Positions 1 to 64,000 of a stretch of 64,000 nucleotides of DNA are shown piece by piece. A program made the translations under genes and the position numbers. The stretch spans positions 248,001 through 312,000 of the forward strand of contig JAAXKN010000002.1 of NCBI GenBank assembly GCA_025612375.1, in the 5' to 3' direction. Every line of letters starts with the position of its first letter. Positions within the stretch are counted from its first letter, which is position 1. Origin of the DNA: Ignavibacteria bacterium (GTDB lineage: Bacteria > Bacteroidota > Ignavibacteria > Ignavibacteriales > SURF-24). The notes under the pieces were generated by a model. That model made no database searches and was not told where the DNA came from. It saw only the letters and a program-made list of their open reading frames with translations.

Positions 1-1
1 C

Positions 2-2146
<2,145 letters not shown>

Positions 2147-2151
2147 ATATT

Positions 2152-2187
2152 AAACATGGCCAGGCAAAGTGCCCGGCCATGTTTTGA
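2152..2187 (+). terminator. Rho-independent terminator after the histidine kinase
   Basis: A 10-bp perfect stem (2152-2161 with 2175-2184) has a further G-C rich inner stem and an AAAGT loop. It ends in a short T run and lies 6 nt after the kinase stop codon. Confidence 0.85.
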
Positions 2188-2309
2188 AATTTCCTAAACC
2201 TCAATTCTTCATTCCCCCCGAAAAATAAATTTTATTTTTGTTCTGATTTTAGCCTAAAAGTCTTAGTTTTACAGGAAAAATATTCAATAACTTCAGGACT
2301 AAAGCAGCA

Positions 2310-4397
2310 ATGGGTATAAGATATTTTTTCTGTTTTTTCTTCATCTTGCTTTCTCAGGTTTTATCCCCTGTATCAGTAAAAGCACAGACTACTGACGGAA
2401 GGCTGAAGGGATTTATAAAAAGCCCCTTTTTTAACGAGCAGATACTGAACTTTAGTTTCAGTCCTGAAGTCAGAATTCAGATCAATGTCCCCGGTGAGGC
2501 TTCCTTCGATATAAATAAGCCCACGGGACTCATTTTCTTTGCACTTCCTAACGGCAACACGATAGAACAAACCATCGGCAAGAAATTAGCCCCGGGGGAC
2601 GACTGGCACTTTGACATCCAGCATATAGGCGCACAGACAAGATTTCTCCGCCGGATGATGAAAGATTATAACGCCGTTGTAATTTACCTTCAGACCGATC
2701 AGAAAAGCTGGCCATCATGGAGGAGTAAACACCCGGATAATGCAATTCTTGTTAAGAATATTGTAGATTCGGTGAAAAACATTTTTAAGGATTATAATCC
2801 CTTTGTTATCCTAACGGGCCACAGCGGGGGCGGCGGCTTTACTTTCAGCTTTATGAACGCCGTGGATTCAATTCCTGATTACGTCAAAAGGATCTCTTTT
2901 CTGGACAGCGACTATAACTACGACGACACATATGGCAGGAAGCTGGCACAGTGGCTTAAATCCTCAGAGAGCCACTTCTTAAGCGTTATAGCCTATAACG
3001 ACAGCATTGCACTTTATAATGGTAAGCCTATAGTCAGCGCAACGGGCGGCACATGGTACAGGACAAAAATGATGCAGAAGTACCTCGCAGGTTATTTTAA
3101 TTTCACAGTCCAGGCAGATACGTCATTTATAAAGTATACAGCTCTTAATGGAAGAATTAAGATTATTCTGAAGGAAAACCCGGGAAGGCAGATATTACAT
3201 ACCGTGCAGGTTGAACTGAACGGGTTTATTCAGACTATGTCCTCTGGCACCCCGTATGAAGGTGCAGGATACAGCTATTTTGGCTCAAGGGCCTATACGG
3301 ATTTAATTCAGGCAGAAGTCTACGTTCCCAAAATGCTTAATCTTCCTCCGCGCTCCTTAAACAGTCTTACAGGTTCTGCCTTCATGCAGAAAGTTCAGTA
3401 CATGACATTTGAGCAGAGGGAAACGGAAATATATAATGAAATTTCAAGAGGCAACGTACCGGACTTTTTGAGAAATCTCGTTACAATTAGTACTACGTTA
3501 AAAGACGCCGCGGGGTTAAACCACTCTGTTATCTACGATGTTGCGCCCGATTACCTTGCAATCGGCTCCAATCAGGACTTCTGCCGCATTCCGATGGGCC
3601 CAATAACGGCACAGAGGCTTGCAAATCTGATAGGTGCAGCGATGCCGACAAGTAAGCTTGTGGATGACATTTATACCCACTCTGAAGTAAAGCTTGCCCC
3701 GGTTACTTACTATCCCGTTGGGAACGCAAATGAATTGGTTCCAAAGTTTATTGAGCACAATAAGGCAATTGATTCGGAGATGGTTGCTGCAAAAGGAAGC
3801 CTTGGGCAGTTGACCGGAGGAACTAAGAAAGACGTTGTTGTAAGCAATAAGATCACCGATCCCTCCAGGCCGCGCCACGTGGTTATCTACGGATGGCACA
3901 AACCGGACGGGTCGGCTATTCAGCCTCTTACCAATATACATATAGATACATATGTGGATTACAGCCACGGCATCCGTCTTATTAATTCGGATATAATAAT
4001 AGATGGAGTAAGCTATAAGACAGACAAAGTTCTTACCGATCCTGCGCGTTACAGTATAATCAGCAAAGAAAGTGCCCCGATGACGCAGCCGGGCTACTTA
4101 AGTACCACAAGCGTGCCTCAAAGCACCCCTTCGGGCGGCTACGGGCTGCTTCAGAATTACCCGAATCCCTTTAATCCGGAAACCGTTATTCCCTATCAGA
4201 TTCCTGAGGCCGGAAAAGTTGAGATAAAGATAATTGATGCTTTGGGGCGCGAGGTGGCTGGCCTTCTAAACCAGGAGATGACGGCAGGGAAGCATGAGAT
4301 CCGCTTTAACGCCAAGGATCTTCCGGGCGGGATATACTTCTGTCATCTTAAGTCAGGCAGTTATACTGAAACCCGGAAGCTTGTTTTTATAAAGTAA
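2310..4397 (+). CDS. T9SS-exported protein with alpha/beta-hydrolase-like region
   Basis: Secreted, probably cell-surface protein of 695 aa. Residues 1-25 form a signal peptide ending VKA-Q. Residues about 60-300 look like an alpha/beta hydrolase: a beta-strand/nucleophile-elbow motif LTGHSGGGG places a candidate catalytic Ser at 172, and SFLDSDYNYDD may carry the acid. Residues about 400-590 form a second conserved-looking block (GGTKKDVVVSNK, YGWHKPDGSAIQPL, YVDYSHGIRL) that I do not recognise as a named domain. The last 85 residues are a type IX sorting domain (QNYPNPFNPE, LPGGIYF, KLVFIK). Such tails direct export through the outer membrane and surface attachment. The substrate is unknown. 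The gene converges on the following glycosyltransferase gene with only 3 nt between stops. Confidence 0.8.
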   Translation: MGIRYFFCFFFILLSQVLSPVSVKAQTTDGRLKGFIKSPFFNEQILNFSFSPEVRIQINVPGEASFDINKPTGLIFFALPNGNTIEQTIGKKLAPGDDWHFDIQHIGAQTRFLRRMMKDYNAVVIYLQTDQKSWPSWRSKHPDNAILVKNIVDSVKNIFKDYNPFVILTGHSGGGGFTFSFMNAVDSIPDYVKRISFLDSDYNYDDTYGRKLAQWLKSSESHFLSVIAYNDSIALYNGKPIVSATGGTWYRTKMMQKYLAGYFNFTVQADTSFIKYTALNGRIKIILKENPGRQILHTVQVELNGFIQTMSSGTPYEGAGYSYFGSRAYTDLIQAEVYVPKMLNLPPRSLNSLTGSAFMQKVQYMTFEQRETEIYNEISRGNVPDFLRNLVTISTTLKDAAGLNHSVIYDVAPDYLAIGSNQDFCRIPMGPITAQRLANLIGAAMPTSKLVDDIYTHSEVKLAPVTYYPVGNANELVPKFIEHNKAIDSEMVAAKGSLGQLTGGTKKDVVVSNKITDPSRPRHVVIYGWHKPDGSAIQPLTNIHIDTYVDYSHGIRLINSDIIIDGVSYKTDKVLTDPARYSIISKESAPMTQPGYLSTTSVPQSTPSGGYGLLQNYPNPFNPETVIPYQIPEAGKVEIKIIDALGREVAGLLNQEMTAGKHEIRFNAKDLPGGIYFCHLKSGSYTETRKLVFIK

Positions 4398-4400
4398 CTC

Positions 4401-5984
4401 TCAAATAAAGTGCTTCTCTGACCTCCAGATCACTTCAAGCGGTATTTTGAAACCTTTTCCTATAAAAACAGGGAGGTTATTTTCATACGGCATGGCGTAC
4501 CGGCTTTTAATTGTCCCTTTTTGAGTTGCAATTTCAAGCGCCTTCAGGTGGTCTTCAACCTGCCCGCCTATTATAATTGCTGTCTGGTAGCTGATTTTCT
4601 TTGTCGTGTCTTTCAGCTCTTCCCACTCCCAGACCCAGAAGCTGTTGTGGGGAGATATTACCCTGGGAATAGGGTATTTCTTACTATAGTATTCCAGAGC
4701 CGAGGCTTCGCCGTAATTCTGGGCAAAAACAAACGCATTTTTTCTTTCTTCCTGCGGCAGCAAAAGATATACCTCAGACACCGTCTTTGCCATATCCTCC
4801 CAGCCGAACATATCTGCGTAAAGCTGCGGGAGTTCCGAGACCTCCTTGCCCTCATGCCCGTCAGGCTGAAATCCTGTCATTTTGCTGTAAGCAATATATG
4901 CTTTAACCGGCAGGCAGGGGATGATAAAAGGTGCCAGGAGGATTCCAAAAAGGACAATAAGAAAGGGAAGCGCATACTTAAGCCAGGTAATTGCTCTTTT
5001 TCTTAAAAATTCTTCAATAAAAACGCTACCGCCTGCAAAAAGTACCGGGTAGGAGGGCGCGGCGTATTCAGGCTTGCTGTGCCAGTTGATAATAAGAATG
5101 GCGATGGTGGCAGCATATATAATTCCTGCGGCGCGGAACTTCTTTCCTTTTTCGCTGAAAAAGAAATAGTATATACCGGATGCCCAGACAGGGATGCTTA
5201 TTGGCAGGAGCATCAGCAGCTGCCCTGAAATAAAATCAACCGGCGTTACCGAGCTGTATTTAAGCCCCGAGGCATTGCGCATAAATTCAAGATGCGCCAG
5301 AGAGTGCGTAATGTTCCATACGATAAAAGGGAGAAAAAGAATAAAAGCCGTTAAAGCTGCAATATAAGGCCTTGGAGTTTTAAGGTAATGCCTGTACTGC
5401 CGGGTCAGAAGCGCCAGGAAAAGCCCCCCTCCAAACCACATCATGCTTATTTTATTCATCAAACCAAGTCCAAGCACAATTCCAAGCCAAATCCAGTATC
5501 TGGCATTTTTCCCCTCCGTATCCCGGCCCAGGATTAAAATCAAAATGTAGAAAGCCAATGTCCAGAGAAGAATATCTATGGCATTCATAGAATAGATATT
5601 ATTCATCGCCAGGAAAATGGGAGCGGCAATGTAAGAGACTGCAGATAAAACCACGGCATACCGGCCCCCTCCAAGGCGGCGCACAGTGAGTCCCGTAATA
5701 AAAACAGATAAGGCTCCCGAAAGCGCGGGCAGTATCCTGATTGAAAAAAGTGAATCTCCGAAGGTCAGGCGGCTTAAGCCAAGAAGAAAGATTGATAAAG
5801 GGGGCTGGTCAACGTAGCCCATTGCAGGCCTTCTGCTGCATGCGATATAATAGAATTCATCGCGGAAAATGCCGAACTGGGTAAAATAATTAGTAAAGAA
5901 GTGTATTAAAAGTGTTATAAGTGAAAGTATTAGTAAAATAAATGTGGTATTTCTATCCTTTTCTTCAGCAAACGCTCCGGTCAT
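4401..5984 (-). CDS. ArnT/PMT-like membrane glycosyltransferase (GT39/GT83 family)
   Basis: Integral membrane glycosyltransferase of the GT-C fold, 527 aa. Such enzymes move a sugar from a polyprenyl-phosphate donor to a lipid or protein acceptor on the outer face of the inner membrane. The sequence shows a first membrane helix (residues about 15-35), then the family acidic motif RDEFYY (D42, E43) and GYVDQPPLS in the first periplasmic loop, followed by roughly ten more hydrophobic segments. A soluble C-terminal part starts near residue 380. The start at 5984 is supported by a purine-rich GGGAGGGAGG just upstream. The acceptor cannot be named, and neither neighbour belongs to an obvious glycan pathway. 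Lipid A or polyisoprenyl-linked glycan modification are the usual roles in this family. Confidence 0.85.
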   Translation of the reverse strand: MTGAFAEEKDRNTTFILLILSLITLLIHFFTNYFTQFGIFRDEFYYIACSRRPAMGYVDQPPLSIFLLGLSRLTFGDSLFSIRILPALSGALSVFITGLTVRRLGGGRYAVVLSAVSYIAAPIFLAMNNIYSMNAIDILLWTLAFYILILILGRDTEGKNARYWIWLGIVLGLGLMNKISMMWFGGGLFLALLTRQYRHYLKTPRPYIAALTAFILFLPFIVWNITHSLAHLEFMRNASGLKYSSVTPVDFISGQLLMLLPISIPVWASGIYYFFFSEKGKKFRAAGIIYAATIAILIINWHSKPEYAAPSYPVLFAGGSVFIEEFLRKRAITWLKYALPFLIVLFGILLAPFIIPCLPVKAYIAYSKMTGFQPDGHEGKEVSELPQLYADMFGWEDMAKTVSEVYLLLPQEERKNAFVFAQNYGEASALEYYSKKYPIPRVISPHNSFWVWEWEELKDTTKKISYQTAIIIGGQVEDHLKALEIATQKGTIKSRYAMPYENNLPVFIGKGFKIPLEVIWRSEKHFI

Positions 5985-6511
5985 AATAGCCTCCCTCCCA
6001 AAAGGTTAATTATAGATGTAAACTTAGTGAGAAATAATGAAACATGCACCTCAGGCGTTATCCGGTTAAATAGCAGCCGGACTTTGTGCCCTGTAATATT
6101 CCCTAGAATTTCGGTGCGAATAATCCGGATGCTGTATCCGCTTAGCCTCGTGAGGGATATTAAGTAATTTTAGATAATTCCGATAATTAGGTATTAAATT
6201 TTGTTTAATAAAGACTGACATCTTGTCCGGAATCCCGGGCGGAAATAAGGCATAATATCCATAAAGGAACAATTTAAGTGCCTTTTCTAACGGGCTTATT
6301 TGCTAATGTCTTACGGCAGAAAAGTATTTTCTTGTATTCGGTGTATTTGTATATACTGCCTGTTGATTTAAAGATTTTTTTTAGTAAATTTGACCTGAAA
6401 TTTTTTTCAGGGATGGTTGGGGGAATAGTTAAGAGCAGTATATTCTATTATGTGCTGCGCCATTTTATCACCTTATGAGTTCTTTTTGAGGCTCTTTGCT
6501 TTTTGTGCGGA
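5985..6511. other. 527-bp spacer without a supported gene
   Basis: This is the AT-rich spacer between two divergent genes, so it must hold the promoters of the glycosyltransferase gene (minus) and the PPIase gene (plus). Two short open frames, 6066-6272 minus and 6278-6478 plus, lack a convincing ribosome site and do not resemble any family I know. A small inverted repeat, CCTGAAA/TTTCAGG with a TTTT loop, sits at 6394-6411. Nothing else is recognisable. Confidence 0.5.
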
Positions 6512-8353
6512 ATGAAGAAATACTTATTAATTGCAGTCCTGTTCAGTGCCAGCATCAACATCAGTGCTCAGGCCGAAGATCAGGTTGTTGCGAAGGTTGG
6601 TAATACCACTATTAATGCTTCGGAAATAAAAGAGCGTTTTGCTCTTACCCCGTGGCCTAAAGGTGAGAAGGGAGAATATTCACAAGATCCCAAAACCGAT
6701 TTTCTATATACCTTAATTGCTGAGAGACTCCTGGCTCAGAAGGCGAGTGACCTTGGTTACGATACTTCTGCTGTCATGAATTCTACTTTTAAAACGGTAG
6801 AGAAAATGTATGTCAGGGATGCCCTCTACAAGCACGAGATCAGCAGCAGGGTCAATATTACAGATGCTGCACTAAATCAAGCCGTACAAAAGAACAGGTA
6901 CAAACTAAAACTCGACTGCCTGAAGGCCCCGGATGAAAAAGGGGTGCAGGATCTCGTTAATTCCCTGAAAAAAGGCGTTCCTTTTAATTCTTTGCTCGAA
7001 AATAACTCTGCTCTGGCGAAAGATTCTCTCCTTGAGGTCTCCTTTGGTGAGGTGGACAGCTCACTTGAAGAAACACTCTTCAGCCTGCAGCCTGGAAAGT
7101 ATACGGAGCCGGTCCATTCACTGGATGGGTGGCTCATATTCAGGCTTGCTAAGCGCATTGACAGGTATTCCATCTCAGCTGAGGAAAGGGAAAAAGTAGT
7201 AAGTGAGGCCAGAAAGATCCTGAACAATAAAGCCAACGATGCTATATATCAGAGTTATTATAAAAGCTTCTTTGCCGGCAGGAAAGTCAACGTCGATGGC
7301 TACATATTCTGGAGTTTTGCCGATAAGGTGATAAAGATCCTGAATGAAAAAAAGCAGGACTCTAAAGTTCCGGAAAAAGAAAAGCCTTTTGTCAGCATCC
7401 CGGACTTTATGAGGGTTGAAAAAGAGTTCGGGCCCGACAGTCTTAAAATGACGTTTATAAGCCTGGATTCCAATCCGGTTTCTTTGAAACAATTTATTGA
7501 CGATATTGCCTTTGATGGTTTTGTAAGCGCTTCGGCTGAGCCGAAAGTGCTCAGAGCAAAGCTCCAGCACAGGGTTAAATATTATATAGAAAATGAACTC
7601 CTCGCGCAGGAAGGCTTCAGAAAGGGCCTTCAGAATCTGCCCGAGGTTAAAAAATCCATCCATATGTGGCGCGACAGCTATCTGGCCCAGCTCCTTAAAT
7701 CTAAACTGATGGATTCTGTAAAAACTGCTCCCGGGGAACTGAATCCGGCACAAGACCAGATTCAGATAAGTGAGTCGTCTCCGGCACTTACAATGGTTAA
7801 TATAGTTGAGGTCCTGACAGACAGTCTGGAAACAATTGAAAAAGTGTTCGATGAGCTGAAAAATAATAAAGATATTCATGAACTCGCGCGCAAGTATACC
7901 AAAAGAGAATGGACAAAAGAAAAAGGCGGCGAGTTCGGATTTTTCCCTTCCACAATGTATGGAGAGATCGGCAGGATTGCCGCAGTGATGAACGTGGGCG
8001 ATGTCTACGGCCCTCTTAAAACTGAAGACGGGTATTCCGTCTTTAAGCTGATCGGCAAGAAAAAAGAAGATGCTGCTCCTGAAGATGGAAAGGGCGCTAA
8101 GAAAAACAGCATGACTGCTAAGGATCTGAAGACACAAAAATACCTTCAGAAACTTACTAATTACACCGCTTCGCTGGCCAAAAGCTACGGCGTAACGGTT
8201 AATGAGGATGTCTTAAATTCAGTTGATGCATTAAATATGAATGTATTTGCCTACCGCTACATGGGATTTGGCGGCAGGCTTATGGCCGTTCCGCTGACAG
8301 TGCCTTTTTCCAGCTGGGTTGAACAATGGAAAAAGCAGCTGAATATGCCCTAA
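6512..8353 (+). CDS. Periplasmic parvulin-type peptidyl-prolyl isomerase, SurA/PpiD-like
   Basis: Exported chaperone/peptidyl-prolyl cis-trans isomerase, 613 aa from the ATG at 6512. A TTG at 6503 in the same frame would add only MCG ahead of the signal peptide and is less likely. Residues 1-22 are a signal peptide ending ISAQA. An N-terminal SurA-like chaperone segment follows (VVAKVGNTTINASEIKERF). A degenerate parvulin unit covers residues about 130-225 and ends in SLDGWLIFRLAKR. A second, better conserved parvulin unit covers about 425-530: KGGEFGFFPSTM, then GDVYGPLKTEDGYSVFKL. Such proteins help outer-membrane proteins fold in the periplasm, which fits the many barrel and T9SS cargo genes nearby. 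Whether the first unit is active is doubtful. Confidence 0.82.
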   Translation: MKKYLLIAVLFSASINISAQAEDQVVAKVGNTTINASEIKERFALTPWPKGEKGEYSQDPKTDFLYTLIAERLLAQKASDLGYDTSAVMNSTFKTVEKMYVRDALYKHEISSRVNITDAALNQAVQKNRYKLKLDCLKAPDEKGVQDLVNSLKKGVPFNSLLENNSALAKDSLLEVSFGEVDSSLEETLFSLQPGKYTEPVHSLDGWLIFRLAKRIDRYSISAEEREKVVSEARKILNNKANDAIYQSYYKSFFAGRKVNVDGYIFWSFADKVIKILNEKKQDSKVPEKEKPFVSIPDFMRVEKEFGPDSLKMTFISLDSNPVSLKQFIDDIAFDGFVSASAEPKVLRAKLQHRVKYYIENELLAQEGFRKGLQNLPEVKKSIHMWRDSYLAQLLKSKLMDSVKTAPGELNPAQDQIQISESSPALTMVNIVEVLTDSLETIEKVFDELKNNKDIHELARKYTKREWTKEKGGEFGFFPSTMYGEIGRIAAVMNVGDVYGPLKTEDGYSVFKLIGKKKEDAAPEDGKGAKKNSMTAKDLKTQKYLQKLTNYTASLAKSYGVTVNEDVLNSVDALNMNVFAYRYMGFGGRLMAVPLTVPFSSWVEQWKKQLNMP

Positions 8354-8716
8354 GAGAGGATGTGCCATAAAAAGGCTTAATTAAGCCTTGGATTGTTTTA
8401 CTTTTTACACTTTTATGATTTTTCTGTTTCCGGCATGATCACGGTTAAGTGTGTGTTATGCTCTGATTTTATGTTTGTACGTTTTCGTTTTTAAGTTCTA
8501 ATAGTTCGTTTCCTTGTGTTTCAGGTTAATGATTAATGTCTGCGAACAATATTTTAAAGAAATATTACTAGGCTTTTTTCAGGAGTCGACCGGAATCTTT
8601 TTTGAGAGGCCGGGATGCTCCATTTATAGATCAGATGGACCTGGTGTGGAAGACAGCAGCGGTGAAGGCCGCAAACTGTCATTTTAATTAATTAACCCAA
8701 AACAAAAGGAACAGTT
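8354..8716. other. 363-bp spacer with two hairpins, no gene
   Basis: A T-rich region between two plus-strand genes. It starts with a palindromic hairpin at 8372-8389 and ends with a two-part hairpin at 8652-8680 in the 5' leader of the next gene: outer stem GACAG/CTGTC and inner stem GCGG/CCGC. An AT-rich run and the ribosome site follow. No open frame of note and no known riboswitch fold could be recognised. Confidence 0.5.
8372..8408 (+). terminator. Probable terminator after the PPIase gene
   Basis: An 18-nt perfect palindrome (AAGGCTT, AATT centre, AAGCCTT) lies 18 nt past the stop and is followed by a T-rich stretch (GTTTTACTTTTT). The stem is moderately AT-rich, so the strength is uncertain. 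Confidence 0.5.
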
Positions 8717-10675
8717 ATGAGAAAAATCTACTCGTTTCTACTGGTTACTTTAGTTCTATGCGGCATAGTACGGGCACAGAATCCCATTACTATGCAGTCT
8801 ATGTCCGTGTATAACGCAGCTTTTTCTACTACTCTCTCGGATTCAATTAAGACAATCCAGCCATATGGTATGGATCTGGGTGTAAGAAGAGTTATTGTTG
8901 CGGATGCAAACAAGGACGGGAAGCAGGAAATTATTGCAACTGACTATTCCAATGGTGGAAGAGTTCACGTTATTGCTCCCTCAGAGTCAGATCCTTCAGT
9001 TCTCGAAGTGATCTGGTCCTCTCCTGCGTTATACAAAAAATCAAGCACTAACCCAACCCCGAGATTCCCTCAGGTTGGTGACTGCGATGGAGATGGAAAT
9101 CCTGAAATCATCTTTGAACGTTACGGTGATTCAAGGATCGTTTTCTACGAATGGAACCCGGATACAAAAACCTGGGGATCAGATCCAAGCGGCGAACCCG
9201 ATTTCTATATCGACGATGCCGGCTATAAGGCTGCAGGCTCACTTGAGGCCCTCAGACTTACCAGGGAAGATTTCCTTGTAAAGGATATCGACGGTGATGG
9301 CAAGAGCGAAATCATAGGCCATGGCGGATCTCCTGGAAGAGACGTTTATATCCTTGGTGTTGACGGTGATATTCCTGCTTCATTCGGTACTAAGGTTGTT
9401 ATCGAAGGCGGCGACCCGACAAAAACTATGAACGGCAGAAACTGGGTCGGCGGTTCATACTGGAACACAATTCCTGCTGATATCGACGGCGACGGAAAGC
9501 TCGAACTCGTTAACCACCACTGGGATATGTACGGCTTCTGGTCAATCGACGTTAACGGTCACGATAGCTATACCTATCCTGATACCAACAATGTTAATAA
9601 GAAGTCGATCTATACTACATACGGCGCTGGCGATGCAGTTTCTTACTTCGGTGCAATTGCTGCCGATGTAAACGGCGACGGCAGAAAAGAAATCGTTGGT
9701 ACCAAATACGGCGATAACTTCGATGTTGAACTCCTTAGCTTCACAAAAGCAGATACAGGCGTTTATATCTGGAAATCAGATTCACTCAGCAAGGCCAACA
9801 GAGCAGGCGTTATCGCTTCAAAGAAAGATCTTGCAGCTCTTGCCGGCAAGACTGCAGCTGAATTCTGGCCATGCGTAAAGGGCGACCTCAACAAAGACGG
9901 TAAAGATGAAATCTATACCGGCGGCGGCACAGGACTTAACCTGATTGCTATCCAGTACAAAGGCCAGGGCTCGCTGACAGATTCCAAGAACTATACTTCA
10001 AACCTCGTTTACACTGGTGCTGGCGGCGGCGTTTATGCTAAATACAAAATCTACCACGGCCAGATCGATACTATAATTACTGCTACAGATACTACTTATA
10101 AACTTAATACTTCAAAGATCGATACAGTCCGCGAGGAAGTTCCCTTTACATCTTATATCTTTGCTGACAGCGTTGACCTTAACCACAATGGCAAAATGGA
10201 AATCGTTCTTTCTGAACAGAGCGTTTACGACTCAATTACAGTTGAAAACTACGCTTGGGTAGACAGTCTGCACTCATGGGCCCTCGACGGCGCAAGATCA
10301 AAGATCATTAATCCTTACCGCAAGACTATCCGTGTACTTGAGTACACAGGAGCAACAGGCGTAAGGGATCAGAACTATTCTATAGTTTTCCCTGAAGACT
10401 ATAAGCTCGAACAGAACTATCCGAATCCGTTCAACCCGACTACAACCATCAGATTTACACTGCCTATAGACAAGAAGATCTCTCTTAAGATCTACGATAT
10501 GCTAGGCAAGGAAGTAGCAAGCCTGGTTCAGGACCAGCTCTACAAAAAGGGTAAATATGATGTTATGTGGAACGGCATGACATCAAGCGGACAGCACGCC
10601 GCAAGTGGCAACTATATTGCCAGACTCGTTTATGGAAACTATTCTCAATCAATAAAGATGACATTACTCAAGTAA
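8717..10675 (+). CDS. T9SS-exported FG-GAP/VCBS seven-bladed propeller protein
   Basis: Secreted surface protein of 652 aa. Residues 1-20 are a signal peptide ending VRA-Q. The body carries seven calcium-loop motifs of the FG-GAP type: DANKDGKQEI, DCDGDGNPEI, DIDGDGKSEI, DIDGDGKLEL, DVNGDGRKEI, DLNKDGKDEI and DLNHNGKMEI. Seven such motifs fit one integrin-like seven-bladed beta-propeller that binds Ca2+. The C-terminus is a type IX sorting domain (EQNYPNPFNPTTTIRF, then MLGKEVASL, and IKMTLLK at the end). The start is backed by AAAAGGA 6 nt upstream. Proteins of this build usually bind ligands or partner proteins at the surface; no catalytic motif is visible. It is bounded downstream by a strong terminator and is probably monocistronic. 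Confidence 0.88.
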   Translation: MRKIYSFLLVTLVLCGIVRAQNPITMQSMSVYNAAFSTTLSDSIKTIQPYGMDLGVRRVIVADANKDGKQEIIATDYSNGGRVHVIAPSESDPSVLEVIWSSPALYKKSSTNPTPRFPQVGDCDGDGNPEIIFERYGDSRIVFYEWNPDTKTWGSDPSGEPDFYIDDAGYKAAGSLEALRLTREDFLVKDIDGDGKSEIIGHGGSPGRDVYILGVDGDIPASFGTKVVIEGGDPTKTMNGRNWVGGSYWNTIPADIDGDGKLELVNHHWDMYGFWSIDVNGHDSYTYPDTNNVNKKSIYTTYGAGDAVSYFGAIAADVNGDGRKEIVGTKYGDNFDVELLSFTKADTGVYIWKSDSLSKANRAGVIASKKDLAALAGKTAAEFWPCVKGDLNKDGKDEIYTGGGTGLNLIAIQYKGQGSLTDSKNYTSNLVYTGAGGGVYAKYKIYHGQIDTIITATDTTYKLNTSKIDTVREEVPFTSYIFADSVDLNHNGKMEIVLSEQSVYDSITVENYAWVDSLHSWALDGARSKIINPYRKTIRVLEYTGATGVRDQNYSIVFPEDYKLEQNYPNPFNPTTTIRFTLPIDKKISLKIYDMLGKEVASLVQDQLYKKGKYDVMWNGMTSSGQHAASGNYIARLVYGNYSQSIKMTLLK

Positions 10676-10690
10676 TTATTCTTGAATGCA

Positions 10691-10723
10691 GGAGCCGCGG
10701 ATAAGTCCGCGGCTCCATTTTTT
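10691..10723 (+). terminator. Strong rho-independent terminator after the FG-GAP protein gene
   Basis: An 11-bp perfect GC-rich stem (10691-10701 with 10706-10716) with a 4-nt loop, followed by ATTTTTT. Confidence 0.93.
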
Positions 10724-10769
10724 AAGCTTAGTATGCGGGAAAGTGTCTTAATATTCACATGAGGCTTTA

Positions 10770-13610
10770 ATGAAAATTAGAAATTTACTTACTCTTTTGA
10801 TTTTTCTAAGTTTTGCAGTAACAGGCAGCCTGTATTCGCAATCCACCGGCAAGATCATGGGTAAAGTACAGGACAAGGCTACCGGCGAGGCTGTGCCTTT
10901 TGCAAACGTTGTCCTGGAAGGTACCTCGCTCGGTGCGGCTACAGATGCCGATGGAAACTTTGTTGTGCTGAATATCCCTCCGGGACTTTACAGCGTGACC
11001 GCATCTTATATCGGTTACCAGAAAACAACCGTTAAAGATGTCAGAGTTAATGTGGGCTTTACAACAAGGCTCGAAATCGGCCTTTCTTCGGGTGAAATTA
11101 CTCTGGGCGCGGTTGTCGTTCAGGGCGAAAGAAACCCTCTTATAAGGCAGGATCTTACAAACCCTACAGTGGCTATTACTTCGGAATCGATCCAGGTTCT
11201 CCCTGTAGATAATATTACAGACGTTATTAAATTACAGGCCGGCGTTGTTACAGGTGATGATGGAAGTATTCACGTCAGAGGCGGCTATGGCAATGAAGTT
11301 GCTTATTCTTTAAATGGCCTTTCAATGAACGACCCTTATGGAAACAGCAGATCCGTCGGCATTGCAACAAATGCCGTGCAGGAAGTTTCCGTTTCAACAG
11401 GTACATTCAGCGCCGAATTCGGCAATGCCCTTTCAGGCGTTGTTAACTACATTACTAAAGAAGGAAGCGATAAGTATTCCTTCAGCGTGAGAGGTTACGC
11501 AGGTGATTATGTTACAAGCAGAAAAGATCTGTTTTATAACCTCGACAAGATCGATCCGATGAACCGCGGCAGGGCGGAAGCCACCTTGGGCGGACCTGTT
11601 CCTTTCCTCGGCGGAACGAACTTCTTCATCTCAGGTATATTTGAAAACTTTAAGGGTTCCTATTACGGAATCAGAAAATACAACACTACGGACTCTTATC
11701 TTTCACCTGACAACTTTAAATCAACTGACCCCAGGTATGGAAGTGCCACAAAGGCTTATTTCTTTAATCCTTATACCACGGGCAGTAACGGTTTACCAAC
11801 AGGTGACGGTGCAATTGTTCCGATGAACCCGTCTGAGAGCTGGAACATCCAGGGCAACATCAGCCACAGGTTCGGTCCGCTCTTCAAAGTAAAATATGAA
11901 CTGGTGCTCGATAAGGGGCAATCGAAATCTTTCGACAGGGACTATAAGTACAATCCTGACGGAATCGGAACCAGCTACAGCAGCGGTTACATACATTCAC
12001 TTGACATTACACACACTGTAAGCAAGAGCACCTTCTATACGTTAAAAGGTTCTTACTCATACAATCAAGGTGAATATTACCTTTATAAAGACTGGCAGGA
12101 TCCGCGATATCTGCCCAGCCTTTACAGCAGGGCTCTTGTTGGTACGGGTTTCCTGACTGGCGGAACTGACAACGGTCTGTCTTTCAGACATACAAAAACC
12201 ATGAGCCTTAAAGGCGACCTCGTTTCACAGATGTTCGGAATCCATGAGGTCAGAGCAGGATTTGAGCTAAGGAAACATGAAGTTGACAGGCTTGGCTATT
12301 CAATAGACTTCAAGAAACTTTCCAATATAAACGGCGTTCTTACAAGGACTTCACTTAACGTAAGCGACCTGCTCTATGCCCAGAACCTTACTCTCGTCAG
12401 GGATACCATACAGAGTGCTTCAACTTATAACAAGAAGCCTTATCAGATTGCTGCTTATATGCAGGATAAGATTGAGCTGGATAAATCGCTTATACTTAAC
12501 GTCGGCTTGAGATATGAATATTTCGATCCGAACACACTTTATAACCCTGATATCTCTAAAAACCTGAGCGAGGCACAGGCCGGCTACATGACCGAAAACC
12601 TTCAGCCGGTTAAAGGCAAGCACATGGTATCACCCAGGTTCAGCGTTTCTTATCCTATTACTGACAAGGGTATAATCAGATTTTCCTATGGGCATTTCTA
12701 TCAGATCGGTTCTCTTTCAGAACTCTATCTGAACGACAAGCTATACGTTCCAAACGTAGCTTCTGTTCCAACTTTCGGTAACCCGAATGTAAAACCGCAG
12801 AAGTCTGTCCAGTATGAACTTGGCCTTCAGCAGCAGCTTACTGATGACCTGAAGTTTGACCTTACAGGTTATTATAAAGACGTTCGCGACTACATCTTTA
12901 CGCAGACTGTCTATACAACAAGCGCAAGACAGTATAACATTCTGACAAACCTTGCTTACTCAAACGTAAAGGGTATTACACTTTCATTCCTGAAAAGAAG
13001 GTCACCGGACAGCTACTTCTCAGCAACACTGGATTACACATTCCAGATAGCAGAGGGGAACAGAACATACCCGACAGAAGACCTTTTCTTCAGTGAAGCT
13101 TCAGGCAAACAGAGTGAAACTTTCCTCGTGCCTCTCAGCTTCGACAGGCCCCACCTGATCAACGGTACAGTTACTTTCTCAGACCCGGAAAGCTGGTCGG
13201 TTGGTATTATCTATAATATACAGACAGGTACTCCATATACTCCTGCTCTGCCGCCTTCGCTTTCACCGATCACTTATACACAGAGTTCAGCCCAGAAGCC
13301 TATGAACTGGAATGTCGACTTCAAGGCTGAAAAATTCTTTAAGCTCGGAAGCATAAGCTATTCAATATTCCTGCAGGTTGAAAACCTATTCGATACTGAA
13401 AATGAAAGATATGTCTATGCCTCATCAGGAAGAGCTTTGTCAAACGTTGAACAGACCTTAAACGCAATACAGTTTAATGAAATCAGAAGAAGAATCGCCA
13501 GCGATGCCGGAATGATTCCAATGTCTGAAATTGATAACTACTACAGAAGGTCTGAAAACTTAAGTTCTCCGCGCGAAGTCAGGTTAGGTTTCTCACTATT
13601 ATTCAATTAG
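10770..13610 (+). CDS. TonB-dependent receptor with N-terminal carboxypeptidase-regulatory-like domain
   Basis: Outer-membrane receptor of 946 aa for energy-coupled uptake, or for docking of a surface protein. Residues 1-24 are a signal peptide ending YSQ. A carboxypeptidase-regulatory-like beta-sandwich follows at about 28-110 (GKIMGKVQDKATGEAVPFAN, TDADGNFVVLNIPPG). Next is a plug domain at about 125-230 (IHVRGGYGNEVAYSLNGLSM, FSAEFGNALSGVVNYITKEG), then a long beta-barrel ending in VRLGFSLLFN. The plug and barrel make it a TonB receptor of the type common in Bacteroidota. The next gene encodes a large T9SS protein 26 nt downstream, followed by a PorV-like barrel, so the three probably act together. 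The substrate is not evident. Confidence 0.92.
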   Translation: MKIRNLLTLLIFLSFAVTGSLYSQSTGKIMGKVQDKATGEAVPFANVVLEGTSLGAATDADGNFVVLNIPPGLYSVTASYIGYQKTTVKDVRVNVGFTTRLEIGLSSGEITLGAVVVQGERNPLIRQDLTNPTVAITSESIQVLPVDNITDVIKLQAGVVTGDDGSIHVRGGYGNEVAYSLNGLSMNDPYGNSRSVGIATNAVQEVSVSTGTFSAEFGNALSGVVNYITKEGSDKYSFSVRGYAGDYVTSRKDLFYNLDKIDPMNRGRAEATLGGPVPFLGGTNFFISGIFENFKGSYYGIRKYNTTDSYLSPDNFKSTDPRYGSATKAYFFNPYTTGSNGLPTGDGAIVPMNPSESWNIQGNISHRFGPLFKVKYELVLDKGQSKSFDRDYKYNPDGIGTSYSSGYIHSLDITHTVSKSTFYTLKGSYSYNQGEYYLYKDWQDPRYLPSLYSRALVGTGFLTGGTDNGLSFRHTKTMSLKGDLVSQMFGIHEVRAGFELRKHEVDRLGYSIDFKKLSNINGVLTRTSLNVSDLLYAQNLTLVRDTIQSASTYNKKPYQIAAYMQDKIELDKSLILNVGLRYEYFDPNTLYNPDISKNLSEAQAGYMTENLQPVKGKHMVSPRFSVSYPITDKGIIRFSYGHFYQIGSLSELYLNDKLYVPNVASVPTFGNPNVKPQKSVQYELGLQQQLTDDLKFDLTGYYKDVRDYIFTQTVYTTSARQYNILTNLAYSNVKGITLSFLKRRSPDSYFSATLDYTFQIAEGNRTYPTEDLFFSEASGKQSETFLVPLSFDRPHLINGTVTFSDPESWSVGIIYNIQTGTPYTPALPPSLSPITYTQSSAQKPMNWNVDFKAEKFFKLGSISYSIFLQVENLFDTENERYVYASSGRALSNVEQTLNAIQFNEIRRRIASDAGMIPMSEIDNYYRRSENLSSPREVRLGFSLLFN

Positions 13611-13636
13611 TATTTGTCAGAGGTATAAAAGTAATT

Positions 13637-16600
13637 ATGAAAAAAAGTTTAATCTTAATTTTAACATACGTGCTGGCTTTTACCTGCTTTAGCTTCGCCC
13701 AGGAAAAAGACTCCCTAGGTAATTATAATCTGAAAAAACTCTCCCATGAGGATTACCTGAGGATCTTTGGCCCCATAACGGGCACAAAGCTGAACAAGGT
13801 TACCGGCGAAAAACGTGAAATAAAAGATATCGTAATAAAAGGTAACAAGATCACCACCATTCTTTACAATTACGGATCGATCTGTTCTCCTAACGCTATG
13901 GGAGGCATTAATGATCTTGTATGGAACGGCTTGGGCTACGGATTTGAATTCGGTGTCCTTGCTGGTGCCGAAGTTACTGACGTGGATGGAAATCCATTGC
14001 ACATTGTCAGTGATTCTCACGTAAATGCCAAAGAGGGTGATTATGATTCAAAAGGCGAATTAAAATGGGGCTGGCTGCCAAAAAGCGGCTATTCAGACCC
14101 AAATCAGACACATATAGCGTCTCTGAATGCAGAGGATAAAAATGGCGACGGAAAGCCCGACTCATGGCCTGAAAGCTGGTTTTCAGCAGGTGCAGGAAAG
14201 TACCTGTGGCCGGCATTTTTAGGTGATATGTCAACCGCACCGGATGAAGAAGTTTATTACGTTATGGATGACTATACAAACTACGAATTCCAGGGCAAGT
14301 ATGCTCCTTTCCAGAGTGACCCTACAAAGGGTGGTCTCGGCCTGGATGCTTCTGTAAGAATCCTTCAGTTCAATAACCCGATGGCCGAAGACATTATATT
14401 CTCGGTTTATCAGGTTACAAATGCCAGTGAAAAGGACCTCGATAATCTATACTTCGGTATGTACGGAGATCCCCACATTGGCGGTAACCAGGATTACGCT
14501 GACGATATGTCGTTCTTTGTCCCTCCAACAGGAGAAAGGGCAGACAGTTACGACCCGCGCGCAAGAAGCATGGTGTTTTCATGGGATTTGGATGGAATCG
14601 GTATGGGCGGAAAAAAACCGGGTTACTTCGGATGGAAATTCCTGGAATCACCATCCAGAGCTAACGACGGTTTTGATAATGATGATGATGGTATTGTTGA
14701 TGAGAGCCCATTTAACGGAAAAGGCGAGTTTATAGACGGCGTTACCAAGCCTCTTACATACGGAATTGATCCGACTAAGGTTGAGCAATATACAAAAGTA
14801 TATGGTGCTCCAAAGCCGAGATGGTCTGGCGATGAGGATGGCGACTGGGACGTGGCAAAGCATGACGTCGGTATCGACGGTATTGGCCCTGACTCCAAGA
14901 ACTATCCCGGCCCCGATTTCGGCGAAGGCGACGGTATGCCGACACAGGCATGGTATAACGACCTGAACGGAAACGGCGTCCTGGATCCTGAAGAAAAAGG
15001 AACTCTTACTGAGGAAGCTCTTCCCGGCTACAAGTGGGCCGGCTCTGAGCCTAACTTCGGTTACAGGGACATTTCTGAATCTGACCAGATAGGTCTTACC
15101 GGCTTTACGGCGGCTACTTACTCGGCTGCAAACGCGCCGAAGGAAGACGAACTTATGTGGCAGTGGTTCACAAAGCCAGAAATCGATCCCGAACAGCCAC
15201 TTCTGCAGAATGCCGGCGACAACATCTTCTGCTTCTCTACCGGCCCAATGGCACTTGCAAAGGGTGAGACACAGAGGTTCTCAATGGCAGTCATAATGGG
15301 TGAAAACCTTCAGGATCTCGTTCTGAATGCTGTAACTTCAACCAGGATCCTGGAAGCAGATTACCGCTTCGCTCAGCCCCCGGCAAAACCGATCGTAAAG
15401 GCTGTTGCGGGTGACCATAAGGTTACACTCTACTGGGATTCAAAGTCAGAAGAATCAGTTGACCCGCTGACAAGTGAGAAGGATTTTGAAGGCTATAAGA
15501 TCTACAGAAGCCGCGATTATAACTTCTCTGACGTCTATAAAATTACTGACGCTAACGGAAACCCCTTCCTGGGCCAGCCGTTCTTTAATTCAAAGACTTC
15601 GACTTATGCACAGTGGGACCTTGTTGATGACTTCAAAGGTCTTGCTGAAAAAGAATATGACGGACGTGGTGTCAAGTACAACCTTGGATCTAATACCGGT
15701 CTTGTTCATCAGTACGTCGATTCAACTGCAGTAAATGGTATTACCTATTATTATGCAGTAGTTGCCTACGACAGGGGCTCTATAAACAAGATCACAAAGC
15801 TTATGGACCTGCCTCCGACAGAGACCCAGGCTGTAATTCAGCAGGATCCTCTTACAGGCAAACTCATGTTTGACGTTAACACTGCCCAGGTTACTCCTGG
15901 ACCAGTGTCAACAGGAATGGGAACAGCTGAGGCCGGAGTAAACGGACTTCCAAAGGTCCTTTCCGGTAACAGCACCGGTTTGGTTACAATGAAAGTTCTT
16001 GACAACCTGTCGGTTAAAGATAAACTTTATAAGGTCGAATTCCCGGATACACTTTCTTACAATGTCCTCGACTCAACAGGAGTCAGCGTAAGCGTTATTT
16101 CAAAAGACACTGTGCTGGTTTCCTTAAAGAACAGCAACATTATCAAGGAAAGCGTACATGTATTCGATGCTTCAAATACCGAAGTTGATGCCTCGAAGTA
16201 CAAAGTTAATCCTCTGCTGGGTCAGATTGGCGGCGCTTCTGCAGGCAGCCTGCCTAAGGGCAATGTCTTTACGGTTCAGTTCAGGTATTATCCTGTATTT
16301 AAGAGTACCTTCCTCAATTCTGAGGACGGTAACCCGACCTTCGACGGAGTCAGGGTTTTTGTTCAGAATAACAAGCTGGATGTTGACAAGAATGCTACAA
16401 AGTTCACTAACGATGATGCAGTGAATATAAAAAACGCAATCGTATATCCGACTATAGTTCCGGCAGTTAAGAAATATGTTAAGCTCGATTCCGATTATGA
16501 ATTCACCTGGCTCGGCTCTGAACAGAATTCAAACGGAACCTGGAAAGCTTATGATTCCGTGAAAATGGTAGATGGGAAATATGCAAAGCTTCCGTTCAAG

Positions 16601-17212
16601 ATAACGAACGTTACGAAAAATCTTCCTGCAAATATCTACCTCTTCCAGCCAATAAGCGGATTGGATAAGAATGGTCAGTTCGACTGGGGTGAATCCATAG
16701 TTCTCTTCGACGAAAAAGATACAAAGGGAGTTTACGGTTCATACCAGCTTACTTTCTCAATTGATACATCGAAGCACCCGACTGTATTGCCTAAGGCTGG
16801 AGACGTTTTCCTTTTGAAGACTTCCAAACCTTTCAAAAAAGGCGATGCTTACCTTTTCGAAACAAAGAAGGCCGAGTATTCTCCTGAAGACGCAAAACAG
16901 CAGATAAACGACATATACGTAGTTCCTAACCCGTATGTGGCTTATGGCCTATCTGAAAATCCCGGCCGTACCTCCACAAAACGCGGCGACAGGGAGCTTC
17001 AGTTCAGGAATTTACCTTCTAAATGTACAATTAGGATATATACATTAACAGGTGAACTGGTTGATACTATCAATAAAGATGATATGACTAGCACTGCATC
17101 GTGGGATCTGTTAAGTAAGGAAGGAATGAGAATCGCCTACGGCGTATACTTGTTCCACGTCGATATCCCCGGCGTAGGTGAAAAGATAGGTAAATTCGCT
17201 GTTATTAAATAA
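13637..17212 (+). CDS. Large T9SS-exported surface protein with fibronectin type III-like segment
   Basis: Secreted protein of 1191 aa, start ATG at 13637. Residues 1-21 are a signal peptide ending SFAQ. The N-terminal half holds several acidic, Ca-binding-like stretches (EDKNGDGKPDSWPESW, DNDDDGIVDESP, DLNGNGVLDPEE). A fibronectin-type-III-like segment lies near residues 580-700 (KPIVKAVAGDHKVTLYWDSK, GYKIYRSRDY, YYYAVVAYDRG). The C-terminal about 95 residues are a T9SS-type sorting module: VVPNPYVAYG in place of the usual YPNPFNP, then KCTIRIYTLTGELVDTI and GKFAVIK at the end. There is no recognisable catalytic site. The position between a TonB receptor and a PorV-like barrel suggests it is the surface partner of that receptor. 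Confidence 0.82.
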   Translation: MKKSLILILTYVLAFTCFSFAQEKDSLGNYNLKKLSHEDYLRIFGPITGTKLNKVTGEKREIKDIVIKGNKITTILYNYGSICSPNAMGGINDLVWNGLGYGFEFGVLAGAEVTDVDGNPLHIVSDSHVNAKEGDYDSKGELKWGWLPKSGYSDPNQTHIASLNAEDKNGDGKPDSWPESWFSAGAGKYLWPAFLGDMSTAPDEEVYYVMDDYTNYEFQGKYAPFQSDPTKGGLGLDASVRILQFNNPMAEDIIFSVYQVTNASEKDLDNLYFGMYGDPHIGGNQDYADDMSFFVPPTGERADSYDPRARSMVFSWDLDGIGMGGKKPGYFGWKFLESPSRANDGFDNDDDGIVDESPFNGKGEFIDGVTKPLTYGIDPTKVEQYTKVYGAPKPRWSGDEDGDWDVAKHDVGIDGIGPDSKNYPGPDFGEGDGMPTQAWYNDLNGNGVLDPEEKGTLTEEALPGYKWAGSEPNFGYRDISESDQIGLTGFTAATYSAANAPKEDELMWQWFTKPEIDPEQPLLQNAGDNIFCFSTGPMALAKGETQRFSMAVIMGENLQDLVLNAVTSTRILEADYRFAQPPAKPIVKAVAGDHKVTLYWDSKSEESVDPLTSEKDFEGYKIYRSRDYNFSDVYKITDANGNPFLGQPFFNSKTSTYAQWDLVDDFKGLAEKEYDGRGVKYNLGSNTGLVHQYVDSTAVNGITYYYAVVAYDRGSINKITKLMDLPPTETQAVIQQDPLTGKLMFDVNTAQVTPGPVSTGMGTAEAGVNGLPKVLSGNSTGLVTMKVLDNLSVKDKLYKVEFPDTLSYNVLDSTGVSVSVISKDTVLVSLKNSNIIKESVHVFDASNTEVDASKYKVNPLLGQIGGASAGSLPKGNVFTVQFRYYPVFKSTFLNSEDGNPTFDGVRVFVQNNKLDVDKNATKFTNDDAVNIKNAIVYPTIVPAVKKYVKLDSDYEFTWLGSEQNSNGTWKAYDSVKMVDGKYAKLPFKITNVTKNLPANIYLFQPISGLDKNGQFDWGESIVLFDEKDTKGVYGSYQLTFSIDTSKHPTVLPKAGDVFLLKTSKPFKKGDAYLFETKKAEYSPEDAKQQINDIYVVPNPYVAYGLSENPGRTSTKRGDRELQFRNLPSKCTIRIYTLTGELVDTINKDDMTSTASWDLLSKEGMRIAYGVYLFHVDIPGVGEKIGKFAVIK

Positions 17213-17273
17213 TAATGTGGTTTAACAATGCTGTTATTTTATAACAGTATAATTACAATCTGATTTTTTTCGT

Positions 17274-17294
17274 GGGCGGAATTTTCTTCCGCCC
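17274..17294 (+). other. Hairpin in the leader of the PorV-like gene
   Basis: An 8-bp stem, GGGCGGAA/TTCCGCCC (17274-17281 with 17287-17294), lies between the large T9SS gene and the PorV-like gene. It is preceded by a T run but not followed by one, so it is a poor terminator. It could be a processing or stability hairpin that sets different expression levels for the two genes. Confidence 0.4.
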
Positions 17295-17353
17295 CGGTTA
17301 AAAACAGAAATTCGAAGATACTAAATGATAAGAGAATTTTGGAGAAATCAAGC

Positions 17354-18385
17354 ATGAGAAAATCACTTTACTTAATGATTTTACTTGCAGCCTTCAGCTT
17401 CGGCCAGGTAAATGCCCAGATCTTCAGGGACATTACCAAAGTCGGTACCACAGCGGCTCAGTTCCTGAAAATAGGTCCTGGTGCCAGGGCTATCGGTATG
17501 GGCGGCGCCTATACGGCTGTAAGTAATGACATATATTCCACGTACTGGAACCCTGCCGGTATTGCTAATTCCGAAGGGTCGGGACAGGTCGCCTTCAACC
17601 ATACTCAGTGGCTTGCTAATGTGAGCTATGACTATGCTGCAGGCTCAATTAATCTGCCTGAAGTTGGAACCATGTTCGTAACACTGACCTCACTCGGCGT
17701 ACCGGAGGAAAAGGTGAGAACTTTCGAAAATCCGGAAGGCGACGGCAGATACTGGGATGCAGGTTCTCTGGAACTGGGCTTCGGCTTCGCCAGAAAGCTT
17801 ACTGACCGTTTCTCAATCGGTTTCCAGGCAAAGTACATCAAGGAAAGCATCTGGAATTCAAGTGCAAACGGCTTTGCCCTTGACGTCGGTACTTATTATA
17901 TAACTCCTTTTAACGACCTCGTTATCGGTGCAAGCATTTCTAACTTCGGTTCAAAGATGCAGCTCGACGGACGCGACATACAGTTCAATATGGATCCTAA
18001 CAGCGACGGAAATACTGGGCCGAATAACATACCTGCAAAATATGAAATGCAGGGCTATGATATACCTCTTAATTTCAAGATCGGCCTTTCTATGGATGTT
18101 ATTAAAACCAGGTATATCCGCCTGAAGACTGCGGTTGATGCAACGCATCCTAACGACAATACTGAATACGTCAATGCAGGTGCTGAATTTGCATACGATG
18201 AAACATTCTTTCTCCGCGGCGGTTATAAGTCGCTCTTCCTCACAGACAGCGAACAGAGCTTTACTCTGGGCGCAGGCATTAACTATGAGGTAACCCCCGG
18301 ATTTAAGATTCAGGTTAACTATGCATATGCCGACTTCGGCAGACTGAAGAACATTCAGTACATTGACCTTGGAATAAGCTTCTAA
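17354..18385 (+). CDS. PorV/PorQ-family outer-membrane beta-barrel protein
   Basis: Outer-membrane barrel of the PorV/PorQ (UPF0164) family, 343 aa. The ATG at 17354 is preferred over an in-frame TTG at 17339 because GGAG sits 9 nt before it and it begins the signal peptide (MRKSLYLMILLAAFSFGQ, cut near VNAQ). The family signature is clear at residues about 30-75: TTAAQFLKIGPGARAIGMGG, followed by AYTAVSNDIYSTYWNPAGIA. The rest alternates in barrel fashion and ends in YIDLGISF with a terminal aromatic residue. In Porphyromonas, PorV carries T9SS cargo to the attachment complex. Here the gene follows a TonB receptor and a T9SS cargo gene, which suggests a cargo-specific shuttle. It could instead be a general T9SS component. 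Confidence 0.88.
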   Translation: MRKSLYLMILLAAFSFGQVNAQIFRDITKVGTTAAQFLKIGPGARAIGMGGAYTAVSNDIYSTYWNPAGIANSEGSGQVAFNHTQWLANVSYDYAAGSINLPEVGTMFVTLTSLGVPEEKVRTFENPEGDGRYWDAGSLELGFGFARKLTDRFSIGFQAKYIKESIWNSSANGFALDVGTYYITPFNDLVIGASISNFGSKMQLDGRDIQFNMDPNSDGNTGPNNIPAKYEMQGYDIPLNFKIGLSMDVIKTRYIRLKTAVDATHPNDNTEYVNAGAEFAYDETFFLRGGYKSLFLTDSEQSFTLGAGINYEVTPGFKIQVNYAYADFGRLKNIQYIDLGISF

Positions 18386-18410
18386 GCCAGATGTGACATA
18401 GAGAAACTAA

Positions 18411-18445
18411 AAAAGCGCCTGCGGGATTTCCTGCGGGCGCTTTTT
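18411..18445 (+). terminator. Rho-independent terminator after the PorV-like gene
   Basis: A 12-bp GC-rich stem with two G-U pairs (18414-18425 with 18430-18441) and an ATTT loop, with A-tract and T-tract flanks (TTTTTG). It closes the receptor/cargo/PorV locus. Confidence 0.9.
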
Positions 18446-18521
18446 GCTTTTAAAGGGGGCAAATCGTTATATTTCTCAGGCATTTCATGATCACTTTACC
18501 AATAACTCATTCAGGATTGAA

Positions 18522-19157
18522 ATGAAAAATATTTTACTTTCTTTTTTGCTCCTTCCTGCACTCTTACTGGCACAATCATCTTCAAATGAACTCATCAGGG
18601 TTAAGGACCTTATTCCAGATATTGTGCTGGACCTGAAATACAACACCACTGATAACTTTACCCATCAAAAGCTTTATACAACAAATGAATGCTACCTGCT
18701 TTTAGATGCGGTAAAAAGACTTAAGACGGTGCAGGATAGCCTGAAAAAAATTACAAGCTTTAACGGACAGTCTTTTCCACAGGGCCTGGCAATTAAAATC
18801 TGGGATGGCTACAGGCCAAGAGCTGTTCAGTATTTAATGTGGGACATTTATCCCGATCCTTCATTTGTTGCAGACCCGAATAATGGCTCAAACCATAACA
18901 GGGGAGGTGCAGTGGATCTTACACTTGTAGACCGCGCAACAGGAAAAGAACTTAAGATGCCCACCGGATTTGATGATTTTACTGATGCTGCCAATCATAA
19001 TTTTGACAGACTCATGCCAGAGGTCAAGGCCAACCGGGCTTTCCTTCTTAATATGATGGTTAACGTCGGGGGCTTCGATAAGTACGATGCAGAATGGTGG
19101 CATTATTCCATTCCGGGCGCAGCAACATATCCATTACTTGATTTTCAAATGAAGTAG
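18522..19157 (+). CDS. Exported D-Ala-D-Ala dipeptidase, VanX/DdpX-like (peptidase M15D)
   Basis: Zinc dipeptidase that cleaves D-alanyl-D-alanine, 211 aa. The ATG at 18522 begins a signal peptide (MKNILLSFLLLPALLLAQ); an upstream in-frame ATG at 18444 lies inside the preceding terminator and is rejected. Family motifs are complete: R98 in WDGYRPR, the zinc ligands H125 and D132 in SNHNRGGAVD, the catalytic E191 in EWWHY, and zinc ligand H194. The signal peptide implies a periplasmic role, recycling D-Ala-D-Ala from cell-wall turnover rather than vancomycin resistance; no vanH or vanA is nearby. The next gene starts 10 nt after the stop, so the two are probably co-transcribed, although no functional link is apparent. 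Confidence 0.9.
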   Translation: MKNILLSFLLLPALLLAQSSSNELIRVKDLIPDIVLDLKYNTTDNFTHQKLYTTNECYLLLDAVKRLKTVQDSLKKITSFNGQSFPQGLAIKIWDGYRPRAVQYLMWDIYPDPSFVADPNNGSNHNRGGAVDLTLVDRATGKELKMPTGFDDFTDAANHNFDRLMPEVKANRAFLLNMMVNVGGFDKYDAEWWHYSIPGAATYPLLDFQMK

Positions 19158-19167
19158 AGAAAAGCCG

Positions 19168-21432
19168 ATGAAAAAAATTATATTATTACTTCTATTCTTT
19201 ACATGCAGGGCGTTTCCTCAGGGGGAATTCCTCGTAAATACAACAACTGATTCCACACAAAGAGCTCCCAGAATTGCAGGGCCTGACTTAAATGGAAATT
19301 ATGTGGCCGTTTGGCAATCCTTTAATGAATCCAATGATATCTATCTTCAGAAGTTTGATAAGTATAATAACAAAACGGGTCCCGAAATAAGGGTTAATGA
19401 TATCACTGACGGTGAGCAGGAGCGCCCTGCCGTTGCAATGAATAAAAACGGGAGCTTTGTTGTAGTATGGGCTTCAGGTGAAAACCTTGAATATATGTAT
19501 GACATAAAGGCTAAAGTGTTTCTGCCTAATTCCTCTCCCTCGCAGGAATTCCTTGTAAATAAAACAAGACTTAACACTCAGACCTCTCCTGATGTGGCAA
19601 TTGATGAAAATGGAAATTTTACTGCTGTATGGGAATCGTGGTTCCAGGATGGGAGCGACAGGGGAATATATGCCCGCAGATTTCTCTCCACAGGCACAGC
19701 TCAGGGGGACGAATTCCAGGTTAATACAACTACGCAATTCAGCCAGGCAAGGCCATGCATCAGATATTTTAACGACGGAAGATTTATAGTCTCCTGGGAG
19801 TCGTGGACTAACAGTCAGGGTTATGATGTTTATGCGCAGGTTTTTAATAAGGACGGCGCAAAAATTAATGGCGAGCTGAATATAAATACCACTAATTCAG
19901 ACAATCAGTGGTACTCAAACATTGCCGTAAACAGTGATAACAGTTTTACCATCCTCTGGTGCAGCTGGGAGCAGGATGGTGACGACGGCGGCATATATCT
20001 GCAGCGCTTTAAGCCTGATTATTCAAAGTCAGGAGGCGAAATTAGGGTAAATGCCACTACAAAATATTACCAATGGCTCCCGAGGGCAAAGTACATGCAG
20101 GACGGCAAACTTGCCGTCGTATGGTCAAGCTGGCAGACGGACCTGAGCCGCGAAGGCGTTTACTATGCCGTGCTTGACAGTGAAAACAGGCTTCTAACCA
20201 AAGAAAGAAGAGGAAATTATTATTTTATAAGCTTTCAGTGGGAACCTGATATTATGATTACCAATGAGGGAAACCTCGTGCTTCTGTGGTCGACATGGGG
20301 CCAGTACAATAAAGATTATGACGTCGTGAGCAAATTCATTACTCCCCTTTACCCGGAAGAAGTCGTAAAGCCTTCGGCTCTTGGTCACCCGGAAGGACAA
20401 TCCAGTACAGAACTGATTGTTCATGTGCTGGATAAAACGAAACTCACCGGCCACAGCTATGAGGCATCCTTCGACACAGTGTCGGGCAAATATCTCAGGA
20501 TGAAGTTAAAGGACATTACCACTGGTTATTATGCAGGTAACGGCATTTTGTTTTCACTGGGAGAAAATGTTTTCTATATGACTGATGAGTTTGACGGCCT
20601 GGCAATTGAGATTAAGCCCAGATTCCGCCTGGAGCTTGATACATTAAGTGCACACGTTGTCCCTTCTTCAAAAACCAATGTCCGTTTTACTGCAGGACTT
20701 CCTAAGGTGGGATCCCCGCTTTTAAGCCCCATAGATGCGGCTATTATATGGGGGAAAACTGATACTCTCTCAGGGGGCGCCTACGCAAGCCCTTCTGATA
20801 CGGCCTTGAATGCTTCGTCAAAGAAAGTAGTCCTTGTCCCGTTTAAGGCCTGGAGTATTACGCAAAATAAGAAATTGGACCTGCTTGTTATGGAGAACAC
20901 GGCAACCAAAAACAACAGGTGGGATTCCGGCGAGACAATTATAATTCTGACTCCGCAGGAATACAGAAAAACCGCTTTAAATACACATGCGCAGCTAACT
21001 TCATTTCAGGGCACTCAAAACGTAATTATGCCCTCAGAAGGTGATACAATGTTTATCCGTACACTGAAACCCCTTTCAGGTAACGATAAATATACGTTTA
21101 CTGCGCTTCAGGAAAATTTAACCCTTGGTGTTTCAGAAAGCGGAATGAATCCTAAGAAATTTGTTCTCGAACAGAACTATCCTAATCCCTTTAATCCTTC
21201 AACAACAATCCGCTTTTTTATGCCTGAAGATGGAATTGCTGAACTTAAGATTTACGACATGCTGGGGCGTGAGGTGAAGACATTAACAGAAGGATTCTTA
21301 AAAGGAGGAATGCATTTCTTTAAATGGAATGGATTGAACAGTGCGGGAACCCCGGCTGCTTCCGGAATTTATATCTACCGGATGAGGACGGGCAGCTATT
21401 CACAATCAAAAAAAATGATTTTGACAAAGTAG
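19168..21432 (+). CDS. T9SS-exported protein with seven tandem propeller-type repeats
   Basis: Secreted surface protein of 754 aa. Residues 1-18 are a signal peptide ending FPQ. From residue 20 to about 400 there are seven repeats of 50-60 residues. Each begins with a strand like EFLVNTTTDST, EIRVNDITDGE, EFLVNKTRLNT, EFQVNTTTQFS, ELNINTTNSDN or EIRVNATTKYY (the seventh is degenerate) and contains a core such as GNFTAVWESW or GKLAVVWSSW. Seven repeats fit a seven-bladed beta-propeller. A spacer domain follows. The last about 85 residues are a type IX sorting domain (EQNYPNPFNPSTTIRFF, MLGREVKTL, KKMILTK). No catalytic residues are recognised; surface binding or adhesion is likely. It probably shares a transcript with the dipeptidase gene 10 nt upstream. 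Confidence 0.85.
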   Translation: MKKIILLLLFFTCRAFPQGEFLVNTTTDSTQRAPRIAGPDLNGNYVAVWQSFNESNDIYLQKFDKYNNKTGPEIRVNDITDGEQERPAVAMNKNGSFVVVWASGENLEYMYDIKAKVFLPNSSPSQEFLVNKTRLNTQTSPDVAIDENGNFTAVWESWFQDGSDRGIYARRFLSTGTAQGDEFQVNTTTQFSQARPCIRYFNDGRFIVSWESWTNSQGYDVYAQVFNKDGAKINGELNINTTNSDNQWYSNIAVNSDNSFTILWCSWEQDGDDGGIYLQRFKPDYSKSGGEIRVNATTKYYQWLPRAKYMQDGKLAVVWSSWQTDLSREGVYYAVLDSENRLLTKERRGNYYFISFQWEPDIMITNEGNLVLLWSTWGQYNKDYDVVSKFITPLYPEEVVKPSALGHPEGQSSTELIVHVLDKTKLTGHSYEASFDTVSGKYLRMKLKDITTGYYAGNGILFSLGENVFYMTDEFDGLAIEIKPRFRLELDTLSAHVVPSSKTNVRFTAGLPKVGSPLLSPIDAAIIWGKTDTLSGGAYASPSDTALNASSKKVVLVPFKAWSITQNKKLDLLVMENTATKNNRWDSGETIIILTPQEYRKTALNTHAQLTSFQGTQNVIMPSEGDTMFIRTLKPLSGNDKYTFTALQENLTLGVSESGMNPKKFVLEQNYPNPFNPSTTIRFFMPEDGIAELKIYDMLGREVKTLTEGFLKGGMHFFKWNGLNSAGTPAASGIYIYRMRTGSYSQSKKMILTK

Positions 21433-21455
21433 AGAAATGTATTTAGTTTTGATCA

Positions 21456-21485
21456 GGGCTGCCTTAAGTTTAACCAGTGCAGCCC
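21456..21485 (+). terminator. Hairpin after the propeller T9SS gene, possible terminator
   Basis: A 7-bp GC stem, GGGCTGC/GCAGCCC (21456-21462 with 21479-21485), 23 nt after the stop. No T run follows, so termination is uncertain. Confidence 0.4.
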
Positions 21486-21529
21486 CGCCACAATTTAAAT
21501 AATGCTAAACTCAAAAACCGGTTAAGAAA

Positions 21530-22261
21530 ATGAAACGTAAATTATTCATTGTTCTTTTTCTAGTTCTGACCTTCGGCTGCATGGGATGCATGCAGGAATC
21601 GGTCCTCTCAGACGTGGAGATTACAGATCCCACTGTTATCCGACCTGAAATAACGTTCGCTAAATCAAAAGAGGGTGGCTCAATCACCCAGTCTATCTAC
21701 GCATGGATAAACGACAAGAACAATAATCCCGTTGAGCTTAAAAACGGGGGAGTATCCATCAATGGCAAAGCCATGCCGGTTAAAAATATGATGGGCCTTC
21801 CGTACTATTCAGGGCTTGATGTTGTCTCAGATATACGTCCGGGCTACACATATGACATCTCAATAAAGCTTAACGCAGAAAAAACGTATAATGCTTCTAT
21901 TAAAATACAGGAAAAGGACCTTGCAACCCTTACGCTTCCTGCTTCTCATAACCGTTTTGAAGATATGAATATAAGCTGGACGGAAATAGACCCCAACAGG
22001 GAGCTTAAGCTTGAAATGCTGAACTATTATAAAAATAATAATCAGGAGACGACTGAGGCCTTTACGATGTATATCCCTCAGCAGAACCTCGCTGCGGGGA
22101 AGTTTTCCATCCCTTCAACTTACTTTCAGAGCACGCAGAATATTTTCAAGACAAGGATAACTTTAAGTTCAAAGGTAAGCGGCACAATATACGAGGGCTT
22201 CAGAAGCGGCAGCAGTATTGAATCCACTCTTTCGATTTCCAAAACCTGCCAGATATACTAA
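21530..22261 (+). CDS. Putative lipoprotein of unknown function
   Basis: 243 aa protein with a lipoprotein-type signal: MKRKLFIVLFLVLTFGC is a charged start, a hydrophobic stretch and a Cys at residue 17, with another candidate Cys at 20 (FGCMGC). After cleavage it would be lipid-anchored. The mature part reads as one or two Ig/carboxypeptidase-regulatory-like beta domains (NPVELKNGGVSINGKAMPVK, SDIRPGYTYDISIKL). I do not recognise a family. It lies alone between a hairpin and a strong bidirectional terminator, so it is probably its own transcript. It is adjacent to the T9SS cargo block, but no functional link can be shown. Confidence 0.7.
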   Translation: MKRKLFIVLFLVLTFGCMGCMQESVLSDVEITDPTVIRPEITFAKSKEGGSITQSIYAWINDKNNNPVELKNGGVSINGKAMPVKNMMGLPYYSGLDVVSDIRPGYTYDISIKLNAEKTYNASIKIQEKDLATLTLPASHNRFEDMNISWTEIDPNRELKLEMLNYYKNNNQETTEAFTMYIPQQNLAAGKFSIPSTYFQSTQNIFKTRITLSSKVSGTIYEGFRSGSSIESTLSISKTCQIY

Positions 22262-22283
22262 CCGGTAAAAAAGATTCCTTGGA

Positions 22284-22316
22284 AAAATGGTCCTGGTTTT
22301 ATATCAGGACCATTTT
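22284..22316. terminator. Bidirectional terminator between convergent genes
   Basis: A 12-bp perfect stem (22284-22295 with 22305-22316) with a 9-nt loop. A run on one arm and T run on the other make it work in both directions, serving the lipoprotein gene and the DUF3667 gene. Confidence 0.9.
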
Positions 22317-22347
22317 CTAACAATCCACTAAGCTTTTCCTCATTCAC

Positions 22348-23277
22348 TTACATCAGCATGACGCTTACTATCAGTGTGACAAGAAGGCAGACAAAAAGCG
22401 TGAAACCGTAGATGCCTATAAGCGAAAATGCCTTCCACAATACAGAAGAAGTTTTCTGAGGAAAAGCGTTCTTCATTGAAATAATAAAGTAAACAATTGA
22501 AATTACACAGGCGGCTAAGATAAACCATCCCGAATCGTAAATTGCCATAGCACCCAGAAAGCAGCTGAAGAGAAGAAAAAGGAAGCTGTGAAAGTGTATG
22601 GAATAAATAAGGAATTCATAATAGTAGTGTCCTTTGCGGACATTAAATAACATCACAAAAGACGCAAAAAGAGGCATCAGAATGAACATAAGATAGGAAA
22701 TGTTCTTCAGTACCGAATGGGAAAATTCCTTTTCGCCAACCTCTTTTCTTTTATTTACCTGAGAATTTATAAAACTCCCAAGGGCCGAATTCTTTACTTC
22801 TTTTGAAGCCATTAAGGAATCCAGTTTTTGTTTTGCCCTTAAAGCCTTCAAAGAGTCCTGGCTGTCTACCGGAACAACATCGGAATCGGAAGGGCCGATT
22901 TGTATAATAGTTGTTCCCTCTTTGTCTTTTGAAGTGTGCTCTTTCCCCTCAGATTTATGCCCGGACATAAGTCCCACGAGAAGGAAAAAAATAAAGCTCA
23001 CAAAAACATAAATTCTAACAGGGGGGACGTATCCGGCCCTTTTGCCCGTATTAAATTCACGTGTTAAATATCCCGGTTTGAAGAGCAGGAATTTGAAAGT
23101 CTGGAAGATCTTTGTGTCCAGGTGAATTGTTCCTTCAAGGAATTCCAGGACAAGGTGCTTAAACGGCACCTGGAGTGAATGATTCTGCTGCCCGCAGCTG
23201 GGGCAGTAGTTGTTTTCATCCTTGAACTCGTAGCCGCAGTTAAGGCATACATCCGATTTAGAGTGATTGTGGCTCAA
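22348..23277 (-). CDS. DUF3667 family zinc-ribbon membrane protein
   Basis: Membrane protein of 309 aa. An in-frame stop lies directly upstream and no other start codon precedes the zinc ribbon, so it must start at the TTG at 23277. Residues 11-29 form a zinc ribbon with two CxxC pairs (CLNCGYEF and CPSCGQQ). The DUF3667-type segment follows: FLEGTIHLDTKIFQTF, LLFKPGYLTREFNTGKRAGY and PPVRIYVFVSFIFF. A charged soluble loop lies at about 120-190. Three or four more hydrophobic helices end the protein. The family is widespread in Bacteroidota and has no established function. Confidence 0.85.
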   Translation of the reverse strand: MSHNHSKSDVCLNCGYEFKDENNYCPSCGQQNHSLQVPFKHLVLEFLEGTIHLDTKIFQTFKFLLFKPGYLTREFNTGKRAGYVPPVRIYVFVSFIFFLLVGLMSGHKSEGKEHTSKDKEGTTIIQIGPSDSDVVPVDSQDSLKALRAKQKLDSLMASKEVKNSALGSFINSQVNKRKEVGEKEFSHSVLKNISYLMFILMPLFASFVMLFNVRKGHYYYEFLIYSIHFHSFLFLLFSCFLGAMAIYDSGWFILAACVISIVYFIISMKNAFPQKTSSVLWKAFSLIGIYGFTLFVCLLVTLIVSVMLM

Positions 23278-23345
23278 AGGTTACATCCCAATTTTTGAAA
23301 CCTCAAAATAGGATGTAATTTGATTTTTTTCAAGGACAGGTTTGA

Positions 23346-23375
23346 AATGTCACAGGCCCCAGGGCCCGTGACATT
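23346..23375 (-). terminator. Hairpin downstream of yeiH, possible terminator
   Basis: An 8-bp stem, AATGTCAC/GTGACATT (23346-23353 with 23368-23375), has an extra GGCC/GGCC core. It lies 10 nt past the yeiH stop in the minus direction. The T run on that side is weak (ATTTCAAACC), so this is a moderate candidate. Confidence 0.5.
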
Positions 23376-23385
23376 CCAGGAAAGA

Positions 23386-24303
23386 TCATACAAAAAACAG
23401 GGTAATGGAGGAAACTGCAATCCACAGTATAACACCCATTACAAACGGCCTTACGCCAACGGTTTTCAGAGTCCTGCGCGAGAGATTTGCACCGATGAGA
23501 AAAAGCGTCACAACAAGTCCTCTTTTGGCAATCTGATAAATTACTTCGGAAACAGGAGCAATAACAGGAAAGTAGGTGTTAAGCACCATAGCTACAAAAA
23601 ACGCGATAATGAAGTATGGTATTTTAACCTTCTTTACGTCACTCCGGAAGGCAAGGCCCGACAGCAGGGCAACGGGAATAATCCACAGCGCCCTTGCAAG
23701 CTTTATTGTTGTTGCCGTTGCAAGCGCGGTTTTGCCGTACTGGGAGGAAGCCCCTACAACAGAGCTCGTGTCGTGAATGGCAATTGCCGACCAGAGACCG
23801 AACTGCCCTTCCGTAAGGTGAAAGTGATGCCCTATGGCAGGAAAAATAAGAAGGGCAATGCTGTTAAGAATAAAAACAACTCCAAGCGCAACAGAAGTGT
23901 TTTCGTTTTTAGCGTTTATGACCGGCGCTACGGCAGCAATGGCGCTTCCGCCGCATATGGCAGTCCCGGCCGATATGAGGTAGGAGGTTTTACGGTCAAC
24001 CTTCAGTATTCGTGAAACGATAAAACCGAATGTAAATGTGAATAAGATTCCGGCTACAGTATAAATGAGCCCCTTTTTACCGGCATCCAGAGCCGCCAGG
24101 GCATTCATTCCGAAACCGAGCCCGATTACGGAGTACTGAAGAAGTTTGTGTGTCAGCTTTCCGGTTTCCTCCTGTAAAGGGTTGCCTGTAATGATTGAAA
24201 ATGCAATTCCCAGTAAAAGCGCCAAAGGGGCGGGTACAAGGGGGAGAATACAAAGCACAATGAGCAATATGAACGAGATCTTTGCGTAAAACTGTTTATT
24301 CAT
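23386..24303 (-). CDS. YeiH-family putative sulfate exporter (UPF0324)
   Basis: Inner-membrane transporter of about 305 aa with nine or ten hydrophobic helices. The ATG at 24303 is preferred; an in-frame TTG at 24318 would add only MDFKG. Family hallmarks are LGFGMNALAAL, SAGTAICGGSAIAAVAPVI and SAIAIHDTSSVVGA. YeiH homologues are annotated as putative sulfate exporters, and the gene is typically paired with a LysR regulator, as it is here 88 nt upstream on the same strand. The ligand has not been settled for the family as a whole. Confidence 0.88.
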   Translation of the reverse strand: MNKQFYAKISFILLIVLCILPLVPAPLALLLGIAFSIITGNPLQEETGKLTHKLLQYSVIGLGFGMNALAALDAGKKGLIYTVAGILFTFTFGFIVSRILKVDRKTSYLISAGTAICGGSAIAAVAPVINAKNENTSVALGVVFILNSIALLIFPAIGHHFHLTEGQFGLWSAIAIHDTSSVVGASSQYGKTALATATTIKLARALWIIPVALLSGLAFRSDVKKVKIPYFIIAFFVAMVLNTYFPVIAPVSEVIYQIAKRGLVVTLFLIGANLSRRTLKTVGVRPFVMGVILWIAVSSITLFFV

Positions 24304-24391
24304 TCCTTTAAAATCCAATTTGTTGAACTGTAAATTATAAGTTTTACCGTTTTAATTCTAATGAATAAAAGTTATCCGGTATAACCTGATG

Positions 24392-25294
24392 TTATACCTG
24401 TACGGTGTAGCGGTTCTTAAGGAATGATACAAAGCTGCTCACAAGTTTTTCGGAAGTCCCTTTCTCATGCACAAAGTAAAAATTTCTGAAGATCCTTCCT
24501 TCCTCCAGCTCAATTACCTTGAATTCGCCCCGCATGATTTCTTCCTTCATGGCCTGAATGGAAACAACTCCAATTGCATCGGCATGCTTAAGAAAAAGCT
24601 TAATGCTTTCGGTAGAGCCAAGCTGTATGAGGGTGTTCATATCGTTCAGGCTAAGGCCGTATTGCCCGATAAAATCCTCAAAGACTTCGAGCGTGCCTGA
24701 GCCTTTTTCGCGCAGGACGAGATCCGACTTTCTGAGGTCATTTAAGGAACAGGCTTCAAGGCGGTAATAAATGCTGGCCTTATGTGTAATTAAAACCAGT
24801 TCATCCTTAATAAAAAGGGTATACTGAAGGGCGTTATTTTTAGGAAGGCCCTCAATTATCCCCAAATTTATCTCGTGCCTCTGCAGGAGGTTTTCAACGG
24901 TCTCGCTGTTCTCGTTTAATAAAGTCAGCTTCAGCGAGGGGTTAGCCTGGCGGAACTGAGCCAGTACCGGAGGCAGCACGTACTGCGCAATTGTTGTGCT
25001 GGCACCAATTGTAAGTTCTCCTGAGACCTGTTCGCTTAAAAGTGACATGTCATTTTTAAGCCTTTTGAACTGGGATAGTATTACACCCGCATGCTCAAGA
25101 AAAAGTTTTCCTGCTGCGGTAAGGACGATTCCCTTGTTATTCCTCTCGAAGAGTTTGATACCCAGTTCATCCTCAAGGGAGTTAATCTGCTTTGTAACCG
25201 CGGGCTGGCTTACAAAAAGGTCCTCGGCAGCCTTTGAAAAACTCCCCTCAGTTGCAACTTTATGAAACACCAGAAGTTTAAACTCATTCAGCAT
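24392..25294 (-). CDS. LysR-type transcriptional regulator next to yeiH
   Basis: DNA-binding regulator of 300 aa. Residues 1-62 are a LysR winged helix-turn-helix (FHKVATEGSFSKAAEDLFVS, QPAVTKQINSLEDELGIKLF). Residues about 90-295 are a periplasmic-binding-like effector domain (LTIGASTTIAQYVLPPVLAQ). The arrangement resembles YeiE/CysB-type regulators that sit beside yeiH. Here it lies upstream on the same strand rather than divergent, so it could be co-transcribed with its probable target. The effector is unknown; a sulfur compound is plausible from context only. Confidence 0.9.
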   Translation of the reverse strand: MLNEFKLLVFHKVATEGSFSKAAEDLFVSQPAVTKQINSLEDELGIKLFERNNKGIVLTAAGKLFLEHAGVILSQFKRLKNDMSLLSEQVSGELTIGASTTIAQYVLPPVLAQFRQANPSLKLTLLNENSETVENLLQRHEINLGIIEGLPKNNALQYTLFIKDELVLITHKASIYYRLEACSLNDLRKSDLVLREKGSGTLEVFEDFIGQYGLSLNDMNTLIQLGSTESIKLFLKHADAIGVVSIQAMKEEIMRGEFKVIELEEGRIFRNFYFVHEKGTSEKLVSSFVSFLKNRYTVQV

Positions 25295-25375
25295 CGCAAG
25301 TGCTCTTTCCGGAATTGTTAAGATTCATAAAAGTAACAAATTACTTCAAAAGGCGCAAAAAAAGTGGAGAAGCGG

Positions 25376-26326
25376 CTACCTGGCGCTCATGTACCAGATG
25401 CTGAAGTAGTTTTTCTCATCAGTCCACAGACTTTCTTTCCTGAAGCATTCATGCGTCATGCGTTCAAATTCGTCCGGGTCGTACTTGTATGAGTATTCCG
25501 TAAGTATCTTGTCTCCCCTTGTCAGATATATCTTTTTGCCGAAAATATGAACTGTCTGGACGAGTTTGCTTACCAGATACATTTCAATTCTGTCTTTAAT
25601 GTGATTGTAGACTGCCTTGTGCTCAAAATTGGAAATATTAAAGTCGGCGCCAAATTCCCTGTTGAGCCTTTCCAGGATATTAAGGTTGAAAAGAGCAGTA
25701 ACGTTCTCCCTGTCGTTATACGCCTTCTGCAGAATTGAAGGATCCTTTTTAAGGTCGGTTCCAACCAGGAACCCTCCGCCGCGCCCGAGGAAGTGTGCAG
25801 CTCTTTTTAAGAAATGCTGAAGCTCCCGGTGAGTGAAGTTGCCAATGCTTGAGCCCGGATAATAAAGCACTTTATGGTAATCCTTCGGGATTATGTCGAA
25901 AGAGGATTCAAACTCTTTTGTGTAATCACTGACAACAGGAATAACTTCCAGTGAGGGATAATCGAGCCTGAGCTTTTCAGCGGATTTTTTTAAGTGTTCT
26001 TCGGAAATATCTACCGGCACATAAAGGGGCAGTTCCTTCATATTGTCGAATAAGAGGCGTGTCTTTGTGCTGCTTCCGCTCCCGAATTCAATGAGGGCAG
26101 TCTTTGGCCCGGCTATATAATTTACAATCTCCCTTATATTGTCCTCCATTATCCGGGTCTCTGTCCGGGTCAGGTAATATTCATCAAGCATGCAGATAAG
26201 GTCGAAGAGTTTTGATCCTCTTTCGTCATAAAATAATTTGCTTGGCAGCCTTCTGGATTCTGCAAGCAGGCCTTCAAGTATTTCTTCGTGCAGGCCTGGT
26301 TCTTTAACGAGCTGGTTTTGTAACAT
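25376..26326 (-). CDS. egtD: L-histidine N(alpha)-methyltransferase EgtD (ergothioneine biosynthesis)
   Basis: SAM-dependent enzyme that trimethylates histidine to hercynine, the first step of ergothioneine synthesis; cytoplasmic, 316 aa. The length and full pattern match the family: LPSKLFYDERGSKLFDLI, LDEYYLTRTETRIM, then the SAM-binding ALIEFGSGSSTKTRLL, YYPGSSIGNFTHREL and GTDLKKDPSILQKAYND. GGAGGA 8 nt before the ATG supports the start. egtB lies upstream on the same strand, separated by 124 nt that contain a stable hairpin. EgtB uses the product of this enzyme, so the pair forms a minimal ergothioneine module. Confidence 0.94.
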   Translation of the reverse strand: MLQNQLVKEPGLHEEILEGLLAESRRLPSKLFYDERGSKLFDLICMLDEYYLTRTETRIMEDNIREIVNYIAGPKTALIEFGSGSSTKTRLLFDNMKELPLYVPVDISEEHLKKSAEKLRLDYPSLEVIPVVSDYTKEFESSFDIIPKDYHKVLYYPGSSIGNFTHRELQHFLKRAAHFLGRGGGFLVGTDLKKDPSILQKAYNDRENVTALFNLNILERLNREFGADFNISNFEHKAVYNHIKDRIEMYLVSKLVQTVHIFGKKIYLTRGDKILTEYSYKYDPDEFERMTHECFRKESLWTDEKNYFSIWYMSAR

Positions 26327-26408
26327 AGAACTTTCCTCCGGTTGATATTAATTGAAATACCAGTGCTGTTTTAATTATCGGGTCGTGAGAATCACCAAAA
26401 CATTAAAG

Positions 26409-26436
26409 GGCGCCACCCACCGAAGCCGGTGGCGCC
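26409..26436 (-). other. Stable hairpin between egtB and egtD
   Basis: A 9-bp GC-rich stem, GGCGCCACC/GGTGGCGCC (26409-26417 with 26428-26436), lies just past the egtB stop on the minus strand. The following bases (CTTTAATGTTTTGG) are only loosely T-rich. It may be a weak or leaky terminator, or an mRNA-stability element that separates egtB from egtD expression. Confidence 0.55.
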
Positions 26437-26450
26437 GGAATAACTTAGTC

Positions 26451-27800
26451 TTAAAGAACCGGTGCGTCTTTAGCAAGGCGTATACCTGTAAACTGCCATC
26501 TGCTCTGCGGATGGAAAAAGTTCCTGTATGTCCGCCTTATATGCCACAGGCTGGTTGCGCAGGAGCCACCGCGCAAAACCATCTGGTTCGACATGAATTT
26601 CCCGTTGTACTCGCCCAGCGCGCCCTGAAGTGGCCTGAAGCCGGGATAAGCCACATAAGGGCTCGAAGTCCATTCCCACACGTCCCCGTACATCTGATGA
26701 AGAATGGGGGATGTAATATTGTGCATTAATGGCGAGGGATGGAAATGCCCGTTTTCAACAAAATTTCCATCCATCGGGTGGTCCGATGAGGCGGCTTCCC
26801 ACTCCTCTTCTTTAGGCAGGCGGAAGCCGGCCCAGCGTGCATATGCATCCGCCTCATAAAAGCTTACGTGGCATACAGGTTCCGAAGGATTCAGCTTCAA
26901 TAAGCCGCCAAGCGTAAAGTTGAACCATTCCCCGTCTTTTCTCTGCCAGTAAAGGGGTGCCTGCCAGTTTTCCGTTTCTGCAGCTATCCAGCCGTCCGAA
27001 AGCCAGAGCTCCTGATGCCTGTAGCCCCCGGCCTCAATAAAATCCAGGTATTCGCCGTTTGTCACAAGGCGCGAAGCAAGCCTGTAGGGCTCCAGGTAAA
27101 CATTGTGGCAGGGCAGCTCGTTGTCAAAAGCAAAACCCTTTGCTTCGTGCCCAATGCGGTAAATTCCTTCATCAAAGCTGAGCCATTCAATTGGAGGTAT
27201 ATGCACAATCTGAGCCTCTTTGGCCGTGCTGTATACCGGATAAAGGGGATTAAGCGAAAACATATGCTTAATATCTGTAAGTATGAGCTCCTGGTGCTGC
27301 TGCTCGTGGTTAAGCCCCAGTTCAATTACCGGGGCTATCTGGTTCAGCTCCTCATCTGAGGCCCTGTCCAGGAATTCAAGCACCTGTTCATCGACGTGTT
27401 TTCTGTAATCCCAAACATCTGAGACCGTGGGGCGCGAGATGAGCCCCCGCATTGAACGCGTGAAGCGGTCCCCCGCCTGAACGTAATAGCTGTTGAAGAG
27501 ATAATTGTATATGGGATTAAATGAACTGTAATCCTTTTTAACTTTATTCAGCACAAAAGTTTCAAAAAACCAGCTCGTATGAGCCAGATGCCACTTGGCG
27601 GGACTTGTATCCGGCATTGACTGTACGACATAGTCCTCAGTTTTAAGAGGATTGCAGAGCGTTTGGGTGAAAGAACGCACCGACTTAAAATTCTGTGTAA
27701 GTTCTGTCCTTTTTGTAAAGACACCATCGGTCCTTACTTTATTCTCAGTTTCACTTCTATTTATTTCCGGCTGAGCTTTTGATTCTGCCTGTTTCTTCAT
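26451..27800 (-). CDS. egtB: Ergothioneine biosynthesis protein EgtB (hercynine sulfoxide synthase)
   Basis: Non-heme iron enzyme of 449 aa that joins a thiol donor to the imidazole of hercynine with O2, giving the sulfoxide intermediate. The N-terminal DinB-like domain carries the iron ligands: HLAHTSW (H71 or H74) and NHEQQHQE with the H-x3-H-x-E triad H165, H169 and E171. The C-terminal half is an FGE-sulfatase-type fold with GFRLPKEEEWEAAS, YGDVWEWTSSPY and VLRGGSCATS. No fused methyltransferase is present, which argues against OvoA. No egtA or egtC is nearby, so cysteine rather than gamma-glutamylcysteine may be the donor, as in some EgtB types; that is inference. The final C-S lyase gene (egtE) is not in the window. 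Confidence 0.93.
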   Translation of the reverse strand: MKKQAESKAQPEINRSETENKVRTDGVFTKRTELTQNFKSVRSFTQTLCNPLKTEDYVVQSMPDTSPAKWHLAHTSWFFETFVLNKVKKDYSSFNPIYNYLFNSYYVQAGDRFTRSMRGLISRPTVSDVWDYRKHVDEQVLEFLDRASDEELNQIAPVIELGLNHEQQHQELILTDIKHMFSLNPLYPVYSTAKEAQIVHIPPIEWLSFDEGIYRIGHEAKGFAFDNELPCHNVYLEPYRLASRLVTNGEYLDFIEAGGYRHQELWLSDGWIAAETENWQAPLYWQRKDGEWFNFTLGGLLKLNPSEPVCHVSFYEADAYARWAGFRLPKEEEWEAASSDHPMDGNFVENGHFHPSPLMHNITSPILHQMYGDVWEWTSSPYVAYPGFRPLQGALGEYNGKFMSNQMVLRGGSCATSLWHIRRTYRNFFHPQSRWQFTGIRLAKDAPVL

Positions 27801-28020
27801 ATCCGTCCCTTAAACTTTATAAAAATTAAGTTCCCGGTAAAATTGTATCTAAGGATTATTAATAAATTATCCGCCCTAATTCAATCGATGGAAATTTAAT
27901 TGCCCATGCCCAAAAGAACAGCCCCTCATGCTTAGAATCGGCTTAATGCCTTGATTTTACCCGGGCAGTGTTTTTTCTTGAAATTATAGGCGAAGTTAAA
28001 AACATTAAGGGACGCAGCAT

Positions 28021-28671
28021 TTGGACAACAACCGCACATCAGACAGCCCTTGGATTGACGTCAGTGCCCCCGTTCATAGCGGAATGGTGCACTGGCCCGG
28101 GGAGCCCGAGGTTTCAGTCTACAGGATCTCAAGCATAACTGAAGGAAAAGATGCCAACGTTTCGGGGCTTTCAATGAGCGCTCATACGGGAACACATATG
28201 GACGCACCGTTCCACTTTATTAATAACGGTAAGGATATCTCGCAGGTACCCTTTGAGGCTCTCATAGGAGAGACTCTGGTTATTGATGTGAAGAACCCTG
28301 AGGTTGTGGACCTCCAGGACCTTAGAGATTTCGATATAAGGCCTAAAGACCGCGTGCTCTTTAAGACTAATAACTCCAATAGGGAGTGGTTCAATATGAA
28401 TTTCAGCACCAATTACACAGGGCTTTCAGCCCGTGCGGCAAAATACCTGGCCGAACGGAAAGTTCAGCTTGTAGGTATAGATTTCCTTTCTATCGGCACT
28501 CACGCAGAAGACGAGGAAGTTCACAGAACACTCCTGGGTCAGGGTATCTGGATCATTGAAGGTCTCTATATGAAAGACATAGCTGAAGGCGCCTATGAAA
28601 TGATTTGTCTGCCCTTAAGGCTCATCGGGTGCGATGGTGCGCCGGCAAGAACGGTATTAAGAAAAATATAA
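28021..28671 (+). CDS. Cyclase/arylformamidase family metal hydrolase (KynB-like)
   Basis: Metal-dependent hydrolase of 216 aa in the family of bacterial kynurenine formamidase and isatin hydrolase. The TTG at 28021 is the likely start, because the typical N-terminus (WIDVSAPVHSGMVHWPGEPE) lies before any in-frame ATG that would keep the domain whole; AAGGGA lies about 9 nt upstream. The metal motif is HTGTHMDAPFHF, with GIDFLSIGTHAEDEEVH and ENTEREDICTED-free C-terminal PLRLIGCDGAPARTVL completing the pattern. It begins a three-gene operon; gnd follows after 17 nt. Because no tryptophan catabolism genes are nearby, the kynurenine substrate is not assured. Confidence 0.82.
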   Translation: MDNNRTSDSPWIDVSAPVHSGMVHWPGEPEVSVYRISSITEGKDANVSGLSMSAHTGTHMDAPFHFINNGKDISQVPFEALIGETLVIDVKNPEVVDLQDLRDFDIRPKDRVLFKTNNSNREWFNMNFSTNYTGLSARAAKYLAERKVQLVGIDFLSIGTHAEDEEVHRTLLGQGIWIIEGLYMKDIAEGAYEMICLPLRLIGCDGAPARTVLRKI

Positions 28672-28688
28672 GCAAAGGAGAACTTTTA

Positions 28689-29684
28689 ATGGATGATAAA
28701 AAAATGATGTTCGGAATAATCGGACTCGGGAAAATGGGCGGCAATCTGGCGCTTCAGGCAATGGAAAAGGGTTACAAGGTTGCAGGCATGGATAAATCGG
28801 AGCTTTCACAGGAACTAAGGGAGTCGGCTATTCAAAAAGCCAAAGATGTAAAAGGACTGATTGAAGACCTTAAAAGGCCCCGCGTTGTATTCCTTTATGT
28901 CCCGGCCGGGAAAGTAGTGGATATAGTAATTGATGAACTTTCCCAGGTAATGACCAAAGGCGACATTATTGTTGATGGCGGCAATTCGTACTGGGGCGAT
29001 TCAATAACGCGCGCCGGAAGACTAAAAGAGAAGGGTTTATATTTCATAGACTGCGGCACAAGCGGCGGCATCTCAGGCGCAAGGCATGGTGCCTGCTTTA
29101 TGGTAGGGGGCGAAACTGAACCGGTTAATATAATTGCCCCGATATTAAAGGACCTCGCGGTTCCTGAGGGTTTCGTCCATGCGGGGCCATCCGGCTCGGG
29201 CCACTTTGTAAAGCTCGTCCATAACGGAATCGAGTTCGGAATGCTTGAGGCCATTGGCGAAGGCATGGACATGCTGGAGCGCTTCAGGGAAAAGCTCAAT
29301 ATAAATGAAGTCCTCCACGCCTGGAATCACGGAAGTGTCATCAGGTCATGGCTTGTTGAGCTGATGGAAGAGTCATATAAGGATCTTAGAGGCATGGAAA
29401 CAGTTCCGCCGTATGTTGAAGACACAGGTGAGGTCAATTGGCTTGTAGAAGATGCCTTGCATATGGAAATTTCGATACCTGTAATAAGCCAGTCGGTCAT
29501 GCAGCTATTTACTTCACGTGACAATCAAAAGAACTGGGCGCGAGCAATTGCCATGATGCGCCATGGCTTCGGCGGCCATCCGTATGGTGAAAATGAAGGG
29601 ATTAAAAACGAAAGACGATTTGGAAGAATAGGCGGATACCTGATGGAAGATGAAAAAATACGACCAGCTGAAAAAAGGAGATAA
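28689..29684 (+). CDS. gnd: 6-phosphogluconate dehydrogenase, short (GndA/YqeC-type) form
   Basis: Oxidative decarboxylation of 6-phosphogluconate to ribulose 5-phosphate in the pentose phosphate pathway; 331 aa. The ATG at 28689 is chosen because AAAGGAG lies 8 nt upstream; the open frame reaches back to 28605 inside the previous gene without support. The Rossmann motif is FGIIGLGKMGGNLALQAME, followed by DGGNSYWGDS, IDCGTSGGISGARHGACFM and SGHFVKLVHNGIEFGMLEA. The protein is about 330 aa rather than 470, so it belongs to the short-chain group, which often prefers NAD; cofactor choice is inferred. Translation is probably coupled to the next gene, 2 nt away. Confidence 0.92.
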   Translation: MDDKKMMFGIIGLGKMGGNLALQAMEKGYKVAGMDKSELSQELRESAIQKAKDVKGLIEDLKRPRVVFLYVPAGKVVDIVIDELSQVMTKGDIIVDGGNSYWGDSITRAGRLKEKGLYFIDCGTSGGISGARHGACFMVGGETEPVNIIAPILKDLAVPEGFVHAGPSGSGHFVKLVHNGIEFGMLEAIGEGMDMLERFREKLNINEVLHAWNHGSVIRSWLVELMEESYKDLRGMETVPPYVEDTGEVNWLVEDALHMEISIPVISQSVMQLFTSRDNQKNWARAIAMMRHGFGGHPYGENEGIKNERRFGRIGGYLMEDEKIRPAEKRR

Positions 29685-29686
29685 AG

Positions 29687-30565
29687 ATGAGGGATATATC
29701 AGTAAAGCGCCCTTCATGGAAGGAGGTCTTAAGGGAGGAAAGGGTCCTGGTGCTTCCCGCGGCGCACGATGCACTGACGGCAAGGCTCATTGAACGCGCT
29801 GGTTTTAAGGCCTACCAGATCGGAGGCTTTGCACTTGCAGGCGTGATGCATGCCGTTCCTGACGTGGACCTGGAGCACTTCGGAGAAAAAAGCGAGGCTG
29901 CACGGAGTATTATTCATTCCACAAAACTTCCGGCCCTTGTCGACTGCGACGACGGATACGGGGATGTAAAGAATGTTAACCGCGTAATCCGAAGCTATGA
30001 ACTCATGGGAGCCGCGGCTGTTTTTATTGAGGACCAGAAGGCACCAAAGCGCTGCGGGCATATGGCCAAAAAAGAGGTAATCCCTGTTGAAGACATGGAA
30101 AAGAAAATAAGCGCTGCCGCCGACGCAAGGCGGAGCCGCGACTTTTTTATACTTGCCAGGACGGATGCAATTGAGCCCAATGGCCTTAAGGATGCCCTTA
30201 AAAGAGGGGACCGTTACCTGAAGGCGGGCGCGGACGGGCTTTATTTTGACGGCGTTGAAAGTAAAAAAGAGCTTAAGAAAATTGGCTCTACATTCGTGGG
30301 CGTTCCGCTTGCAACAAGCGTCCTTGAAAGAGGGGGGAAGACACCGGCCCTGAGCCCGAAGGAATTCCGGGAGCTGAATTTCTCAATGATACTATATCCC
30401 ACAACAATACTTTTCCGCTTGACGCGACAGATCGAACGTGCGCTTCAGGACCTGAAGGCCGGGCGCCAGATGCCTGAAAATGAATCAGTTGATATGAAGC
30501 AGTTTGAAGACATTGTGGACCTGCAGTACTGGGCTGAACTGGAAGACAGATATCATACACGCTGA
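29687..30565 (+). CDS. Isocitrate lyase/PEP mutase superfamily protein
   Basis: 292 aa TIM-barrel enzyme of the ICL/PEPM superfamily, which makes or breaks C-C or C-P bonds next to a 2-oxo acid. Features seen are AHDALTARLIERAGFKAYQI, the Mg-binding DCDDGYGD, the mobile-loop signature KRCGH, and EDQKAPKRCGHM. The KRCGH cysteine is the lyase signature, which favours a methylisocitrate/isocitrate lyase-like or oxaloacetate-hydrolase-like enzyme over PEP mutase. There are no methylcitrate cycle genes nearby, so the substrate stays open. It starts 2 nt after gnd and ends the three-gene operon. Confidence 0.85.
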   Translation: MRDISVKRPSWKEVLREERVLVLPAAHDALTARLIERAGFKAYQIGGFALAGVMHAVPDVDLEHFGEKSEAARSIIHSTKLPALVDCDDGYGDVKNVNRVIRSYELMGAAAVFIEDQKAPKRCGHMAKKEVIPVEDMEKKISAAADARRSRDFFILARTDAIEPNGLKDALKRGDRYLKAGADGLYFDGVESKKELKKIGSTFVGVPLATSVLERGGKTPALSPKEFRELNFSMILYPTTILFRLTRQIERALQDLKAGRQMPENESVDMKQFEDIVDLQYWAELEDRYHTR

Positions 30566-30715
30566 AAGCCGGGCTTAAATAAATATTTTTTTCCGGGGCT
30601 GGTGCCCAAAGAAACAGCAGCCCGCATGCACCCGCCCGGGAAGAGGGGATCTATTCCTTGCTTTTCATATTTACTACCCCTATATTTCCTCACAACAAAT
30701 CACCGGGGTCAATTC

Positions 30716-31537
30716 ATGAAGAAAAAATACTTTATCATTCCCATGTTATTCCTTTCATTTGGTTTTCTTGCATACAGGGTCGCAGATCATTCAATCGATT
30801 CAATACTTCAGAAGCTTCAGATGACGAGCGAAGACGCCAAAGAATACGCCTGGAGCGACTGCTCGGGCTGCTACTTCGGCCACCCGATGCCGGGGGAGCT
30901 TAAAGATACTCCATTAAATGAACGCCCTCTTATAGTTAAAGCTGTCGGGGAATTTGTGAAGCTTTATTCAAAGTCTGAAGACTTCAAAAGGCGTTACCTT
31001 GAGCAGCGTGATGTTAGTAAGCCCCAGCCCCCGGAGTCTCCTAAATCCATGGCCGAAATTAAGAAAAATGATAAAGAACAGATGAAAAAAAGCCTTCAGG
31101 AGATGGAAAAGGCAAAAGCCAGCCTGCCTGCCTCGCAAAGGGGTGAATTTGAAAAGATGATTCAGGAGTTGAAGCAGCAGATGGCTGAAATGGATAAACA
31201 GGATAACGTGGCTTACAGCTCAGAGACCGAAGAGTACATGAAGCAGGGTTACGAAGCCGAGATGAAGGAGTACCAGGAAAGGCTTAAGGAGTGGGAAAGG
31301 GATTACCCGAACGAGCCTGACATGATGATAAGAAGGTGGCTCGAGGAATTCCTGAAGGCCTCGTCCGATGTGGATTTTGATGCACAGGTAAGTACAGATG
31401 AATTTGGCAAAAAGAGATTTGTAAACGCTGACTATGAGCATAAACCCGACATTTGGAAGCTCTGCTTCAGGGCAGGCCGCCAGACCACGGAAGCCGGGCG
31501 CAAATTTGCCGAATCGTGGCTTAAAGAATTAAAATAA
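30716..31537 (+). CDS. Exported or membrane-anchored charged protein of unknown function
   Basis: 273 aa from the ATG at 30716; GGGG 8 nt upstream and the hydrophobic start MKKKYFIIPMLFLSFGFLAY support this over the longer open frame from 30602. Residues 5-22 form a signal anchor or signal peptide. Residues about 40-60 hold SDCSGCYFGHPMPGE with two Cys spaced by two residues. Residues about 105-185 are highly charged and Lys/Glu/Met/Gln rich, suggesting a coiled coil. The C-terminal part is WxxxF-rich and contains DIWKLCFRAGRQTTEAG. I do not recognise a family. It stands alone after the cyclase/gnd operon and before a REP element. Confidence 0.7.
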   Translation: MKKKYFIIPMLFLSFGFLAYRVADHSIDSILQKLQMTSEDAKEYAWSDCSGCYFGHPMPGELKDTPLNERPLIVKAVGEFVKLYSKSEDFKRRYLEQRDVSKPQPPESPKSMAEIKKNDKEQMKKSLQEMEKAKASLPASQRGEFEKMIQELKQQMAEMDKQDNVAYSSETEEYMKQGYEAEMKEYQERLKEWERDYPNEPDMMIRRWLEEFLKASSDVDFDAQVSTDEFGKKRFVNADYEHKPDIWKLCFRAGRQTTEAGRKFAESWLKELK

Positions 31538-31580
31538 ATAGTTGAATATCTCTTCTGCATGGTGGATGGACATTTCTTCT

Positions 31581-31604
31581 GTAGGGGCGCACGGCGGTGC
31601 GCCC
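31581..31604 (+). repeat. REP palindrome 1, GTAG-footed
   Basis: A 24-nt unit: GTAG foot (31581-31584), 8-bp stem GGGCGCAC/GTGCGCCC and GGCG loop. It is identical to REP 2 and to REP 3 (inverted). It lies between the unknown exported protein gene and the convergent RAYT gene. Confidence 0.88.
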
Positions 31605-31635
31605 CCGCCTCTGGCGTTGGCGTACCAATACGGGT

Positions 31636-32163
31636 TTACTCACGTAAATAATATCTGTCAAGTTCCCATTTTGCTGGATTTGTGACTATATAATTCTGAA
31701 TTGTATATAGCTCCTTTTCATTGCGGATAATATGTTCATAATAGTTTCTTTGCCAGACAGCCAAATTAAACCCCGCAATATTACGTGCTTTAATTGTAAC
31801 AGTGGATTTAAAACCTGAGATAAAAGAGGAGAGTGATTTTGAGAGAAATCCAGGAGGTGCTGGGTTTACCTGAATCGGTGGTTTTATCTTTTCTTCATGT
31901 ATAAGATGGGGGTTATCTATTATGACAATACCATGTATGTGATTGGGCATTATTATGTACTCATCATAAGAGATTTCCTTGCGAATCCTGGCGGAATTTT
32001 CCCATTCCTCAAGAACAATATTTCCCAGATTATTCAATTCTACTTTTTCATTTTGTACATACCCAAACAAATTTCTACGTTCGAATGCACAAATTGTAAC
32101 AAAATAGTATCCGAATGATCTATAATCATAGTCTCTAAGTCTGATTGAGTGTCTTTCCTCCAT
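31636..32163 (-). CDS. REP-associated tyrosine transposase (RAYT, IS200/Y1-type)
   Basis: Single-strand DNA nuclease of the Y1/HUH family, 175 aa. The start at 32163 is chosen because AGGGAAGA lies 7 nt upstream; the longer frame to 32250 simply translates REP 2. Features seen are FGYYFVTICAFERRNLFG, the HUH motif in MPNHIHGIVII (H75, H77), and the C-terminal WQRNYYEHIIRNE with YIVTNPAKWELDRYY, which contains the candidate nucleophile tyrosines. RAYTs are domesticated IS200 relatives that act on REP palindromes with a GTAG-type foot. Three such REPs lie at 31581, 32202 and 32315, on both sides of the gene, which ties the enzyme to its repeat. The frame is intact, so the protein may be active. 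Confidence 0.93.
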   Translation of the reverse strand: MEERHSIRLRDYDYRSFGYYFVTICAFERRNLFGYVQNEKVELNNLGNIVLEEWENSARIRKEISYDEYIIMPNHIHGIVIIDNPHLIHEEKIKPPIQVNPAPPGFLSKSLSSFISGFKSTVTIKARNIAGFNLAVWQRNYYEHIIRNEKELYTIQNYIVTNPAKWELDRYYLRE

Positions 32164-32201
32164 AAAAGTCTTCCCTGTAAGGATTAAAAAACCATTCTTT
32201 T

Positions 32202-32225
32202 GTAGGGGCGCACGGCGGTGCGCCC
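32202..32225 (+). repeat. REP palindrome 2, GTAG-footed
   Basis: Identical 24-nt unit (GTAG foot at 32202-32205, 8-bp stem, GGCG loop) just upstream of the RAYT start codon, direct with respect to REP 1. Confidence 0.88.
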
Positions 32226-32314
32226 TGACGGGAAAAAACAATTTGACCAAAATTGAAAATTCCCCTATAGGAGTTATTCGGATTTGTAAAAATATCTAAC
32301 GCATAAAAGCGTCC

Positions 32315-32338
32315 GGGCGCACCGCCGTGCGCCCCTAC
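32315..32338 (-). repeat. REP palindrome 3, inverted copy
   Basis: The same unit on the minus strand: stem 32315-32322 with 32327-32334, foot read as CTAC at 32335-32338 on the plus strand. It faces REP 2 across 89 nt, giving an inverted REP pair of the BIME type. Confidence 0.88.
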
Positions 32339-32369
32339 AGAAAAAATAAAATAATAGCAATCATATATT

Positions 32370-33146
32370 CTACATTACCTCGTGCTCGTGATGGGCGTGG
32401 TTTTTGAGAAACGGGGTTAAAAGATCTATCGGGACAGGGAATATTGTTGTTGAGTTCTTTTCCGTTGCAATTTCCGTCAGGGTCTGCAGAAATCTCAGCT
32501 GTACTGCAACGGGATTATTTGCAATTACTGTTGCAGCCTCATAAAGCTTCTGGCTGGCCTGGAATTCCCCGTCGGCGTGTATTACCTTGGCCCTTCTTTC
32601 GCGCTCTGCCTCAGCCTGCTTTGCCATTGCACGCTTCATTTCTATCGGCAGGTCCACGTGCTTAACCTCCACGTTCGAGACTTTTATTCCCCAGGGCGAT
32701 GCCTGTGCGTCAATTACCTTCTGCAGCTCGGCATTGATCTTCTCCCTTTCGGCTAAAAGCTCGTCCAGAAGCGACTGACCCAGTATGCACCTTAAAGTGG
32801 TCTGCGAAAGCTGTGAGGTTGCCTGCACGAAATTCTCCACTTCCACTATTGCTTTTTCGGGATGGAATACCCTGAAATAAACAACTGCGTTTACCTTCAG
32901 TGAAACGTTGTCTTTTGTAATTATGTCCTGCTCCGGTACATCAAAAACCACCGTCCTAAGGCTTACCCTTACCATCCGGTCCACTATCGGGATCAGCAGA
33001 ACAAGGCCCGGACCCTTGCTCCCGATCAGGCGCCCAAGGCGGAAAACGACTGCGCGCTCATATTCACGCAGTATTCTGATGGCGCTGAAAAGAATAATCA
33101 GTGCAAAGAAAACCAGTACCGTCAGTAATGCCGATGCGGTTTCCAT
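32370..33146 (-). CDS. Slipin (stomatin/prohibitin, Band 7) membrane protein
   Basis: 258 aa membrane-scaffold protein. Residues 5-25 form one hydrophobic anchor, followed by the Band 7/SPFH domain: [60 protein letters not shown] and [20 protein letters not shown] coiled-coil stretch follows ([16 protein letters not shown]). The C-terminus is His-rich (NHAHHEHE). It is encoded 37 nt downstream of nfeD on the same strand, the standard pairing. The NfeD-type membrane protease cleaves slipin C-terminal hydrophobic segments in Pyrococcus, so the two probably act on membrane quality control. Confidence 0.93.
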
Positions 33147-33183
33147 ACTTCCTCCAATTGTTGTTAATACTTATGCTTAAAAA

Positions 33184-34467
33184 TTATATGCCGTGATTCT
33201 CTTTCCTTACTTTCAGATTCATACCTTCTACATTCTCTACAATTACCCTTTCACCTTTATTTATTCCCCCTTCCAGGCTCTCGGCCGACCAGATCTCACC
33301 GTGTACGTGTATCTGCCCTAAAGGGCTGAGGTCCGAAATTGCCACGCCTTCTTCCCCTATTATACCCTGCACGCCCGTTGAGGTCTTAAGCTTCTGCGCC
33401 CTTATTCCCATACCGATTACAAAGAGGAAGAAAATGACAGTCATAAGAACGATTGAAACTACAATTTCTTTTGAAAGCATCAGAACCTCCAGAAAAGAGC
33501 TGGTCTGAAAGAGCATCATGGAGCCCAGGAAGAGCGCTGCGGCCCCTCCAATTGTAAGAAGTCCGTGGCTTACTATCTTGATTTCAAGGATGAATAAAAT
33601 AACAGATAAAATAATTAAGCCGATTCCGGCGTAGTTAATTGGAAGCGTGTGCATGGCGTAAAAGGCAAGTATTAAGCTTATGGCCCCGATTACGCCGGGG
33701 AATATGGAGCCCGGGTTATAAAGCTCAAACATGATTCCGTACATGCCGAGAATAAGCAGTATGTAGGCTATGTTAGGATCGCTTAGAACCTTAAGCATCT
33801 TCTGCTGGAATGTCATCTCTATATTAACAAGCTTAACGTCATTTGTTTTAAGCGTCTTTTCACCCATGGAGGTCCGGACTTTCATGCCGTTAACTTTCTG
33901 GAGCAGATCCCGCGTATCCTTTGCAATGAGGTCTATTACTCTGGTTTTCAAAGCCTCGGTTTCAGTAATGGAAAGGCTTTTGCGTACGGCGTCTTCAGCC
34001 CACTGTATGTTGCGGTTTCTTTTCTCGCTAATAGATCTGATGAATGCCGCGGCGTCATTAGTGGCCTTTGCCAGCATTACGGAATCTGCCTGCCCCTGCA
34101 GCGTTACCGGATGCGCGGCTCCAATGTTGGTGCCCGGAGTCATGGCGGCAATGTGGGCCGAAAGTGTAATAAATACTCCTGCTGAAGCTGCCTGCGCTCC
34201 CTCAGGACTTACAAATACGATTACGGGAACGGGGGAGCGGAGGATTTCCGAGACCATATCGCGCGTGGATGAGAGGAGTCCGCCCGGAGTGTTAAGCTTT
34301 ACTACAAGGCACTCGGCGCCGTTTTCTGAGGCTTTCGAAATGCCCAGCGCAAGGTAATCTTCTGTTACCTGTGTTATGGCCCCGTCAATTGAGATAATAT
34401 AAACCTTAGCCTGCTGGGCATTTGAAGAGGCGGCAAAAAGCAATAGTATAATAACTAATACTTTCAT
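33184..34467 (-). CDS. NfeD-family membrane serine protease (ClpP-like plus NfeD domain)
   Basis: 427 aa. Residues 1-17 are a signal peptide. A ClpP/crotonase-fold serine protease domain covers about 20-215 (VVKLNTPGGLLSSTRDMVSE, the nucleophile Ser95 in AQAASAGVFI, and MTPGTNIGAAHPV). Four or five transmembrane helices lie at about 230-345. A C-terminal NfeD OB-fold covers about 360-425 (GVQGIIGEEGVAISDLSPLG, HVHGEIWSAES). This is the long NfeD1b-type layout. It is encoded directly upstream of its usual partner slipin. The role is membrane protein turnover or membrane integrity, inferred from the family. Confidence 0.93.
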   Translation of the reverse strand: MKVLVIILLLFAASSNAQQAKVYIISIDGAITQVTEDYLALGISKASENGAECLVVKLNTPGGLLSSTRDMVSEILRSPVPVIVFVSPEGAQAASAGVFITLSAHIAAMTPGTNIGAAHPVTLQGQADSVMLAKATNDAAAFIRSISEKRNRNIQWAEDAVRKSLSITETEALKTRVIDLIAKDTRDLLQKVNGMKVRTSMGEKTLKTNDVKLVNIEMTFQQKMLKVLSDPNIAYILLILGMYGIMFELYNPGSIFPGVIGAISLILAFYAMHTLPINYAGIGLIILSVILFILEIKIVSHGLLTIGGAAALFLGSMMLFQTSSFLEVLMLSKEIVVSIVLMTVIFFLFVIGMGIRAQKLKTSTGVQGIIGEEGVAISDLSPLGQIHVHGEIWSAESLEGGINKGERVIVENVEGMNLKVRKENHGI

Positions 34468-34585
34468 GGCTTAACCTGGTTTTTAGTTTATTTCCAGAAG
34501 CCAGAATATTTCCCCCTTAAATTTAACAGGGGGAAATTGAAAAGTTCAAAAACAATAAAATATCTTTTCCGCTTTAATCCCTGCC

Positions 34586-35059
34586 CTAAACTTTTATCTT
34601 TTTTGTAAAGTTCAGTACTATAGGGTTTACAATACGGCTAAATTCATCCATCGTCAGCTCAATTGCGTCTGTGTGGCTGCCGGCATTAAAGAAAATTTCC
34701 TTATTGTTCAGAAGGCTTTTTGACATGTAGACATCCATGTCGTAAAGCTTCCCGAAGGGCGGCATTGCGCCTGCCTCGCAGTCGGGGAATTTGCTCCTGA
34801 ATTCAGTTTCGGTGCAGAGCCTTACTTCACCGGCATCGAGTATGCTTTTAAGGAGTTCAAAATCAATTCTCTGCGATGCCGGAAGCACAGCCATTGCAAG
34901 CTCGCCGTCAATCCTTATCATTACCGTCTTGGCAAACTCCTTTCCCTTGATATGAATTGAGGCCGCCGTTTCCTGTGCCGTAAATGCCAGCGGATGGTTA
35001 ATGTTTTTGTAGCGGATTTCAGTGTTTTCTAAAAATTCCCTTACTTTGCTGGTAACCAT
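34586..35059 (-). CDS. YbaK/EbsC-family aminoacyl-tRNA deacylase
   Basis: 157 aa stand-alone editing enzyme that removes a wrong amino acid from charged tRNA. The fold signature is spread over the protein: NHPLAFTAQETAASIHIKGK, FAKTVMIRIDGELAMAVLPA, CEAGAMPPFGKLYDMDVYMS and IFFNAGSHTDAIELTMDEF. The GAMPPFG and NAGSHTDAI elements line the active site in this family. It is closest in look to the YbaK-ProX group that acts on Cys- or Ala-tRNA(Pro), but the exact tRNA cannot be told. It appears monocistronic. Confidence 0.9.
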   Translation of the reverse strand: MVTSKVREFLENTEIRYKNINHPLAFTAQETAASIHIKGKEFAKTVMIRIDGELAMAVLPASQRIDFELLKSILDAGEVRLCTETEFRSKFPDCEAGAMPPFGKLYDMDVYMSKSLLNNKEIFFNAGSHTDAIELTMDEFSRIVNPIVLNFTKKIKV

Positions 35060-35136
35060 ATATACCTCTTATAATTAATTATTTATAATGAGCATATAAA
35101 GAGCAGTATTTTCAGTATGTTAAGAAAATTCGGTTT

Positions 35137-35152
35137 CCCCCATTTATGGGGG
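35137..35152. other. Small GC hairpin between YbaK and saccharopine dehydrogenase genes
   Basis: A 6-bp stem, CCCCCA/TGGGGG, with a TTTA loop. It could end the upstream minus-strand transcript, but the T run after it is poor. Confidence 0.35.
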
Positions 35153-35277
35153 CAGACTCACAAATAGCCTGTCCTTCCATTCCCTAATCAGTTTAATAAA
35201 AAGCCCTGACTAGCGCAATACAGAATCCTGTTTTTTTATAAAATTGTCAAGCCATTTAAGCTGATACAACGGTGAAG

Positions 35278-36423
35278 CTAAACCGCAATGCCCGGGCTCA
35301 CCAGCTGCTCGGAAAACTTATAGTGCACGTTTCTTTTTCCAAGGTACTGAAGAATTTTTGTATAGATCCTTTCCTCCTTGCCAAGCGCCTCGGGAGGTAT
35401 AATTCCCATTGCAGAAATTTCACCCTCAAGTATAAGGTCTGCTGCAGCCGTGCAGGTGTAGCCTGTAGTGCGTGCCATAGATGAGACTTTCTGCCCCGGG
35501 TCCCCCTCGTCATAAAGCAAAGCTGTAATTTCTTTTTTCCCCTCGCGCGCTGCGGCCGAGATAAGTATTTTCATTACGGTAAATTCCTTTTCCCCCGGCT
35601 CCTGTTTCCAGATCGGGAAAAGGAGCTTTGTTGTAAGGTCAATGGGCCTTACTTTATGGCTTCCCAGGTCTATAAAATTACGGCTGAAAAATCCGGTGTC
35701 CCTCAGGGCTTTAATTACTTCAAGGTGCCCCGGGTACCTGAGCGTCTTTTCCGCCATATCGGGGATGTCCATTGTTCTTATCAGCGTGCGCAGGCCGTCT
35801 GTATTAAAGGCTTCAAGAGTGCCGATGCCTTTTACGTCCACAAATTCAGGCTCCGAAAGAGCCTCCTTTATCACAAGTTTTCCCCCTTCAACTATTCTTG
35901 CCGGGCGTGTATATTCCTCTATGACATCGACCGGGGAAAAAGGAGCCTTGTACTGGTAGGGGAATGTCCTTTCCGAAGGGAGCCCGCCGACCATGCATTT
36001 ATAGCTTTCCACTTTATACTTCGAGGCGTAATGGCCGAGTATTATGTTACCCATTCCCGGCGCAACGCCGCAGTCAACAATAGCCGTAACATTATTGTCC
36101 TTTGCCAGTGAATCCAGAAGAAAAGGATCCTCACTGAAAAAAGATATGTCGGCAGCGTTTTTGCCTTCTGAAATAACCGTCTTTAATGTGTTAAAACCTA
36201 TAAAGCCTGGCACTGCGCCTATTACGAGGTCGGCATTCCTTATTACCTTCTTCAGCTCCTCAGTATCCCTTAAGTCCATGGCAATTGTATGAATGCCGAG
36301 GTATTCCAGCGGTAGGAGATTTTCTTCAAAGAGGTCGACTGAGGTAACCTTATACTTTCCTGCCAGGTCCTTTGCCATCACGCTTCCAATCATACCGGCT
36401 CCAAGCACAGTAACATTTTTCAT
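35278..36423 (-). CDS. Saccharopine dehydrogenase family oxidoreductase
   Basis: 381 aa NAD(P)-dependent enzyme. An N-terminal Rossmann fold (MKNVTVLGAGMIGSVMAKDL, DLVIGAVPGFIGFNTLKTVI) leads to a catalytic region with DCGVAPGMGNIILGHYA, CMVGGLPSERTFPYQYKAPF, and FNTDGLRTLIRTM. This is the pattern of saccharopine reductase/lysine 6-dehydrogenase-like proteins. The reaction is likely the reductive or oxidative step at a lysine-derived carbon. Lysine 6-dehydrogenase fits the length of about 380 aa well, but no second lysine catabolism gene is adjacent, so the exact reaction is open. GGAG about 8 nt upstream supports the start. Confidence 0.85.
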   Translation of the reverse strand: MKNVTVLGAGMIGSVMAKDLAGKYKVTSVDLFEENLLPLEYLGIHTIAMDLRDTEELKKVIRNADLVIGAVPGFIGFNTLKTVISEGKNAADISFFSEDPFLLDSLAKDNNVTAIVDCGVAPGMGNIILGHYASKYKVESYKCMVGGLPSERTFPYQYKAPFSPVDVIEEYTRPARIVEGGKLVIKEALSEPEFVDVKGIGTLEAFNTDGLRTLIRTMDIPDMAEKTLRYPGHLEVIKALRDTGFFSRNFIDLGSHKVRPIDLTTKLLFPIWKQEPGEKEFTVMKILISAAAREGKKEITALLYDEGDPGQKVSSMARTTGYTCTAAADLILEGEISAMGIIPPEALGKEERIYTKILQYLGKRNVHYKFSEQLVSPGIAV

Positions 36424-36702
36424 TTTTTATCTCCTCTGTTGAATTTCTTCGTCATAAGAATATATTATTTAATAAGAGGGTGAAATTATATTTCCTGATA
36501 ATACCGCAGGCCTTAAAAAATGGGCCGTTTACTGATTTATGTGACCGTTTGTTTATAACAATTTTATTTAATGGAAAAAATGGATTTTTTACACTGATGC
36601 TTCTTCTTTTCTGCTTTTCAGGGTTCAATAAGGTGCAGCATTATAATTATTATAAAAGATTTCCGTAAAGCTCCAATAGTGATAAGATAAAGGAGGGATG
36701 TT

Positions 36703-37446
36703 ATGTACTTTAACGGAAAGAACCTTGCAGACAAAAGGCTGATCTGTTTTCCGTATGCCGGCGGGAGCTCTCACATTTTCAGAAGGTGGCATGAGGCTCT
36801 TCATCAGCATGTGGAGGTTGTTGCCGTTGAACTTCCCGGCAGGGGAAGGCGCTATACGGAAAGGCTTTACAGCAAGCTTCCGGAACTTGTTGAGGATCTG
36901 AAGGAAAAAATTCTGCCGTACCTGGACAAGCCATATTATTTCTTCGGCCACAGCATGGGGGCTCTCATAGCATTTGAAATGACACAGGCACTGAGGAAAA
37001 GCTACCTGCCTGAGCCCGATCACATTTTTGTCTCGGCCCACCCGGCTCCAAACTTTCATAAAAGAGAACCATCAATGCATAATCTGCCTGAGGATAAATT
37101 TATTACGAAACTCAAAGAGATGAACGGCATGCCCGGGGAGGTTCTGAAAAACAGGGAACTGATGGAGCTCATGATGCCGATTTTAAGAGCAGATTTTTCT
37201 GTCTGCGAAACATATACGTATAAACCCGTCCCTAAAACCGACTGTCCTATTACTGTTTTCGGGGGGCTGGCTGATGACGGCATTAGTCTGGAGGAGCTTG
37301 AAGGCTGGGCAGAGATGACAAACTCATCATTTGAGCTGAATCTTCTGCCCGGCGATCATTTTTATATTACTAAATCTGAAGAGATGCTTTTGAAAATCCT
37401 TTCTGAAAAGCTGGCCCATTACAGCGTGGGTGTCAGCCTTAAATAG
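36703..37446 (+). CDS. Type II thioesterase (alpha/beta hydrolase, GrsT/TesA-like)
   Basis: 247 aa hydrolase that frees stalled acyl groups from carrier proteins of nonribosomal peptide or polyketide machinery. A strong AAGGAGG precedes the ATG. The family pattern is clear: LICFPYAGGSSHIFRRWHE, VVAVELPGRGRRYTE, the nucleophile Ser84 in FFGHSMGALIAFEM, GGLADDGIS with the acid, and LPGDHFYITK with the catalytic His. There is no NRPS, PKS, phosphopantetheinyl transferase or carrier protein in the window, so the partner must be encoded elsewhere or the enzyme acts on another acyl carrier. It converges on the helicase gene with 17 nt between stops. Confidence 0.9.
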   Translation: MYFNGKNLADKRLICFPYAGGSSHIFRRWHEALHQHVEVVAVELPGRGRRYTERLYSKLPELVEDLKEKILPYLDKPYYFFGHSMGALIAFEMTQALRKSYLPEPDHIFVSAHPAPNFHKREPSMHNLPEDKFITKLKEMNGMPGEVLKNRELMELMMPILRADFSVCETYTYKPVPKTDCPITVFGGLADDGISLEELEGWAEMTNSSFELNLLPGDHFYITKSEEMLLKILSEKLAHYSVGVSLK

Positions 37447-37463
37447 AGGACTTGAGGGAAATA

Positions 37464-39215
37464 TTACAGCCTGTCCTTGGCAACTTCAATGCTGATTTTC
37501 TTGCCGCGGATCTGGTTGTCCTGCATTACCTCAATTATTTCGCCGGCGTACTTTTCAGGGACGTTGACGAAAGTGAACTTGTCGAACATATCGATCTCGC
37601 CTATGATTTTACCGGGAAGTCCGGTTTCACCTGCAATTGCGCCAACAATATCGCCCGGCTTAACCTTATCTTTCTTCCCGACATTAAGGAAGAGTCTTGC
37701 AACAGGGCCATCGCCTTTGGAAAGGTTTCCTTTTTTGGAGCGGTCCTTTTTGCCCGTTTCTCCCCAGAAGTCGTCCAGCCTGCGGTTTTCCTTTTTCCGG
37801 TCTTCAGGTCTTTTCCTTTCTTCCTTACGGCCTTCTTTTCTGCGGCCGTCTTTTCTGCGGTCTCCCCTTCCTGTATCTTCCCAGGAGAATGACTCTCTTG
37901 CTTCAGGCACAAATTCAGGGGTTTCCATTTCGCTCTGGAAATTCATCTTCATCATTGCGGCAGCAACGTCAAGTGAGCTGTTTTCCTCATCAATAAGCTT
38001 TTCAACAAAGCGGATGTACTTTTTAAGTCCGCCTTCTTTAATCGTCTTTCTGATCTCATCGAGGAATATGCCCGCCTTAACTTCCCTTACGTCGTCAAAG
38101 GTGGGAACGTCCATGAGTTTCATTTTTGTCTTTGTGTACTTCTGTATATCCTTCAGGCGGTAGAGGTCACGGCCGGTTACAAAAGTAAAGGCGCGGCCCG
38201 ATTTGCCTGCGCGGCCCGTTCTGCCGATCCTGTGTACGTAGTACTCTTCATCCTGCGGCATGTCGTAGTTAAAAACAGCCTCAACGTTTTCAACGTCAAG
38301 CCCGCGTGCTGCAACGTCGGTTGCAATGAGTATCTCGATAATGCCTTTTCTGAATTTTCCCATAACTTTTTCGCGTGTAGCCTGCTTCATATCGCCGTGC
38401 AGAGCGTCTGCGGCGTAGCCGCGTGCCTGCAGGTGTTCTGTAAGCTCATCAACGCCGCGCTTGGTATTGCAGAAGACAAGTCCCAGTTTAACGTTATAAA
38501 GGTCTATTACGCGCGTGAGGACTTCAAGTTTATTTTTCTCACGCACCTCGAAGTATATCTGTTCAATGCTGGGCACGGTTAAGACCTCGTGCACGACCTT
38601 GATATTAACAGGGTCTTTCTGGTATTTTTTTGCGAGGTCTTTTATAGGCTTTGGCATTGTAGCTGAAACCATTACGGTCTGCCTGTCTTCTGGTGTATGC
38701 TTTAATATCAGTTCAATATCGTCCCTGAAGCCCATATCGAGCATTTCATCTGCTTCGTCAAGCACAACCATCTTTACATTATCAAGCCTGATGGAGCCTC
38801 GTTCCATATGGTCCATGACCCTGCCCGGAGTTCCGATTACGATCTGCACGCCTCTGGAAAGGATGTTAAGCTGACGCTCTATCGACTGTCCCCCGTAGAC
38901 CGGAAGGAGGGAGAATCCTTTTTTATATTTTGCAATTTTACTTATCTCTTCAGAAACCTGGAGCGCGAGTTCGCGTGTAGGGCAGAGTATGAGTGCCTGT
39001 ATGTTCCTGTCGTGAGGGTCCAGCATTTCCAGGGCCGGAATTCCGAATGCGGCGGTTTTCCCGGTTCCTGTCTGTGCCTGCCCAATGATGTCATGCCCCT
39101 CAAGGAGGGCCGGAATAGCTTCTGACTGGATTGGTGTTGCCTCTTCGTATCCAAGGTCAGTAATTGCCTTTTGAATTTCTTTTGATAAGTTTAGTTCTTC
39201 AAACCTTTTGTTCAT
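37464..39215 (-). CDS. DEAD-box RNA helicase with C-terminal DbpA-type RNA-binding domain
   Basis: 583 aa RNA helicase of the DeaD/CsdA type, for ribosome assembly and mRNA remodelling, especially in the cold. All motifs are present: Q-motif YEEATPIQ, I AQTGTGKT, Ia PTRELALQV, II DEAD, III SAT, IV VFCNTKRGVDEL, V ATDVAARGLDV and VI HRIGRTGRAG. A linker at about 425-495 is very rich in Arg, Lys, Asp and Glu. The last about 75 residues are a DbpA RNA-binding domain (VARLFLNVGKKDKVKPGDIV, GLPGKIIGEIDMFDKFTFVN). It appears monocistronic. Confidence 0.95.
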   Translation of the reverse strand: MNKRFEELNLSKEIQKAITDLGYEEATPIQSEAIPALLEGHDIIGQAQTGTGKTAAFGIPALEMLDPHDRNIQALILCPTRELALQVSEEISKIAKYKKGFSLLPVYGGQSIERQLNILSRGVQIVIGTPGRVMDHMERGSIRLDNVKMVVLDEADEMLDMGFRDDIELILKHTPEDRQTVMVSATMPKPIKDLAKKYQKDPVNIKVVHEVLTVPSIEQIYFEVREKNKLEVLTRVIDLYNVKLGLVFCNTKRGVDELTEHLQARGYAADALHGDMKQATREKVMGKFRKGIIEILIATDVAARGLDVENVEAVFNYDMPQDEEYYVHRIGRTGRAGKSGRAFTFVTGRDLYRLKDIQKYTKTKMKLMDVPTFDDVREVKAGIFLDEIRKTIKEGGLKKYIRFVEKLIDEENSSLDVAAAMMKMNFQSEMETPEFVPEARESFSWEDTGRGDRRKDGRRKEGRKEERKRPEDRKKENRRLDDFWGETGKKDRSKKGNLSKGDGPVARLFLNVGKKDKVKPGDIVGAIAGETGLPGKIIGEIDMFDKFTFVNVPEKYAGEIIEVMQDNQIRGKKISIEVAKDRL

Positions 39216-39701
39216 TAAAATCCCGTTTTTAATAAAATATAATGTATTAGCGGCTACTTTTCAGCACATCAATCCCTGCATCATAATATATGAGCAATGG
39301 TTCATTTTTTCAAATGCAGAAGATGGAAAACTAGTGGTATCAATTCAGCAGTCTAATTTAAGACATACTGGCCTGGCGGCAGCCGTTTTTACGCAAGATG
39401 ATATATACAATTGGCTCTAACAAACAAATTGCACGGAGACAAAGACCGGATTAAATTACAACCTGAAAGGGGGAATAAAATCATACTACTCTTTGAGTAA
39501 CAACGGAAAAGTAAACCGTTTACAAGAATACCGAAATAAACCTTAGGAAACAAGTTAAACTTTGTGCCGGACGCCTTTTTGCCGCACCACTGCCCCGGGG
39601 TGGAAAAGTGAAGAAAATTAGAAATTTGAAAAATATCTTCGGGGAAAGCGAATAAATAACGAAAAAATGTGAACATTAATGCAAAAAATTCACAAATAAC
39701 C
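39216..39701. other. Spacer upstream of the ilv/leu operon, no gene supported
   Basis: About 490 bp between the start of the helicase gene (minus) and the ilv promoter. Two overlapping open frames (39208-39420 plus, 39389-39802 minus) lack ribosome sites and recognisable sequence. The only notable element is the 13-nt perfect palindrome GTAAACCGTTTAC at 39511-39523. Confidence 0.5.
39511..39523. promoter_or_regulatory. Palindromic operator-like site
   Basis: GTAAAC-C-GTTTAC is a perfect inverted repeat resembling a LacI-family half-site arrangement. It lies about 180 bp before the ilv promoter and 300 bp from the helicase start. No matching regulator gene is in the window, so this is tentative. 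Confidence 0.25.
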
Positions 39702-39730
39702 TTGACAAAGCGGGTTCGAGGGCCTATATT
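39702..39730 (+). promoter_or_regulatory. Consensus sigma-70-type promoter ahead of the ilv/leu operon
   Basis: TTGACA at 39702-39707 and TATATT at 39725-39730 are separated by exactly 17 nt. A start near 39737 would give a leader of about 15 nt before the small ORF at 39752 and about 310 nt before ilvD. The downstream direction and position make it the best promoter candidate for the operon. Confidence 0.75.
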
Positions 39731-39751
39731 GCAAACAATAATTAAAAATTT

Positions 39752-39922
39752 ATGAAAGACATAACAGTAAATATTTCCAGAGAAAAAGCTGCCGTGCTGC
39801 ACGGAAGCCTGGGTTATGTCTTGCCAGGTACTTCAATCAATAACATTTCTTTAGAAATTCTCCTCCTAGGGATTAGCATTATTATCGTAGTGCTCGGTAT
39901 TATTATTAGCATTCTAAGCTAA
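39752..39922 (+). CDS. Small BCAA-rich ORF (56 aa): candidate leader peptide or small membrane protein
   Basis: A 56-codon ORF from ATG 39752 to TAA 39922, lying between a consensus promoter and ilvD. Twenty-seven of 56 residues are branched: 13 Ile, 9 Leu and 5 Val. The C-terminal part, EILLLGISIIIVVLGIIIS, is almost entirely hydrophobic. The first 20 residues are mixed (MKDITVNISREKAAVLHGSL). This looks either like a leader peptide whose translation reports branched-chain aminoacyl-tRNA supply for the operon downstream, as with IlvL in enterobacteria, or like a one-helix membrane protein. No strong Shine-Dalgarno precedes it and no GC-rich terminator follows it, so classical attenuation is not proven. 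Confidence 0.5.
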   Translation: MKDITVNISREKAAVLHGSLGYVLPGTSINNISLEILLLGISIIIVVLGIIISILS

Positions 39923-40045
39923 AAATACTTGTCAATCCCTAATCAAAAATCAAAAAATTACACAAGCACAAATTAAAAGATCAGATCAGGGGTTGACCTG
40001 AATCCAAAAGGTATGTTTCTGAAGAGAGAAAATTCAGAGGAAAAC

Positions 40046-41755
40046 GTGAGATCTGATTTAATTAAACAGGGTTTCGATAAGGCTCCCCACCGCAGCCTCC
40101 TGAGGGCTACGGGAGTAGTCAAAACCGATGAGGACTTCAAGAAACCTTTCATCGGCATCTGTAATTCGTACGTGGATGTAATTCCGGGCCATGTGCACCT
40201 CCAGGACTTTGCCAAAATAGTGAAAGAAGCCGTAATTGAAGCCGGCGGCGTTCCTTTTGAATTTAATACCATAGGCGTTGACGACGGCATTGCAATGGGG
40301 CATATTGGAATGCGCTACTCACTGCCGAGCCGCGAACTGATTGCCGACTCGGTTGAAACCGTAATTGAAGCCCACCGCTTCGACGGCATGGTCTGTATCT
40401 CGAACTGCGACAAGATAGTGCCCGGTATGATGATGGCTTCGGTACGCATAAATATACCGACCATATTTGTCTCGGGCGGCCCTATGAAGGCAGGACATAT
40501 GCCCTCTACAGGTGAACGGACTGACCTCATTTCGGTCTTCGAGGGAGTGGGGCAGTATAAGTCGGGACAGATCACGTCCCAAAGGCTTAAAGAACTTGAA
40601 GACTTCAGCTGCCCTTCCTGCGGCTCTTGCGCAGGCATGTTTACGGCAAATTCAATGAACTGCCTGCTTGAAGCTCTCGGACTCGCTCTTCCCGGAAACG
40701 GAACTGTACTTGCAATTGACCCTAAAAGAAAAGAACTGGCTAAGGAAGCCGGTAAAAAAATAATCGAACTCGTTAAAAAAGACTTAAAGCCGCGTGACAT
40801 CATAACGCGTTCTTCAATGCTAAATGCATTTGCTTTAGACATGGCAATGGGCGGAAGCACAAATACAGTATTGCATACGCTTGCCGTTGCAAGTGAGGCC
40901 GGTCTGGCTTTCGACCTTAATGAATTAAATGAGCTTTCACGCAAAGTCCCTTATATCTGCAAGGTAAGCCCGGCTACAGCGCTTGTTCATATGGAAGACG
41001 TCGACCAGGCAGGCGGCGTTACAGCAATATTAAATGAGCTTTCGCGTGTTAAGGGCGTGCTTGACCTCGATCGCCCCACGGTTACAGGAAAGACGCTGGG
41101 CGAGAACATTGCATCTTCAAAAGCTAAAGATCAGAAGATAATCCGGTCAATTGAAGAGCCCTTCAGCCACTCGGGCGGCCTGGCAGTACTTTTCGGCAAT
41201 CTTGCTCCTTTGGGGTCGGTTGTCAAAACCGCGGCTGTGGATGAAAAGATGCTTAAGCATACTGGTCCTGCAAGAGTCTTCAACAGCCAGGATGAGGCCG
41301 TAAGCGCCATAATGGACGCAAAAATTAAAGCTGGCGACGTGGTTGTAATAAGATATGAAGGCCCCAAAGGAGGCCCCGGAATGCCCGAGATGCTTTCACC
41401 TACAAGCGCTATAGTCGGAATGGGCTTAGGCGACAAGGTGGCCTTGATTACAGACGGAAGATTCTCCGGCGGCACAAGAGGCGCCTGCATAGGGCACGTT
41501 TCACCCGAGGCTGCCGACATGGGTCCCGTTGCAGCCCTCAAGGATGGCGACATAATAAAAATTGACATACCCGGAAAAACACTAGAAGTGGAGCTTTCGG
41601 ATGAAGAGATCAGTGCCCGCCTGGAGGCATTGCCGGAATTTGAGCTTAAAATTAAAACAGGATATCTCGCCCGCTATTCACGCATGGTCACCTCAGCCAA
41701 TACGGGCGCGGTCTTAAGAATCCCTGAAACCAGAAAGAAAGAAAAGGTGCAGTAA
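40046..41755 (+). CDS. ilvD: Dihydroxy-acid dehydratase IlvD
   Basis: Iron-sulfur dehydratase that makes 2-oxo acids from 2,3-dihydroxy acids, the third common step of Val and Ile synthesis. The GTG at 40046 is preferred: AGAGGA lies 5 nt upstream and the protein then starts [20 protein letters not shown], as family members do. An ATG at 40013 would add [11 protein letters not shown] and has AAAAGG almost touching it. The 569-aa protein has the cluster Cys in [13 protein letters not shown] and [19 protein letters not shown], and [15 protein letters not shown]. It reads as IlvD, not the related phosphogluconate dehydratase, because of its ilv neighbours. It is the first large gene of the ten-gene operon, 1 nt ahead of ilvB. 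Confidence 0.95.
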
Positions 41756-41756
41756 T

Positions 41757-43475
41757 ATGAAAGAAAACAACGGTATGATGAGAGGAGCAGAAATATTTTT
41801 TGAATGCCTCAGAGAGGAGAAAGTTGAATATGTATTCGGATATCCCGGAGGCGCGGTCCTGAAACTTTATGAAAAGCTCTACGACGTGGATTTCCTTGAG
41901 CACATTCTGGTGCGCCACGAGCAGGGTGCAACTCATATGGCTGAAGGCTACGCAAAGGCTACGGGAAAGCCCGGCGTGGTGCTTGTGACCTCGGGTCCGG
42001 GCGCTACAAACACAGTTACCGGTATAGCTGACGCATACATGGACTCGGTGCCTCTTGTCGTCTTTACAGGCCAGGTCGCTTCTCACCTTATCGGTAACGA
42101 TGCTTTCCAGGAAGCTGACATCGTTGGTATTACGCGCCCTATAACAAAGCATAACTTCCTCGTGCGTGACGTGAGGGAGTTGGCTTCAACAATTAAGAAG
42201 GCTTTCTACATTGCCTCTACCGGGAGGCCCGGACCCGTACTGGTGGACCTTCCAAAAGATGTAATTAACTCGGAATGTGAATTCCAGTATCCGGAGAGCG
42301 TTGAATTAAAAGGCTACAGGCCGTTTTTCTACGGGCACCAGTACCAGATCAAAAAAGCAGCCGAGATGTTAAGAGCGGCCAAGCGCCCCTTGCTCTACGT
42401 CGGAGGCGGCGTTCTGATTTCCGGCGGCTCCAATGAGCTCAGGGTTCTTGCCAGTGAACATAACCTGCCCGTTACGATGACGCTTCAGGGCCTTGGAGCT
42501 TTTGACGGAACGAACGAGCAGTCGCTTGGAATGCTCGGAATGCACGGCACCTACTGGGCTAACCAGGCCGTAAGCAACTGCGACCTTCTTATTGCTCTCG
42601 GCGCCCGTTTTGACGACAGGGTTGCAGGCGACGTTAATAACTTTGCACCTAAAGCTTTTAAGATACACGTGGATATTGATCCAACTGCAATAGATAAAAA
42701 CGTCGTTGTGGACCTTCCGATTGTGGGCGACGTTAAGCACGTAATGGCTGAACTTGCAGCTGAACTTGGTGAACCTTTAAGTTTCCCGGAATGGTGGAAC
42801 GAGATTAACCAGTGGAGAGACGAATGCCCGCTTGTCTATGAAGACAACGACGGACAGTTAAGAGCGGAATACGTAATTGAAAAGCTCTCGGAGAAGACCA
42901 AAGGCGAGGCTGTCGTTGTTTCAGACGTGGGACAGCACCAGATGTGGACCGCACAGTACTATAAATTCAAAAACCCCCGCTCGCTCCTTACAAGCGGCGG
43001 ACTTGGAACCATGGGATTCTCGGTGCCCGCGGCAATTGGTGCAGCTTTTGCCGTGAAGGACCGTCCGGTTATTTCCATCAGCGGCGACGGCGGCTTCCAG
43101 ATGAACATCCAGGAGCTTATTACGGCTGCGGCATATAAGGTTCCGGTTAAGTTCATAATTATCAATAACAGCTTCCTCGGCATGGTGCGCCAGTGGCAGG
43201 AACTTTTCCATTTTGAGAAGTACAGCTTTACAGACCTCTCGGAGACCAACCCCGACTTTATGAAGGTGGCCGAGGCTTTCGGGCTTAAGGCTTTCTCGAC
43301 AGATTCACCGAAGGAAGTAGACTCTATACTGGACAAGGCTTTTGAAATAAACGACGGCCCTGTACTCATAGAATTCAAGGTGGTGCGCGAAGATATGGTT
43401 TTCCCGATGGTTCCGCCGGGAGCCAGCTACGAAAAAATGATTGTTAAACGACTGAATCCAAAATCAACGAAGTAA
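41757..43475 (+). CDS. ilvB: Acetolactate synthase large subunit
   Basis: Thiamine-diphosphate enzyme, 572 aa, that condenses pyruvate with pyruvate or 2-oxobutyrate, the first step shared by Val and Ile. The N-terminal TPP domain has YVFGYPGGAVLKLYEKL and the activating Glu in HEQGATHMAEGYAKA. The middle domain carries FAD-site elements, and the C-terminal TPP/Mg motif is GDGGFQMNIQEL followed by INNSFLGMVRQWQE. All three domains are whole. The start is 1 nt after the ilvD stop, so translation is probably coupled. The regulatory subunit ilvN follows after 5 nt. Confidence 0.96.
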   Translation: MKENNGMMRGAEIFFECLREEKVEYVFGYPGGAVLKLYEKLYDVDFLEHILVRHEQGATHMAEGYAKATGKPGVVLVTSGPGATNTVTGIADAYMDSVPLVVFTGQVASHLIGNDAFQEADIVGITRPITKHNFLVRDVRELASTIKKAFYIASTGRPGPVLVDLPKDVINSECEFQYPESVELKGYRPFFYGHQYQIKKAAEMLRAAKRPLLYVGGGVLISGGSNELRVLASEHNLPVTMTLQGLGAFDGTNEQSLGMLGMHGTYWANQAVSNCDLLIALGARFDDRVAGDVNNFAPKAFKIHVDIDPTAIDKNVVVDLPIVGDVKHVMAELAAELGEPLSFPEWWNEINQWRDECPLVYEDNDGQLRAEYVIEKLSEKTKGEAVVVSDVGQHQMWTAQYYKFKNPRSLLTSGGLGTMGFSVPAAIGAAFAVKDRPVISISGDGGFQMNIQELITAAAYKVPVKFIIINNSFLGMVRQWQELFHFEKYSFTDLSETNPDFMKVAEAFGLKAFSTDSPKEVDSILDKAFEINDGPVLIEFKVVREDMVFPMVPPGASYEKMIVKRLNPKSTK

Positions 43476-43480
43476 TAAAT

Positions 43481-43999
43481 ATGAAGCATATAATTTCTGT
43501 ATTGTTAGAAAACAGGTACGGCGCTTTCAACCGCGTTGCTACAATGTTCAGCGGAAAGGGTTTTAATATACAGAGTATTTCAATCGGTGAGACTGAAATG
43601 CCTGAGGTTTCAAGAATGACGCTCGTTACTTCGGGCGACGACAAGATAATCGAACAGGTGGTTAAGCAGCTCAACCGCCTCATCGATACAATAAAGGTGA
43701 TTGATCTTACACAGACTCCAACTGTAATAAGGGAACTTGCCATGATTACAGTATTCTACCAGAAAGGCACACGCTCAGAGATCCTGAATGTGGGCGACAT
43801 TTTCAGGGGCAATGTGGTTGATATTAACAATAAAACCATAACGCTCGAAATTACAGGACCGCCCGACAAAATTGACGCCGCGATCAACGTCCTTGCCCCT
43901 TACGGCATTAAGGAACTTGCGCGCTCGGGTGCTGTAGCCTTGAAAAGAGGCGAACAGACAAAAGATTTTAAAAAGCAGACTAATTATTCACAACTTTAA
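43481..43999 (+). CDS. ilvN: Acetolactate synthase small (regulatory) subunit
   Basis: 172 aa regulatory partner of IlvB. Residues 1-75 form an ACT domain ([37 protein letters not shown]). The C-terminal half is the ALS_ss_C domain ([40 protein letters not shown]). ACT domains in this subunit bind valine for feedback control, so the enzyme is probably valine-sensitive. It is 5 nt after ilvB and 13 nt before ilvC. Confidence 0.95.
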
Positions 44000-44012
44000 C
44001 ACAAGGATTAAA

Positions 44013-45029
44013 ATGAAAGTTTATTATGAACAGGATGCGAACCTGGATGTATTAAAAGGTAAAAAAATTGCCGTCCTCGGCTTCGGCAGCCAGGGACATG
44101 CCCACTCACTTAATTTAATGGAAAGCGGTCTCGATGTAACAGTTGGCTTGAGAGAAACCAGTGCTTCATGGCCCAAGGCTGAAAAAGCAGGACTTAAAGT
44201 TAAAACCGTAAAAGAAGCAGTTAAGGATGCAGACGTTGTAATGGTTCTTCTTCCCGACCAGACACAGAAAAAAGTTTACGACGAGGAAATAGGTCCTTAT
44301 ATTAAATCAGGTGCCACACTGGCCTTTGGCCACGGATTCAACATACACTACAAGCAGATCGTGCCTCCGGCTGACATAAATGTTATGATGATTGCTCCTA
44401 AAGGCCCGGGTCACCTGGTAAGAAGAACATATCTTGAGGGTAACGGCGTGCCTAACCTCATAGCTGTTTACCAGGATCCTTCAGGCAAGACAAAAGAAAT
44501 GGCTCTTGCATGGGCAAAGGGCATTGGCGGAACAAGAGCAGGTGTCATTGAAACAAACTTCAAGGATGAGACTGAAACCGATCTCTTCGGCGAACAGGCT
44601 GTACTCTGCGGCGGCTCTGCAGAACTTATTAAGGCCGGCTTTGAGACACTTACTGAAGCCGGATATCCGCCTGAACTGGCATACTTTGAATGCATGCACG
44701 AGATGAAACTTATTGTCGACCTCTATTATGAAGGAGGCCTTACAAGAATGAACTACTCCGTAAGCGAAACAGCTGAATACGGCGGCATGACACGCGGAAA
44801 AAGAGTTATAAACCCCGAAGCAAAAAGCGAAATGAAAAAGATCCTTGCTGAAATACAGGACGGACGCTTTGCAAAGGAATGGCTTGATGAATGCAATAAC
44901 GGGCTTCCTAACATGAAGAAGATGAGAGAGGAAAACCAGGAGCACTCAATTGAAAAGACAGGATCTAAGCTCCGCTCAATGATGAGCTGGCTCTTCAAGA
45001 AAAACGCCAAGGAAGAGGTGGGCGTATGA
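44013..45029 (+). CDS. ilvC: Ketol-acid reductoisomerase (class I)
   Basis: 338 aa Mg- and NAD(P)H-dependent enzyme for the second step of Val and Ile synthesis. The Rossmann motif is [20 protein letters not shown]. The cofactor loop reads [14 protein letters not shown], with the Ser pair typical of NADPH-using enzymes. The metal site is in the knotted C-terminal domain ([41 protein letters not shown]). The length matches class I. Its stop overlaps the start of leuB as ATGA (45026-45029), a sign of translational coupling. Confidence 0.96.
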
Positions 45030-46102
45030 GTTTCAAGGTAATGCTGCTCCCGGGCGACGGTATCGGTCCCGATATCGTAAGCTCTGCTGTCAGGGTAATG
45101 AAACTGGTTTCGGGGAAGATGAACTTCCCCCTCCAGTTTACAGAAGGGCTCATGGGCGGATGCTCATACGAAAAATACGGCACTCCGCTTTCAGAAGATG
45201 TCCTAAGCGAGTGCAAGGCTTCAGACGCGGTATTGCTCGGAGCCGTAGGAGGGCCCAAATGGGAAACATTACCCCACCACCTGAAACCCGAGGCAGCGTT
45301 ATTAAGGATCAGAAAAGAACTGGGGCTTTTTGCAAACATCAGGCCCGCAAAAGTCTACGACTGCCTGGTCGATTCCTCTTCACTTAAAGCGGAAACGGTT
45401 AAGGGAACGGATTTCATTGTTGTTAGAGAGCTTACAGGCGGAATATACTTTGGTGAACCCCGCGGCTTTGACGATTGCAGGGGATGGAACACCATGGAAT
45501 ATACACGCGCCGAAGTTGAGCGCATCGCAAGAATAGCATTTGAAATGGCGCGCACGAGAAGTAAAAAAGTTATGTCTGTCGATAAGGCCAACGTGCTTGA
45601 AGTCTCACAGTTCTGGAGAACAGTGGTGCATGAGGTGCATAAGGAATATCAGGATATCACTCTTTCCGATATGTACGTGGATAATGCTGCAATGCAGGTT
45701 GTACGTAACCCGAAACAGTTCGACGTTATTGTTACAAGCAATCTTTTCGGCGACATCTTAAGCGACATTTCAGGCATGATAACCGGAAGTCTTGGAATGC
45801 TTCCTTCTGCAAGCATGGGTACCAAATACGCCTTGTATGAACCGATACACGGCAGTGCCCCTGACATTGCAGGGCAGAACAAGGCAAACCCTCTTGCTAC
45901 AATTTCCTCGGCTGCAATGCTCCTTGAGTATTCGCTTAAGAATCCCAAAGCTGCTGCCGTTATAAACGGGGCGGTTGAAGGCGTCCTGGCCGAAGGATAC
46001 AGGACAGCCGATATATATTCCGAAGGCACAAAGCTCTTGTCTACAACGGAAATGACAGAGGCGGTTTTGGAGCAGGCGGAAAAAATACTTTCAGAAAAGT
46101 AA
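45026..46102 (+). CDS. leuB: 3-isopropylmalate dehydrogenase
   Basis: 358 aa NAD-dependent oxidative decarboxylase of leucine synthesis. With cimA in the operon it probably also oxidises 3-methylmalate on the way to 2-oxobutyrate. The patterns are complete: [43 protein letters not shown] (substrate loop), [15 protein letters not shown] (catalytic Lys) and [20 protein letters not shown] with the metal-binding Asp in [13 protein letters not shown]. It starts within the ilvC stop codon. Confidence 0.95.
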
Positions 46103-46153
46103 TGATGTTAAGTCCTTACAAAGTTAATTAGAGAGAGATAGAGAGGAGAAAAA

Positions 46154-47728
46154 GTGGATAATAAAATAGTAATCTTCGATACAACACTGCGCGATGGCGA
46201 ACAGTCACCAGGGGCTTCTTTGAACGTCTTTGAAAAGCTCGAAATTGCGCGCCAGCTTGTAAGGCTTAATGTGGATGTGATAGAGGCGGGTTTTCCCGTC
46301 TCCTCACCCGCACAGTTTGAAGCTGTAAAAAGAATTTCAGATGAATCTACGGCCATAATTGCGGCTCTGGCAAGGGCAAAGGAAGCAGATATCAAGTCTG
46401 CCTATGAAGCCCTGAAGAGCGCAAAGCATCCGAGGATTCATACGTTCTCCAGCACTTCGGACATCCATATACTGGGCAAGTTCGGCGACGACAAGTATGG
46501 CAGGACACTCAAGGAAAAACGCGACACGGTAGTTAAGATGTCTTATGACGCGGTGGCATATGCAAAGTCTTTCGTTCAGGACGTCGAATTTTCAGCCGAA
46601 GATGCAGGAAGAACAGACATCGGTTACCTCAGTGAAGTTGTTGAGGCCGCAATTGAAGCCGGTGCAACAACTGTTAATATACCCGACACGACAGGATACA
46701 CACTCCCTGAAGAATTCGGGGCAATAATAAGCGAGTTAAGAAAAAGAGTTAAAAATATAGACAGGGCCATTATCAGCGTGCACTGCCACAACGACCTGGG
46801 CCTTGCTGTAGCAAACACTTTAAGCGCCTTAAAGAACGGAGCGCGGCAGGTGGAATGCACAATTAACGGAATTGGCGAAAGAGCCGGCAACGCATCTTTG
46901 GAAGAAGTTGTAATGGCTCTTAAGGTAAGACAGGATATCTGCGGATTTCATACCGATATAAACTCACCCGAGATATTCAACACCAGCCGTATGGTATCGG
47001 GCTTTAGCGGAATGGTAATTCAGCCGAATAAAGCAATTGTTGGCGAGAATGCATTCGCGCATGAGTCCGGAATCCATCAGGATGGAATGCTCAAAAACAA
47101 GCAGACCTATGAGATAATAACTCCTGAACTGGTTGGTGTAAATAAATCGAGGATTGTCCTGGGACGCCATTCAGGTCGCCACGGGCTTGAAAGCCGCCTG
47201 AAGGAACTGGGATATAATAAAAAAGGTGAAGAACTTCAGGCCGTATATGAAAAATTCCTGGCTCTTGCAGACAAGAAAAAAGAGATATTTGATGAGGACC
47301 TGAGACTTTTGATGGGCGACGATGTGCGCAGGGATGAAGAGCATTTTGAGATTGTCTCGCTTCAGGTTCAGTCGGGCACAACGGCAATACCGACCGCCAC
47401 TGTTGCAATAAAGTCGGGTGAAGAAATTCTTCAGGGCTCGGCCATAGGCGACGGGCCTGTAGACGCATGCTTTAATGCCATTGAAATGGTGCTTAATGTA
47501 AAGCCCGTTGTTGAGGCTTATCATGTGCGCTCTGTAACTTCAGGCCGCCAGGCGATGGGTGAGGCCATAGTAAGAACAAGACATGATGAAAAATCCTTTA
47601 CAGGTAGGGGCATTTCAACAGACATTATTGAGGCAAGTGCCAGGGCATTTTTAATGGCAGTAAACGCCCAGTACCTTTACCTGAAAAATGAAAACGCTCA
47701 GGATGAAGAAGAGCTCTCTGTAGCTTAA
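46154..47728 (+). CDS. leuA: 2-isopropylmalate synthase
   Basis: 524 aa enzyme that joins acetyl-CoA with 2-oxoisovalerate, the committed step to leucine. It starts at GTG 46154 behind GAGAGGAG. The HMGL-type TIM barrel opens with IFDTTLRDGEQSPGASLNV and carries the metal His pair in SVHCHNDLGLAVANTLSALK. The substrate-site pattern GIGERAGNASLEEVVMAL is the LeuA form. The C-terminal about 120 residues are the LeuA regulatory domain (DEEHFEIVSLQVQSGTTAIP), which binds leucine. Distinct from cimA further downstream: this copy has QSP where cimA has QGE after the DTTLRDG motif. Confidence 0.94.
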   Translation: MDNKIVIFDTTLRDGEQSPGASLNVFEKLEIARQLVRLNVDVIEAGFPVSSPAQFEAVKRISDESTAIIAALARAKEADIKSAYEALKSAKHPRIHTFSSTSDIHILGKFGDDKYGRTLKEKRDTVVKMSYDAVAYAKSFVQDVEFSAEDAGRTDIGYLSEVVEAAIEAGATTVNIPDTTGYTLPEEFGAIISELRKRVKNIDRAIISVHCHNDLGLAVANTLSALKNGARQVECTINGIGERAGNASLEEVVMALKVRQDICGFHTDINSPEIFNTSRMVSGFSGMVIQPNKAIVGENAFAHESGIHQDGMLKNKQTYEIITPELVGVNKSRIVLGRHSGRHGLESRLKELGYNKKGEELQAVYEKFLALADKKKEIFDEDLRLLMGDDVRRDEEHFEIVSLQVQSGTTAIPTATVAIKSGEEILQGSAIGDGPVDACFNAIEMVLNVKPVVEAYHVRSVTSGRQAMGEAIVRTRHDEKSFTGRGISTDIIEASARAFLMAVNAQYLYLKNENAQDEEELSVA

Positions 47729-47778
47729 TGAAATGAGATAACCGGAATTCGAAAAAGAATAATACTTAAGGAAATAAA

Positions 47779-49074
47779 ATGGGAATGACAATAACCGAAA
47801 AGATACTCGCCAGGTCAGCAGGAAAGTCAAGGCTGACCCCGGGCGAGAATGTCTGGCTGAATGTCGACGTCCTGATGACGCATGACGTCTGCGGGCCGCC
47901 GACAATAGAAATATGGAAGAAGGAATTCGGGAGTGAAGCTAAAATATGGGATAAAGATAAGCTCGTTATCATCCCCGATCACTATATATTCACAGAAAAC
48001 ACACACGCAAACAGAAACGTTGAAATGCTTAGGACCTTTGCAAAGGAACAGGAGCTTAAGAATTACTATGACCCCGGAACAGACCGCTACAAGGGCGTCT
48101 GCCATATAGCCCTGGCTGAAGAAGGTTTTAACGTTCCCGGTACTGTGCTCTTCGGAACGGACTCGCACACATGTACTTCGGGTGCTTTCGGCATGTTCTC
48201 GACAGGCGTTGGAAATACGGATGCCGCTTTTATTATGGGTACGGGCAAGATCTGGGAGAAAGTGCCTGAATCAATAAAATTTACTTTTAACGGAAAGATG
48301 CCTGAATACCTGACAGCAAAAGACCTGATCCTTCAGATCCTCGGCGACATTGGAACCGACGGCGCCACATACTGCGCAATGGAGTTTGACGGAGAAGCCA
48401 TAGAGTCACTTTCAATGTATGAGAGGATGACTCTTACAAATATGGCAATTGAAACCGGCGCCATAAGCGGCATAATTGCCGTTGACGGTGTAACTGAAAA
48501 ATACCTCGAGGGAAGGGTGAAAGGAAGCTACGAAGTTTTCAAAAGCGACAATGATGCAAAATATCTTAAGACATTTACCTATGACGTTTCCAAGCTCAGG
48601 CCCGTTGTTGCAGCTCCGCACAGCCCGGACAAGCGTGCTCTTGCCAGCGAAGTTAAAGGAACAAGAGTTACAAAGTGCTACATAGGTTCATGCACGGGAG
48701 GGAAAATTACAGACTTCCGTTTTGCAGCCAGGGTTCTTGCAGGAAACACGGTTAAAATCCCGACCTTTATAGTCCCCGGTTCCACTACAGTTGCCAGGAT
48801 GCTGGAAGAGGAAACTTATGAGGGCTCAACACTGAAGGATATATTTATCAGTGCCGGATGCAGGATTGCACCTCCTTCATGCGCGGCGTGCCTGGGCGGA
48901 CCGGCTGACACCTTCGGGCGCTCGGTTGACGGAGACGTTGTTGTTTCCACTACTAACAGGAATTTCCCGGGACGCATGGGAAGCAAGAATGCCGGAGTTT
49001 ACCTGGCTTCACCACTTACAGTAGCAGCAACAGCCGTGAACGGCTCACTGGCCGACCCGGCAGAGTGCATGTAA
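47779..49074 (+). CDS. leuC: 3-isopropylmalate/(R)-2-methylmalate dehydratase large subunit
   Basis: 431 aa aconitase-family subunit with a [4Fe-4S] cluster. Cluster ligands lie in CYIGSCTGGKITDF and in CRIAPPSCAACLGGPADTF. Also seen are TVLFGTDSHTCTSGAFGMFS and KDLILQILGDIGTDGATY. The length is that of the short archaeal-type LeuC (about 420-430 aa), rather than the 460-aa enterobacterial form. It works with the leuD product encoded 37 nt downstream. With cimA and leuB present, it probably also isomerises citramalate. Confidence 0.94.
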   Translation: MGMTITEKILARSAGKSRLTPGENVWLNVDVLMTHDVCGPPTIEIWKKEFGSEAKIWDKDKLVIIPDHYIFTENTHANRNVEMLRTFAKEQELKNYYDPGTDRYKGVCHIALAEEGFNVPGTVLFGTDSHTCTSGAFGMFSTGVGNTDAAFIMGTGKIWEKVPESIKFTFNGKMPEYLTAKDLILQILGDIGTDGATYCAMEFDGEAIESLSMYERMTLTNMAIETGAISGIIAVDGVTEKYLEGRVKGSYEVFKSDNDAKYLKTFTYDVSKLRPVVAAPHSPDKRALASEVKGTRVTKCYIGSCTGGKITDFRFAARVLAGNTVKIPTFIVPGSTTVARMLEEETYEGSTLKDIFISAGCRIAPPSCAACLGGPADTFGRSVDGDVVVSTTNRNFPGRMGSKNAGVYLASPLTVAATAVNGSLADPAECM

Positions 49075-49111
49075 TTAAAAAGTGTTCGGAACTAAAATTT
49101 ATAGGTAAAAG

Positions 49112-49675
49112 ATGAACAATAAAATTTCCGGCAGGGCATATGTCCTGGGCGATAATATAGATACAGACCAGATCATTCCGGCAGAGCACCTCGTCTATTC
49201 AACTAGCGACGAGGAGGAACTGAAAAACTACGGGCGCTTTGCACTCTCGGGAGTCCCTCCCGCACAGGCAGGCCTTCCGGAAGGAAGAAAGCCATTTGTA
49301 AAGGAAGGCGGATATACCTCTGAATATACGGTAATAATCGGCGGCTCGAACTTCGGGTGCGGCTCCTCACGCGAGCATGCCCCGCTGGCGCTTAACGTTG
49401 CAGGCCTGAAGGCCGTTGTTGCAGAATCGTATGCAAGAATATTCTACCGCAACTCGGTTGACGGCGGCTTCATTATACCTTTTGAAACACCTGTGAAGCT
49501 TAACGAAGTCATAAAAACAGGCGACGAGGTTGAAGTGGACCTTGGAGCTAACACAATAACAAACTTAAGCGACAAGAAGACCTACAGCCTTAATTCCCTG
49601 GGCAGCGTTTATGATATAGTGATGGCTGGCGGCATATTTTCATATGCCAGAAAAACAGGAATGCTGGCTAAGTAA
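49112..49675 (+). CDS. leuD: 3-isopropylmalate/(R)-2-methylmalate dehydratase small subunit
   Basis: 187 aa swivelling domain subunit of LeuCD. Motifs: LGDNIDTDQIIPAEHL, IGGSNFGCGSSREHAPLAL and ARIFYRNSVDGGFIIP. It is slightly longer than the archaeal-type small subunit, by an insertion near residues 30-65. It partners the upstream leuC and leads into cimA after 17 nt. Confidence 0.93.
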   Translation: MNNKISGRAYVLGDNIDTDQIIPAEHLVYSTSDEEELKNYGRFALSGVPPAQAGLPEGRKPFVKEGGYTSEYTVIIGGSNFGCGSSREHAPLALNVAGLKAVVAESYARIFYRNSVDGGFIIPFETPVKLNEVIKTGDEVEVDLGANTITNLSDKKTYSLNSLGSVYDIVMAGGIFSYARKTGMLAK

Positions 49676-49692
49676 ATCAGAAAGAGGAATGT

Positions 49693-51285
49693 GTGGAAAG
49701 AAAGACGATTGAAATATTCGATACTACTCTGCGCGACGGTACTCAGGGGGAGGGGATAAGCATTTCTGTGCAGGATAAGCTTATTATTGCCCGCAAGCTT
49801 GATGAATTCGGTGTTGATATTATTGAAGGCGGCTGGCCCGGAAGCAATCCGAGAGACGAGGAGTTCTTCCGCTACGCCAAAGAACTGAACCTGGAAAGGG
49901 CACAGCTCTCGGCATTCGGAAGTACGGCGCGCGACCTGAAAAATATACAGGGAGACGCCAACCTGAATGCGCTTCTTAAGGCCGGGACCCCGGTTGTTTC
50001 AATTTTCGGGAAAACCTGGCGCCTGCACGCTGAAAAGGGCTTAGGGATTTCCAAAAGTGAGAACGAGGAACTGATATATAATTCGGTCCGTTTCTTAAAG
50101 GAACATGGGCGTAAAGTAGTATATGATGCCGAGCACTTGTTTGACGGCTATAAGGATGACCCGGAGTTTGCCATTTCCATGCTTCTTGCGGCTGAAAAGG
50201 CCGGGGCTGACGTTCTTGTACTCTGCGACACTAACGGCGGATGCCTGCCGGGTGAAATCTTTGAGGTTGTTAGTGCTATAAAAGCGAGAGTTACGGCAAA
50301 AATTGGTATTCATGCCCATAACGATTCTGAACTTGCAGTTGCCAATACGCTTTCGGCAATTCAGGCCGGGGCACTCCACATACAGGGCACAATTAACGGC
50401 GTGGGGGAAAGATGCGGTAATGCAAACCTATGCAGCATAATACCTAATATCGTCCTTAAAGCTAAATGTGAGACAAACTCCAAAGTTGACCTTCAGGGAC
50501 TTACTGCACTCTCAAACTTTGTCTATGAGACGATGAATCTTGTGCCATATTCGAGGGCAGCTTTTACAGGTAAATCGGCATTCGCGCACAAAGGCGGCAT
50601 TCACGTAAGCGCCGTTTTGAAGGACAGCAGAATGTATGAGCACATCGATCCTAAGGAAGTCGGCAACAAGCAGAGGGTGCTGGTTTCGGATCTTGCAGGA
50701 CAGAGCAATATACGATACAAGGCAAAGGAGCTTGGAGTTGACATTGAAGGCGAGCCTGAACTGACGAAAAAGCTGACGGCACATATAAAGAGTATGGAGT
50801 TTGAAGGCTATCAGTTCGACGGCGCCGACGCGTCGTTTGAACTTATAATGCACTCGGAGATGAAGGACTTTACACCTTACTTCCAGGTGCTTAATTCAAA
50901 GGTCAACGTAATGAACGACTCGGGCGGCATGAACGAATCCGAGGCGATACTAAAGGTTGAGGTTAACGGCGAAATTGAGCATACGGCTTCAAACGGCGAC
51001 GGCCCGGTTAACGCGCTGGATAACGCACTGCGCAAGGCTCTCTTAAGGTTTTATCCCGAGATCTCGCTCATTGAGCTCGTTGACTATAAGGTGCGCGTGC
51101 TGGATGAAAAGCAGGGCACCTCGTCTAAAGTAAGGGTTTTAATACAGTCGAGCGACGGCTCTGAAACATGGTCAACGGTTGGCGTCAGCAGCAACATTTT
51201 TGAAGCCAGCCTGCAGGCATTAAATGACAGCATTAATTATAAACTTTTCAAATTGAATAACAGAATTATTTCACAAGCAAATTAA
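49693..51285 (+). CDS. cimA: (R)-citramalate synthase
   Basis: 530 aa enzyme of the LeuA/CimA family that condenses acetyl-CoA with pyruvate to citramalate, giving 2-oxobutyrate and then isoleucine without threonine. It starts at GTG 49693 after AGAGGA. The sequence fits the CimA group: IFDTTLRDGTQGEGISISVQ, IEGGWPGSNPRDEEFFR, LCDTNGGCLPGEIFEVVSAI, HNDSELAVANTLSAIQAG and NGVGERCGNANLCSIIPNI. The C-terminal regulatory domain runs from about 400 (FELIMHSEMKDFTPYF). The missing ilvA and the presence of a second LeuA-like gene agree with this call. Confidence 0.93.
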   Translation: MERKTIEIFDTTLRDGTQGEGISISVQDKLIIARKLDEFGVDIIEGGWPGSNPRDEEFFRYAKELNLERAQLSAFGSTARDLKNIQGDANLNALLKAGTPVVSIFGKTWRLHAEKGLGISKSENEELIYNSVRFLKEHGRKVVYDAEHLFDGYKDDPEFAISMLLAAEKAGADVLVLCDTNGGCLPGEIFEVVSAIKARVTAKIGIHAHNDSELAVANTLSAIQAGALHIQGTINGVGERCGNANLCSIIPNIVLKAKCETNSKVDLQGLTALSNFVYETMNLVPYSRAAFTGKSAFAHKGGIHVSAVLKDSRMYEHIDPKEVGNKQRVLVSDLAGQSNIRYKAKELGVDIEGEPELTKKLTAHIKSMEFEGYQFDGADASFELIMHSEMKDFTPYFQVLNSKVNVMNDSGGMNESEAILKVEVNGEIEHTASNGDGPVNALDNALRKALLRFYPEISLIELVDYKVRVLDEKQGTSSKVRVLIQSSDGSETWSTVGVSSNIFEASLQALNDSINYKLFKLNNRIISQAN

Positions 51286-51299
51286 TTTTCGGAGATTAT

Positions 51300-52253
51300 A
51301 TGGCATTTGAATCAGATTATGTGTGGATGGAAGGGCAAATGGTTCCTTTTAACGAGGCCAAGTTACACTTTTTAACGAGTTCACTTCATTACGGTACAGG
51401 CGTTTTTGAAGGAATCCGCTCTTATTCTACTCCCAACGGACCAGCAGTCTTCAGACTTAAAGACCACCTTAACAGATTAATTAAGAGCACACAGGTTCTC
51501 GGCATGAGCGACCTCCAGTACTCAATAGACGAAATCTACAACGCAACTATAGAACTCGTGCGCATAAACAAAATGGAAGAGTGCTACATCAGGCCTCTTG
51601 TATATATCAAGGAAGGCGGCTGGAACCTTACTGTTGACGGAGTGAAAATTGACCTCTCTATTGCGGTCTGGAAGTGGACAAACTATTTAGGGCAGGAAGC
51701 ACTGAAAAGGGGTGTAAGGGCAAACGTGTCCTCATATCCAAGGCACCATCCAAACATAATGATGACAAAAGCTAAAGTTGCCGGCAACTATGTCAATTCA
51801 GTGCTTGCAAAAACCGAAAGCCTGAGGGCGGGTTTTGATGAAGCTATACTGCTTGATCCCTACGGATATGTTTCAGAGTGCACGGGAGAAAATATTTTCT
51901 TAGTCCGTAACGGCATAATTTACACTCCTCCACGTACCGGCGTACTTGAAGGTGTTACACGCGACAGCATAATTGCGGTTGCAAAGGACCGCGGCTATGA
52001 AGTAATTGAAGAGCAGATCTCGCGCGACCAGCTTTATATTGCCGATGAGGTATTCGTTACCGGAACGGCCAGTGAGGTAATTGCCTTAAGAGAGATCGAC
52101 AACAGGAAAATAGGCGCAGGCTCTATGGGACCCGTAAGCGCCGACCTGCAGGAGGCTTATACAAAAGTAATCCACGGCAAGGACAAAAATTACGAGAAAT
52201 GGCTGGACTACATCTACACGGATGATTCCGATGAAGCCCGCGAAGCTGTTTAA
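51300..52253 (+). CDS. ilvE: Branched-chain amino acid aminotransferase
   Basis: 317 aa fold-type IV PLP enzyme for the last step to Val, Leu and Ile. GGAG lies 5 nt upstream. Motifs: HYGTGVFEGIRSYSTPNGPA, YIRPLVYIKEGG, the PLP lysine K159 in MMTKAKVAGNYVNSVLAK, LDPYGYVSECTGENIFLVRN and the phosphate-binding GTASEVIALREI. It closes the ten-gene operon; a hairpin follows at 52296. Confidence 0.95.
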   Translation: MAFESDYVWMEGQMVPFNEAKLHFLTSSLHYGTGVFEGIRSYSTPNGPAVFRLKDHLNRLIKSTQVLGMSDLQYSIDEIYNATIELVRINKMEECYIRPLVYIKEGGWNLTVDGVKIDLSIAVWKWTNYLGQEALKRGVRANVSSYPRHHPNIMMTKAKVAGNYVNSVLAKTESLRAGFDEAILLDPYGYVSECTGENIFLVRNGIIYTPPRTGVLEGVTRDSIIAVAKDRGYEVIEEQISRDQLYIADEVFVTGTASEVIALREIDNRKIGAGSMGPVSADLQEAYTKVIHGKDKNYEKWLDYIYTDDSDEAREAV

Positions 52254-52295
52254 TTAGTTGGAAATTTAATTTGTAGGACACAAAAACCCATGTAC

Positions 52296-52323
52296 CTGCC
52301 GGGAGGAGCAATTTTCCCGGCAG
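52296..52323 (+). terminator. Hairpin after ilvE, probable operon end
   Basis: A 9-bp stem, CTGCCGGGA/TCCCGGCAG (52296-52304 with 52315-52323), can be extended by GTAC/GTAC around a bulge. A second small stem, CTAGC/GCTAG, follows at 52331-52351. No clear T run follows, so this is a probable rather than certain terminator. Confidence 0.55.
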
Positions 52324-52536
52324 CGTACCTCTAGCTAAAGCTTGGGGCTAGTCATAAAAACATTTCCGGTCTTGATTCAAATTGTAAAAACAATTAACTT
52401 TACTCATCACAAAATCGTGTCCGGAATCACTTCTGCAATCATTTAATCCGGATATATTAATATCATATTGAGCAACGGAGTACTATGAATTTTTGATACC
52501 TTTTATCTTTCCAAATCACTAAAAACAGGTAGCAAA

Positions 52537-53193
52537 ATGTCAAAACAGTATTTCTCATTGCTGGTTCTGGTCTCAATATTACTTTCCGGAATTCTCATGG
52601 CTCAGAATTCCCGTTCCATTCAGTTTAATGCCGGGGCCGTATTCCCGATGAACTCCTCAAAAGGCTTCAGCACAGCTTTCCAGTACAATTATTCCGTTAG
52701 TCCTGCAATTCAGCTCTATGCGTATTCAGGCATCTCATACTGGGATGAAAACCACATCATTCATGAGATGGACTATTCGGAAATCCAAAAGCAGCAGTTT
52801 ACGACCTCATATGACGCCGATGAGCACGTCTTAATTCCTCTATATTTGGGAAGCCGGATCAATGTGCATTCCGACAGGCTTTTTACTACTTTCGTGAACC
52901 TGGAGGCAGGGTATTCGCATTTAAGCTACAATGTTTATGATAACGTTAAAGTAGTTGATGAGAATACCGGCAGGGTGACGGAGTTCTATGCTGATCCTAA
53001 GACCAAAAGGAAAGTCAACGACAACCTCTTCGGCATAGGCGCCGGGATAGGGCTCTCGCATGAAATTGCGCAGGGTATAGAGCTTCAGTTAAGCTATAAA
53101 CTGAATACATTTATTAATTCAAGCTATAACGGATTTTTCACCAGCCGCGGGACATACAACACCGTTGCATTGGGATTGAATTACGGTATTTGA
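52537..53193 (+). CDS. Small outer-membrane beta-barrel protein
   Basis: 218 aa. Residues 1-22 are a signal peptide ending LMAQ. The rest alternates in short amphipathic strands (SIQFNAGAVFPMN, IQLYAYSGISYW, HVLIPLYLGSRINV, GIGAGIGLSHEIA) and ends TVALGLNYGI, as in OmpW/OmpA-type eight-stranded barrels. I would not assign a named family. The gene is alone between the ilv operon and a convergent operon, with a degenerate REP-like palindrome just past its stop. Confidence 0.75.
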   Translation: MSKQYFSLLVLVSILLSGILMAQNSRSIQFNAGAVFPMNSSKGFSTAFQYNYSVSPAIQLYAYSGISYWDENHIIHEMDYSEIQKQQFTTSYDADEHVLIPLYLGSRINVHSDRLFTTFVNLEAGYSHLSYNVYDNVKVVDENTGRVTEFYADPKTKRKVNDNLFGIGAGIGLSHEIAQGIELQLSYKLNTFINSSYNGFFTSRGTYNTVALGLNYGI

Positions 53194-53210
53194 ATAATAT
53201 CTGGTAAGAC

Positions 53211-53230
53211 GGGCGCGCCGCCGCGCGCCC
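53211..53230. repeat. Degenerate REP-like palindrome
   Basis: The 7-bp stem GGGCGCG/CGCGCCC aligns with the RAYT-linked REP 3 (GGGCGCAC... and ...GTGCGCCC) but lacks the CTAC foot, reading CCTG at that place. It lies in the 47-bp gap between two convergent genes. Confidence 0.6.
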
Positions 53231-53240
53231 CTGAAAAAAT

Positions 53241-53441
53241 CTACCAGGATTCCAAGATCTCCTGCACGCGGCCTACCTGGCCGTCCTCGAGGCGCACCTT
53301 GATGCCGTGCGGATGAGATTTTGATGAGGTAAGTATATCCTTAACCACTCCTTCAGTTCTCTTTCCAGTCCTCTGATCCTGCTTTAATACAATTGAAACC
53401 CTCAATCCGGGCGTTATATCTTTGCGGTTTTTGCCGTCCAT
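53241..53441 (-). CDS. YwbE family protein
   Basis: 66 aa protein of the YwbE/DUF2196 family: DITPGLRVSIVLKQDQRTGK, GVVKDILTSSKSHPHGIKVR and LEDGQVGRVQEIL. It is a small beta-rich, KOW/SH3-like protein of unknown function. It lies 15 nt downstream of the AttH/CrtC-like gene on the same strand and probably ends that operon. Confidence 0.9.
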   Translation of the reverse strand: MDGKNRKDITPGLRVSIVLKQDQRTGKRTEGVVKDILTSSKSHPHGIKVRLEDGQVGRVQEILESW

Positions 53442-53456
53442 TTAATTTCCTTTAGT

Positions 53457-54623
53457 TTATAACACTTCACCATAACCTGTCAGTTCAACGTATCCGGTGC
53501 CTTCAACAGGACGGCTGTTCCATGTTCCTTTAATCTTTACCGCCCCTTCCCAGTATCTTACGGAAACGTTTAATTCCTGGTTCCTAACATAAGGAATTAT
53601 TTCGAGATAAATACCCTTTGAGGGGATTGAAAGCTTCCAGCCCGAAGGATATTCTCCTCCCAAGGGACTTGTCCACTTCCCAAGCACTTCAATCTTGACA
53701 TCTTCTTTTTTAACGGGTTCTGTATGCCCATCCCCATTTACAACGAGTCCGCTTGAAAACCTGTCTGCCTCGCCGCTTTTAAGCCTCATCTGGTAGTACA
53801 TTATCTCTTTTGAATTATTAAGCTGAAGAGAAAACCAGTCCCAGCCCGCCTGGCTGCGGCTTAGGGCGCTGGTGCTCCATTCGCGGTCCATCCATGAAAG
53901 GCCTCTTATGTTAAAGTCCGTGTTATTTATCTTAACTGTTCCATAAGTCTGAAGCCTTGTAAGCGAGTAGTAGTATGAAGCATCCCCCCGTTCAGGGCCT
54001 TTCCGGCTTAAGCCCTGATCTCCCTGGAGGACCACGGGTTTCATGCTTTTTAATGTAAATTCAATTGATATACCTTTTTCTTCAGCTTTAAGATGGAGCA
54101 CCGGAATGCCGTTACTTTCCTCTCCTTTAATTTCCTTTATCTCCCAGTCCTCCAGCCACACACGGAATGGACGTGCCGCGGCGCCGGCAAGCGATTCTGC
54201 CCCGCGGCTGAAGCGTTCAAAATTGTAGAATCTGTCGTTTTCTATATCAGTAAGCGTAAAGTGCCCCATATAAACCTGACTGCTTCTCCATGGGGAGGAG
54301 CCCTTAAGAGAGTCGTGTGAAATGGCGGTGCGGAAAATGGTGAGCTGGTAGCCGAAATGATGCCCATCCTCTGACTGCAGATTCCCTGTAAAGTACCACC
54401 ACTCGGTTTTGTAGCCCGGATGGGGCCCATAGTCTTCAGGGAAAATAAATTTACGCGGGTTAATTGCTCTTTTATATCCCGCCGTGTCGCCTCCCGACAT
54501 CGCTTTTGAAACTGAAAGACTGGTATTTATCTCCCCAGCTCTCCGGCTTCTTTGTGTAAGAAGATAGGCTCCTGCAGAAAGGGTGATAAGAGCAATTATT
54601 ATCATAACTACAGTTTTTTTCAT
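53457..54623 (-). CDS. AttH/CrtC-like (carotenoid 1,2-hydratase family) lipocalin-type protein
   Basis: 388 aa exported or anchored protein. Residues 5-24 are a hydrophobic N-terminal anchor (VVMIIIALITLSAGAYLL). Residues about 60-385 are an AttH/CrtC beta domain with the hallmark GPHPGYKTEWWYFTGNL, then HFGYQLTIFR, YMGHFTLTD and WMDREWSTSALSRSQAGWDW. Members related to carotenoid hydratase often sit with FtsX-type ABC exporters, as here: the start codon abuts the stop of the permease gene with no gap. No carotenoid genes are nearby, so a lipid- or lipoprotein-export helper is more likely than a hydratase. That is inference. Confidence 0.85.
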   Translation of the reverse strand: MKKTVVMIIIALITLSAGAYLLTQRSRRAGEINTSLSVSKAMSGGDTAGYKRAINPRKFIFPEDYGPHPGYKTEWWYFTGNLQSEDGHHFGYQLTIFRTAISHDSLKGSSPWRSSQVYMGHFTLTDIENDRFYNFERFSRGAESLAGAAARPFRVWLEDWEIKEIKGEESNGIPVLHLKAEEKGISIEFTLKSMKPVVLQGDQGLSRKGPERGDASYYYSLTRLQTYGTVKINNTDFNIRGLSWMDREWSTSALSRSQAGWDWFSLQLNNSKEIMYYQMRLKSGEADRFSSGLVVNGDGHTEPVKKEDVKIEVLGKWTSPLGGEYPSGWKLSIPSKGIYLEIIPYVRNQELNVSVRYWEGAVKIKGTWNSRPVEGTGYVELTGYGEVL

Positions 54624-57179
54624 CTATTCCTCCCTGAGTGCAAGGGCCGGGGAGGTGCGCGCCATCTTAAGGGCGGGATAAATTCCTGCCAAAAGAGCCG
54701 CACTAATGGCAACAAGAAGGGCCTCAATTAAAACTTCAGGCAGTACCAGATATTGCATCGTCCAGCCGAAGGACCTGCGGTTAATGATATAAATCAGTAT
54801 CCATGCAAGCACATTTCCAAGTGGAAGCGAGAGCACGCCGGCAAGTATTCCCATAAGGCCCGTCTGTATTGTAAGGAGCTTCCAGAGCTGAAGGGGAGTC
54901 ATGCCGCTTGCGCGCAGAATGGCAAACTCGCGGCTGCGTTCAAGCAGGAGCGCCATAAGAGAGCTCAGAATTCCGATGAAAGCAACTACAATTGCCAGAA
55001 CCTGCAGAACGTTTGTTATCATGAACGACCGGTCGAATACATCAATTGAAGCCTTTCTCAGGTAGTTGCTTGAGCGGACGAGTATCTCTTCATCAGGCCC
55101 CGGCATGGTGCGGATATAGTTAATAAGGCTGTCGCGCTTTACGCCTTTCTTTAAGAAAAGTGATAAGCCTGAAATTGAGTGTTCCTTCCAGTATTTTTTA
55201 TAAGTGTCGAAGGCCATTGTAACCATACCGAGGTCGGAGGCATAATCGTAATAAACCCCGCCTACGCTGAAATTAATATTCCCTTTTTCAGTCGGTATTG
55301 AAATTAAGTCACCTGTCTTAATATTATGCCTGTATGCATAGGGCTCAGTTACCATTACAACGTCACCTTCCCGGAACCCGGACCAGAACTTTTCTGGATT
55401 TCCCTCCTTGAACTTAAAGTCGTTGTAGCTCCTGGGACCCACGTTAAGCGCAAAGATCCTCATCTCATCATTCCCCGTATTCAGAGTTATCTCGCGGTAG
55501 AAGTTATAATCCTCTACTTCAGGAAGTGCCTCAATCCTTTTTACGAGCGCGGAATCCATTGTCGCGTCGTTATTCCTGAGCACAAGCCCCGGAGGTGAAA
55601 TATAAATGTCGGCTTCAAGGTTGCCGTTAAGCCACGTTAGGACTGTCTGGCGGAAGCTATTGACCATAGTGCCGATGCCGACAGAAGCAGAAACCGCAAT
55701 GCTGAGGGCCGCAACGGCAACTGCCGTTCTGCTTATCTGTGAGACAATGCTGCCTGAAGCCATACGTCCCGTAAGGCCGAAAAGTTTTCCTGTAATTAGG
55801 CTCAGGAATTTCATGGAGTAAAATATCATTAAGGGAGTAAGAAGGCTGAAGCCCAGTATTACGGGAAGAATTCCAATGTAACTTAGTATGATGCTTCTTT
55901 CGGGAAGCGATAAAATGCCTGCTCCCAGCAAAAGCATTACTATACCCATAAGGGCAAGCCTCGGGATTTTCCTTCTTAATTTAATTTCCTGGTCGCTGCG
56001 GCTTAAGGCCAGGCGGGGCGGAACGGAAGAAGCCTCAAGAGACGGCTTAAGTGCGGCAAGGAGTGTGGCTCCGATTCCAACAAAGGCTCCTTTGGCAAGG
56101 CTGAAGAGTGAAATGTTAAGCTCCCTTACAGAAAGCACCAGGTAGAGGTCGTTTATTGTCTGTGTAACAAGCCTCAGCATTCCCTTGGCAAGCACAATGC
56201 CTCCAAGTATGCCTAGAATGGTGCCGGCAGCGGCAAGAATAGATGCCTCGGTTAAAAATATCCTGAAAATCTCCTTCTGTGTTACACCAATTGAACGCAG
56301 AAGCCCAATGTATGTGCGCCTCTGCAGGACGGAAAAAGTCATGGTGTTATAGATCAGGAACATCCCTACAATCAAGGCAAGGAGGCTTAAGGCTGTAAGG
56401 TTAATGTCAAAAGCCTTAAGCATATCGGATGCTATTTTTGTCCGTGTCTCCGATCTTAGAACTGATGAACCCGGGGGAATATTCTCTTTAACCTTTTTTA
56501 ACATTTCTTCCCCCTGCGGGCTATCCGGAATTATGAGGTCGATGCGGCTTAAGTAACCCGGCATATTAAGGAGTTCCTGTGCCGTTGAAATGTCAGAAAG
56601 TATCAGGTTGTCAAGAATATTCCTGCTCCTTTCATTTTCCCCTTCTATGAGGCCTAGCACTTTAACTTTTTTATAGCTGCCCCCGATTTTGAGTGTAAGA
56701 GTGTCATTCTCACGGAGCCCCAGCTGGCCGGCTGTTCTGGTAGAAATAATTATAGAGCCGGGTTTAGCCATAAAGGCCGAAATGTCTCCTGTTATTTTCC
56801 CGCTGATGGGGGAGAGGTATGAGCGGAAAGGCTTTTCCGAAAAAGGGTCCACTCCCAGTAATGTAAAGGCTCTCAATGCAGGGCGCACAATTGCCACATT
56901 TCCTTCAACAACAGGAGCCATGGGATTTATTTGCTTCCTGATTTTAAGATAGGAGTAGACAGAGTCGGGCAGTCCCTTAGGCCCTCCTGTTATCTGGTGA
57001 GTTGATTTTCCGGCAACGCTTTCCATTGAAAGTTCAAAAGCCCTCGATGCCCCGGCATTAGCAAGGTCAATTCCAACTACAACTGCAACGCCGAGCGCAA
57101 TGCCAAGCAGTGACAAAACAAGCTGCAAAGGATGCCTGAGAAGGTAATTGAAGGCGGATCGGTTTAATACGCGGTTCAT
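54624..57179 (-). CDS. FtsX-family ABC transporter permease, duplicated (MacB/LolCE-like)
   Basis: 851 aa permease with two FtsX repeats. The N-terminal helix (residues about 18-40) is followed by a MacB-type periplasmic domain to about 230, then helices near 255-370 (LLALIVGMFLIYNTMTFSVL, TYIGLLRSIGVTQKEIFRIF). Further helices lie at about 395-440 and 480-510. A second periplasmic domain and three last helices (LLERSREFAILRASGMTPLQ) complete it. The pattern RSIG...TQKEIFRI and RASGMTPLQLW is the coupling helix of each half. It lies 5 nt downstream of its ATPase gene. The fused-permease layout is that of YbbP/LolCE-like lipoprotein or lipid movers. Confidence 0.92.
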   Translation of the reverse strand: MNRVLNRSAFNYLLRHPLQLVLSLLGIALGVAVVVGIDLANAGASRAFELSMESVAGKSTHQITGGPKGLPDSVYSYLKIRKQINPMAPVVEGNVAIVRPALRAFTLLGVDPFSEKPFRSYLSPISGKITGDISAFMAKPGSIIISTRTAGQLGLRENDTLTLKIGGSYKKVKVLGLIEGENERSRNILDNLILSDISTAQELLNMPGYLSRIDLIIPDSPQGEEMLKKVKENIPPGSSVLRSETRTKIASDMLKAFDINLTALSLLALIVGMFLIYNTMTFSVLQRRTYIGLLRSIGVTQKEIFRIFLTEASILAAAGTILGILGGIVLAKGMLRLVTQTINDLYLVLSVRELNISLFSLAKGAFVGIGATLLAALKPSLEASSVPPRLALSRSDQEIKLRRKIPRLALMGIVMLLLGAGILSLPERSIILSYIGILPVILGFSLLTPLMIFYSMKFLSLITGKLFGLTGRMASGSIVSQISRTAVAVAALSIAVSASVGIGTMVNSFRQTVLTWLNGNLEADIYISPPGLVLRNNDATMDSALVKRIEALPEVEDYNFYREITLNTGNDEMRIFALNVGPRSYNDFKFKEGNPEKFWSGFREGDVVMVTEPYAYRHNIKTGDLISIPTEKGNINFSVGGVYYDYASDLGMVTMAFDTYKKYWKEHSISGLSLFLKKGVKRDSLINYIRTMPGPDEEILVRSSNYLRKASIDVFDRSFMITNVLQVLAIVVAFIGILSSLMALLLERSREFAILRASGMTPLQLWKLLTIQTGLMGILAGVLSLPLGNVLAWILIYIINRRSFGWTMQYLVLPEVLIEALLVAISAALLAGIYPALKMARTSPALALREE

Positions 57180-57184
57180 AAAGG

Positions 57185-57916
57185 TTATTCCACCTTTGAA
57201 GCCGAAAATTCAATAATCTTTCCTTCCTTTACCGTGAGTATTCTGTCGGCAAGTCCAATAACCTCCCTGCTGTGTGTAGCCATAACCATGGTCTTGCCTT
57301 TTTTCCGGACGAGGTTATCCAACAGGCTTATAATTACAAGTCCCGTATCGTAGTCCAGGTTGCCTGTAGGTTCATCTGCAAGAATAATTGAAGGCTCATG
57401 TATTAACGCCCGTGCAATAGCAATCCTCTGCTGTTCGCCTCCTGAGAGCTGGTCGGGGTAGCTTTTAGCCCTGTCGCTTAAACCTATTTCCTTAAGCATA
57501 TTTTGTGCTTTTTCTTTTCCCTCCTCAGGAGGAACTCCGTTAAGCTCCAGGGGAAGCATAAGGTTTTCCATGGATGTAAGGGTCGGAATAAGATTAAAGA
57601 ACTGGAAGACAAAGCCTACGTTTCCGCGCCTGAAAAGGGTTCTTTCCTGTTCAGAAAGTTTAGTAATGTCTGTGCTGTCGATTAAAATAGATCCCTTTGA
57701 CGGAAGGTCGATTCCGCTTAAGAGGTTAAGAATAGTTGATTTCCCGGAGCCGCTACGGCCCAGGACGATAATAATTTCACCTTTATTGATGACGGCATTA
57801 ACCTCGTGGAGCACACTGCGTTCGGTGAGGTTTTCCTCCATATAGCTTTTCGAGACATCTTTAAGTTCGATAAGCGGATTATAGCCGTTATTTCCTGCAA
57901 TTTTACTTTCCTGCAT
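57185..57916 (-). CDS. ABC transporter ATP-binding protein, LolD/MacB-like
   Basis: About 243 aa ATPase from the ATG at 57916. An in-frame TTG at 57937 would add seven residues and has no better ribosome site. Walker A is GRSGSGKST, the Q-loop [16 protein letters not shown], the signature [15 protein letters not shown], Walker [12 protein letters not shown] and the H-loop [26 protein letters not shown] and FNLIPTL are typical of the LolD/MacB group that powers extraction of lipoproteins or efflux of amphiphiles rather than import. It is the first gene of the ATPase-permease-AttH-YwbE operon. Confidence 0.94.
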
Positions 57917-58417
57917 AAAAGACTTGGTATTCCCCAAATTGTTAATAATTGGCTTAAAAAAGCCTCATTATTAAAAGGTAACACTTTTGGCGCTTTCTTT
58001 GGAAGGGAATAATTATTGGAGTTGTGGGGAAAAATGAGCCATTATTTATACTACAGTTTTTAATTACCCGTTGACCTGAGACAAAATTAAGGTCAAATTT
58101 AGACGTTTACTTTTTATTTTCTATTTGCAATATTTCATGTGAAGCCAGGGTTTTCCACCTATTTAATGCGGAAATCTACTTTTGGAGAAAAAGTGACAAT
58201 GACTTGAAGCCATTAGGCCGTTTTTACCGGGACACCGGGAGCCCTTAATCGGGACGCATAGCGGGACGCCAGGCGGGTCACAGGGTACAGCCGGCAGAAA
58301 CGTTGAAAATAGCTCAAATTCTAAAGAAAATCACCTTTTTTTATTTTATTACCTTTTTTAAGGATTTAATCCGGGTACAGGCTTAAGCCTAAAGGAGTGC
58401 CCTAAACGGGTACATAA

Positions 58418-58481
58418 ACAAGAATGTATTAACAAGAAAGAAATTAAAACAAGAATGTATTTAAACAAGAAAGTATTTAAA
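58418..58481. repeat. Short direct repeats, four ACAAGAA units
   Basis: Units begin at 58418, 58432, 58449 and 58465, spaced 14-17 nt. Three of them continue as GTATT(T) and one as GAAATT. The array is AT-rich and non-coding. Confidence 0.6.
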
Positions 58482-58495
58482 GAAACAAAACAGTA

Positions 58496-58522
58496 CAGAG
58501 TCCTGATAAAATCAGGACTCTG
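58496..58522 (-). terminator. Terminator hairpin between the T9SS gene and the ABC operon region
   Basis: A 12-bp perfect stem (58496-58507 with 58511-58522) has a 3-nt loop. T-rich flanks on both sides (GTTTTGTTTCTTT in the minus direction, GGTTTTCTTTT in the plus) let it act in either direction. It would end the minus-strand caspase/T9SS operon. Confidence 0.75.
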
Positions 58523-58692
58523 ATGGTTTTCTTTTAAAAATTAATGAAAGGCAATATAGCCTCCATACCCAGGAACACAGAATTGTTTATTTTGTCCGAG
58601 ATTACAGGACAGACATCCTGCAGTCCAGATATTATTGTTGACCGAAAATCCTTTCTCCTTTTACCCGATAAAAGCTATAAGAAAAATTCCCC

Positions 58693-58815
58693 TTATTTTA
58701 AGAGCAGGAGTTTCTTTGACGCCCGGAAGCGGCCTGCCTCAAGTGTGTAGATATATACTCCGCTAGGCAGAGCAGGGGCGTTAAGAGGGCTATCAAAAGT
58801 TCTATCATTTAAGAA
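58693..58815 (-). pseudogene. Orphan T9SS sorting-domain tail (remnant)
   Basis: A 40-codon open stretch on the minus strand, in a different frame from the T9SS gene upstream and overlapping its last 11 bases. It has no start codon of its own. It translates to a clear type IX tail: NAPALPSGVYIYTLEAGRF, then RASKKLLLLK and a stop. It matches the end of the adjacent intact gene in pattern (LPSGTYFYTLRSGRF, TEKMVVLK) but not in exact sequence. The best reading is the leftover 3' end of a T9SS gene displaced by an insertion, deletion or tail exchange. Confidence 0.7.
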
Positions 58816-61021
58816 CTACCATCTTCTCTGTTTTAGTGAATCTACCCGATCTTAATGTATAGAAATATGTTCCGCTGGGCAGCCTGCCAGCCTCGAACTT
58901 GACTTCATGACGCCCGGGGATTTCAACTGCATCCACGAGGGTTACTACTTCTTTGCCGAGCACATCGAAAACTTTTAACTCTACACTGCTTTCTTCAGGG
59001 AGTTCATATGAGATAATTGTGTAAGGATTAAATGGATTGGGATAGTTCTGAAAAAGCGCGAAATCCTTTGGCAGTACACTATTTTTCTTCTCTTCAATAA
59101 AACTGCCTTTCCCAATTATCAGGCTTAACTCCTGCTTTCCGGTTACTGGCTCAATTCTGACAACGGGATTTTCTCTGAGATTATAAAACCTCTTTGAATA
59201 ATTATCTGCCAGGCAGACTTCAAAGCCTGCAAAGTTTTCCATGCCTTCAAATCTTATTTGGCAGGGATGATTTATATTATTTTTTAGTACTAGATTATAC
59301 ACCTGCCCCTCTGAGATATCAGGACGGCTGTCGATGAAGAGGTGCTTATACTGCGTCTCAAGATCATTATTCAGAATGTAAATGCATTCATCATAAAAAT
59401 CCGAGGGGGGAGTAAAATAGTCAAATTCATCAAAGCCTTCCCTGGCTCTTTTATCAATTGAAATATAAAAGGGGGAGAGTTCTTTTCCCTCTGAATATAA
59501 ATACCCCTTTATATACTTGTCGGGATTGTAAGGAGCCTTCTTATTTAACCGTGAGGCGGATATGCCTACCGGGATGTTCTCGGTTAGTTTCAGTGAAGTG
59601 AGGTTATTCGTGTTATTGAAATAATAGCCTTCATATGGCGAAAGTGAGGCAGGGTTACTCCAGCTCCCGTTCCATGAGTATATGAGGCTGTTGGCCGGCA
59701 GCTGGTTAGCAAGTTTTACAGATGCCCATGAAACCTCTGAAGTAAAAGGGTTTGATATAAGATTCCACCCGCTGTGAAGAGGAATTTCATACATTCCCAG
59801 GCCATCGGTTGTAACGGGATTGACCTGCGCTGAAACGTTAAGAGCATTCTTGCTGACCACCCAGAAGGCGTTTCCGGGCCTGAATGTAAAGGCAGTGGAA
59901 TTGTCGTACTCAATGAGGTAGTTCTCAGCTTTGCCGTTGTCATAAAACGCATTCCAGTTTTTTTTGTGCTCACCTGCATCCGTAAAAATCTGCGAAAGCG
60001 GGATATTTACGTCTCCCGGAAGACTCAGCATCCTGTAGCTCGAGCTCACCTTTGGGTCGCCGAAGCTGAAAGAGCGGTTAATTGTAACTGTAGAAGGGGG
60101 TGCGGCTGCCGTGCCGACTTCAACGGCAAAAATCAGGTCGGGGTATGCCTGCATTATCCCGCCAAGTGCCACTACGCCGGGGAAGATTCCCGTTACCAGG
60201 CACAAACCTCCGGCAAGCATGCTGTCGGCATTTGCATATATTCCCTCATTATATGCGTACGCTTCAATATCATAGCTCATTTCGTGCTGCAGTGTTGTAG
60301 TTTTCCCGGTGTAAATGCTGACCTGTGAGATTGTCTGTGGACTGCCGTAGCCGTCTGCCTGCCCGAAAAACCACAAGTATGGCCCTCCTGTAGTCTGCCC
60401 GTCATAAGCCGCACCGTAGATCCCTGTCGTCCCAAGGTCAGACATCGAAAGTGTCCTAAGGACAGTTCCGCTCATGCTAATCAGCTGCGGATCAGTTGAA
60501 AAGTTGCCTATCCAGAGGCCTCCTTTCCCCCCGTCTGCCTTTGGGTCGTATGTAACATATCTTACGGTTTGCGGAGCCTTTATTGTTCCTTTAAGCGTTC
60601 TTGTCTCCGGGTTAATAACCATTATGTCTGTCGTATTGCTGCCGGCATAAATATTTGTCCCGTCAAAGGTCATAGCCCTCACGCCTGTAACGCCAGGGAT
60701 TGTAATTGGGTAAATATAGTTTGTGGTAGTGGCAGTCCAGACAAAAAGCGTGTCGCTGTTCCAGCGCGATATCCATACGTCGCCCGATGTATTAAGGTAA
60801 ACTATACCCGCGTGCCCCGAATTACCGGTAACGTTATTGAGGCTCCAGAGCAGTTTAATATCCCATATGTTTTTCTCTGAAGTGGATGAACCCGTTTTCT
60901 GTGCATGGGGCCTTGAAGCCGCGGATCCGTGCATCGGGTAAGACGGGACTTTATCCTTCACCTGCCCCATGAGTAGGCCGGCAAAAATAATTATGGCTAA
61001 AACAACTAACAGGTTTTTCAT
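58805..61021 (-). CDS. T9SS-exported beta-propeller surface protein
   Basis: 738 aa. Residues 1-20 are a signal peptide ending LMGQ. Residues about 50-300 read as a WD/NHL-like propeller (HAGIVYLNTSGDVWISRWN, VRAMTFDGTNIYAGSNTTDI, GLWIGNFST, YLWFFGQADG). A region at 320-490 contains SYRMLSLPGDVNIPLSQIF and LHSGWNLISNPFTSEVSW, a pattern seen in many T9SS cargo proteins. The C-terminus is a sorting domain (FQNYPNPFNPYTIISYELP, VLGKEVVTL, TEKMVVLK). It is the last gene of the minus-strand operon with the caspase gene, 41 nt away. A remnant of another sorting domain follows. Confidence 0.83.
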   Translation of the reverse strand: MKNLLVVLAIIIFAGLLMGQVKDKVPSYPMHGSAASRPHAQKTGSSTSEKNIWDIKLLWSLNNVTGNSGHAGIVYLNTSGDVWISRWNSDTLFVWTATTTNYIYPITIPGVTGVRAMTFDGTNIYAGSNTTDIMVINPETRTLKGTIKAPQTVRYVTYDPKADGGKGGLWIGNFSTDPQLISMSGTVLRTLSMSDLGTTGIYGAAYDGQTTGGPYLWFFGQADGYGSPQTISQVSIYTGKTTTLQHEMSYDIEAYAYNEGIYANADSMLAGGLCLVTGIFPGVVALGGIMQAYPDLIFAVEVGTAAAPPSTVTINRSFSFGDPKVSSSYRMLSLPGDVNIPLSQIFTDAGEHKKNWNAFYDNGKAENYLIEYDNSTAFTFRPGNAFWVVSKNALNVSAQVNPVTTDGLGMYEIPLHSGWNLISNPFTSEVSWASVKLANQLPANSLIYSWNGSWSNPASLSPYEGYYFNNTNNLTSLKLTENIPVGISASRLNKKAPYNPDKYIKGYLYSEGKELSPFYISIDKRAREGFDEFDYFTPPSDFYDECIYILNNDLETQYKHLFIDSRPDISEGQVYNLVLKNNINHPCQIRFEGMENFAGFEVCLADNYSKRFYNLRENPVVRIEPVTGKQELSLIIGKGSFIEEKKNSVLPKDFALFQNYPNPFNPYTIISYELPEESSVELKVFDVLGKEVVTLVDAVEIPGRHEVKFEAGRLPSGTYFYTLRSGRFTKTEKMVVLK

Positions 61022-61062
61022 GGCAGTCCACCATAAAAAAGTTTTACAATTATTAAATTAAA

Positions 61063-62760
61063 CTACTCTTCCTCCTGCAGAACAAATATAAACTGGCCTC
61101 CCTCATCATATGTATCCTTTACCACCTGCAGCATAGGTGTCTGTTCGGAGTTGTTGGCTACGCCGATCCTGAGGTCATTATAAAGCTGAGAAGCATCCAT
61201 GTACCGGCTCTTGTTTTCCTTTAAGGCTTTAAGCAGATAGTAAGTGAAAATTGAATGACCGTCTTTCCCGTTATCCTGCACTTCTTCAACTCCGCCTGAA
61301 GTGAGTGCCAGCCTCGACTGCCTGCGGTAGACCTCCCTGTAATACTTATCCATATTGTTGGGGTCAAAAGCCACAGTCTCACCCTTGCCGCCCCTGAAGA
61401 TGTCGCCTGCAAAACAGGCATCTGTAATTAAGAGCGTGTGCCTGGATGGTATGCCCGCCAGGAAGGTCCTAACTTCACTGTTTGCAATGTAATCGGCAAC
61501 AGAGTTGACATTTGCATCAACGGGAACCCAGTAGCCCTTGTTCAATACCTTGTTAAACTGTCCATGCCCGGCATAAAATATCAGCAGGTTGTCATCTTTA
61601 TTAAGGTTATTTGAAAGCCATTCGAGGCTCTGCATAATGTTGCGCCTGGTGGCATCCTTGTCCAGAATTGTAATTACTGAATCAAACCTGTATCGGTCTT
61701 TTAATATTTTGCTGATCTCTTTGGCGTCGTTTACAGCGCAGCGCAGAGAAGGCCAGTAGCCGCTGTAGGAATTTATTCCGATAATGAGGCCGAAGTACCT
61801 TCCGCCTGTAAGAACGTCAACGAGTTTTCTTGTAATTGTAAAGGTGTCAATTGAGGCATTAAGGTTTTTGTCGAGCGCCTTCACGGTCAGTTTGTTGTCT
61901 CCCACCTGCAGGAACATGTTAAGCGAGAAATTTCCGTCGGGCTCAAGAGAAGCCTTAATGTTATTTATTGATACTTCATAAACCCCGTTTTCATCTTCAG
62001 CCCTGCCCCTGACCATAACGGTTTCGCTTTTCCTTATTACTTTAATGCCTCTTGATACCAGTGGTTCCGTAATTTTTATCTTAGGCCCCTGTTTGTCAAT
62101 GCGCGTTATTATGCTGAAACTGAAGTCTGAGGCTGCGCCTTTTTTATCCGTAGCTACTACCTGAACCGGATTAAGGCCGTCCTTCAGGTCCAGATTAATG
62201 TAATATTCGGTTTTCCCGAGCAGGCGGGCCTTCTGTTTATTTATGCGGACTTCCTTTATCCCGTCTTTATCTGTAACATTAACCCTCACCACGGCCTTCT
62301 TTTCCTTAACGGATGCCTCATTGCTGCTGTTGGGTACGGGCTCCAGTATGGATATTGAAGGCGGTTCATTACGGGCTTTGAGGTTTATGGAAAAAGTTAT
62401 TGATGACGAATTATTATTAGCGTCGGTTGCGGTAAGAAGAAAGCTGTTAAGCCCCTCCTGGAGAGTGTATTCCGTGCTGAAGGAATTATCTGCCGCAAGG
62501 CTAAGCATCTGCTCATTTAACCTCAGCGACTTAATGGGGCCGGAGTCTTTAACCTCTCCCCTGATACTTAGCTTTCCGGAGTTAACAGAGATTTCACCGC
62601 CGTTATCTACTTCCGGCTCTTTCAGTGTAATCTCAGGAGGGATATTATCTGTGACAATTTCCTTTTTTGATTTTAGCCTTCCTGTCCTGGAAGTGCCTTT
62701 AATCTGAGCATAAACGTTTATGCAGAAGGCAAAGACTAGCAGCAATATGATCTTTCCCAT
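61063..62760 (-). CDS. Exported caspase-family protease (peptidase C14) with three Ig-like domains
   Basis: 565 aa. Residues 1-18 are a signal peptide ending VYAQ. Three Ig-like beta-sandwich repeats cover about 42-128, 133-220 and 224-313; each starts PPxI or GPxI, ends in a variant of SFSI/TFTI and contains GxNxxxVxAxD. Residues 317-565 are a caspase-like p20/p10 fold: YFGLIIGINSYSG, the catalytic His399 in LLIFYAGHG, and the catalytic Cys449 in LLITDACFAGD; SRLALTSGGVEEVQD and GHSIFTYYLLKAL follow. All key residues are present. There is no T9SS tail, so it probably stays in the periplasm. Bacterial caspase homologues usually cleave after Arg or Lys. Neighbours are a small anchored protein and a DUF4384 protein upstream. 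Confidence 0.92.
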   Translation of the reverse strand: MGKIILLLVFAFCINVYAQIKGTSRTGRLKSKKEIVTDNIPPEITLKEPEVDNGGEISVNSGKLSIRGEVKDSGPIKSLRLNEQMLSLAADNSFSTEYTLQEGLNSFLLTATDANNNSSSITFSINLKARNEPPSISILEPVPNSSNEASVKEKKAVVRVNVTDKDGIKEVRINKQKARLLGKTEYYINLDLKDGLNPVQVVATDKKGAASDFSFSIITRIDKQGPKIKITEPLVSRGIKVIRKSETVMVRGRAEDENGVYEVSINNIKASLEPDGNFSLNMFLQVGDNKLTVKALDKNLNASIDTFTITRKLVDVLTGGRYFGLIIGINSYSGYWPSLRCAVNDAKEISKILKDRYRFDSVITILDKDATRRNIMQSLEWLSNNLNKDDNLLIFYAGHGQFNKVLNKGYWVPVDANVNSVADYIANSEVRTFLAGIPSRHTLLITDACFAGDIFRGGKGETVAFDPNNMDKYYREVYRRQSRLALTSGGVEEVQDNGKDGHSIFTYYLLKALKENKSRYMDASQLYNDLRIGVANNSEQTPMLQVVKDTYDEGGQFIFVLQEEE

Positions 62761-62848
62761 CTTGCATTCTCATTAAAATTTATAAATTGTTAACTAACCC
62801 ATGTATATAGCTGAAAAATATTATTCATTAAATTATTCCTCTTGTTTT

Positions 62849-63358
62849 TCACGGTCTTCCCGGAGGCACTGCAACGTTGTCCCCTGCGGGATTCATGGGT
62901 GAAGAGGGTTCAGAGGACTTGTCCTTGTTCAAGAGGAGATAGGCTGCAGTTCCGCCGCCCAGTGCCGCGGCGCCAAGAACGTACCAGTACCAGGAGCTTT
63001 TTTCTTTAATTTCATCGGCTGATACTTCAAAATAAAAGTCCTCTCCTTCGAGCTGTGCTTCTTCGTCCTTATTCATATTCCAGATGATTGTGCACTTGCG
63101 GTTTGCGAACTTCCCCTCGCCTATGTCGCCCGACAGGTCCTTAGGCGTCAGCTTAAAAGAAGGATCGTTTGATTTCCTAAGTATGGTACTAACTTCATAA
63201 GTTTTGGAGGCATCGTCATAGAGAAAGTAGGATATAAATATCTTATCGCCCTCTCCGGCTTCAAAGCTGACGTCTATTTTACCCTGGGCGCGTGAAAAGC
63301 CGCAAAGGAGAAACAATATGAAAGTAATATTAAAAGCAAAGCAGCATGCTTTCTTCAT
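62849..63358 (-). CDS. Small exported membrane-anchored protein of unknown function
   Basis: 169 aa, with AAGGGGGAT 5 nt before the ATG. A signal peptide (1-24, ending SRAQ) is followed by a soluble beta domain (IFISYFLYDDASKTYEVSTI, LRKSNDPSFKLTPKDLSGDI, CTIIWNMNKDEE). One transmembrane helix lies at about 130-147 (WYWYVLGAAALGGGTAAYLL), then a Ser/Pro-rich tail (SSEPSSPMNPAGDNVAVPPG). I have no named family for it. The tail would face the other side of the membrane from the beta domain. It lies between the DUF4384 gene (43 nt) and the caspase gene (88 nt). Confidence 0.75.
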   Translation of the reverse strand: MKKACCFAFNITFILFLLCGFSRAQGKIDVSFEAGEGDKIFISYFLYDDASKTYEVSTILRKSNDPSFKLTPKDLSGDIGEGKFANRKCTIIWNMNKDEEAQLEGEDFYFEVSADEIKEKSSWYWYVLGAAALGGGTAAYLLLNKDKSSEPSSPMNPAGDNVAVPPGRP

Positions 63359-63401
63359 TTTATCCCCCTTAATTTAACCCCGCCTGGAAAAGTAACATTT
63401 A

Positions 63402-64000
63402 TTATAAATGCTTTATTGCCACGAGCACCGGAATTAAAGTTTTCCCCCTGCTCCTTGCACTGAATATGATACCATCTTTATACTTTAATTCAACATCTTT
63501 TTTGCTGACCATCCTGTCTTTGAAGGCAGAAACAATTCTGTCGTAGAAAGTTCCTTTCCCTTTTTCAACAATTTTCATCAGGCTGTCGAGGTTAAGCGCT
63601 TCTTTCGAATAGATAAAGCAGAAGTAGGAAATTCCAGGAATTGTGTCCAGCACGTTATAGCTTTCCTCATCGGGAATGGCAACGTTGTTCTGCCTGTATG
63701 GGAGGTATGCCAGCATTCTTTCAGTGAAAGGGAATATTTTGTATGTCTTAAATGTAAGATCACTGCTGAAGGCGTAGACGTAAGCGGGTTCATTGTTAGA
63801 GATTCTGAGTTCAAAGACTGTATTTGAAGGATAAGGCTTCTCCATTATGAAGAACTCGCCGTTATACCGCGCTTTCATTTCGCGCCCCGTACTTTCCTTA
63901 AATATAAGCGAGCCGGATAAGTCAACTTTTGATGAATCGTTTTGGGATTTATCTATCAGCTCAAAGGCCAGTTTGCAGAAGAAGTCAAAGTCCTTGTATC
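63402..64000 (-). CDS. DUF4384 domain protein, 5' end outside the window
   Basis: The frame is open to the right edge of the window, giving about 198 visible residues of a longer protein. The ATG at 63878 is internal: 40 further codons upstream remain open and look coding (YKDFDFFCKLAFELIDKSQN). A DUF4384-type domain covers the middle: ISNNEPAYVYAFSSDLTFKT, KIFPFTERMLAYLPYRQNNV and IPGISYFCFIYSKEALNLDS. DUF4384 is often joined to, or next to, caspase-like peptidases in other bacteria, and here the caspase gene is two genes downstream. The domain may bind a peptide or regulate the protease; that is not established. Confidence 0.78.
   Translation of the reverse strand, partial: YKDFDFFCKLAFELIDKSQNDSSKVDLSGSLIFKESTGREMKARYNGEFFIMEKPYPSNTVFELRISNNEPAYVYAFSSDLTFKTYKIFPFTERMLAYLPYRQNNVAIPDEESYNVLDTIPGISYFCFIYSKEALNLDSLMKIVEKGKGTFYDRIVSAFKDRMVSKKDVELKYKDGIIFSARSRGKTLIPVLVAIKHL

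Follow-up and report, generated by a model that had tools for sequence, protein, structure and literature searches.

Between a consensus promoter and ilvD, the first gene of an ilv/leu operon in an Ignavibacteria bacterium, lies a short open reading frame crowded with isoleucine, leucine and valine codons, which raises the question of whether its translation could report the supply of branched-chain amino acids (BCAAs) to the genes behind it. Most known cases of amino-acid operons controlled through the ribosome come from Proteobacteria, Actinobacteria and some Firmicutes; Vitreschak, in 2004, reportedly described attenuators in Proteobacteria and also mentioned Bacteroidetes/Chlorobi. A search of openly available literature returned no description of attenuation in Ignavibacteria, and an earlier mention of BCAA leaders in this group is possible. 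We consider it highly probable (about 0.9) that the ORF is the leader peptide, read by the ribosome, of an attenuator that would sense charged Ile, Leu and Val tRNAs. The window, i.e. the whole 64,000-nt stretch of DNA analysed, carries the following elements at this locus:

39702 to 39730, + strand: promoter with -35 TTGACA (39702-39707), a 17-nt spacer and -10 TATATT (39725-39730), an 11/12 match.
39752 to 39922, + strand: leader ORF of 56 codons, ATG at 39752 and stop codon at 39920-39922, without a Shine-Dalgarno (SD) site.
40046 to 41755, + strand: ilvD, which opens the operon, with a probable GTG start (ILVD_EDD_N, ILV_EDD_C).
41757 to 49074, + strand: rest of the operon, comprising ilvB (checked with Pfam) and then ORFs read by sequence as ilvN, ilvC, leuB, leuA and leuC.

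The initial annotation had described a consensus promoter followed by a 56-codon ORF with 13 Ile, 9 Leu and 5 Val, placed ahead of ilvD. A codon count returned the same figures, the position before ilvD was confirmed, and the TTGACA-17-TATATT promoter proved to be the top-scoring site of the 2.5 kb scanned. The predicted transcript start falls at approximately 39737, and the ORF begins 21 nt behind the -10 box. The start of ilvD is probably not the ATG at 40013 but the GTG at 40046, preceded by an SD site (GAGG, 40037-40040) and opening a protein (MRSDLIK...) whose N-terminus aligns with those of relatives. The control codons (Ile, Leu and Val) of the leader lie mainly at 39845-39919, and 18 of its last 25 residues are I/L/V. 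Among approximately 500 ORFs of at least 30 aa on both strands of the window, the leader alone has more than 13 such residues in its last 25, which argues that this tail did not arise by chance. Furthermore, folding of 39737-40060, a check proposed in the initial annotation, showed the region to be more stable than its shuffles (z -3.3; 0/100). The divergent neighbour (37464-39215, - strand) encodes an RNA helicase of the DEAD-box type that carries a DbpA RNA-binding domain.

A close ilvD orthologue is present in 57 genomes of the Ignavibacteriales. As counted by reading the loci, a short ORF that keeps its I/L/V codons while its sequence drifts lies upstream of ilvD at 55 of these 57, which supports the earlier proposal that the ORF may sense charged branched-chain tRNA. 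The two leaderless loci (L122 and L128) are ilvD copies in genus g28, and in one of these two genomes (G074) the leader sits before ilvB instead (L158). A TTGAC..TA promoter precedes the leader ATG in 57 leaders. The leader is also found in the cultured Melioribacter roseus, a member of the same order as the window genome and of another family. Two leaders are interrupted by an in-frame stop, L152 within its first third and L146 within the I/L/V run; these loci come from less complete assemblies, and the stops are attributed to error or decay.

The way in which the leaders have diverged indicates that the ORF is translated. In alignment A1, 122 of 148 gap runs within the ORF were multiples of three; 25 of the 26 non-triplet runs have length 5 and stem from a single insertion column caused by L018, so that the figure without this artefact is 122 of 123. 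Behind the leader stop, the corresponding count was 53 of 185. The leaders have a median length of 52 aa, and an SD-like site was seen at 0 of 57 leader ATGs versus 54 of 61 downstream starts. Codon use within the leaders is distinctive as well: CTA makes up 48% of their Leu codons, versus 4% across 36 ilvD genes and 1% for the ilv/leu genes of the window, and ATT makes up 81% of their Ile codons, versus 56% and 39%, respectively, although in the window leader itself only 2 of 9 Leu codons are CTA. CUA is likewise the preferred Leu control codon of the enterobacterial leu attenuator, and in Salmonella its replacement by CUG lowered the sensitivity of control (PMC1183508).

The initial annotation had noted that the hydrophobic C-terminal run, approximately 25 residues long, would also suit a one-helix membrane protein, whose place before ilvD would then be incidental. 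We find this scarcely credible. The tail is nearly all I/L/V, with 925 such residues versus 18 F/M/A/W/C/Y in the last 22 positions of 61 leaders, and the peptide drifts freely, with 9 nonsynonymous versus 4 synonymous codon changes between two congeneric species. Moreover, RNA helices covary within its codons, synonymous sites included, and every leader copy examined precedes ilvD or ilvB. A chance ORF might be expected in AT-rich intergenic DNA, where ATT runs would supply Ile fortuitously; this explanation is refuted by the conservation, across three families, of promoter, frame, biased codon use and covarying helices.

Within and behind the ORF lie segments capable of alternative pairing; from 5' to 3', the locus reads promoter, ATG, P0, Z, A among the I/L/V codons, stop codon, B, a G-poor spacer, C, D, E, SD site and ilvD start. 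Pairing between the segments of each species (own) was scored against pairing with segments of other species (swapped), which is the sole control for relatedness, and against shuffled segments. At the window locus the segments are:

39756 to 39765, + strand: 5' arm of helix P0, AAGACATAAC, codons 2-5 (own 17.9, swapped 14.3, shuffled 13.3).
39813 to 39822, + strand: 3' arm of helix P0, GTTATGTCTT, codons 21-24.
39846 to 39858, + strand: segment Z, TTTCTTTAGAAAT, in the ORF right before the I/L/V run; pairs with E.
39867 to 39874, + strand: segment A, TAGGGATT, codons Leu-Gly-Ile, within the control codons; alternative partner of B.
39931 to 39939, + strand: segment B, GTCAATCCC, 8 nt past the leader stop codon.
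39940 to 39988, + strand: B-C spacer, unstructured, A-rich and G-poor (A.54, C.14, G.065, T.26), 28-58 nt long in relatives.
39989 to 39997, + strand: segment C, GGGGTTGAC, partner of B (or D).
40001 to 40005, + strand: segment D, AATCC, weak alternative partner of C.
40015 to 40027, + strand: segment E, GTTTCTGAAGAGA, partner of Z or, in part of the order, of F.
40033 to 40040, + strand: segment F, TTCAGAGG, containing the ilvD SD site.

RNAalifold predicted a single helix, B:C, from 27 leaders, and from 61 leaders it predicted B:C with P 1.0, Z:E with P 0.99 and, with P 0.95, a small hairpin at the stop codon of the leader, the last perhaps partly a codon effect. Over the 61 leaders, 87.7% of the cells in B:C and Z:E were paired, versus 29-50% when the columns were slid by 1-3 positions. 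Two-sided changes affected 10 of the 19 pairs, in 26 cells versus 10.6 in shuffles. The segment test gave own, swapped and shuffled values of 23.1, 19.6 and 9.2 for B:C, 16.9, 14.1 and 11.4 for Z:E, and 15.7, 14.2 and 10.3 for A:B. The E:F pairing (13.3, 11.5 and 10.5) was clear in part of the order only, and C:D (11.3, 10.3 and 8.6) was weak, especially in the window. Most unrelated segment pairs were flat in the own-versus-swapped comparison; the A:E control was raised because the stretch tested as A overlaps Z. Additionally, A tracks B at synonymous sites, as seen in L131 and L137 (TCGGAATT with AATTCCGA) and in L015, and synonymous covariation of A was also found in L020 and L043. A:B and B:C are thus predicted to be mutually exclusive, with A inside the control codons, and the A:B / B:C / C:D arrangement so predicted, in which B:C is strong, A:B clear and C:D weak, is the classical attenuator layout.

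When the B:C helix was written as an unbiased DNA pattern, 33 of 164 genomes of the order matched, whereas the reversed control pattern matched 0. At L166 the match is a GC-rich palindrome unrelated to the leader; at the remaining matching loci that were inspected, an I/L/V-rich ORF precedes the match and ilvD or ilvB follows it. Among 395 genomes sampled from the phylum, matches outside the order were confined to GC-rich palindromes of another kind in families f23 and f44, a verdict based on the matched letters themselves. The GC-rich palindromes at L166 and L182-L188 have no leader, and may represent a repeated element in genus g110. A covariance search of 39200-40400 against 4227 Rfam families, including T-box and the ppGpp/ilvB riboswitches, gave no match to E 10.

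These pairings suggest how the place of the ribosome could be read. When BCAAs are plentiful, the ribosome would reach the stop codon and cover B, which lies 4-10 nt past the stop in 61 of 61 leaders; the footprint of a terminating ribosome extends up to 12 nt past the stop (PMC4833913). After its release, A could take B, leaving C to D. When BCAAs are short, the ribosome would stall in the I/L/V run and mask A, and B would pair with C; once the ribosome has passed Z, this B:C helix would be nested inside Z:E. The starvation fold would favour expression of ilvD and the downstream genes. Ensemble folds of 61 species are consistent with this scheme: when a ribosome was placed at the stop codon, the mean probability of B:C fell from 0.83 to 0.18 and that of C:D rose from 0.07 to 0.34. 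With the ribosome halted midway along the I/L/V run, B:C remained at 0.89. In the window leader, where the footprint used was slightly smaller, B:C still stood at 0.76 with the ribosome at the stop codon. The role of Z:E is ambiguous, since a ribosome held up on the earliest of the I/L/V codons would, in the computed folds, block this helix, not favour it.

The sensing half of the proposed attenuator is well supported, and its output half is inferred. The initial annotation had remarked that no GC-rich terminator hairpin follows the ORF, and indeed no terminator-like site was found on the + strand over 39752-40046. The same sensor could still be coupled to classical intrinsic termination with Z:E or C:D as the stem: a T-run directly follows E in some relatives (e.g. 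L024, L012 and L138), and related ilvD leaders of other phyla have terminators (L049, L064, L081 and L094). However, the window has AGAGAAAATTC after E and no T-run after D, and Z:E is AU-rich with a loop of near 160 nt, which makes this form of output highly improbable. Z:E as an intrinsic terminator in the window was rejected because no T-run follows it.

Because there is no terminator, the output would most likely be a change in how ribosomes load at the start of ilvD, possibly with a second step in which Rho acts on the untranslated mRNA; this is the least certain part of the proposal, and we give even odds that the output acts on translation of the first cistron. The ensemble folds gave no clear sign that the ilvD SD site, which segment F contains, becomes hidden: E:F covaries in part of the order, but mean accessibility of the site shifted by less than 0.1 between ribosome positions. 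Tested as sequestering partners of this site, neither Z, nor the control codons, nor the part of the ORF that precedes Z gave an own-over-swapped signal; the control codons scored own 12.2 versus swapped 12.7 against the ilvD SD, with no covariation.

Rho could also be the main effector behind the same sensor, loading on the unstructured, G-poor B-C spacer after the ribosome leaves the stop codon and ending transcription before or in ilvD, unless prevented by a stalled ribosome and the B:C/Z:E fold. Consistent with this are the lack of an intrinsic terminator, an unstructured spacer in which C exceeds G in 56 of 61 leaders, and the approximately 120 untranslated nt between the leader stop and ilvD; Rho has also been suggested for other terminator-less leaders (PMC1262725). 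However, the spacer has only 14% C and is poor for a rut site, and the signals kept after loss of ilvD, described below, point to translation, so that we regard primary control by Rho as rather unlikely.

In genus g28, the operon lacks ilvD and ilvB follows the leader. Eight loci (L035, L037, L040, L151, L152, L153, L155 and L156) retain the SD site and the GTG start, which now begin a 57-67 codon ORF with N-terminal residues inherited from IlvD; by reading the sequence, L158 has a similar ORF with a TTG start. This second ORF ends I/L-rich in L037, L153, L155 and L158 (NINIIIILSIIILSI in L037), with a hairpin behind, and looks like a second leader placed in series before ilvB. That the start site was retained after the gene was lost suggests an effect of the first leader on translation in these loci; as an alternative, translation of the second ORF could shield the transcript from Rho. 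The ilvD-less genomes provide a natural experiment on the target of the leader. More tentatively, with odds somewhat below even, BCAA attenuators throughout the order may read the place of the ribosome through a two-helix long-range fold, with B:C enclosed by Z:E, whose effect falls on translation of the first cistron and involves no terminator. Such a device would be stackable: after ilvD was lost, its start site would have been turned into that of a further leader ORF, so that two attenuators would precede ilvB one after the other.

Compared with known systems, the Ignavibacteriales leader shares with the enterobacterial ilvGMEDA (ilvL) and leu (leuL) attenuators a leader peptide of BCAA codons before ilv/leu genes and a set of competing pairings. 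It differs from them in lacking an intrinsic terminator (GC stem and U-tract), in its greater length, in its extra long-range helices P0 and Z:E, in having no Rfam match and in belonging to a different phylum. The initial annotation had anticipated that the mechanism, if real, would depart from the textbook one, and the combination of an attenuator layout with no terminator and no Rfam family agrees with this. The ilvB-II motif of the Corynebacterium glutamicum ilvBNC leader also combines a BCAA-codon uORF with terminator/antiterminator logic before a BCAA operon, but it ends in a U-tract terminator (P2), whereas the Ignavibacteriales leader has none and is followed by ilvD as first gene (PMC10272879); an Rfam search, the only comparison made, found no sequence relation between the two. 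The LEU element of actinobacterial leuA is similar in having a leader ORF of Leu codons, no terminator and suspected control at the ribosome site, but its Leu codon run pairs with the leuA SD (PMC1262725), whereas in the Ignavibacteriales no covariation was seen between the control codons and the ilvD SD. The LEU element is also marked by a conserved pseudoknot; the pairings searched for in the Ignavibacteriales leaders were nested helices. The ilvD (WRC-18-2) motif of Veillonella is likewise a structured RNA before ilvD; in the part of the source available to us, it is presented as a Firmicute-only, weak riboswitch candidate with long stems, and no leader peptide is described (PMC8632094).

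Of 80 loci from many phyla, 9 had a forward-strand ORF upstream of ilvD with 13 or more I/L/V in 20 residues, and the reverse strand gave none; one of the nine (L041) lies on the same contig as L020 of the Ignavibacteriales. The ilvD leaders at L049, L064, L081 and L094 resemble those of the order in their I/L/V-rich ORF (only 11/20 I/L/V in L064) but have intrinsic terminators, clear by eye, while L053, L055 and L043 show a B:C-like pair and no visible terminator. The L049, L064, L081 and L094 MAGs are labelled Anaerolineae, 'bacterium' and Gemmatimonadetes, and thus place classical ilvD attenuators outside the usual phyla. I/L/V-rich leaders before ilvD were also noted at L053, L055, L042, L045 and L046, in MAGs labelled Bacteroidetes, CSSED10-310, Neomarinimicrobiota and Calditrichia. 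These ORFs in other phyla suggest that ilvD leader peptides extend beyond the Ignavibacteriales, with the terminator-less form being either one branch or a convergent form.

In summary, on comparative evidence, the leader is very likely a terminator-less, lineage-specific variant of ribosome-mediated attenuation. It would constitute an RNA family not described before, represented by 61 aligned leaders that include that of the cultured M. roseus, and a conserved, structurally distinct version of the leader in the Ignavibacteriales (Bacteroidota/Chlorobiota group), in which the question of how a stalled ribosome controls an operon without an intrinsic terminator becomes testable.
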